NCBI RefSeq assembly: GCF_900111575.1
Contig: NZ_FOIF01000023.1
Coordinates: 1-33,093 of the forward strand
Direction: 5' to 3'
DNA length: 33,093 bases
Source: Anaerobranca gottschalkii DSM 13577
Lineage (GTDB): Bacteria > Bacillota > Proteinivoracia > Proteinivoracales > Proteinivoracaceae
Under the pieces are notes generated by a model, which did not search any database, was not told where the DNA came from, and saw only the letters and a program-made list of their open reading frames with translations. The position numbers and the translations under genes were made by a program. The stretch's first letter is position 1. Every line of letters starts with the position of its first letter. This document shows positions 1 to 33,093 of the stretch, one piece after another.

Positions 1-38
1 TGTTTAATTACCACAGCCTTTAAAAAATGACTTTGTCT
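1..38. repeat. Left copy of a two-part inverted repeat shared with the right end
   Basis: Bases 1-17 (TGTTTAATTACCACAGC) are the exact reverse complement of 33032-33048. Bases 27-38 (ATGACTTTGTCT) are the exact reverse complement of 33015-33026. The spacers differ: 9 bases here, 5 at the right end. The left copy starts at the first base of the window, so the full extent is unknown. It lies just after the stop codon of the histidine kinase gene. Its nature is not recognised: dispersed repeat, mobile-element edge or shared regulatory site are all possible. Confidence 0.6.
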
Positions 39-47
39 CTTTTAATT

Positions 48-926
48 TTAGGTAGGAATTCTTATAGTAAATACAGTGCCATTTTCTTCACTACTTGTAT
101 AGCTTATCTCACCATTATATTTATCCACAATAGATTTTACTATGTATAGCCCTAGACCATCGGTGTTATTAGTGGAATAACCTTTGGCAAAAATTTTATC
201 ACCTAAATTTTGGGGAATGGTAGTTCCATTATTTTGTACTTTAATTATGTAAAAATTTTTCCCATCCTTTTCTTCTTTATCAAGGTGTACAAAAACCTTC
301 GGTTTGCTATCCTTTAAGGCTGCAGTAAAGGCATTGTTAATTAAATTTCCTAACAAATTAACCCCTTCAATTTTACATAGGGGAAAATCTTCAAAATCAT
401 CACTTACTTGTATGTTAAAGTCAATATTTTTATCTTTAGCTATCCCTGCTTTCACGAAAAGCAAGGATTTTAACTCTAGCCTTTTCAAAGAAATAAATTG
501 GAACTGTGGTTTTACTTCAGCGGTAATTTCTTTAACATACTTTCTGAGTTCTTCCACATCATTAAGTTCAGTTAATCCAGCAATAACCTGTAAATGATTG
601 ATAAAATCATGTTTTTGTTGTTGAATAGTTTCCACTAACTTCCCTAAATTATCTAGGTATTTTTTTTGTTGAGCAATCATTGTTTCTTGGATAGCAGCAG
701 TTTTAAGACGTTTAATATTGAGAAGAACTAAAATAAATACAAATAAATTTACTATAATTGCTATTCCTACAATTCCTTGATAATATGGGGAATTTAAATC
801 GGGAAATAATCCTTTGTGGGTAAAAGCAATTAAAAGAATTTGTAAAAAAGATTGAATCAAAATTCCATCAATTAAATAGTTTAATTTAAGATTAGATTTG
901 GATTTAAAAGATATAAGCTCCCTCAA
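48..926 (-). CDS. GHKL (Spo0B-type) sensor histidine kinase
   Basis: A 292-residue histidine kinase of the AgrC/CitA-like GHKL class. Residues about 18-70 hold two membrane segments. A coiled linker follows (about 72-100), then the SPOB-type dimerisation segment with QQKHDFINHLQ, whose first His (H106) is the likely phosphoacceptor. The ATPase domain follows, with an N box (NLLGNLINNAF, about 190-200), a G box (TDGLGLYIVKS) and a normal end at TVFTIRIP. The start is TTG at 926. Its TTG overlaps the TGA stop of the upstream membrane gene in TTGA, and a GAGGTGA ribosome site sits five to six bases before it, so the two genes are translationally coupled. No response regulator lies beside it in the window; one could lie beyond base 1. 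Family assignment is firm; the signal and partner are unknown. Confidence 0.88.
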   Translation of the reverse strand: MRELISFKSKSNLKLNYLIDGILIQSFLQILLIAFTHKGLFPDLNSPYYQGIVGIAIIVNLFVFILVLLNIKRLKTAAIQETMIAQQKKYLDNLGKLVETIQQQKHDFINHLQVIAGLTELNDVEELRKYVKEITAEVKPQFQFISLKRLELKSLLFVKAGIAKDKNIDFNIQVSDDFEDFPLCKIEGVNLLGNLINNAFTAALKDSKPKVFVHLDKEEKDGKNFYIIKVQNNGTTIPQNLGDKIFAKGYSTNNTDGLGLYIVKSIVDKYNGEISYTSSEENGTVFTIRIPT

Positions 927-1384
927 TATATCACCTCATCAAAATTATAAGGTTTGTTTCGACAATAATAACTGATAGCTAGAAAGGCTATTGAAGCTGG
1001 TATTGTTAAAAGTACCCTTGTTACTTCTAAAAGCCAAATTTCATAGAGGGATAAATTTGTAAAGAAGTTATAAATATATAACACAAAAAAGTCAAAAATA
1101 TACAATAAAGTAAAATATATGATGGCAGTAATAAAGGCAGAATTGATTTTAACCTTAGCAAATCCATTAAGGACAAACACTAAAAAGAGCATAGCTACAA
1201 AGGAATGAAACCCTATGGGAAAATAAGCACGGGTCAACCAAGTAACACAGGCAAATAAAAAACTCATTAACATAAACTTAGTGGTACTAACTCTAAATAG
1301 TAAAAGGCTTTGACAGAAATAGATCGCAACTAAAGATCTAGGTATCATGCTGAAAATAAAATTAAACAAAGAAACTTTTTCCAA
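923..1384 (-). CDS. Multi-pass membrane protein, probable sensor module of the adjacent kinase
   Basis: A 153-residue, very hydrophobic protein with about five membrane segments and a short polar tail (CRNKPYNFDEVIY). The reading frame can be opened further upstream, but TTG at 1384 is preferred: a strong GGAGGTG site lies at 1392-1398 with seven bases of spacing, and no comparable site serves the longer frame. It overlaps the kinase gene by four bases. The pattern (an amphipathic start, IPRSLVAIYF, then a FPIGFH-type loop) resembles the membrane sensor region that is fused to the N-terminus of some clostridial GHKL kinases, recalled from family knowledge only. I therefore infer a split receptor: this protein senses and the next gene's product phosphorylates. 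It is not AgrB: no protease-type His/Cys arrangement is evident. Confidence 0.65.
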   Translation of the reverse strand: MEKVSLFNFIFSMIPRSLVAIYFCQSLLLFRVSTTKFMLMSFLFACVTWLTRAYFPIGFHSFVAMLFLVFVLNGFAKVKINSAFITAIIYFTLLYIFDFFVLYIYNFFTNLSLYEIWLLEVTRVLLTIPASIAFLAISYYCRNKPYNFDEVIY

Positions 1385-1417
1385 ACAGGTACACCTCCAC
1401 AGGACTTTCGTACTAAA

Positions 1418-1433
1418 TCTATATTTCGACAAA
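1418..1433 (-). promoter_or_regulatory. Perfect Spo0A box beside a -10-like hexamer
   Basis: Read on the minus strand, 1433-1425 is TTTGTCGAA, an exact match to the published 0A-box consensus TTTGTCRAA. One base later comes TATAGA (1423-1418), a possible -10. The site is about 35 bases upstream of the TTG start of the membrane/kinase pair and also lies upstream of the divergent glycosyltransferase gene. Binding by Spo0A is inferred from the match alone. Confidence 0.5.
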
Positions 1434-1503
1434 AAACGATTAAATCCTCTAAATAACTACAAAAATGTTTAATTAATTTACTATTGTTAAGGAGATTTTA
1501 AAA

Positions 1504-2535
1504 ATGTTAATTGTATTTGTTAAAAGCACTTCATTAGGAGGAATTTCTACCCACATAAAAGAGCTCCAAAGGGGATTAAAAAAATTAAATTATCAAACAG
1601 AAGTTATCGAAATAAACTTAAAGCCACTGAAGTTTATAAAAAACATTTTAGCCCTCAGATATGTATGTCATAGGGAAGAAGTAATTGTCCACTTTCATGG
1701 CTACAAAGCTATTTTGGTTTTACCGTTCATTCCTCAGAGGGTAAAAAAAGTTTGTACTATTCATGGTTTTTTAGATGAAGGAAGGTGGAGAAATAGTTTT
1801 CTAAAAGGATTATTAGTGGAATTATTTAAGAAAGTAGATCATTTTATTTGTGTATCCCATAGTTTAAAAAACTATATCCAAGGGCAATTTAAAGTTCCAC
1901 AGTCAAAGATTACTGTTATTTATAATGGAGTATCTGTAGATAACAAGGAAATACCTAAGAATAAGGGGAAGAAAATTATCAATATTGGTGCCTGTGGTAG
2001 ATTAGTAAAACTCAAGGGATATGATGGGTTGATCCATGCTTTTAATAATATTTATCCTAAATTCGATGTTAGGTTACATATTATAGGCAGTGGACCGGAA
2101 GAGGAAAATCTAAAAAAATTAGCAAGGGATAAAGTCTATTTTCATGGATATAAACCAAATCCCTTGGAATATATGGAAATGTTCCATTTATTTGTTCAAC
2201 CATCTTTAGTAGAAGGATGTGGGGTATCTGTTCTTGAAGCAATGTCTTTAAATATACCTGTAATAGTTAGTGATGCAGGGGGGTTACCAGAATTAATTGA
2301 ACATGGAGTCCATGGTTTGATTTTTCCTAAAGGAGATATTAAAGCCTTGACCAATTGTTTAATTATGGTATTATCTAATAAGGAAATAGGGAATAAGGGG
2401 AATTTATTAGATAAATTAGGAATAAATAATAGAGCATGGGTTGCTGAAAACTTTAGTATTTGTAAAATGCTGGAATTGACAATAAGTGTATATAATAAAA
2501 TATTGGGGGAATTTTTATATGAAAAAGTTGTTTAG
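1504..2535 (+). CDS. Family GT4 (GT-B fold) glycosyltransferase
   Basis: A 343-residue retaining glycosyltransferase of the GT4 family, which transfers a sugar from a nucleotide-sugar donor. The N-terminal acceptor domain begins with LIVFVKSTSLGGISTHI, the glycine-rich loop usual for GT4. The donor domain begins near residue 160 with GACGRLVKLKGYDGLI. The donor-binding E-x7-E motif is present as EGCGVSVLE (E237 and E245), followed by IPVIVSDAGGLPELI. There is no signal peptide, so it acts on the cytoplasmic face. The ATG follows AAGGAGA by nine bases. Its end overlaps the start of the next gene by 17 bases, implying one mRNA and a shared pathway, probably the building of an exported glycan or glycolipid. 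Substrate unknown. Confidence 0.88.
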   Translation: MLIVFVKSTSLGGISTHIKELQRGLKKLNYQTEVIEINLKPLKFIKNILALRYVCHREEVIVHFHGYKAILVLPFIPQRVKKVCTIHGFLDEGRWRNSFLKGLLVELFKKVDHFICVSHSLKNYIQGQFKVPQSKITVIYNGVSVDNKEIPKNKGKKIINIGACGRLVKLKGYDGLIHAFNNIYPKFDVRLHIIGSGPEEENLKKLARDKVYFHGYKPNPLEYMEMFHLFVQPSLVEGCGVSVLEAMSLNIPVIVSDAGGLPELIEHGVHGLIFPKGDIKALTNCLIMVLSNKEIGNKGNLLDKLGINNRAWVAENFSICKMLELTISVYNKILGEFLYEKVV

Positions 2536-4708
2536 ATTTTTTTACAAAACTACAATTACATTTTTTACTTTTCTTTTAATCCTGACATTTTTCTTGGGAA
2601 ATATCGGAGGACAGGCCAAGGCTGCTCAACAGCCCCACAGAACCTTTATAATAGTAGTAGATAGGGTTTTGCCTCAGCATTTAATAGAATACGGTGGTGA
2701 AAGTCTACAAAAAATCTTGACAAATAGTGCTTGGGCAATACTAAGCAATGCTACTGCAAGGGGAAAATCTTCGGAAAATCAAGCTATGACAATTGGAGCG
2801 GGAAGTAGGGCATTAGCACCCTATGGAAACTACTTTTTTAATAAAGGGGAAGTATATGAAGGGATTTATGCCGAAAGGATTTATCATACCTTCAATAATT
2901 TTAGGCTAAGGGAAGAGATGACCTTTAACCCTTATATTAACAATATTCAATATATCAATAGTAATTTATCCCATACCGTTGAAGTGGGAAAAATGGCAGA
3001 TCTTTTAAAAGAACAGGGAATTAAAAGGGTTGTTATCGGTAATTCCGATGATTTTGATATTAAGCGGCACGCATCAGCAATTTTAATGGATAGTAATGGA
3101 GTAGTAGATTATGGAATAATAGATGAAAGGATATTAAAGAAAAACGATAAAATACCTGGGGGTTCAAGTACTGATTATGATAAAGTCATTGAATATTTAC
3201 AATACTATCTCCCAAAGGGTAATATCTTTGTCATCGATACAGGGGATACCCACCGTATAGATGAATATTATAGATTTTATCAACCAGAAAGACTTGAACA
3301 GTTAAGGGAAGAAATAATAAAGGAAATGGATATCCTCTTTACTTATCTTCTAAATGTTATGGAAGAGAGAGATCATCTCTATCTCCTCACATTAAATGCT
3401 CCTTTAAGTTATCGGGAAGAGGGAGAAAACATTCCAGTAATCTATCATTATCAAAAAGGAGGAAAAGAAGGGATTCTGACTGCACCTTCCACTAAAAGAC
3501 CTGGAGTAATAACTACTTTAGATTTAGCTCCTAGTATTTTAAATAACTATGGTATCAAAGATCCTACCTTTTATGGTTCAGTAATGGATATAATAGAAAT
3601 GAAAGAACATCAGAGTTTTATCTTTGCCCGTTTAAAACAAATTAATACCGTTTTTAATCAACGGCCAATTACCATTAGGATTTATATAGTTATAACTATA
3701 GTTATAGTTGTAGCTTTTTTAATAAACCTAAAATTACAAAGCATCCCTATGGAATATTTTAGTTCTTTAATTTTAACTGCTATGGCAGGGCCATTGATAT
3801 TTCTCTTAATGCCAATTTTTGGGCCACTACCCCTTGTCCCTTATTTAATTACCTTTTACTTGCTATGTGCCATAACTGCATTTATGATTAGAAGATATAT
3901 AAAAAATCCTATCTCAGGAATAATAACTCTAAGTGGAATTACTTTATCAGCTATTTTAGTAGATACAATGTTTAATAGTTTTTTACAAAAACAGTCTATA
4001 TTAGGATATGATGTAATAGCAGGAGCTAGATTTTATGGAATAGGTAACGAATATATGGGGGTAATTATTGGTAGCTCGATCATAGCCACTTTTCCTTTAC
4101 TCCAAAGACCTGAAAGGAAAAAATGGCTGTATCTTATATATGGAACAATAGCCATTATTATGATGGCACCTTTTTGGGGAACAAACTTTGGAGGAACCTT
4201 ATCCTTAGCTGTAACCTTTGCCGTAGCTTTGATAGATATAAAAGAAGGCAAGGGATCTGTTAAGTATCTCCTTGCCTTAGGAATAGTCTTTGTATTAGCA
4301 CTAACTGCTATGATAACCATCAATGTAATTTCTCAGGATCAAACCCATATTGGAAGGATTTTTTCTGGTGAAAATGCCAATCGTTTAGAAGAGATTTTAT
4401 TAGCTATAACTAGAAAACTCTCAACAAACTGGAGATTAATAAGGTTTAGTATTTGGAGCAGAATCTTTGCAGTATTATTAGTAAGTACCATAATAATTGG
4501 TTTTTATCCGCCAAAGAAATTTTCCTTTGTAAAAGAAAAGCACTATTATCGGGGGATAAAGGCTATATTGGCAGGTAGTTTAGCAGCCCTTTTCCTTAAC
4601 GATTCCGGAATAGTCGCTGCTGCCACTGCAATGATATTTTTAGCATTACCTATTCTTTACGTGTTTTCTTTAGATAATTCCCCTTCCAATTCTCCCCACT
4701 TATCATAG
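2519..4708 (+). CDS. Membrane protein with exported alkaline-phosphatase-like domain
   Basis: About 729 residues. The start is ATG 2519: GGGGGA ends eight bases before it and a signal sequence begins there (MKKLFRFFYKTT, hydrophobic core, AKA site near 33-35). Residues about 40-375 resemble the alkaline phosphatase/phosphoglycerate mutase superfamily, starting with the metal-site-like strand FIIVVDR (D48) and including FVIDTGDTHRIDEY. A DHxxN-type late motif is not obvious, so activity is uncertain. From about residue 390 come ten or eleven membrane segments, with a conserved-looking loop RFYGIGNEY near 504-512 and a late NDSGIVAA segment. I recall related uncharacterised membrane proteins in Firmicutes and Actinobacteria with RFYGxGN. 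Coupled to the GT4 gene, it may modify or release a surface glycan; this is inference. The 3' end runs 52 bases into the convergent ABC-F gene. Confidence 0.7.
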   Translation: MKKLFRFFYKTTITFFTFLLILTFFLGNIGGQAKAAQQPHRTFIIVVDRVLPQHLIEYGGESLQKILTNSAWAILSNATARGKSSENQAMTIGAGSRALAPYGNYFFNKGEVYEGIYAERIYHTFNNFRLREEMTFNPYINNIQYINSNLSHTVEVGKMADLLKEQGIKRVVIGNSDDFDIKRHASAILMDSNGVVDYGIIDERILKKNDKIPGGSSTDYDKVIEYLQYYLPKGNIFVIDTGDTHRIDEYYRFYQPERLEQLREEIIKEMDILFTYLLNVMEERDHLYLLTLNAPLSYREEGENIPVIYHYQKGGKEGILTAPSTKRPGVITTLDLAPSILNNYGIKDPTFYGSVMDIIEMKEHQSFIFARLKQINTVFNQRPITIRIYIVITIVIVVAFLINLKLQSIPMEYFSSLILTAMAGPLIFLLMPIFGPLPLVPYLITFYLLCAITAFMIRRYIKNPISGIITLSGITLSAILVDTMFNSFLQKQSILGYDVIAGARFYGIGNEYMGVIIGSSIIATFPLLQRPERKKWLYLIYGTIAIIMMAPFWGTNFGGTLSLAVTFAVALIDIKEGKGSVKYLLALGIVFVLALTAMITINVISQDQTHIGRIFSGENANRLEEILLAITRKLSTNWRLIRFSIWSRIFAVLLVSTIIIGFYPPKKFSFVKEKHYYRGIKAILAGSLAALFLNDSGIVAAATAMIFLALPILYVFSLDNSPSNSPHLS

Positions 4709-6558
4709 AGTATTTCTAAACTTTCTTTTAGATTATTATATTCTCTAGTGATTTCTAAATTCTTTTCACTATTAGAATAGATTTCAGGTTGACAGAGAAG
4801 CTGTTCGTATTCAGTTATCAGCTCCTCTGTCTTTTCTATTTGCTGTTGAATCTCTTCTAATTGTTTTTGTAACTGTTTAATTTTATTATTAGATATTTTT
4901 TCTTTAAATTTAGAAGATTTTTCCTTTGTCTTCTTTTCCTCAAGTTCTTGCTCAATCCTTAATTGCTCTAATTTTTCTAGATAATAGTTATAATTACCTA
5001 AAAAAGTAGTGATTTTTCCAGCCTTTAATTCCAATGTTTTGTTTGTAATTTTGTTTAAAAAATATCGGTCATGGGAAACAACTAAAATTGTACCGGGATA
5101 TTCTAAAAGGGCTTCCTCTAGGACTTCTTTAGAAACTATATCTAAATGGTTGGTCGGCTCATCAAGTATTAAAAAATTACTTTTATTTAAAATTAACTTT
5201 GCTAGTGCTAATCTACTTTGTTCACCACCGCTTAAATCACCAACCCTTTTAAAGACATCTTCTCCTGTAAACAAAAATTTTGCAAGATAAGAACGGACAG
5301 AGCCTCCAGTCCACTGAGGTTTTACTTCCCAAATTTCTTCAATTAAATTATTGTGGGGATTTAAGTCCTTTCGCTGTTGGCTAAAATATCCTAAATTTAC
5401 GTTATGACCTAAGATAATTTCACCCTTTTGTACAGGTATTTCACCACTGATTAACTTAAGTATTGTTGATTTTCCACAACCATTAGGTCCTACTAAACCT
5501 ACCCTCTCACCCCGCTCTATTATAAAAGATACTCCTTTTAAAACTGAATTATCTTCATAACTATGGTATAAATCCTTTACTGTCAAAACAAAACGGCCAC
5601 TTTGGCTATCTAAATGGAACTGAAATTTAGCCTTTTTATCTTCACCTTTTATTTCAATAACTTCTAATTTTTCCAATGCCTTTCTACGGCTTTGGGCTTG
5701 TTTAGTTTTTTGTCCAGCTATATTCCGACGGATAAACTCTTGGGTTTTCTCGATATATTCCTGTTGCTTTTGGTAATCTTTGAGTAATTTTTCCCGCAAC
5801 TTTTTCTTTTCCTCTGCATAAAAACTGTAATTCCCATGAAATACCTGCAAACTGCCATTTTCCAATTCATAGATTTTAGTGACAAAATAATCAAGGAATT
5901 GGCGGTCATGGGAAATTACAAAAACAGCACCTTTATAGTCCTTTAAAAAACTTTCTAACCACTTTACCCCTTCGATATCTAGATGATTAGTGGGCTCATC
6001 AAGAAATAATAAGTCTGGCTTAGATAATAATAGTTTTCCTAAAGATAAACGGGACTGTTCACCACCACTAAAGGTCCCTATTTTTTGGCTGAATTGCTCC
6101 TCTGTAAAACCTAAACCCCGTAAAACACCATAGATATCACTTTTATATCGATAGCCCCCTTTTTCTTCAAATTCTGTTGTTAAAAGGCTATATTTATTAA
6201 AAATTTTTTCTAACTGTTCTCCCTTTAAAGAAGCCATTTCCTGTTCTAAACTACGGATTTCTTCTTCCATTTCTAAAAGATATTGAAAGACACCGGTTAA
6301 CTCAGAGACGGGGGTATTATCAGGGTCTAAATCACCATATTGCCTCTGAAATCCTATATTTATTCCTTTATTTAAAATAACTTGACCTTTATCGTAATCT
6401 AAGGTACCATTTAAAATATTAAAGAGGGTGGTTTTTCCACTACCGTTATTTCCAACTAAAGCGACTTTTTCTCCTTCTTTTATTTGTAAAGATACATCTT
6501 TAAAAATCGGTTCACCATTATAATATTTATCAATATTATTACATTGTAAAATTATCAT
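4657..6558 (-). CDS. ABC-F family ATPase (YdiF/Uup-like), ribosome-associated
   Basis: A 633-residue soluble protein with two ATP-binding cassettes and no membrane segments, the hallmark of ABC-F proteins, which act on the ribosome E site. Cassette 1 has Walker A GNNGSGKTT (36-44), signature FSGGEQSRLSLGK and LDEPTNHLD. Cassette 2 has Walker A GPNGCGKST, signature LSGGEQSRLALAK and LDEPTNHLD. A charged interdomain linker (YQKQQEYIEKTQEFIRR onward) joins them. The last 90 or so residues form a coiled coil, as in Uup/YdiF, rather than an antibiotic-resistance type. ATG 6558 follows GGAGG by eight bases, and a strong promoter lies upstream. The gene ends inside the 3' end of the convergent membrane-protein gene. 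Class certain; the exact subfamily (YdiF rather than Uup or YfmR) less so. Confidence 0.92.
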   Translation of the reverse strand: MIILQCNNIDKYYNGEPIFKDVSLQIKEGEKVALVGNNGSGKTTLFNILNGTLDYDKGQVILNKGINIGFQRQYGDLDPDNTPVSELTGVFQYLLEMEEEIRSLEQEMASLKGEQLEKIFNKYSLLTTEFEEKGGYRYKSDIYGVLRGLGFTEEQFSQKIGTFSGGEQSRLSLGKLLLSKPDLLFLDEPTNHLDIEGVKWLESFLKDYKGAVFVISHDRQFLDYFVTKIYELENGSLQVFHGNYSFYAEEKKKLREKLLKDYQKQQEYIEKTQEFIRRNIAGQKTKQAQSRRKALEKLEVIEIKGEDKKAKFQFHLDSQSGRFVLTVKDLYHSYEDNSVLKGVSFIIERGERVGLVGPNGCGKSTILKLISGEIPVQKGEIILGHNVNLGYFSQQRKDLNPHNNLIEEIWEVKPQWTGGSVRSYLAKFLFTGEDVFKRVGDLSGGEQSRLALAKLILNKSNFLILDEPTNHLDIVSKEVLEEALLEYPGTILVVSHDRYFLNKITNKTLELKAGKITTFLGNYNYYLEKLEQLRIEQELEEKKTKEKSSKFKEKISNNKIKQLQKQLEEIQQQIEKTEELITEYEQLLCQPEIYSNSEKNLEITREYNNLKESLEILYDKWGELEGELSKENT

Positions 6559-6593
6559 ATTAAAACCTCCACAAAACCTTAATATCTCTATTT

Positions 6594-6622
6594 AATATAA
6601 ATTATTGTTAACCTAATGTCAA
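6594..6622 (-). promoter_or_regulatory. Strong sigma-A-type promoter for the ABC-F gene
   Basis: On the minus strand the sequence reads TTGACA (6622-6617), a 17-base spacer, then TATATT (6599-6594). The -35 is a perfect match and the spacing is ideal. The start codon lies 35 bases further on. Confidence 0.8.
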
Positions 6623-6703
6623 AAGTTAATTATAGGAGGGTACTAGCTCCAGCCTTTTATTTAATTATTATAGGAAATAACAGATAAATTAGGGGATGAT
6701 AAA

Positions 6704-7414
6704 TTGAATTTTATCGAGATTACAGAAAAGGTTATAGAAGGTAAATTTATTGAAAGATTAAATCGCTTTGTAGCTAAAGTTTTAGTAGAGGAAAAAGAAG
6801 AACTTGTCCATGTTCCTACTTCAGGAAGACTCAAGGAGTTATTGTTACCAGGAGCCGATATTTATCTTAGAGTTAAAGATTTTAATGGTAAAAGGAAAAC
6901 AAATTTTGATTTATTGCATGTAAAATCTAAAGAAGGTGTTTGGGTTTGTTTAGATTCTCATCTACCAAATACCTTTATGGAAAAATTATTATTAAACAGT
7001 TCTTTGGAGGAATTTAGTTATCTTCAACGGGTTGAAAGGGAAGTAAAATATAAGAACAGTAGGTTCGATTTTTTTGTAGTAGATAAAGCTGGGTGTCCTG
7101 GTTTTATAGAAGTAAAGTCTGTAACATTAGTGGAAGATGGAGTGGCAAAATTTCCTGACGCACCTTCTACTAGAGGGGCTAGACATTTAGAAGAGTTAAT
7201 AGAAGCTGTAAAAGAAGGGTATAAAGGTAGTGTGGTCTTTATGGTACAAAGGAATGACCCTTCTATTTTTTCACCAAACAAAGAAAGGGATTTAGATTTT
7301 ACTAAAAGTCTCATCAAAGCTGTGGAAAAGGGAGTAAAGGCTTATTGTTATAGTTGTGAAATAACAAGGAATAGAATATTCTTAGATAAAGTTATACCTA
7401 TAAAATTATTTTAA
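6704..7414 (+). CDS. sfsA: SfsA family protein (sugar fermentation stimulation homologue)
   Basis: A 236-residue protein covering the whole SfsA family length. Two family motifs are clear: HVPTSGRLKELLLPGADIYL in the N-terminal part, and FIEVKSVTLVEDGVAKFPDA followed by PSTRGARHLEEL in the middle, which carry the conserved acidic and lysine residues of a restriction-nuclease-like fold. In E. coli SfsA was described as a DNA-binding protein affecting maltose metabolism; its molecular function is still unsettled. The start is TTG 6704 behind AGGGGATGAT. It stands between divergent ABC-F and the cas6 gene, which has its own promoter, so it is probably transcribed alone. Confidence 0.93.
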   Translation: MNFIEITEKVIEGKFIERLNRFVAKVLVEEKEELVHVPTSGRLKELLLPGADIYLRVKDFNGKRKTNFDLLHVKSKEGVWVCLDSHLPNTFMEKLLLNSSLEEFSYLQRVEREVKYKNSRFDFFVVDKAGCPGFIEVKSVTLVEDGVAKFPDAPSTRGARHLEELIEAVKEGYKGSVVFMVQRNDPSIFSPNKERDLDFTKSLIKAVEKGVKAYCYSCEITRNRIFLDKVIPIKLF

Positions 7415-7437
7415 TATTCAAAAAGCTCTTTATAAGG

Positions 7438-7466
7438 TTTACATTATTTATAGAGAATATTATAAT
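7438..7466 (+). promoter_or_regulatory. Near-consensus sigma-A promoter for cas6
   Basis: TTTACA (7438-7443), 17 bases, then a perfect TATAAT (7461-7466). Transcription should begin about 7473-7475, leaving a 5' leader of about 50 bases before the cas6 ATG. This is among the best promoters in the window, so cas6 is expressed on its own and not as part of a cas operon. Confidence 0.8.
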
Positions 7467-7474
7467 TATAATAT

Positions 7475-7490
7475 AGTGTTGTATAACACT
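7475..7490. promoter_or_regulatory. 16-base perfect inverted repeat at the predicted cas6 transcription start
   Basis: AGTGTTGTATAACACT has six-base arms with a GTAT centre. It begins eight bases after the -10, that is, at the expected first transcribed base. On DNA it could be a repressor operator; in the mRNA it would form a small 5' hairpin with a four-base loop. I cannot name a regulator that uses it. Confidence 0.5.
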
Positions 7491-7525
7491 GTTAGGAAAG
7501 TATTGTTTGATGGGAGGATTCCAAA

Positions 7526-8257
7526 ATGAGAATTGAAGTGACCTTTTATTGTGATAAAGGTACAAAAATAGATTTTAATTATAATTATAGTCTCTCAAGA
7601 CTAATTATGGAATCCCTTTTTGACAATAAAAGTGCTTTATATCACAAAGGTAAGCCTTTTAAATATTATACCTTTTCCCAATTATATTTTTCTCAGTTTG
7701 AAATAAGTGGAGATTATATAGTAAGTTTAGGTGAAGAAGTCCATTGGTATGTATCATCACCCAATCCTTTTTTTATAGATGGGCTTGTGAAAGGTTTAAC
7801 AAAATTGGGTAGTTATCCTATGGGGCAAGGGGAGTTTGAATTTAAACAAGTTAGGATATTGGATGATCCGGAATTCACCAATGATATGGAGTTTACTTGT
7901 ATGTCACCTATTACTATTTCTTCTATGGGAAGAGGAGCAAAAAGGGAGCTTTACTGTAGAATTGAAAATAAATGTTTTGTGGAGAATTTAAGGTATGATT
8001 TAGTGCAAAAATATTATTATTTGTATAATTCATTCCCCAAAAACGAAAGGCTGGAAATTATTTTCGATAAAAATTATCTAGAAAATAAAAAACGGACTAG
8101 TAGGTTATTAGATTATAACGGTGTTAAAGTATTAGGATATATGGTACCCTTTGTAGTTAAGGGAAGCCCAGATCTTATACGGGTAGGATATTCCTGTGGT
8201 TTTGGAGAAAGAAATAATCAAGGTTTTGGTATGGTTAAAGTCTGGCATAGAAGTTAA
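7526..8257 (+). CDS. cas6: CRISPR-associated endoribonuclease Cas6, solitary
   Basis: A 243-residue Cas6-family RNase, which cuts CRISPR repeat RNA to make crRNAs. The N-terminal RAMP domain holds LYHKGKPFKYYTFSQL, with H40 the likely general base. The C-terminus has the diagnostic glycine-rich loop GYSCGFGERNNQGFGMVKV (221-237, plus flanks), matching the GhGxxxxxGFGxV motif of Cas6. Length is normal and nothing is broken. GGGAGG lies eight bases before the ATG. What is odd is the setting: a dedicated promoter upstream, a strong terminator right after it, housekeeping genes on both sides, and no other cas gene or CRISPR array in the window. It may serve arrays elsewhere in the genome or another RNA. 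Family assignment is strong; the function of an isolated copy is open. Confidence 0.87.
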   Translation: MRIEVTFYCDKGTKIDFNYNYSLSRLIMESLFDNKSALYHKGKPFKYYTFSQLYFSQFEISGDYIVSLGEEVHWYVSSPNPFFIDGLVKGLTKLGSYPMGQGEFEFKQVRILDDPEFTNDMEFTCMSPITISSMGRGAKRELYCRIENKCFVENLRYDLVQKYYYLYNSFPKNERLEIIFDKNYLENKKRTSRLLDYNGVKVLGYMVPFVVKGSPDLIRVGYSCGFGERNNQGFGMVKVWHRS

Positions 8258-8274
8258 TATTAGAAAAAATTTTT

Positions 8275-8320
8275 AGCATGATTTATGGAAAATCCCTAAA
8301 ATCATGCTTATTTCTTTATT
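8275..8320 (+). terminator. Intrinsic terminator after cas6
   Basis: AGCATGATTT (8275-8284) pairs with AAATCATGCT (8299-8308), a ten-base-pair stem, followed by a T-rich run. It isolates cas6 from murB. Confidence 0.8.
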
Positions 8321-8343
8321 TTTATCTACTTTATAGGTATAAT
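8315..8343 (+). promoter_or_regulatory. Possible murB promoter
   Basis: A perfect TATAAT lies at 8338-8343, about 33 bases before the murB start. The -35 at 17 bases' spacing (TTTATT) is poor, so the call rests mostly on the -10 and on the terminator immediately upstream. Confidence 0.45.
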
Positions 8344-8375
8344 AGATTTGAAGAAAAATAAGAGAAGGTGAAAAA

Positions 8376-9275
8376 ATGGTTTTAGAAAAGGAATTGAAGG
8401 CAATTTTAGGTGAAGAAAATTTAAAAATAAATCATCCATTAAAAGATTATACAACTTTTAAAATTGGGGGACCTGCCGATTATTTTGCTACACCAAGTAC
8501 AGAAGAGGCTTTACTTCAGTTGATCAATTACGCTAAGGAATTTAATATTCCATTTTTTGTCTTAGGTAAAGGCTCAAACATTTTAATATCTGATGAAGGG
8601 TATAGGGGAATTATTATCAATCTTACGGAAAAATTAAATAAAATTACAGGAGAAGATGAAAGGATTTATGCCCAAAGTGGAGCGACCTTGACAGATATAA
8701 GTAAAAAGGCTTTAGAGCACTCTCTAACAGGTTTTGAATTTGCCATAGGAATCCCTGGTTCTTTTGGGGGCGGAATTTTTATGAATGCAGGAGCCTATGA
8801 AGGTCAGATGAGCGATGTAGTAGAAAGGGTCTGGGTGATTAGAAATGGGGAAATTGTCCCTATCGATAAAGAAGAAATGGAATTTGGCTATCGAAAAAGT
8901 ATTTTTCAAAAATATAATGACATAATTATTAAAGGTTGTATAAAACTACAAAAAGGAGATTACAATCAGATAAAAGCTAAAATGGATGAACTTACTCAAA
9001 AACGGGAAGAAAAACAACCTTTAGAATTACCCAGCGCCGGATCTGTTTTTAAAAGACCTCAAGGTTATTTTGCCGGTAAACTTATCGAAGATAGTGGCCT
9101 TAGAGGATATAGGATTGGTGGAGCTCAAGTCTCTGAAAAACATTGTGGGTTTATCGTTAATACCGGAGGGGCAACTGCCCAAGATGTAAAGGATTTAATT
9201 CAATATATCCAAAAAACAGTAAAAGAAAAATTTGGAGTAGAATTAGAAAGGGAAGTTAAATATCTAGAAAGTTAA
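8376..9275 (+). CDS. murB: UDP-N-acetylenolpyruvoylglucosamine reductase MurB
   Basis: A 299-residue FAD enzyme that reduces UDP-GlcNAc-enolpyruvate to UDP-MurNAc with NADPH, the second step of peptidoglycan precursor synthesis in the cytoplasm. The FAD-binding region opens with HPLKDYTTFKIGGPADYF and continues with LGKGSNILISDEGYRG and GFEFAIGIPGSFGGGIFMNAG. The substrate-side motif FGYRKSIFQ supplies the conserved Arg. LPSAGSVFKRP near residue 222 carries the Ser that donates the proton, followed by KLIEDSGLRGYRIGGAQVSE. The ATG follows AGAAGGTG. It sits between the cas6 terminator and the DHH gene, 70 bases downstream, apart from other cell-wall genes. Complete and certain. Confidence 0.97.
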   Translation: MVLEKELKAILGEENLKINHPLKDYTTFKIGGPADYFATPSTEEALLQLINYAKEFNIPFFVLGKGSNILISDEGYRGIIINLTEKLNKITGEDERIYAQSGATLTDISKKALEHSLTGFEFAIGIPGSFGGGIFMNAGAYEGQMSDVVERVWVIRNGEIVPIDKEEMEFGYRKSIFQKYNDIIIKGCIKLQKGDYNQIKAKMDELTQKREEKQPLELPSAGSVFKRPQGYFAGKLIEDSGLRGYRIGGAQVSEKHCGFIVNTGGATAQDVKDLIQYIQKTVKEKFGVELEREVKYLES

Positions 9276-9345
9276 AGACAAAGATCTAAAAATGTGGTAA
9301 CATAAAGTTGAAGATTTTATAATGCCACAGATGAGGTGGTGAAGT

Positions 9346-10293
9346 GTGAAAGAGTTTGTTGAGATATTAAAAGAGAATAAGGGGAAAAAAGTTTTAGTTT
9401 TATGCCATGATGATGCAGACAATGATGCCATTGGGGCAGGATTTGCTATGGCAGAACTAACTAAAGGAACTTTAGCGGTTCCGCAAAAAGTATCTGAACA
9501 CGCCCTTGAATTGATCAATAAATTGGCAGCTAAAATAGAAGTTGCCCCCAATCCTCTAGACTATGATTTGGTGATTATAGTAGATACGGCGGACATACAA
9601 CAATTACCTGGTATAACCCTTAAAAATTATATTTTAATTGATCATCATAAAAACAATTTATTGTTAGAAAAAAGTCAAGCCCATATATATAAATTGGTAG
9701 ATTCTACTTGCCAATTAGTTTATTATCTTTATAAAGAAATGGAAGCACATTTAACGCCAGCAGTAGCTTTAGGATTAGCAGCGGGAATTTTAGGAGATAC
9801 TGTCGGTCTTACTAAAGCATCTAACAAAGCCATAATTGACTTAGGAAATATTTTACAAGACGGTAATATAGGCTATTCTACCGTTTTAAATACCTTTAAG
9901 ATTAGTAGTAAAATAGAAAGGCTGCAAAAATTAAAAGCTGCTACCGGGGGAAAAGTTTATGAATTCTCTGATTGTATTTTGGTTTACTGCCAGCCTGACA
10001 AAAATTTCCTCTACTATGTAGCAACTATGTTTTTGGAGTTAGGAGCAGACTTAGCTTTAGTAGGGTATAAAGAAGGGGACTGGATACATTTAAGGTTAGT
10101 TAAGTCTAATCAATGCTTAACTAGTCATAATGTCTATGAAATTGTTAAAAAAGCCTCAGAAAATATGGTTGTAGAAAATTTTTGGGGTGACCAATATTTT
10201 GCAGGTTTTAAAGGTCAAGGGGATTACGACTTTTTTATCCAAAGAATCTTAAGGGAAATCGAAAATATAAGTAATAAAAACCTCCCTAATTAG
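9346..10293 (+). CDS. DHH/DHHA1-family phosphoesterase
   Basis: A 315-residue member of the DHH phosphoesterase superfamily, Mn-dependent enzymes that cut phosphodiester or phosphoanhydride bonds of nucleotides such as nanoRNA, pAp or c-di-AMP. Metal-site motifs are visible: HDDADNDAIGAG near residue 21, VDTAD near 81 and DHHK near 101. The C-terminal half fits a DHHA1 substrate domain, with a weak GGG-type motif (GFKGQGDYDF). No PAS or GGDEF part is present, so it is not GdpP. The start is GTG 9346 with GAGGTGGTG just upstream; a TATAAT-like sequence at 9318-9323 may be its -10. The stop codon lies inside a bidirectional terminator. The substrate cannot be told from sequence reading. Confidence 0.82.
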   Translation: MKEFVEILKENKGKKVLVLCHDDADNDAIGAGFAMAELTKGTLAVPQKVSEHALELINKLAAKIEVAPNPLDYDLVIIVDTADIQQLPGITLKNYILIDHHKNNLLLEKSQAHIYKLVDSTCQLVYYLYKEMEAHLTPAVALGLAAGILGDTVGLTKASNKAIIDLGNILQDGNIGYSTVLNTFKISSKIERLQKLKAATGGKVYEFSDCILVYCQPDKNFLYYVATMFLELGADLALVGYKEGDWIHLRLVKSNQCLTSHNVYEIVKKASENMVVENFWGDQYFAGFKGQGDYDFFIQRILREIENISNKNLPN

Positions 10294-10302
10294 GAGGTTT
10301 TT
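10276..10302. terminator. Bidirectional terminator containing both stop codons
   Basis: AAAAACCTCC (10276-10285) pairs with GGAGGTTTTT (10293-10302), giving A and T tracts on both sides, so it works in both directions. The stop of the DHH gene (10291-10293) and of the convergent folate gene (10290-10292) both lie in the loop and stem. Confidence 0.88.
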
Positions 10303-10643
10303 ATTATTTCCTCAAGTTTTTCTGCCAGCTCTGGCAAATTTAGAGGTTGAATTTTTAACTTTTTTATAACTTCTTTGTATTGCCTGATAGTACCCATCAT
10401 AATACAATCGGTGTATTTGTCTCTACAGTTAACGGTATTTTCACTTACTGCAACTTCTCCACCTTTAGACAAAAATTCTTGTTTTAAAATGTTAGCTGCA
10501 GTTGTAGATAGATTCTGTAATTTTATTACTTTAAAAACACATTTATCTGCCATTAAGTTGATACTAGCAGGGCTAGCGTTGACTTTTTTAATTTCTTCTT
10601 TAGCACTTTGAAGGTTTGGGATGTCTAAAATTTCTAAATTCAC
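10290..10643 (-). CDS. Freestanding dihydropteroate-synthase N-terminal-type domain
   Basis: A 117-residue soluble protein. It matches, from memory of the family, the extra domain of about 110 residues that precedes the TIM barrel in many clostridial dihydropteroate synthases: INLMADKCVFKVIKL, then AANILKQEFLSKGGEVAVSE, TVNCRDKYTDCIMMGTIRQY, KLKIQPLNLPELAEKLEEI. The catalytic barrel is absent: the gene ends in a proper stop and terminator, and folT lies upstream. Start is GTG 10643, seven bases after GGAGG; that ribosome site abuts the folT stop, so the genes are coupled. Under the THF riboswitch it must belong to folate biology. It could bind a pterin/folate or partner the synthase; the role is unknown. 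A decayed FolP remnant is less likely because the reading frame is intact. Confidence 0.68.
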   Translation of the reverse strand: MNLEILDIPNLQSAKEEIKKVNASPASINLMADKCVFKVIKLQNLSTTAANILKQEFLSKGGEVAVSENTVNCRDKYTDCIMMGTIRQYKEVIKKLKIQPLNLPELAEKLEEIIKTS

Positions 10644-10647
10644 AAAA

Positions 10648-11301
10648 TTACCTCCTATGGGTAACTATTCTATGGGCTACTACAGGTTGAACAATTTTGT
10701 TTAAAAGAAAAACTGTAATAGAGTATAGGATCATCAAAGTTAGTTGGGTAGGTAATCTTAGGAAATAAGCTTCCCATAATGGCCAACCAAAGGCATGGGC
10801 AAGACCTATAGTAGTTATAAATCCAGTAATTAGCTGAGTTAAAGATACTGTAAAAAGAAAGTTGATAAAAGAGTTTCCTTTAAACAATAACTTAAAGTAG
10901 TGGGGTAAAACACCATAAAGACCTTGGGCTACAAATATTAAAAAAATCGGTGATCCTTGTGGAAATAAAGTGACTCCAACGACATCAGCAACTGCTCCTA
11001 CAGCAAATCCCCAATGAGGACCTAATACTAAACTAGCTATGATAATAGGGATAGGTCCTAAACCAATCCTCAAAGCTGGTAATCCCCCTAAAGGTATTAC
11101 AGCGCTGGCGAATCGTGTTAGAACGATACTCAAAGCAATGAGCAAAGACGCTAATGTTAAACAATAGGTTTTATTCATTGTAGTAGATGGAGTTTTCCCT
11201 TTAGAAATATAGGAAAATAAGGCGAAGATGGTAGCGAATACTACTACTTGAAAATAGAAATTAGTACTTAGTGTTTCTACAAACCAATTAAAAATTTCCA
11301 T
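10648..11301 (-). CDS. folT: Folate-specific S component of an ECF transporter (FolT)
   Basis: A 217-residue membrane protein with about six hydrophobic segments. It has the FolT-type core: LTLASLLIALSIVLTRF, GGLPALRIGLGPIPIIIASL and VGAVADVVGVTLFPQG. S components bind the vitamin from outside and use a shared EcfA/EcfA'/EcfT energising module, here encoded elsewhere. The assignment to folate is independently supported by the THF riboswitch that leads this gene and by the folate-related gene after it. GGGAGG (11310-11315) precedes the ATG by eight bases. An N-terminal stretch of about 40 residues before the core adds one extra hydrophobic segment. Confidence 0.92.
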   Translation of the reverse strand: MEIFNWFVETLSTNFYFQVVVFATIFALFSYISKGKTPSTTMNKTYCLTLASLLIALSIVLTRFASAVIPLGGLPALRIGLGPIPIIIASLVLGPHWGFAVGAVADVVGVTLFPQGSPIFLIFVAQGLYGVLPHYFKLLFKGNSFINFLFTVSLTQLITGFITTIGLAHAFGWPLWEAYFLRLPTQLTLMILYSITVFLLNKIVQPVVAHRIVTHRR

Positions 11302-11393
11302 AAAAAAAACCTCCCTTTAATTTTGGATAGGCAGAAATATGCCAACCAACAGAAAAGAAGGTTGAGAAAAACATATAACCTTTTTCCGAAGGT

Positions 11394-11487
11394 GACAGCG
11401 GACGCGATACTATACCGCAGGGCGAAACCTTTCGTCTTAGGGCGACATCCCATCCCTAAGCACTTAACGCATAGTATCTACTCTGCC
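11394..11487 (-). ncRNA. Tetrahydrofolate (THF, folT-type) riboswitch aptamer
   Basis: On the minus strand the core reads GAGTAGAT, then GCGTTAAGTG, GGGATGTCG and GCGTCCGCT, the conserved blocks of class I THF riboswitches. Pairings seen: P1 GGCAG (11487-11483) with CTGTC (11398-11394); P2 ATACTAT (11477-11471) with ATAGTAT (11413-11407); P3 CTTAGGG (11460-11454) with CCCTAAG (11442-11436); and a variable CGAAA/TTTCG hairpin. Downstream, AACCTTC (11363-11357) can pair with the folT ribosome site GGAGGTT, or with the preceding AAGGTT, suggesting translational control. The aptamer assignment is strong; the switching model is inference. Confidence 0.93.
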
Positions 11488-11507
11488 AAACTTTTATTAC
11501 AATTCTA

Positions 11508-11535
11508 ATTATAACATAATAATTATTATTGTCTA
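11508..11535 (-). promoter_or_regulatory. Promoter of the riboswitch-folT transcript
   Basis: On the minus strand TAGACA (11535-11530), 16 bases, TATAAT (11513-11508). Transcription would start about 11500, a dozen bases before the aptamer. The -35 abuts the stop of the sensor kinase gene. Confidence 0.72.
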
Positions 11536-11539
11536 GGGG

Positions 11540-12964
11540 TTAATTGACTAATGGGAAGGAAATGCTAAAGGTACATCCTGGACTCCTTTTGTTATTAAAG
11601 ACTTCAATTTTACCCCCCATTTTTTCTGTTATCCCTTTAGCTATCGCCAATCCTAAACCACTTCCTTTACTAGAACGGGATTTTTCCACTTTATAAAACT
11701 TTTCAAAAATATGGGGAAGGTCTTCTTCAGGAATCCCAGGACCATCATCAATAATATTTAAAAAAACTTTTTTATCCATAAGGTAACACTGAAAAACAAT
11801 TTCCTTTTTACTGTATTCCAAGGCATTAAAAAAGAGATTATTAAGAACTTGTTCTAGCCTGGTTGGGTCAACATATATAAAGGCTGAGTCTAGATTTACC
11901 AACTGTTTAGAGATTAGTTTATCATGCCAACTCCCTTCTTCTTTGATATCTAAATAATAACTTTGGACAAAGGTCTTAACATTAACTTTCTCAAAGTTAA
12001 ATTCCAACTGATCTAAATCGAGTTTTGCCAAATTAAATAGATCATCGATAAGGATACTTAAATTATCTACTTTGTTAGAGATTATTGCCAAGTAGTTATT
12101 GAAGGTTTTAGGGTCGTTAAATAGACCATCTTTCAGTGCTTCTACATAACCTTTTATAGAAGTTAAGGGAGTCCTTAGATCATGGGAAATGGCCGCTAGT
12201 AGTTGTTTTTTAGCAATAGTGATTTCCTTTTCTTTTTGGTTAACTTCTTTTAATTTATTTTTCATTATTTGAAAGGCTTGACATAAATTACCTAGTTCAT
12301 CACTGGCGTTATAGGTAATATCAAAATCAAAATCATTTTTAGAAATTTTCTCAATAGCCATATTTAATTCTTTAAAGGGTTGTGTTACCCTTCGGGATAT
12401 TAAATAAACAGAAAGGACGATATGTAACAAGAGGGAAGTTAAACCGATACTAACAGTACCTATCAAAAATTTAGTTAGCCTAGGAATAAAATCTGGTGGT
12501 GGAGGATAAGTATAAAGTTTTACCCCTACTATTTCCCCAGAAATATAGATATATTCTCCTACAGTATAACTTAATATTTCATTATCTGATGTGTTCCGAT
12601 TTTTTTCAAGGCCGGGAATTACTTCTGTTAATAACTGATAATGGTTAGTAAAATTATCTTCAACGGAACTATAAAGCAGTTTTCCTGAATTATCAACAAT
12701 CCGGAGAATTACTGGAGCATTATCGATAATTTCTATGATACCATTATGAAAATCTTTATTAACTGGATCTAGCAAATCCCAATTGTCAATAATAAAACTA
12801 TTAAGTAATTCAACCTTTTCTGAAGTTAAGTAAAAACTTTCTCTAACAGGACTAAAGAGGTGTTTGCCATAAAAATAAGCAAATCCCCCTGTTACAATTA
12901 ATGGAATTAGTATTACAGAGAAAAAAGCCATAAGTACCCGATATCGAAATTTAATCTTTACCAT
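11540..12964 (-). CDS. Two-component sensor histidine kinase (HAMP-HisKA-HATPase)
   Basis: A 474-residue classical membrane kinase. TM1 spans about 10-32, an extracytoplasmic sensor loop about 33-165 (PAS/Cache-like in size), TM2 about 166-188 and HAMP about 189-241. HisKA carries AAISHDLRTPLTSIKGY with H261 as the phosphorylated residue. The ATPase domain has the N box (LNNLFFNALEYS), G1 (IDDGPGIPEED), F box (IFEKFYKVEKS) and G2 (GSGLGLAIAKGI). It follows the response regulator with eight bases between, so they form one operon. The ATG at 12964 has only a modest ribosome site (AGGATAGGGA, overlapping the upstream stop). The signal is unknown; no target operon is evident nearby. Confidence 0.94.
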   Translation of the reverse strand: MVKIKFRYRVLMAFFSVILIPLIVTGGFAYFYGKHLFSPVRESFYLTSEKVELLNSFIIDNWDLLDPVNKDFHNGIIEIIDNAPVILRIVDNSGKLLYSSVEDNFTNHYQLLTEVIPGLEKNRNTSDNEILSYTVGEYIYISGEIVGVKLYTYPPPPDFIPRLTKFLIGTVSIGLTSLLLHIVLSVYLISRRVTQPFKELNMAIEKISKNDFDFDITYNASDELGNLCQAFQIMKNKLKEVNQKEKEITIAKKQLLAAISHDLRTPLTSIKGYVEALKDGLFNDPKTFNNYLAIISNKVDNLSILIDDLFNLAKLDLDQLEFNFEKVNVKTFVQSYYLDIKEEGSWHDKLISKQLVNLDSAFIYVDPTRLEQVLNNLFFNALEYSKKEIVFQCYLMDKKVFLNIIDDGPGIPEEDLPHIFEKFYKVEKSRSSKGSGLGLAIAKGITEKMGGKIEVFNNKRSPGCTFSISFPLVN

Positions 12965-12972
12965 AAAAATCC

Positions 12973-13662
12973 CTATCCTTCAAATTTATATCCTATCCCC
13001 CATACTGTTTTAATATATTGGGGGTCAGTAGGATTTTTTTCAATTTTTTGCCTTAGTCTTTTTACATGTACAGTTACTGTAGCCACATCACCTAAACTAT
13101 CTAACCCCCAGACATGTTCATATATTTCTTCTCTAGTAAATACCTGACGGGGGTGGGTAGCAAGAAACTTTAATAGTTCAAATTCCTTTGTAGGTAGATT
13201 TATTTGGTTTTCCCCTACAAAAACGTTATAACCTGCTAAATCTATGGTTAAATCTTGAAACTTTAAAATAGCAGGGGTTATTTCCCCATTATTAACTAAA
13301 CTGCGGCGCATTAAAGCTTTCACCCTAGCGGTAAGGACAGATGGGCTAAAGGGTTTAGTAATATAATCATCTGCCCCTAGATCTAATCCTAAGATGGTAT
13401 CGTTATCTTCATCTTTAGCACTGACAATGATAATAGGAATATTTTTATTAAAAGATCTTACTTCTTTACATATTTCAAAACCGTTTAATTTAGGGAGCAT
13501 AATATCTAGAATTATCAAATCAGGTTGGAAGGTATTGGTTAATTGTAGCCCTTTCAAACCATCTTGGGCTATTTCAATAATAAAACCTTCCCTCTTTAAA
13601 TAATCTTTAATAAGATTGGCTATTTCTAAATCATCTTCCACAATTAGTATTTTTTTATCCAT
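12973..13662 (-). CDS. OmpR/PhoB-family response regulator
   Basis: A 229-residue DNA-binding response regulator. The receiver domain (1-118) has the acidic pair D10/D11, phosphoacceptor D53 in LIILDIMLPKLNGFE, the switch Ser in IIIVSAKD and the Lys in ITKPFSP. The C-terminal winged helix (about 130-229) has LPTKEFELLKFLATHPRQVF, TREEIYEHVWG and TVTVHVKRLRQKIE, ending WGIGYKFEG, the usual OmpR-family finish. It is first in the operon with the sensor kinase, behind a good promoter. GGAGG precedes the ATG by about nine bases. It should bind direct repeats at its targets; the regulon is unknown. Confidence 0.95.
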   Translation of the reverse strand: MDKKILIVEDDLEIANLIKDYLKREGFIIEIAQDGLKGLQLTNTFQPDLIILDIMLPKLNGFEICKEVRSFNKNIPIIIVSAKDEDNDTILGLDLGADDYITKPFSPSVLTARVKALMRRSLVNNGEITPAILKFQDLTIDLAGYNVFVGENQINLPTKEFELLKFLATHPRQVFTREEIYEHVWGLDSLGDVATVTVHVKRLRQKIEKNPTDPQYIKTVWGIGYKFEG

Positions 13663-13706
13663 ACAAGGAAAACCTCCGCTATTTTTAAAAAATAATTTTA
13701 TATTTG

Positions 13707-13735
13707 GTTATATTGATTATAATTATATTCAACAA
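13707..13735 (-). promoter_or_regulatory. Promoter of the response regulator/sensor kinase operon
   Basis: On the minus strand TTGTTG (13735-13730), a 17-base spacer, TATAAC (13712-13707). The leader to the ATG is about 40 bases. Confidence 0.65.
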
Positions 13736-13769
13736 ATTTTTTAAGAATCCTTTTTTCCACCTTTATCTC

Positions 13770-13798
13770 TATTCAATTTCTCTATTTTAGTGTATAAT
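13770..13798 (+). promoter_or_regulatory. Possible promoter for the HAD gene
   Basis: A perfect TATAAT at 13793-13798 lies 38 bases before the ATG. The -35 at 17 bases (TATTCA) is weak. It is divergent from the two-component promoter. Confidence 0.5.
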
Positions 13799-13836
13799 AT
13801 ATTAAGTTTTTTAAGTTCCAAAAGGGAGGAGATTTG

Positions 13837-14724
13837 ATGTTTAAGCTTATAGCACTGGATATAGACGGAACTTTAATAAACAGTGGGGGCAAAATATCAG
13901 CTATAAATAAAAAAATAATAAAAACTGCACAGGCTCAAGGGTATTTAATAACATTAAATACAGGACGGAGTTTTTACTCAGCCTATAAGTATGCTCAAGA
14001 GCTGGAAATCGATATTCCTATAATAACTGCCAATGGTACATTAATTAGGGACCCTAAAACCTTTGAAGTAAAGTATCAGTTAAACTTCCCCCAAAATACA
14101 GCATTAGAAATTGCCAATTTTTTATCTAAGAAAAAGGGAATTTCTTGTCAGGCTTATCATCTAGAAGGAATCCTTTTATCAGGGGTTGGTTTAGTAGGAT
14201 TGGCGAAATTGTCAAATAGAAAGGGACTATTATCTTTAAAAAGGTTAATAGCTATGTATGAAGAAAGCAAAAGAAGTAAAACTATAAGGGTTAAGGATTT
14301 TGTCAATGCAGTTTCTAACCACCAAATACAAAAGTTTTTTGTGGCAGCTAAAACTGAAACGGGAAAGATAATTGAAAAGGAATTAGAGGAATTCCCTTGT
14401 ACCGTAGAAACCCATTATGAAGGGGAAAACGGTTATTTAGAAATAATTCCCCAAGGAGCTTCAAAGGGGGAAGGGTTAAAAAGGCTAGCTAGTATGTACA
14501 ATTTAACATTAGACCAAACAATTGCAGTAGGGGATAGTGCCAATGATGTTTCGATGTTTCAAGTAGCAGGACTTTCAGTGGCTATGGCTAATGCTACCCA
14601 ATACGCTAAAAGCCATGCTAAACACATAACCTTTAGCAATGAGGACGATGGAGTAGCTGCCGTTATTAAAGAGTTTATGTTAACACCGGTTAAGGATTTT
14701 AAATTTATAAAGAAAGCTCAATAA
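13837..14724 (+). CDS. Cof-type HAD-superfamily hydrolase
   Basis: A 295-residue haloacid-dehalogenase phosphatase of the Cof/YwtE type (class IIB cap), which removes phosphate from small sugar phosphates, nucleotides or cofactor precursors. Motif I is ALDIDGTLINS near the start, motif II is LNTGRS, the motif III Lys lies near ASKGEGLKRL, and motif IV is VGDSANDVSMF. The cap lies between motifs II and III. ATG 13837 is preferred over the in-frame TTG three bases earlier because GGGAGG (13824-13829) then has seven bases of spacing. It is followed after 32 bases by dapF and may share its transcript. Substrate unknown. Confidence 0.9.
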   Translation: MFKLIALDIDGTLINSGGKISAINKKIIKTAQAQGYLITLNTGRSFYSAYKYAQELEIDIPIITANGTLIRDPKTFEVKYQLNFPQNTALEIANFLSKKKGISCQAYHLEGILLSGVGLVGLAKLSNRKGLLSLKRLIAMYEESKRSKTIRVKDFVNAVSNHQIQKFFVAAKTETGKIIEKELEEFPCTVETHYEGENGYLEIIPQGASKGEGLKRLASMYNLTLDQTIAVGDSANDVSMFQVAGLSVAMANATQYAKSHAKHITFSNEDDGVAAVIKEFMLTPVKDFKFIKKAQ

Positions 14725-14756
14725 TTACCTTAGTTGTTTAACGAGGGGGGATATTT

Positions 14757-15599
14757 TTGGTACTAGAATTTACTAAAATGCATGGGCTAGGTAATGACTT
14801 TATAATCATCGATAATTTGCAAGATAAAAAATTAGATTGGTCAAAATTAGCAAAAAAACTCTGTCAAAGAAATACAGGTATTGGTGGAGATGGTTTGGTA
14901 TTAGTATCACCTTCTGATAAAGGGGATTATAAGATGGTGATTTATAACTCAGATGGAAGTTTAGCCCAAATGTGTGGAAATGCCATCCGCTGTTTCGGGA
15001 AATACCTTTATGAAAAGGGTTATACAGATAAAACCAATTTAGTTATTGATACCGATGCCGGAGTAAAACAACTTTATTTAAAAATAAATGAGGGATTAGT
15101 AGAGACAGTAAAAGTAGATATGGGTCCCCCTATTTTTCAGCCTGAACTTATACCTGTCAATACCACAAATAGTGATAATAATATTAAAATACAAGTTGCT
15201 CAACAAGAACTAAATATAACTGCTATTTCAATGGGCAATCCCCATGCCGTCATTTTTGTAGATCAGGTAGAAGATTTTCCTGTAAAAGAGATTGGACCGC
15301 TAATAGAAAATCATCCTTTATTTCCCCAAAAAACCAATGTGGAATTTGTCCAATTAAAAGAAGATGGTACTTTAGTTATGAGAGTTTGGGAAAGGGGAGT
15401 AGGTGAAACCCAAGCTTGTGGTACAGGAGCCTGTGCAGCCTTTGTTGCCAGTGTTTTAAAGGGAAAAGTTAAAAACCAAGGTGAAGTTCATTTGTTAGGG
15501 GGAGTATTAAAAATTACCTTTGATGGTGAAAGGGTTTTTAAAGAAGGCCCTGCAGCCTTTGTTTTTGAAGGTAAGGTTAAAATAGAAGAATGGTTATAA
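14757..15599 (+). CDS. dapF: Diaminopimelate epimerase DapF
   Basis: A 280-residue PLP-independent racemase converting LL- to meso-diaminopimelate, for lysine and peptidoglycan. Both catalytic cysteines are present: C73 in QMCGNAIRCFGKY and C221 in QACGTGACAAFVAS, each with its substrate-binding loop. The N-terminus FTKMHGLGNDFIII and the middle motif ISMGNPHAVIFV are standard. The start is TTG 14757, six bases after a G6 run that acts as the ribosome site. A clear terminator follows, separating it from the germination genes. It implies a meso-DAP cell wall. Complete and certain. Confidence 0.96.
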   Translation: MVLEFTKMHGLGNDFIIIDNLQDKKLDWSKLAKKLCQRNTGIGGDGLVLVSPSDKGDYKMVIYNSDGSLAQMCGNAIRCFGKYLYEKGYTDKTNLVIDTDAGVKQLYLKINEGLVETVKVDMGPPIFQPELIPVNTTNSDNNIKIQVAQQELNITAISMGNPHAVIFVDQVEDFPVKEIGPLIENHPLFPQKTNVEFVQLKEDGTLVMRVWERGVGETQACGTGACAAFVASVLKGKVKNQGEVHLLGGVLKITFDGERVFKEGPAAFVFEGKVKIEEWL

Positions 15600-15612
15600 A
15601 CTCCATTAATTA

Positions 15613-15648
15613 AGGATAAGCTATAAATAAGCTTATCCTATTTTTATT
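15613..15648 (+). terminator. Intrinsic terminator after dapF
   Basis: AGGATAAGCT (15613-15622) pairs with AGCTTATCCT (15630-15639), ten base pairs, then ATTTTTATTA. It leaves only about 15 bases before the gerA start, so a separate sporulation promoter for gerA is not obvious. Confidence 0.82.
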
Positions 15649-15663
15649 ACGGGGGTTTTACCG

Positions 15664-17274
15664 ATGAAAAAACCTATAAAACTAAATAATTTAAAGGAAA
15701 ATACTAAAGAGAGTATTGAAAAAATTACTGAAGAGGCTTTAAAAGAGATAAGTTTAGATGAGGATTTAGAAAAGAATATTCAAATACTAGAAAAGATTTT
15801 TCAGCATTGTGATGATGTAAATAAAAAAACTTTACATATAGAAGGAAATAAAAAAGGGATAATCTTTTTTTTAAGTGGAATAACAGATGAAAAATCTATT
15901 GTTAATTTTATAATTAATCCTTTGCTGAAGAATGAAGGAGTAGTATTAGAAAAAATTAAAGGTAATCCCCGATATATAGAGGAATATTTATTAGTTAACC
16001 ATTCTGTAGAAAAAATTTCAGATCTTTACGGAGGAGTAATAGGGGTCTTAGAAGGCAAAGCTTTATTACTTATAGATGGATATAGTACCGGTTATACCAT
16101 AGAAGTTAGGGAATACCCAACTAGAGATGTTCAAGAACCTATTACCCAAACATTAGTTAGAGGTCCTAGGGAAGGCTTTACCGAAGGAATCAAAGACAAC
16201 TTAGCATTAATTCGAAAAAGGATTAAAACCCCTGATTTAAAAATAGAAAAAAAGGAAATCGGTCACCTAACAAAGACTTCTGTGGCTATTTGCTATATTC
16301 AGAATCTCGTTGATCCAAAGGTCTTAGAAGAGGTAAAGGTCAGACTAGATAAGATTAAAATAGATGCTATCCTTGATTCCAGTACAATAGAGCAGTTAAT
16401 TGAAGATAGCAGTTTTTCTCCTTTTCCCCAAATAGGAAATACAGAAAGACCCGATGCAGCAGTTTCGGCGTTAATAGAAGGAAGGGTGTGTATTGTTGTA
16501 GATGGGTCACCCTTTGTTTTAATTGTCCCCCAAGTTTTAGTAGATATGTTACATATTACAGAAGACTATTACGAAAGATTTTATTTTTCAACTGCCATTA
16601 GATTACTCCGTTATTTAGCCTTTGGCTTATCATTATTAGGGCCTTCCCTCTATGTTGCAATAACAACTTTTCACCATGAAATGATCCCAACAAAACTTTT
16701 AGTCAGTATTGCCGCTGCCCGCCAAGGAATTCCCTTTCCTGCATTTTTAGAAGCTTTGATGATGGAAATAGCCTTTGAAGCGTTAAGGGAAGCGGGGGTC
16801 CGCCTACCTAAACCTATAGGTCAAGCTGTAAGTATCGTAGGGGCTTTGGTTATTGGAGAAGCGGCAGTGCAGGCAGGACTTGTTTCTCAAATAATGGTAA
16901 TAGTTGTAGCTGGGACCGGTATAGCTTCCTTTACCGTTCCTGCCTTTAACATAGGGATTGCTATTAGGCTATTGAAAATTCCGATTCTGTTATTATCTTC
17001 AGTTTTAGGTTTATTTGGAGTGAGTATAGCTGTTATCGCAATTTCAATCCATTTATCTACACTAAGGTCCTTTGGAGTACCTTATCTATCACCAATTGCT
17101 CCTTTAACTTTACAAGACAACAAAGATGTTATTTTAAGGGGCCCAGTCTGGTGGATAAACCAAAGGCCAACCTATATTGCTAAAAATAATGTCGTTAAGT
17201 TAAAAAGCGGAGGGGAAATGAAACCCCAAAAACCACAGGCAGAGGAGGAAAAAGATGTCCAGAAAACTAGTTAA
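15664..17274 (+). CDS. Spore germination protein, GerA family (receptor A subunit), locus 1
   Basis: A 536-residue A subunit of a Ger germinant receptor, which sits in the spore inner membrane and helps trigger ion release on sensing nutrients. The N-terminal half (about 1-300) is soluble and holds family motifs such as VRGPREGFTEGIKDNLALIR, PFPQIGNTERPD and VDGSPFVLIVP. The C-terminal half has about five membrane segments, with AVSIVGALVIGEAAVQAGL, and ends in a basic then acidic tail (KPQKPQAEEEKDVQ). A GGGGG run precedes the ATG by eight bases. The last 20 bases overlap gerC. Order is A-C-small gene, and the B subunit is on the opposite strand, unlike the common A-B-C operon. It is clearly paralogous to the gene at 23645. 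Confidence 0.94.
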   Translation: MKKPIKLNNLKENTKESIEKITEEALKEISLDEDLEKNIQILEKIFQHCDDVNKKTLHIEGNKKGIIFFLSGITDEKSIVNFIINPLLKNEGVVLEKIKGNPRYIEEYLLVNHSVEKISDLYGGVIGVLEGKALLLIDGYSTGYTIEVREYPTRDVQEPITQTLVRGPREGFTEGIKDNLALIRKRIKTPDLKIEKKEIGHLTKTSVAICYIQNLVDPKVLEEVKVRLDKIKIDAILDSSTIEQLIEDSSFSPFPQIGNTERPDAAVSALIEGRVCIVVDGSPFVLIVPQVLVDMLHITEDYYERFYFSTAIRLLRYLAFGLSLLGPSLYVAITTFHHEMIPTKLLVSIAAARQGIPFPAFLEALMMEIAFEALREAGVRLPKPIGQAVSIVGALVIGEAAVQAGLVSQIMVIVVAGTGIASFTVPAFNIGIAIRLLKIPILLLSSVLGLFGVSIAVIAISIHLSTLRSFGVPYLSPIAPLTLQDNKDVILRGPVWWINQRPTYIAKNNVVKLKSGGEMKPQKPQAEEEKDVQKTS

Positions 17275-18451
17275 AGTTAGTAGTATTGTCTTATTACTCC
17301 TTTTGTTTATACCGGGATGTTGGGATAGTATTGAGTTAGAAGATCTAGGTATTGTAGTAGCTGTTGGTATAGATAAAGAAGAAGAAGGTTTTACCATGAC
17401 GTTACAAATTATTAAACCCCAACCCCAAGCTAACAACGGCAGTGAAGGTAAAATTTGGGTTGGAGCCAGTAGTGGTCAAACCCTCTTTGATGCCAGTAAA
17501 AATTTTCGGGCAAAGGTTCCTAGCCGTTTAACTTTTATGCACAATCAGATAATTGTTATCGGAGAAGAAGCTGCTAAATCAGGATTTGATGATATAATTG
17601 ATTTTTTAACTAGAAATAGAGAAATACGCTATAGAAGCTGGGTAATAATAACCCAAGGGGAAGCGAAAAAAGCTTTACAAGTAACTCCAGGTCTACAGCC
17701 AACCCTATTTGAAGAAATTAAAGGATTGGTGGAAAATCAAGATGAATGGTCAAAACAAGAGACCAGTACGATAAAAGATCTAATAATTGATATGAGTAAT
17801 CCCTATAAAGATTCCTTAACTGCTAGGATGTTATTACTTTCCCCTGAAGTAATGGGATCTCAACAAGAAGAAACCGATGAAATGACTTCTGCTACTATTA
17901 CGATGGAAAAGAAAATTATCCTCGATGGTTCTGCTGTAATTAAAGGGACTAAATTGGCAGGTTGGATGACGAAAACGGAAACAAGGGGGGTATTGTTTTT
18001 AAAAGGGGAAATTTCAGAAGCTTTAATAGTAGTGCCATACAAAGGAGGAAAAATGTCTGTGGAAATAGGTGATGTTAGAACAGAACTTGTCCCACAGATA
18101 AAGGATGGGAAACCTAAAGTAAAGGTTAATATAAAAGGTAGTGGTAGGTTAGGTGAAACCGATGTTTTTGTAGATTTTGGAGATATTGATCAAGTTAAAG
18201 AAATAGAAAAAATCCTCAACCAAAGACTGGTTGGGGAGATCAATAACTCTATAAGAAAATTTCAAGGACAATATAATGCTGATTTGTTAGGAATTGGAGA
18301 TCTGTTTTTTAGGTCAAATCGGAAATGGTGGAATGAAAATAAAGATAAATGGTTTGAAGGATTGTATCAACAAGTTGTTTTTGATATAAAAGCTGATATT
18401 CAGTTAGATAACTCTGGATTTTTAGTACAACCGATCTTAGGAGGAGAATAA
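17255..18451 (+). CDS. Ger(x)C-family germination lipoprotein, locus 1
   Basis: A 398-residue C subunit of the germinant receptor. The N-terminus is a lipoprotein signal (VLLLLLFIPGC, lipid on C22), followed by WDSIELEDLGIVVAVGID, the family's opening motif. The rest is a soluble extracytoplasmic three-domain protein, with MHNQIIVIGEEAAKSG in domain 1 and the typical late segment VGEINNSIRKFQGQYNADLLGIG, then FRSNRKWW. The ATG is inside the end of gerA, behind GAGGAGG. The next gene starts one base after its stop, so A, C and the small gene are one translationally coupled unit. Confidence 0.94.
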   Translation: MSRKLVKVSSIVLLLLLFIPGCWDSIELEDLGIVVAVGIDKEEEGFTMTLQIIKPQPQANNGSEGKIWVGASSGQTLFDASKNFRAKVPSRLTFMHNQIIVIGEEAAKSGFDDIIDFLTRNREIRYRSWVIITQGEAKKALQVTPGLQPTLFEEIKGLVENQDEWSKQETSTIKDLIIDMSNPYKDSLTARMLLLSPEVMGSQQEETDEMTSATITMEKKIILDGSAVIKGTKLAGWMTKTETRGVLFLKGEISEALIVVPYKGGKMSVEIGDVRTELVPQIKDGKPKVKVNIKGSGRLGETDVFVDFGDIDQVKEIEKILNQRLVGEINNSIRKFQGQYNADLLGIGDLFFRSNRKWWNENKDKWFEGLYQQVVFDIKADIQLDNSGFLVQPILGGE

Positions 18452-18452
18452 A

Positions 18453-18695
18453 ATGGTGTGGCAGGGGATGATTATTCTCATTTTTTCTACTTTAGTCTAT
18501 TTTGAAGGGAAAAAACTGTTGGTAGCAAAAAATTATTGGGATTTAGTAGTGGTAATGTTCTTTTATTTACTAGCTTTTTATTACACTTGGTCCTTTGCTG
18601 CTGACAGAGAAGTTTTTAATCCTTTAGAAGGGATAAATAATTTGTTAGAGCCAATAGGAAAGTGGTTATTTATAGAATTCCTAGGGATTAGCTAG
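18453..18695 (+). CDS. Small two-TM protein, probable germinant-receptor D-type subunit
   Basis: An 80-residue protein with two hydrophobic segments (about 2-17 and 28-48) and a short polar end. It starts one base after gerC, with GGAGGAG in the gerC 3' end, so it is certainly translated with the receptor. Small two-helix D proteins encoded in some Bacillus ger operons modulate receptor function; similarity here is by size, topology and position, not by a recognised motif. Its last eight bases overlap the convergent gerB gene. Confidence 0.62.
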   Translation: MVWQGMIILIFSTLVYFEGKKLLVAKNYWDLVVVMFFYLLAFYYTWSFAADREVFNPLEGINNLLEPIGKWLFIEFLGIS

Positions 18696-19770
18696 GTGTT
18701 TTTTTAAATAACGAACTGAAAAATAGTAAGATTGGGTAAAAGAAGTTTAATGAAATATTTATAATCGGTAAGGTAATTGCAAAGTAAACAAAATAGCTTA
18801 CACTAGGGAACATCAACTTTGATAAAAAAATAATTAAAAATCCTATGGGGATAATTAGTGGTTCTTTTTCTTTTAAGCCTAAAAGTTGAGAAAAACCTAA
18901 AATTAAGGCATAATAAATAGCTAAAAGGGTAGTGAAAAAACCAAGGATCCAGACGAAAATAAAAAATGCTTCAACCCTATTTAGAAACTCACCGATATTG
19001 ACGAGGCGAAAGATTTGATATGTAGGGAGTAACATTTTTCCAATAACCTCTGCTGAAAAAATTGTAACACCTAAAATAGTTCGGGTAAGGAGTAATACAG
19101 ATCCTATAAAGTATGATAAAAGGTATAGAGGAGTGGAATCCCTTTTATCATTAACTGCCGGTAAAATTATTGCTAAGAAGGTTATTTGAGTAAAGGGAAA
19201 ATTTAGTGCTACTAAACTGCCGGCGATAATTGGTTTAACCCCATCTGCTAAAATAGGTTGGAGGTAGGAAAAATCAATATCTTGTAATGTCAGGAAAGGG
19301 AGGATTAATAAAAGAAAGATAATAGGAAAAACATACAATTCTGTGAGTCTAGCAATAGCTTCAATACCAGAGTAAAGGGCATAGATTACAAGGAGTACTA
19401 GACCTGATCTTAATATTATCTCTGGTGTAGCAGGAATAATGGCAATATTAAAAAGTAAAACTAGATCTTCTACTACTAGTGTAGCGATAATAAAAGCATT
19501 TAACAGGAAAAATCCACTAAATATTTTTCCTAAAACTTTACCTAGGCATATCTCACTATATTCAATAATAGTAAGTCCTTTGAATTTTTTATTTAATTGC
19601 AAAATTAATAATAGGGGAATTAGCCCTAAAGTTGCAGCTAGTATTGTAGAAATCCAAGCATCTCTACCAGCCCATGATTCAGGAATAAATAAACTGGCAG
19701 AACCTGTTAAAAAACTAATTAATATAAAGGCAAACTGTCTAGGAGAAATAACTTGAATTTCCTTTTTCAT
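18688..19770 (-). CDS. GerB-family germination permease (receptor B subunit), locus 1
   Basis: A 360-residue membrane protein of the GerB/endospore germination permease family (APC superfamily), with about ten helices. The family start ISPRQFAFILISFLTGSASL and loop ESWAGRDAWISTILAA are clear. B subunits carry the germinant-binding pocket. It is oriented against the gerA-gerC-D unit and overlaps its end, so it must use its own promoter upstream of 19770, near the divergent DUF503 gene. AGGAG precedes the ATG by ten bases. An inversion of an ancestral A-B-C operon would explain the layout; a B subunit that pairs with either receptor is also possible. Confidence 0.92.
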   Translation of the reverse strand: MKKEIQVISPRQFAFILISFLTGSASLFIPESWAGRDAWISTILAATLGLIPLLLILQLNKKFKGLTIIEYSEICLGKVLGKIFSGFFLLNAFIIATLVVEDLVLLFNIAIIPATPEIILRSGLVLLVIYALYSGIEAIARLTELYVFPIIFLLLILPFLTLQDIDFSYLQPILADGVKPIIAGSLVALNFPFTQITFLAIILPAVNDKRDSTPLYLLSYFIGSVLLLTRTILGVTIFSAEVIGKMLLPTYQIFRLVNIGEFLNRVEAFFIFVWILGFFTTLLAIYYALILGFSQLLGLKEKEPLIIPIGFLIIFLSKLMFPSVSYFVYFAITLPIINISLNFFYPILLFFSSLFKKTPS

Positions 19771-19869
19771 TTATGTATACTCCTTTATAAGTTATAATAG
19801 AATTAATTAAAGCCTCTGTTTTTATTGTTAACCATAAGTTTACTTATTATGAGGATGAGGAGAATACTA

Positions 19870-20151
19870 ATGAAAATTTTGTATATAGAACTGACTATCC
19901 ATATCTTTGAGTGTGACAATTTAAAGAGGAAACGGAATATTGCTAACAGTATGGCTGCTAAACTTAAAAACAAATTTAACATATCTGTCGCTCAAAAACA
20001 TGATAATTTATTAAATCGCTTTATCTTAGGTTTGGCTATGGTTTCCACAGAGTCTAAAATATTAGTAAAACACAAAGAAATGATTTTAAATTATCTTGAA
20101 CAAATGGAATATTCTGTAGAAATAGTAGAAGTTTATAGTGAAATTATCTAA
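19870..20151 (+). CDS. DUF503 family protein
   Basis: A 93-residue protein of the DUF503 family, short alpha/beta proteins common in Firmicutes with no settled function. It has the family pattern: beta strand YIELTIHIFE, NLKRKRNIANSMAAKLKNKF, then FNISVAQK, the hydrophobic LGLAMVSTES and a C-terminal helix. The start is ATG 19870, not the longer open frame from 19825: GAGGAG lies just upstream and the family N-terminus begins there. Another unrelated small gene follows after about 75 bases. Confidence 0.82.
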   Translation: MKILYIELTIHIFECDNLKRKRNIANSMAAKLKNKFNISVAQKHDNLLNRFILGLAMVSTESKILVKHKEMILNYLEQMEYSVEIVEVYSEII

Positions 20152-20226
20152 ATTTAGTGATTAATTACTGGTTTTTATGGGAATAATTAGATATAAATGA
20201 CAAAACTCCAAGGAGGTATCCTGACA

Positions 20227-20637
20227 ATGGAGTACCGCATTAAAAAAATAATTTATCGGGTTAAGTATAATGATGAAGCGAAACATTTAGGGGAATATGC
20301 TTTAGTTTCCATTAAGAGAGCATCAAAAGAGCTTAAAGAACAGTACTTTTCTTGGAACCCTGAATTTAGTATAGAAAGGATAAGGGAAGTTTTCGGTGAA
20401 CCTAGCTATAGAATAGGTGGCTTATATAGTGGACCAGTAGAAGTATGGGTTTTTGAAACCAGTACAAACAATGTAATTTATATTGAAGCATGGCCTTTCG
20501 TAGAACCGCCAGGATTTTATATCCACTGTAAAAATTATGATGAATCTATAGTGACTTTTTCCCGTTGGTTAACATTGCAAAACTCTTCAAGGCACTTAAA
20601 AGTCATACCAGGAGGTAAAATGACGATACCTACGTAA
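20227..20637 (+). CDS. Hypothetical protein, unrecognised
   Basis: A 136-residue soluble protein, with no signal peptide or membrane segment. ATG 20227 is chosen because AAGGAGG (20210-20216) ends ten bases before it; the earlier in-frame ATG at 20197 has no ribosome site. The middle part has alternating strands rich in aromatic residues (EVWVFETSTNNVIYIEAWPF, then EPPGFYIHCKN). A helix-like EFSIERIREVFGEPSYRIG precedes it. I do not recognise the family. The gene has a good ribosome site and ends at a strong terminator, so it is probably real. Neighbours (DUF503 protein, metal transporter) do not indicate a role. Confidence 0.6.
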   Translation: MEYRIKKIIYRVKYNDEAKHLGEYALVSIKRASKELKEQYFSWNPEFSIERIREVFGEPSYRIGGLYSGPVEVWVFETSTNNVIYIEAWPFVEPPGFYIHCKNYDESIVTFSRWLTLQNSSRHLKVIPGGKMTIPT

Positions 20638-20663
20638 AAAAGGAAAGCCTAGGCTTTCCTTTT
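20638..20663. terminator. Perfect 26-base palindromic bidirectional terminator
   Basis: The palindrome has arms AAAAGGAAAGCCT (20638-20650) and AGGCTTTCCTTTT (20651-20663), with A and T tracts giving termination both ways. It serves the unknown gene on the left and the metal-binding lipoprotein gene on the right; the latter's stop codon is at its edge. Confidence 0.87.
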
Positions 20664-21429
20664 ATTCATATAACCCTAATTTTTTTGCATTATCGATAAT
20701 TAACTGAATTAAATTTTCATGTTCAGGACCTGGGAAATTTCTTAGTTCTACCCTTGGAACATCGATGGTTTCTGCAATAGTTTTTCCCTGGGGATTATGA
20801 TAGTTATCTATAATTAAATTTGGACCTAAACTTGCCAATTCCCCTATTTTTGCAGGGCTTAATTCATCGGCACTGAAAACTTCTAAAACATCATAGCCTA
20901 AAGAACGGATAAAGGCTTGGTGATGTTGATGCACTAAAACTTTGATATTATTTACTCCCTTTTCTTCAGCCTTTGCTAAAATTTCCTCCATTACTTGGGT
21001 AAATTCATCTTCCCATTTTTGCTGCTCTTTTGTTGTTCCTAATTTTTCGGCGATAATTCTAGTTTGTTCCACCAGATTGTTATATGTATTTGTTGTAATA
21101 ACACAGATTATTTTTTCTTCAGGGATGTTATTCCCTTCTATAATTTTTTTCATAAAGGATTCGTATCCTGCCAAGATAACCCAGTCAGCTTCTAAAACAG
21201 CTTGAACATCACTGGGTTTAAAATCATATTCTGGTGGATGTCTTAACTCTATCGGTGCTAAAATAGTAACATTTTTTGCACCTGCCGCTTCTGCCATATA
21301 AGCAGTCCAGCTAGTAGAAGCGACGATTTTTAAGCTTTCTTCCTCCTTAGCATTTTGCCCATTATTACTGTTACATCCCATGGCAAGTAGTAATAAAATT
21401 AGAGTAACAACACATAAAAATTTTCTCAT
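20662..21429 (-). CDS. Metal ABC transporter substrate-binding lipoprotein (ZnuA/TroA-like)
   Basis: A 255-residue lipoprotein: the signal ends in LLLAMGC with C19 lipidated, followed by an Asn/Glu-rich linker. The cluster A-I fold is seen in ELRHPPEYDFKPSDVQAV, whose His is a metal-ligand candidate, then VHQHHQAFIRSLGYDVLEVF with further His ligands, and NYHNPQGKTI near the end. The His-rich metal loop of many ZnuA proteins is absent. It is third in an ATPase-permease-binding protein operon. Zinc or manganese is likely, but the metal cannot be decided by eye. Confidence 0.85.
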   Translation of the reverse strand: MRKFLCVVTLILLLLAMGCNSNNGQNAKEEESLKIVASTSWTAYMAEAAGAKNVTILAPIELRHPPEYDFKPSDVQAVLEADWVILAGYESFMKKIIEGNNIPEEKIICVITTNTYNNLVEQTRIIAEKLGTTKEQQKWEDEFTQVMEEILAKAEEKGVNNIKVLVHQHHQAFIRSLGYDVLEVFSADELSPAKIGELASLGPNLIIDNYHNPQGKTIAETIDVPRVELRNFPGPEHENLIQLIIDNAKKLGLYE

Positions 21430-21462
21430 TAAAAATCATCCTTTCTATAAAAATTATTAGAT

Positions 21463-22275
21463 TTACCCCCTAATAAAGGAAGTAAAAATTATACTGAAGA
21501 GTAACAGGATTACTCCCATCAATGTTATAGTTGCTCCAGTGGGAAAATCAAAGACCATGGAAAATAATAATCCACCACTTGTTGTTAGAAATCCAAAGAT
21601 ACTAGTAAGTATTAGTAGTTGTCTGAAATTTTTAGCCAACCTTAAGGCAGCCATAGCTGGGAGTAAAATTATAGCGTCCATTAATAATGCCCCTACAATT
21701 TTCATAGCTACTCCAATGGAAAGTCCAGTTAAAAATAATAAACCATTACGGATTATTTTAGCAGGGATTCCTAACCATTCCGCTTGTTCGCTATCGTAAA
21801 AAGTTAACTGAATCTCTCGGTAAAAGATATAGTAAGTTAGGATAATAATAATTCCTAAAAAGAAAATAAAGATTAAATCCTTATTTGTCAAGATCAAAAT
21901 ACTTCCGGTAAACAAACCAAAGATTTCTAAAGCTGGAACTCCCCCCCGATGAAATAACACAAAGGCTAGAGCCATGGAGCCAGTCATAAAAAAAGCACCG
22001 ATTAAACTAGTATCTAATTTAAATTTATCAGATAAAGGGCCAAAAAACAGAGAACCTAGACCTATAGCTGCAAGGGCAAAGGTTAAAGGATTAGCACCTA
22101 AAAGCAATCCTATAGCCCCTCCCAATAATCCCATATGCATTAAAGCAAAACGAATTGTAGTAAGTTTAAAAACGATAATAACTAGCCCTAATAGGGATAG
22201 GGTGGAACCAGTTAACATAGCAGCTAGTAAGGCCCTTTGGAAAATCGGTATCCTTAAATAATCCAAAACCCCCAT
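21463..22275 (-). CDS. Metal ABC transporter permease (ZnuB-like)
   Basis: A 270-residue inner-membrane permease of the ABC-3 (zinc/manganese/iron chelate) type with about eight helices. Family signs are the early LGLVIIVFKLTTIRFALMHM, AIGLLLGANPLTFALAA, and the late ALLMDAIILLPAMAALRLAK, the coupling-helix region. It lies 22 bases after the ATPase gene and 33 before the binding protein. Codons inside include a seven-C run on the plus strand (21941-21947), encoding Arg-Gly-Gly; the frame is intact. Confidence 0.9.
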   Translation of the reverse strand: MGVLDYLRIPIFQRALLAAMLTGSTLSLLGLVIIVFKLTTIRFALMHMGLLGGAIGLLLGANPLTFALAAIGLGSLFFGPLSDKFKLDTSLIGAFFMTGSMALAFVLFHRGGVPALEIFGLFTGSILILTNKDLIFIFFLGIIIILTYYIFYREIQLTFYDSEQAEWLGIPAKIIRNGLLFLTGLSIGVAMKIVGALLMDAIILLPAMAALRLAKNFRQLLILTSIFGFLTTSGGLLFSMVFDFPTGATITLMGVILLLFSIIFTSFIRG

Positions 22276-22297
22276 TCTTACACCTCTCTTCTCAATT

Positions 22298-22975
22298 CTA
22301 TTCGTTAAATAACCGCCCTTTTTCTAGATAGACAATCCGATCACTTATCCTTCTGGCATGATGTTGATTATGGCTAATCATTAGGATTGATAAATTATAT
22401 TGTTGGCGAATATTTTCCAGCGTCTCGTCTAATAACCTCTGGGAGTCTATATCTAGATGGGTAGTAGGTTCATCGAGGAGGAGGATTTTAGGTTGTCGCA
22501 CTAACGCTCTAGCAATATTTAGCCTTTGGGTCTGTCCACCTGAAAGTTTTCGGCAATCTTGGTATTTTAACGGGGTTAAACCTACAATTTCTAAAATTTC
22601 TTCTGTTATCCTTTTATCTTCTTTAGAAGGTTTTTTTAAATAGGAAAAAGAAGTGCCCCATCTACCTAACAAGACGGCATCAAAGACACAGATGGGGAAA
22701 TTGCCACTATTATATTTTTGTGGTACATATCCTATTTGGGAGCGGAGCCAAGTTTTATCCTTCCCATTTGTGACATCTTTACCTAAGATATAAATTTTTC
22801 CCCTTTGTACTGGTAAAAGCTGCAATATTCCTTTGAATAAAGTGGTTTTACCGGCCCCATTTTCTCCAAAGATAGTAAGGAATTCCCCTAAATAAACAGT
22901 CAAGTCTATATTATGTAAAACAATAGATTCTCCATAGCCCATAGTTAAACCTTTAAGTTCTATAGCTTTTTCCAT
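22298..22975 (-). CDS. Metal ABC transporter ATP-binding protein (ZnuC-like)
   Basis: A 225-residue ATPase driving the metal importer encoded after it. It shows Walker A GENGAGKTT (about 37-45), Q loop GYVPQKYNSG, signature LSGGQTQRLNIARAL, Walker B ILLLDEPTTHLD and the switch His in MISHNQHH. It is first in the operon. The promoter probably lies in 22980-23040, where a minus-strand TATAAT at 23012-23007 is the only clear element. No recognisable Zur or MntR box was found. Confidence 0.9.
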   Translation of the reverse strand: MEKAIELKGLTMGYGESIVLHNIDLTVYLGEFLTIFGENGAGKTTLFKGILQLLPVQRGKIYILGKDVTNGKDKTWLRSQIGYVPQKYNSGNFPICVFDAVLLGRWGTSFSYLKKPSKEDKRITEEILEIVGLTPLKYQDCRKLSGGQTQRLNIARALVRQPKILLLDEPTTHLDIDSQRLLDETLENIRQQYNLSILMISHNQHHARRISDRIVYLEKGRLFNE

Positions 22976-23006
22976 TTAAATCCTCTCCCTAAAAATCTTA
23001 ATCTTA

Positions 23007-23012
23007 ATTATA
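23007..23012 (-). promoter_or_regulatory. Possible -10 of the metal transporter operon
   Basis: A perfect minus-strand TATAAT lies 32 bases before the ATPase start codon. No good -35 sits at 16-18 bases, so the call is tentative. The rest of 22976-23118 is AT-rich and otherwise unremarkable. Confidence 0.35.
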
Positions 23013-23118
23013 CTACAATTTAACTTTATTTTATAGTTTTCTTTAATATTAAATTGGATTTTGATAGAATATAGAATAAAGATAAATTCATATATTTTAA
23101 TAGTCTGGAGGAAATTTT

Positions 23119-23544
23119 ATGGAAGATTTACAGTTAGCTAAAAAAGAGTTTGAAAAAGGAGAATATAGCTTAATTTTGGTAAAGAATGGAGAAGTTGTGG
23201 GGACCAGTAAAGAAAAAGGGGTAAAGGGAATATTAGAGTTTTACTTAAATCACAAAGAACTGTTAGAAGGGGCAGCGGTGGCTGATAAGCTGGTGGGTAG
23301 AGCTGTTGCAATGATTTGTCAGCAGGGGAAAGTAAAGGGATTATACACTCCCCTTTTAAGTGAAGGGGGAGAAGAAATACTACGTCAAGGAAATATTCCT
23401 TATCAAGCTGATAGAATAGTGAAAGCTATTAAAAATCGTGACAATACTGATTTATGTCCAATAGAAAAATTGACTTTAGGAGTTAAAGACAGTAGACAAG
23501 GGATTAATAAGATCTTAGAGTTTTTTCAAAATCTACCTAAGTAA
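23119..23544 (+). CDS. DUF1893 family protein
   Basis: A 141-residue soluble protein of the DUF1893 family, placed in the cytidine-deaminase-like fold group. Characteristic parts are YSLILVKNGEVVGTS, GAAVADKLVGRAVAMIC, and the end NRDNTDLCPIEKLTLG with the conserved Cys-Pro-x-Glu. Function is not established for the family. GGAGG precedes the ATG by eight bases. It is divergent from the metal importer and closed by its own terminator, so it is a single-gene transcript. The extra 20 residues at the C-terminus are typical. Confidence 0.85.
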   Translation: MEDLQLAKKEFEKGEYSLILVKNGEVVGTSKEKGVKGILEFYLNHKELLEGAAVADKLVGRAVAMICQQGKVKGLYTPLLSEGGEEILRQGNIPYQADRIVKAIKNRDNTDLCPIEKLTLGVKDSRQGINKILEFFQNLPK

Positions 23545-23559
23545 ATAAATTTTTGTTTG

Positions 23560-23583
23560 AGACCTATTCGTAGGTCTTTTTTG
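23560..23583 (+). terminator. Intrinsic terminator with UUCG loop
   Basis: AGACCTA (23560-23566), loop TTCG, TAGGTCT (23571-23577), then TTTTT. It closes the DUF1893 transcript. Confidence 0.9.
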
Positions 23584-23644
23584 TTTATTAATCAGCAAAT
23601 TTGGAAAAACTATCATAACAAAACTTACTAGGGAGAGATTTCCT

Positions 23645-25201
23645 ATGAACATATTTAAAAGATTTATTTCTAAAATAGACAGAAGAAGGACAGGAAATAA
23701 AATAACACCTAATTCAAATCCAGGAAAACCATTATATAGCAGTTTAGATAAAAATTATAATTACTTAAAAAACTTATTTAAGGATTGTGAAGATATAAAG
23801 TTTAGAAAAGTGAAAATAGGGAACACCAAATTGACAGCTATAGTCGTCTTTGTAGACGGTATGGTCAACCAAGAGAGTATAAGTAGTAATGTTATTCGGA
23901 TGTTGACCAAGATGGTCAAAGAAGGAGAGGGTATTTCACCCCAGATAGTGGAAGAAAAGTTGATTACTACTGTGGATGTTAAAATGGCGGAAAATTTTGA
24001 TGACGGGGTGGAAGGAGTATTATCTGGTGATGCATTCCTTTTAGTAGAGGGGATTGGTAAAGGATTTCTGTTAGAAACAAAATCGTGGGAAAGTAGAAAC
24101 GTTACAGAACCCATCAATGAACAAGGGATAAGGGGACCTAGGGAAGGCTTTACGGAAACTTTACGGATAAATACTTCTTTAATAAGGAGGAGAATTAAAA
24201 ATAATGATTTAAAAATACTTCATTTTAAGGTTGGTAGGATAAGTAAGACAGATGTTGCAGTCCTATATATATCTAATATTGCTTCACCTGAGGTGGTAAA
24301 TGAAGTAAAAAAAAGGATAGATCAAATTGATATCGATGCAGTGTTAGAAGCCAGTTATATAGAAGAAATAATTGAAGAAAGGACATTAACATTATTTCCA
24401 CAGATACTCAGTACTGAACGGCCTGATAGGGTAGTAGGACACCTCCTTGAAGGGAAAGTTACAGTTTTAGTAGATGGTAGCCCCTTTGCCTTAATTATGC
24501 CGGTATCCCTTCCTCAATTTTTCCATACTCCCGATGATTACTATAATCGCTATCCCTTTGCACTCCTTAGCAGAACGGTCCGTTTTTTAGCTTTCTTTGT
24601 AGCTTCTAGTTTGCCATCTCTGTACATTATAGCTGTAAGTTTTCGCTATGAAGTATTACCCCGGGATATTATTGCCCAAATAGCCCAAACTAGAACAGTC
24701 CTCCCATTTTCACCATTGGCAGAGGTTTTATTGATGGAAATCACTGTAGAGTTTCTAAGGGAAGCTTCTTTACGACTACCTGCTCCCCTTGGTCAAACTG
24801 TTGGTATTGTAGGAGCACTAGTTATAGGAGAATCGGCTATCAGGGCTAATTTAGTATCACCAATATTAGTTATAGTTATTGCCATTGGATTATTAGGTAG
24901 TTTTATAATCCCAAACTATACCATGGCTACATCACTTAGGGTATTGAGATTTATCATACTTTTGGCAACAGGGGCCTTTGGTGGATTTGGTTTTATCCTC
25001 ACCTGGATGATGGTCTTTGCCCATTTATGTAATATAGAATCCTTTGGTGAACCTTACTTAGAGCCAATAGCACCCTTTAAGGTTTCCCAACATCGGGATT
25101 TGATCTATAGAATCCCTGTTAGATGGTTGAGGAGAAGACCACAAGTAACAGCGGGAAGTAATGTTAGAAGGCAGTTGGGGGTAGAAAATGATGAGGAGTA
25201 A
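23645..25201 (+). CDS. Spore germination protein, GerA family (receptor A subunit), locus 2
   Basis: A 518-residue A subunit. The soluble N-terminal half contains IRGPREGFTETLRINTSLIR and LFPQILSTERPDRVVGHLLE with VDGSPFALIMP; about five helices follow, including GQTVGIVGALVIGESAIRANL. The tail is basic (WLRRRPQVTAGSNVRRQ). It aligns throughout with the locus 1 A subunit. GGGAGAG lies about eight bases before the ATG. It overlaps the gerB start by 14 bases, giving the standard A-B-C operon. A forespore sigma-G promoter would be expected upstream, but I could not find a convincing one. Confidence 0.94.
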   Translation: MNIFKRFISKIDRRRTGNKITPNSNPGKPLYSSLDKNYNYLKNLFKDCEDIKFRKVKIGNTKLTAIVVFVDGMVNQESISSNVIRMLTKMVKEGEGISPQIVEEKLITTVDVKMAENFDDGVEGVLSGDAFLLVEGIGKGFLLETKSWESRNVTEPINEQGIRGPREGFTETLRINTSLIRRRIKNNDLKILHFKVGRISKTDVAVLYISNIASPEVVNEVKKRIDQIDIDAVLEASYIEEIIEERTLTLFPQILSTERPDRVVGHLLEGKVTVLVDGSPFALIMPVSLPQFFHTPDDYYNRYPFALLSRTVRFLAFFVASSLPSLYIIAVSFRYEVLPRDIIAQIAQTRTVLPFSPLAEVLLMEITVEFLREASLRLPAPLGQTVGIVGALVIGESAIRANLVSPILVIVIAIGLLGSFIIPNYTMATSLRVLRFIILLATGAFGGFGFILTWMMVFAHLCNIESFGEPYLEPIAPFKVSQHRDLIYRIPVRWLRRRPQVTAGSNVRRQLGVENDEE

Positions 25202-26279
25202 AAAAAATACATATATTACAGATTTTCAATGGATTTCATTCCTTTTTTGTGTAATGGTTGGTGTTGGAGTAACAACACTACCTCGGGAACTTGTAGATGA
25301 AGTAGGAAGGGATGGGTGGATTACTATAATACTAGGTACTTTATTAGTTCTTTTTTATGGTAAAATTTGCCTTCACTATGCCCAAATGTTTCCTGAGAAA
25401 ACTTTGGCCCAATCAGTACCCTTAGTCATAGGTAAAGTACTTGGTGCTGTAATAATTATTATTTATACATTGTATACATTAATCCTCAGTGGCTTGATTA
25501 TCCGCTCTTATTTAGAGCTGATTTATATTTACTTAGATATTCAATATCCTTACTATCTCTCAGGTTTTTTACCCTTCTTTATTATTGTTTATGTCGCCCG
25601 TTGTGGATTATCCACTTTAGCAAGATTTACTGAATTGATTTTTATGTTGACAATACCCTTTACTTTCCTAATTATTTCACCTATTTGTCGTGGTAATATA
25701 ATGGAAATTTTGCCGGTATTTGAAGGGGAAGTTAAAAATATCTTTATTTCTATCCCTGTAGTTTCCTTTGTCTTTTTAGGTTTGGAAAGTATTTTAGTAT
25801 TTTATCCTTATCTTAAAAGGAAAAAAAGGGCTGTTAAAACGACCTTTTTAGCTATCAATATTGTAGGGTTATTTTATACTTTAATTTTTATAACTTCCCT
25901 TTTAGTTTTAGGAATAGAACAGGTTAAGATATTTAACTGGCCTTTTATACAAGTATTAAAAACTATGAGAGTTGCTGTTATTGAACGGATTGATACCATT
26001 TTCTTACATTTCTGGACAGTACAAGTGGTAATAGGAAGTACTATACTATACTTTGCTGGAACCTTTTCTTTAGCTAGTTTTTTTAACAAAAGGTATCATG
26101 ATATTTGGGGATTAGTGTGCTGGCCAGTGACTTATTTAGCAATTGTTTATCCTAAAAATATTTTAGAGTTAGAAGAAATAACTGGGTTGATGGTAAAGGG
26201 ATCTACTATTTTTCTCATAGCTTTGCCAATAATTTTAATAATCATTGCTAAAATTAGGGGTGTGGGTAATGAAACTTAA
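25188..26279 (+). CDS. GerB-family germination permease (receptor B subunit), locus 2
   Basis: A 363-residue membrane protein with about ten helices, the B subunit of the second receptor. The family opening is present: ITDFQWISFLFCVMVGVGV, TLPRELVDEVGRDGWITII. The middle has RCGLSTLARFTELIFMLTIP. ATG 25188 is followed at once by a second ATG; a GGGGG stretch eight to ten bases upstream can serve either. It overlaps gerA by 14 bases and gerC by 11, so translation is coupled. Confidence 0.93.
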   Translation: MMRSKKNTYITDFQWISFLFCVMVGVGVTTLPRELVDEVGRDGWITIILGTLLVLFYGKICLHYAQMFPEKTLAQSVPLVIGKVLGAVIIIIYTLYTLILSGLIIRSYLELIYIYLDIQYPYYLSGFLPFFIIVYVARCGLSTLARFTELIFMLTIPFTFLIISPICRGNIMEILPVFEGEVKNIFISIPVVSFVFLGLESILVFYPYLKRKKRAVKTTFLAINIVGLFYTLIFITSLLVLGIEQVKIFNWPFIQVLKTMRVAVIERIDTIFLHFWTVQVVIGSTILYFAGTFSLASFFNKRYHDIWGLVCWPVTYLAIVYPKNILELEEITGLMVKGSTIFLIALPIILIIIAKIRGVGNET

Positions 26280-27393
26280 TAAAATCTTAGTTATGGTTAC
26301 GGTATTTTTACTTTTAATAGGTTGTGGAACAGCTCAACAAAGGGTACTAGATGATTTGGAAATAATTTTTGGATTGGGCCTTGAACAAGGAGAAAAAGAG
26401 GGGGTATTAAAATTTACTACATTTGGGGTCACCCAAGAAGAAACTGCTAAAGAACCAGTAGTTCAGCATAATGTAGAGGGATATGGTTTTAAAAGTTTTA
26501 TCCGTAACTGGCAGTACCAAGGCCATAAGACTTTGGCTTTAGGTAAAGTACAGGTAATAGTATTTGGAAAAGAAATAGCTAATAGTGGTTTAGAAAAAGT
26601 CATATTAGAACTTCTAGAGCTCCCAGAAATAGATGTAAATACTGTTGTGGCTTATTACGATGGGGATCCTAAGGATATTTTTAGTCTTGATGTAATAGAA
26701 GAGCAGAGGGTAGCTATCTATTTAAGAAAATTACTGGAGAAAAACAGTATTAAAAATTCTATACCTAGAGTTGACTTACATACTTTAGTTACTGATCACT
26801 TTACAATAGGTAAAACTTCATATTTACCAATTCTTAAAGAGAGCAAGGATAAATCTAAAGCTATAGTGGCAGGATTGGCACTGTTGGATGATGAAGGAAA
26901 GGTAAAGGTTACACTCAATGATACAGAAACTTTGTATCTGTTACTATTAAAAGGTCATAGGGTATCATTGTTAATAGATAGTAACGTACTCATAAAAGAA
27001 GGTAAAAAGGCTAGGGTATTATTTGAAGTGACAGGAAGTAATGTAAGATTTGATACAAAGTTAGTAAAAGGGAAACCTCAAATTAATGTTAGAATAGATT
27101 GTAAAGGTACTTTAAGGAATATAGATGGGCTTCAAGGGGATTACTTTGATGAAGAAGTTTTTGACAAAATCAACAGGGAAATTTCTAAACATTTAACAGT
27201 AAAAATGCAAGAACTGATTGATAAATTACAGGAAAATGGTGTTGATCCTGTTGGATTTGGAGAGTTAGTTAGGGTAAGGCATAATAAATATTTCCAAAAA
27301 AATACTTGGGAAAAAGATTATCCCCAAATAACAATAACCAATGAAACTAAAATAAAAATCCTTAGAGCTACTAATTTAAGGAAAAAACCATAA
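26269..27393 (+). CDS. Ger(x)C-family germination lipoprotein, locus 2
   Basis: A 374-residue C subunit. ATG 26269 is preferred over the earlier open frame because the lipoprotein signal (MKLNKILVMVTVFLLLIGC, lipid on C19) then has a normal length. The body has ALGKVQVIVFGKEIANSG, SKAIVAGLALLDDEGKV and the late GVDPVGFGELVRVRHNKYF, all in the positions of Ger(x)C domains. It diverges more from the family than the locus 1 copy: the usual WDxxEL opening is replaced by GTAQQRVLDDLEIIFGLGLE. Confidence 0.9.
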   Translation: MKLNKILVMVTVFLLLIGCGTAQQRVLDDLEIIFGLGLEQGEKEGVLKFTTFGVTQEETAKEPVVQHNVEGYGFKSFIRNWQYQGHKTLALGKVQVIVFGKEIANSGLEKVILELLELPEIDVNTVVAYYDGDPKDIFSLDVIEEQRVAIYLRKLLEKNSIKNSIPRVDLHTLVTDHFTIGKTSYLPILKESKDKSKAIVAGLALLDDEGKVKVTLNDTETLYLLLLKGHRVSLLIDSNVLIKEGKKARVLFEVTGSNVRFDTKLVKGKPQINVRIDCKGTLRNIDGLQGDYFDEEVFDKINREISKHLTVKMQELIDKLQENGVDPVGFGELVRVRHNKYFQKNTWEKDYPQITITNETKIKILRATNLRKKP

Positions 27394-27402
27394 AGGATTT
27401 TT

Positions 27403-27451
27403 CCATCCCAAAGCGAATAAATATTATTGCACTTATTTTATTTTGGGATGG
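27403..27451 (+). promoter_or_regulatory. Hairpin running into the lipid-kinase ribosome site
   Basis: CCATCCCAAA (27403-27412) pairs perfectly with TTTGGGATGG (27442-27451), and part of the AT-rich interior can pair further. The last two G residues of the 3' arm are the first of the ribosome site GGAGGAA (27450-27456). No T tract follows, so it is more likely a translational or RNA-processing element than a terminator. Confidence 0.55.
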
Positions 27452-27462
27452 AGGAAATTTTT

Positions 27463-28380
27463 ATGAGGGAATTTTACTTTGTAGTTAACCCTGCATCTGC
27501 CAATGGGACTACAAAAACGGTGTGGATGGAAATAGGGGAGTATTTAAAGGGAAAAGGCATTGAATACGATTTTGCTTTTACTACTGGACCTAACCATGCA
27601 ACCCAAATTACCACTGAAGCTATTAAGAAAGGGTATAAGTGGATAGTGGCAGTAGGTGGAGATGGAACAGTCAATGAAGTAATGAACGGATTTTACATTG
27701 AAGGACAATTTACCCAAAAGGCTGCCCTTGGAATAATTTCCCGGGGAACAGGTTGTGATTTAATCAGAACTTTAGGTATTCCTAAAGAGTATCAAGGGGC
27801 AGTGGAAATTTTACAGGGAAAAAAGACTAGGGAAATCGATTTAATTAAAGTGGAGTACTTAAATTTCTGGGGTGAAAAAGAACAGCGATATTGTATTAAC
27901 ATCTCCGATGTGGGTTTAGGAGGCTATGTGGCTCAAAGGGTAAATCATACATCTAAATCCGCTGGAGGGTTATGGTCTTACTTGAGGGGAACATTGCTCA
28001 GTATTTTAAAATATAAAAATCGTCAAGGGAAAGTAATAATAGATGGACAAGAAGTGTATGATGGAAGATTTTCCTTGATAGCTGCTGCCAATGGCAAGTA
28101 TTTCGGTGGAGGGATGAAATTAGCTCCTATGGCTGAATTAGATGATGGCTATATAAGTACAATTTTATTAGGTAATATGGGTAAAGTTGAGCTATTACTA
28201 AATTTAGCAAAGGTATATGATGGTAGTCATTTAACCCATCCTAAGGTTAAGGATTACAAAGCTAAGGAAGTAGTAATTAGTTCTAATGAAAGGTTACCTT
28301 TAGAAATAGATGGAGAAAATCCTGGTTTTGGTACAGTAAAGTATTCTATTATAGAAAAAGCTATAAAAGTTATTTGTTAA
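27463..28380 (+). CDS. YegS/BmrU-type lipid (diacylglycerol) kinase
   Basis: A 305-residue soluble kinase of the DAGK/YegS/BmrU family, which phosphorylates diacylglycerol or related lipids at the membrane surface with ATP. The N-terminal domain has YFVVNPASANGTTK and the nucleotide-binding GGDGTVNEVMNGF (about 65-77), then GIISRGTGCDLIRTLGIP. The C-terminal beta domain has ISDVGLGGYVAQRVN, ANGKYFGGGMKLAPMAELDD and LEIDGENPGF. ATG 27463 with GGAGGAA seven bases upstream is preferred over a TTG 36 bases earlier. It follows germination locus 2 by about 70 bases holding a strong hairpin and could be in the same transcript. Confidence 0.9.
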   Translation: MREFYFVVNPASANGTTKTVWMEIGEYLKGKGIEYDFAFTTGPNHATQITTEAIKKGYKWIVAVGGDGTVNEVMNGFYIEGQFTQKAALGIISRGTGCDLIRTLGIPKEYQGAVEILQGKKTREIDLIKVEYLNFWGEKEQRYCINISDVGLGGYVAQRVNHTSKSAGGLWSYLRGTLLSILKYKNRQGKVIIDGQEVYDGRFSLIAAANGKYFGGGMKLAPMAELDDGYISTILLGNMGKVELLLNLAKVYDGSHLTHPKVKDYKAKEVVISSNERLPLEIDGENPGFGTVKYSIIEKAIKVIC

Positions 28381-28475
28381 AAATTTTTTATAAAAAGAAG
28401 GAATTTTGAGTTAGATGAAGAATAAATATTAAGAAAATTTAATAATAAATTATTGGGTATAAGTTTTTAGTGAAT

Positions 28476-28520
28476 AACAGCCCTTAAACATTTTATGTTT
28501 ATTGGCTGTTTATATTTTTT
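28476..28520 (+). terminator. Intrinsic terminator after the lipid kinase
   Basis: AACAGCC (28476-28482) pairs with GGCTGTT (28504-28510); inside it AAACAT pairs with ATGTTT. A TATATTTTTT tract follows. It separates the kinase from the surface-protein gene. Confidence 0.85.
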
Positions 28521-28544
28521 GAGAGGGGGGGGGAAACCTTTAAT
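28519..28544 (+). promoter_or_regulatory. Putative promoter whose spacer contains a G9 tract
   Basis: TTGAGA (28519-28524) resembles a -35 and TTTAAT (28539-28544) a -10. The 14 bases between start with nine consecutive G (28525-28533). Fourteen is shorter than the ideal 17, so loss or gain of G would change promoter strength. A G9 run is conspicuous in such AT-rich intergenic DNA. No other promoter is seen in 28381-28576. Confidence 0.4.
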
Positions 28545-28576
28545 TTTAAAAAATAGAAGGGAGGAAGATATTTTAT

Positions 28577-31500
28577 ATGAGAAAAATATTGGCATTACTA
28601 GTAATAGGTGTAATGATCTTTACAATTGTACCTAAACCTTATACTGTAACAGCGGAAGAAGGGGAAGAAAAACTAATAGTTTCTGGGACTTATCAGAAGA
28701 TAGACATGGAAAAGGGAGAAAATGATTTTTTAGAGGAAGCTTTGGTAGCTAAGAGTTTAGTCCAAAAAGACAATACAGGAATGAATTTAGAGAACTTGTA
28801 TGTAGCCAATGATGATGAGTACTGGTATATTGGTTTCGAAGGGAAATCTGACTGGGGAATGATGTATGGAATATATATAGATATCGATGGAGTACCGGGT
28901 TCTGGAGGACACTTCAATCCATGGGGTAGAAATGTACCAGTAATAGAAGATTATTATCCTGAATTTGCCATTCACGCTTGGTCCCCTGGAGGAACCAAGA
29001 AGGTAGAACCGGCTCAGTTTATAACTTGGACAGGTGAAAGCTGGGACTCTAAATCTTTGAAAGAAGTAAATGGGAAAGAAGCTAATGATGTAGAAAGTGG
29101 TTTTGTTAAATATGCAATTCCCCACGAAGTATTAGGTAATCCAGATAGTATTAGGGTGTTTCTCTTTATTGCCGGAGGAGATGGCGTACCTCAAGATGTA
29201 GTGCCAGGAGATCAACGGATTTCTACTGGTTGGATGAACGAAATAGATTTTCAATTTGACAAGTTTGTGGAAGTAAAAAGGGCAGAAAAACCAGTGGTTG
29301 AGCCTCTATATTTATCTATTGAAGGACCAAGGGAATTAAAAATTAACAAATTGAGCCATACCTTTAAAGGAGAGACCAATGGAGAAAGCTTAAAGGTTAA
29401 TGATGTGGAAATTCCTTTAATAGAAGGAACATTTGAAGTAGAAGTAATGTTGATGGAAGGGGAAAATGAGTTTGTGTTTTTAGCAATTAGGGGAGAAGAG
29501 GAAAAAGAGGAAAAAATAACAGTTTGGGTCAATACAGAACCGGTAACTATAGAAATTATTCAACCTATAGAAGAAATTACTACCAGCCAACCATTGATTG
29601 AAATCATTGGAAAAACCAATGGAGATCAAGTGTTGATCAATGGACTAGAAGTTCCCCTTAATGAAGATGGAGAATTCCGTTATAATGTTGCCTTAATAGC
29701 CGGCGAAAATATTATAACGATCCATGCTTCCAATAGATACGGCTCAGCAGTTAGTCAATTAGTAAAGGTTATATATGAGAAACCTCAGACTAAAATTATT
29801 ATCGACGGCAATATAGATGAAGCTTATGGTGAACCGGTGGCCATAGATCCTAAGGGAGATATGAAACAACCAGATTTAGATTTGCACCGCTTATTTGTAA
29901 CCGATGATAGTAACTTCTGGTATATAGGTTTAGATTCATATCTAACAAATTGGGGAGTAACCTATGGAATTTATATTGATACCGACAATGTTAAAGGATC
30001 TGGTGGAACTACTGATCCATGGGGAAGAAAAGTAGGGGCTGTGGAAGAACATCTTCCTAACTTTATCCTATACATTTGGAGAAATGGTGATGGTACCATT
30101 AATACTCCTCAGCTTTGGAAGTGGAATAATGATAAGTGGGAGATGACTGAGTTAGATTTAGCCGGTGGTGCAAGTTTTTATAGTCCAGAAAATGAGTTTA
30201 TGGAGTTTGCTATTCCTAAAGTGGTTTTGGGCAATCCAGAATTTATTAACCTCATAGCCTTTACTACTGGAGGAGATGGAATAGCTCAAGATACCACACC
30301 ATCAGATCCAGCTGTAGAACAGGAAGAGCCTATTTGGGGAGCAATTGAACCCACTATTTTATCGGCCTTTGTTAAGGTGGAAGAAACAGTGGCAGGGGCA
30401 TTGTCCTTAGTTGTAGAAGCACCTGAAGATGGGTTATTGACTAATAAAAAGCAAATTAGTGTTAAAGGCCAGACAAATGGAGATAGGGTTTATGTAAATG
30501 ATAGTTTAGTGGAAATAGGGGAAAACGGTAGATTTATTTTCCATTTGACATTAAAAGAAGAAGGAGAACATCAAGTAATTATCAAAGCAGTTAGGGGTGT
30601 AGAGGAATTAACAGTTACTAGAAAAATCTTTGCTGATTTCACTCCACCTCTGTTAGAAGTAACAACACCTACTAAGGATATGGAAGTTGATTCTCAAGAT
30701 TTTACTGTAAAAGGAAAGGTAGAAATAGGAGCAATCCTTTATGTCAATGGTGAGGAAACTGAGTACGATTCTGATGGAAACTTTGAAAAGACCATACGCC
30801 TTATTAGTGGGGTTAACCAGGTAATAATTAGGGCAGTAGATAAAGCTGGCAATATAACTGAAAAGACTTTTAAAATCACCTTTAAAGCTGCTACATCAGG
30901 TCCTACTACCATCAAAGTTGATGGAATAAATGACTTCCCACCCGATACTGTTGTAGGGACTTCACCGGCAGGAAGTATGTCAGAACCCCATCTAGATCTT
31001 CGGAACTTTTATGTAACCGATGATAACCAGTATTGGTATTTTGGTTTTGATGCTTACTTAAAAGGTGATTTCGGGAAGGCTTATGGTATTTATATTGACA
31101 TCGATGGCAAGAAAGGATCTGGTGGAACTACCGATCCTTGGGGTAGAAAGGTAGCTGCTACTGAAGAACATCTACCTGAATACATTATCTATGTTTGGTA
31201 TGATTCAAGGGGATTACAAAATGCCCAATTTATCACCTGGACAGGTAATGGCTGGGATTACAAACAGCTTGTGGATATTGGAGGAAAACAAGGGCACAGC
31301 GAAAACTTCATTGAATACGGGGTTCCTAAACTGTTATTAAATAATGTCCAATCCTTCAATGTAATTCTCTTTACTGTAGGAGGAGATGGTACAGGACCTC
31401 AAGATTCAGCTCCTAAGTGTCCAGCTATAACCTGGAGTGAGCCAAAGTGGAACATTGAAGAGAAAGTTGTTTTAAGTAATTTTGCTAAAGTTGAAGGAAG

Positions 31501-32962
31501 AGGAGTAGAAAAAATCTTGACATTGTTAGTGGAAAATCCCGCTGAAGACCTTCAAACTGATGTTGATAATATTGAGATAAGAGGTAGAGTTACTGAAGGG
31601 GCAAAAGTAACTATAAATGGAATACAAGTTGAGGTCAAGGAAGGAGTATTTAGCCAAAAATATAAACTAGTAAAGGGAGAAAATAACTTTAAGATAACTG
31701 CTGTTTTAGATGAACAAAAAATAACTATTACTAGAAAAGTAATCTATGTACCACCTAGGAATATCAATAACTTCCCTAAAGAAGCATTGGTAGCCCAAGA
31801 TCCAGCCGGTGATATTAATGCACCTAACCTTGATTTAACAACCCTTTATGTTATGGATGACGAACTCTACTGGTATATAGGATTCCATGCACCTGCAGGG
31901 GACTGGGGTTTAGCATATGGACTTTACTTTGATGTAGATAATGTATCTGGTAGTGGAGGTACTTCTGATCCTTGGGCAAGGGCAATTAAAACGGTACCGG
32001 AACATCATCCGGAATATGTCATCTATGCTTGGCATAACGAAAATCGCCAGTTAGAGCCTGCTAAAATTTATAGCTGGACTGGAGAAAACTGGAGAGAGCG
32101 GGATTTAGGAAGTTATAGAGGTGCTAAACAAGAATACAGTGCAGGTTTTGTTAAATACACTATCCCTAAAGCTGCTTTAGGATATGCCAACCAGTTTTAT
32201 ATCAGTTTATTTACAACTGGCGGTGACGGACCTGCCCAAGATACAGTACCCTCTGATCCTAATGTGAAATTTACTGAACCTAAATGGGATGCCAACTATT
32301 TCGTAACTTTAAGTAAGTTTGCCTTTGTGGAAGCCAATTATCCTATAGAGCCGCCTAAGTTAGAGATTCTCTCCCCTTCAGATGGTAGTTATGTAAATAC
32401 TCCAACTATTACTATTAAAGGGGTTACAGAAATAGATGCTAAAATTTTCGTAGGAGAATTAGAGATTAAGGTAGATGAAAATGGAAAATTCCAATTTGAC
32501 TATACATTAGATGAAGGAGAAAATATTATTACAATAATTGCAAAGGACTCAAGGGGTATTGAAAATCAAGTAGATTTACTAATTTACCTCGATACTGAGC
32601 CACCAAAGCTTATATTAAATAAAGATTATGATGGTATGGTGGTAGAGGAAGCTGAATTGATTATAGCTGGTAAAACCAGTTTAGATGCCCAAGTCTTTAT
32701 CAATGGTGAAAAAGCGAATCTTCAAAGCAATGGAGTCTTTACTTTAACAATACAATTGGAAGAAGGGGAAAATGTAATCGAAATTAAAGCTGTTGATAGG
32801 GCAGGAAATGAAAGGGTTAAAACCATTACAGTAACTTACAATCCTCCTAAAGCAAAGAAAAATACTGGATTAATGACTGGTATAGGATTAGGTCTAATTT
32901 TTGTCCTAGGTGCTCTAGCCTTTGTCTTTGGAAAGAAATACGGTTATATAGGTAAAAATTAA
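28577..32962 (+). CDS. Large modular surface protein: four glucodextranase-C-like and seven Ig-like domains
   Basis: A 1461-residue exported protein. The signal peptide ends near TVTA (26). Four copies of a 200-residue module begin near residues 28, 404, 775 and 1058. Each has DLxxLYVxDDxxYWYIGF, YGIYIDxDxxxGSGG (about 97, 462, 836, 1113), DPWGRK, a xxPEYxIYxW strand and GGDGxxQDxxP. This matches the C-terminal binding module of glucodextranase (DOMON-like). Seven Ig-like modules (pattern GxTNGxxVxxNGxxxx, GENxIxIxAxDxxGN) alternate: D-Ig-Ig-D-Ig-Ig-D-Ig-D-Ig-Ig. A C-terminal helix (about 1432-1454) with a basic end anchors it in the membrane. No catalytic domain, SLH or sortase motif is seen. 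Likely a polysaccharide-binding or envelope-scaffold protein; the ligand is inferred. GGGAGG lies 12 bases before the ATG. Confidence 0.85.
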   Translation: MRKILALLVIGVMIFTIVPKPYTVTAEEGEEKLIVSGTYQKIDMEKGENDFLEEALVAKSLVQKDNTGMNLENLYVANDDEYWYIGFEGKSDWGMMYGIYIDIDGVPGSGGHFNPWGRNVPVIEDYYPEFAIHAWSPGGTKKVEPAQFITWTGESWDSKSLKEVNGKEANDVESGFVKYAIPHEVLGNPDSIRVFLFIAGGDGVPQDVVPGDQRISTGWMNEIDFQFDKFVEVKRAEKPVVEPLYLSIEGPRELKINKLSHTFKGETNGESLKVNDVEIPLIEGTFEVEVMLMEGENEFVFLAIRGEEEKEEKITVWVNTEPVTIEIIQPIEEITTSQPLIEIIGKTNGDQVLINGLEVPLNEDGEFRYNVALIAGENIITIHASNRYGSAVSQLVKVIYEKPQTKIIIDGNIDEAYGEPVAIDPKGDMKQPDLDLHRLFVTDDSNFWYIGLDSYLTNWGVTYGIYIDTDNVKGSGGTTDPWGRKVGAVEEHLPNFILYIWRNGDGTINTPQLWKWNNDKWEMTELDLAGGASFYSPENEFMEFAIPKVVLGNPEFINLIAFTTGGDGIAQDTTPSDPAVEQEEPIWGAIEPTILSAFVKVEETVAGALSLVVEAPEDGLLTNKKQISVKGQTNGDRVYVNDSLVEIGENGRFIFHLTLKEEGEHQVIIKAVRGVEELTVTRKIFADFTPPLLEVTTPTKDMEVDSQDFTVKGKVEIGAILYVNGEETEYDSDGNFEKTIRLISGVNQVIIRAVDKAGNITEKTFKITFKAATSGPTTIKVDGINDFPPDTVVGTSPAGSMSEPHLDLRNFYVTDDNQYWYFGFDAYLKGDFGKAYGIYIDIDGKKGSGGTTDPWGRKVAATEEHLPEYIIYVWYDSRGLQNAQFITWTGNGWDYKQLVDIGGKQGHSENFIEYGVPKLLLNNVQSFNVILFTVGGDGTGPQDSAPKCPAITWSEPKWNIEEKVVLSNFAKVEGRGVEKILTLLVENPAEDLQTDVDNIEIRGRVTEGAKVTINGIQVEVKEGVFSQKYKLVKGENNFKITAVLDEQKITITRKVIYVPPRNINNFPKEALVAQDPAGDINAPNLDLTTLYVMDDELYWYIGFHAPAGDWGLAYGLYFDVDNVSGSGGTSDPWARAIKTVPEHHPEYVIYAWHNENRQLEPAKIYSWTGENWRERDLGSYRGAKQEYSAGFVKYTIPKAALGYANQFYISLFTTGGDGPAQDTVPSDPNVKFTEPKWDANYFVTLSKFAFVEANYPIEPPKLEILSPSDGSYVNTPTITIKGVTEIDAKIFVGELEIKVDENGKFQFDYTLDEGENIITIIAKDSRGIENQVDLLIYLDTEPPKLILNKDYDGMVVEEAELIIAGKTSLDAQVFINGEKANLQSNGVFTLTIQLEEGENVIEIKAVDRAGNERVKTITVTYNPPKAKKNTGLMTGIGLGLIFVLGALAFVFGKKYGYIGKN

Positions 32963-32967
32963 TAGTA

Positions 32968-32995
32968 AAGGAAGAAGGGCTATCCCTTCTTCCTT
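32968..32995 (+). terminator. Terminator-like hairpin after the surface-protein gene
   Basis: AAGGAAGAAGGG (32968-32979), loop CTAT, CCCTTCTTCCTT (32984-32995): a perfect 12-base-pair stem starting five bases after the stop. The U tract after it is short, so termination may be incomplete. Confidence 0.75.
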
Positions 32996-33014
32996 CAAAC
33001 TGAAGACAAACTAT

Positions 33015-33048
33015 AGACAAAGTCATCATCAGCTGTGGTAATTAAACA
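33015..33048. repeat. Right copy of the two-part inverted repeat
   Basis: AGACAAAGTCAT (33015-33026) and GCTGTGGTAATTAAACA (33032-33048) are the reverse complements of 27-38 and 1-17. AGACAAA also occurs at 33004-33010, eleven bases before its copy at 33015. The remaining bases to 33093 show no gene that I can support. Confidence 0.6.
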
Positions 33049-33093
33049 AAGATACGATTAAGTCGAGGAGATAGATTTAAGAGCTGATTAGAT

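Follow-up and report, generated by a model that had tools for sequence, protein, structure and literature searches.

The 117-residue protein encoded next to folT in Anaerobranca gottschalkii is most probably a freestanding DHFR2, a flavin-dependent dihydropteroate/dihydrofolate reductase domain that reduces imported folate. It is encoded in the window, by which we mean the whole stretch of 33,093 nucleotides that was analysed. In fused form, the domain family is already known together with its activity, and what appears to be new is the freestanding form in a riboswitch-controlled uptake operon. The original prediction described an orphan dihydropteroate synthase (DHPS) N-terminal domain that lacks the barrel, is coupled to folT under a tetrahydrofolate (THF) riboswitch, and has an independent role in salvage. 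These parts are borne out by the homology, by the gene arrangement, and by a genome without folP. However, the roles that were proposed for the domain are not the best fit, and a reductase had not been considered. A carrier or a regulator explains less than the published reductase activity of the homologous domain together with the near exclusion of folA, and a trans-acting FolP subunit does not hold as a general role.

The open reading frame of the orphan is real, with its own GTG start and its own stop codon. It starts 4 nt past the folT stop, and the GTG is found a few nucleotides downstream of the Shine-Dalgarno sequence AGGAGGTAA, which is at the same time the end of folT (Table 1). The THF riboswitch is the sole Rfam match in the window. 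It is located upstream of the genes in the same direction, which is likewise the case at 11 further loci, and a promoter-like site is present about 20 nt upstream of it. The palindrome of the terminator is likewise situated at the 3' end of a DHH-family gene, which converges on the orphan (9346-10293, forward strand). Because the promoter-like site precedes and the terminator follows them, the riboswitch, folT, and the orphan are regarded as one transcription unit.

Table 1. Features of the riboswitch-folT-orphan unit in the window
Feature	Position	Strand	Description
Orphan domain gene	10290-10643	-	117 aa freestanding DHPS N-terminal domain; candidate flavin-dependent dihydrofolate reductase (DHFR2)
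folT, S component (substrate-binding) of folate-family ECF transporter	10648-11301	-	TIGR04518 E=3e-26, 92 bits, cut-off 60; PF12822
THF (tetrahydrofolate, class I) riboswitch aptamer	11394-11487	-	RF01831, 80.9 bits, gathering 36, E=2.3e-17
Promoter-like TAGACA-16-TATAAT, TG before -10	11508-11535	-	Consensus match only, 11/12 positions
AGGAGGTAA, end of folT (its final two Arg codons plus the stop codon)	10648-10656	-	Sequence doubles as Shine-Dalgarno of the orphan
Intrinsic terminator, 15-pair stem	10272-10306	-	Overlaps the orphan stop codon

Elsewhere in the window, a Cas6 CRISPR endoribonuclease gene (7526-8257, forward strand; PF01881, 1.4e-27) stands solitary between sfsA-like and murB-like genes, and no CRISPR array was found among the direct repeats of the window. 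Three diverged 87-nt direct repeats (28895-31198) are spaced by about 1.1 kb, which suggests tandem paralogous genes.

The relation of the orphan to DHPS N-termini is clear. The protein shares 40-46% identity with a stretch of ~113 residues at the N-terminus of clostridial FolPs (~400 aa), and over the ~400-codon FolP frames of dozens of Bacillota genomes the identity is 30-46% with a best E-value of 3.7e-31. In these frames the DHPS barrel model matches just downstream of the domain. The orphan itself does not contain the pterin-binding TIM barrel (PF00809/TIGR01496) and is thus not a FolP. There is no domain model or named family for it in Pfam or NCBIfam and no structure or sequence match in the PDB, and weak matches to PTP2, lanthipeptide, and PEP carboxylase entries in the Pfam, NCBIfam, and PDB sequence searches were rejected as chance. 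Beyond the Bacillota, relatives of the domain are labelled Actinomycetota, Armatimonadota, Margulisbacteria, and Saganbacteria, and one is on an Aenigmatarchaeota contig. The viral contigs searched contained zero copies, and the only match in the plasmid search was Sulfurovum. With the family consensus, tblastn identified the FolP N-terminus of Sulfurovum mangrovi (E=1e-9, 33% identity), and the profile comparison of the family with this domain (hhalign) resulted in 99.6% probability and E=1e-23. The Sulfurovum locus has the order aspartate kinase-hobA-holB-folP (HobA, DNA polymerase III delta'), which we take to be the gene order of H. pylori HP1229-HP1232. The homology to the N-terminal domain of H. 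pylori-type FolPs is therefore established through the FolP and the synteny of Sulfurovum, a member of the Campylobacterota, one step short of a direct link. In the passages of PMC1971073 that deal with it, citing Levin et al. 2004 and 2007, the N-terminal domain of the H. pylori FolP is a flavin-dependent dihydropteroate reductase named DHFR2 and is described solely as fused to DHPS. The orphan departs from this description in being a separate 117-aa ORF in a genome without DHPS. Levin and co-workers reportedly put the activity of the H. pylori FolP in its N-terminal segment and found bound FMN. We infer that the orphan, too, binds flavin and acts as a reductase of dihydropteroate or dihydrofolate; its substrate and the THF-dependent control are presumed as well.

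FREESTANDING copies are present in about nine family codes (f1, f2, f3, f32, f36, f37, f67, f70, and f86), with the freestanding status judged by open-frame length. Two settings dominate among them. In the first, the order is THF riboswitch-folT-orphan as in the window (12 distinct loci: L002, L003, L004, L006-L010, L032, L033, L036, and L037). The pair with folT thus recurs in other families, and no decayed folP adjoins it. In the second setting, the gene of the formate-THF ligase, fhs, is immediately upstream (L015, L029, L034, L040, L041, L048, L145, and L151; L040, for example, is from Thermoanaerobacter wiegelii). Four loci combine fhs, riboswitch, folT, and orphan (L032, L033, L036, and L037). 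In the phylogenetic tree, the freestanding copies of the window's class and of Dethiobacter-type loci cluster together (SH-aLRT 80), and the others are placed elsewhere. With 7 changes on the tree and few columns available, a single origin of all freestanding copies is neither supported nor rejected (AU p=0.315).

Several copies differ from these arrangements. Two loci (L059:3995-4768 and L061:3932-4774) carry the domain as a fusion to FolB, the dihydroneopterin aldolase, instead of FolP, and a folK-like gene comes next; the family match was run on L059, and L061 was assigned by similar sequence. On the Aenigmatarchaeota contig (L097:3947-4968) the gene of the freestanding domain and that of a Vut_1 transporter for vitamin uptake (PF02592, 4e-51) overlap, and they may be a pair for folate or pterin salvage in an archaeon. 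In an Actinomycetota contig (L062:3992-4859) the fused FolP is apparently interrupted, with the domain and some of the barrel in one frame and the remainder in another, which may be a sequencing error. Freestanding copies with KQT replacing the KQE motif were found at L146:3341-3685, L147:5012-5380, and L148:5044-5358; KQT is carried by the freestanding clades f32 and f86. The f32 copies are located between metallo-beta-lactamase-like and HAD-like genes and have no folate neighbours. The KQT copies of both clades possibly have a different function, and given their motif and the neighbourhood of f32, not every freestanding copy need share one job.

The genome of the window (2.3 Mb, 99.2% complete) encodes ThyX, and folP, folK, ThyA, and a recognised FolA were not found in it. 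Its sole pterin-binding domain (PF00809) sits in a MetH-like protein. Because folP and folK are missing, the organism depends on folate uptake by the criterion worded in the part of PMC1971073 that concerns these genes. If the orphan is a reductase, it is expected to replace folA, a prediction that could have failed. Among 101 relatives, folA is present in none of the 58 domain-bearing genomes versus 11 of the 43 others (Fisher p=3.6e-5), and among 299 Bacillota in 8/169 genomes with the domain versus 45/130 without it (p=1.2e-11); both are raw counts that ignore kinship. The domain is therefore present where folA is missing, as is DHFR2, and the genome of the window is one such case. Of the 13 genomes in the window's class, 10 combine the orphan with the absence of folA. 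Two others (G002 and G009) have folT and neither folP nor the orphan, and both encode folA, as the only members of the class. In the remaining genome (G012, 86% complete) a contig breaks off at folT, on the side expected for the orphan. Two of the eight exceptional Bacillota genomes with both domain and folA contain freestanding copies (G105 and G285). These two (loci L141 and L036) have folT and a freestanding domain and no folP, yet folA is present. Neither folA nor the domain is found in 85 of the 299 genomes; thus, other DHFRs exist, and the absence of folA alone is not diagnostic. In addition, nine of the 101 relatives encode ThyA and all nine lack the domain, as would be expected for a low-capacity reductase.

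The same distribution bears on the idea that the protein is a folate carrier or chaperone, which would bind THF or folate without altering it, receiving it from FolT and delivering it to THF enzymes, for example Fhs, and which in FolP would bind the product. The neighbouring importer and THF-consuming ligase, the fusion to FolB instead of FolP in two genomes, and the archaeal copy overlapping a vitamin transporter gene would agree with such a function. However, it leaves the exclusion with folA unexplained, does not account for folA in G002 and G009, where the orphan is missing, and disregards that flavin-dependent reductase activity has been published for the homologous domain of the H. pylori FolP. 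A carrier function is therefore considered unlikely.

The AlphaFold model of the orphan is compact and confident (pLDDT 95.7). In the Foldseek search against the PDB, ThyX chains come out on top (E 0.044-0.5, TMq 0.53-0.63), none of them significant, and the top viral structural match is also a ThyX, with a weak E-value of 0.015. Over all model searches the ThyX matches have E-values of 0.015-0.8. For the Thermoanaerobacter copy, TM-scores are highest with ThyX (up to 0.67), whereas KH domains come first by E-value, covering part of the chain only (TMq about 0.35). The sequence-profile comparison of the domain with ThyX (hhalign) did not reveal similarity. The predicted models hint at a flavin-folate fold of the domain. 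The KH-like partial matches, the small size, and the riboswitch-controlled unit could also be read as signs of a THF- or flavin-sensing regulator of the transporter, of Fhs, or of the operon. It is hard to reconcile this reading with the low coverage and TMq of the KH matches, and the protein does not match any DNA-binding family. The riboswitch already supplies THF control, a THF riboswitch was not found near the freestanding Thermoanaerobacter copies within the region examined, and the domain is fused to the catalytic barrels of FolPs. A regulatory role is thus very improbable.

The original prediction also allowed for a subunit acting in trans, and a freestanding domain is indeed accompanied by a FolP of barrel length at another site in 11 genomes (G003, G044, G095, G121, G129, G181, G215, G234, G239, G252, and G257). 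In contrast, the genome of the window and eight relatives (G001, G004-G008, G010, and G011) have the domain and no folP, and the conserved linkage is to folT and fhs. An obligate FolP subunit was rejected for this reason, and partnership with barrel-only FolPs hardly comes into question as the general role.

The ratio dN/dS is 0.20 between the orphan of the window and that of its congener and 0.09 in two other close pairs, which indicates that the freestanding copies are under purifying selection. The conserved residues of the domain are all present in the orphan (M31, K34, A50, K54, Q55, E56, L58, G61, A65, D79, T85, Q99, and L103), although the conservation of KQE and E56 is partly built into the search pattern. 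K34, Q55, D79, T85, and Q99 are common to the freestanding, the fused, and the Sulfurovum copies, except for the f86 clade, which has N at position 85. Sulfurovum departs from the conserved residues at E56, which is D, and at G62, which is A. The folT- and fhs-linked freestanding copies have kept the residues that are conserved in fused FolPs, with one A50C in G121. Although folP and folK have been lost from the genome, it is scarcely conceivable that the orphan is the functionless remainder of a fused FolP that has disappeared, a reading that we rejected because it is contradicted by the dN/dS values, the intact conserved positions, the own Shine-Dalgarno and terminator, the same arrangement in several families, and the confident compact predicted fold.

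As a freestanding DHFR2, the orphan could act as follows. When THF is scarce, the riboswitch would permit expression of the transporter FolT and of the reductase. FolT would take up folate for an organism that itself cannot make folate and has no FolA, and the orphan would use reduced flavin to convert the dihydrofolate or folate thus imported into THF. The THF product would then feed ThyX and MetH, and elsewhere Fhs. A low-capacity reductase would suffice in such an organism because ThyX makes thymidylate regenerating THF rather than DHF. A more far-reaching version, which we put forward tentatively and regard as rather doubtful, is that a minimal, FolP-independent, flavin-dependent dihydrofolate reductase with a ThyX-related fold is the missing DHFR of a set of ThyX-dependent folate-salvaging anaerobes, perhaps including some archaea, and that it shares an ancestral flavin-folate fold with ThyX.

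Compared with known systems, the domain appears as a portable unit that is found alone, on FolP, and on FolB. With clostridial FolPs, consisting of a TIGR01496 barrel and the domain, the orphan has the N-terminal region in common, whereas the barrel is missing from both the gene and the genome of the window. ThyX (PF02511) binds flavin and folate and provides the top structural matches of the AlphaFold models (TMq 0.56-0.67), but the E-values are not significant, sequence profiles are dissimilar, and a separate ThyX is encoded in the same genome. FolA (PF00186) and FolM would catalyse the proposed reaction at the same position in the pathway, and it is folA that G002 and G009, which lack the orphan, have in its stead. 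They do not have sequence similarity to the orphan, and they use NADPH, whereas the proposed enzyme would use reduced flavin. According to the passages of PMC1971073 on this subject, the genes behind dihydrofolate reduction in many ThyX bacteria without a recognised DHFR are still to be identified. A description of a freestanding DHFR2 was not found in the open-access literature searched. The closest known system is the DHFR2 of the H. pylori FolP, a homologous domain (through the Sulfurovum FolP) that is also found in genomes without folA. There it is fused to DHPS, whereas here it is a separate protein of 117 residues without DHPS, coupled to folT, and under a THF riboswitch. This protein is simpler than the fused enzyme and offers a structure target for a family without a PDB entry, and a DHFR2 that stands alone in an uptake operon under riboswitch control would be a concrete, testable answer for part of the DHFR-less ThyX organisms.
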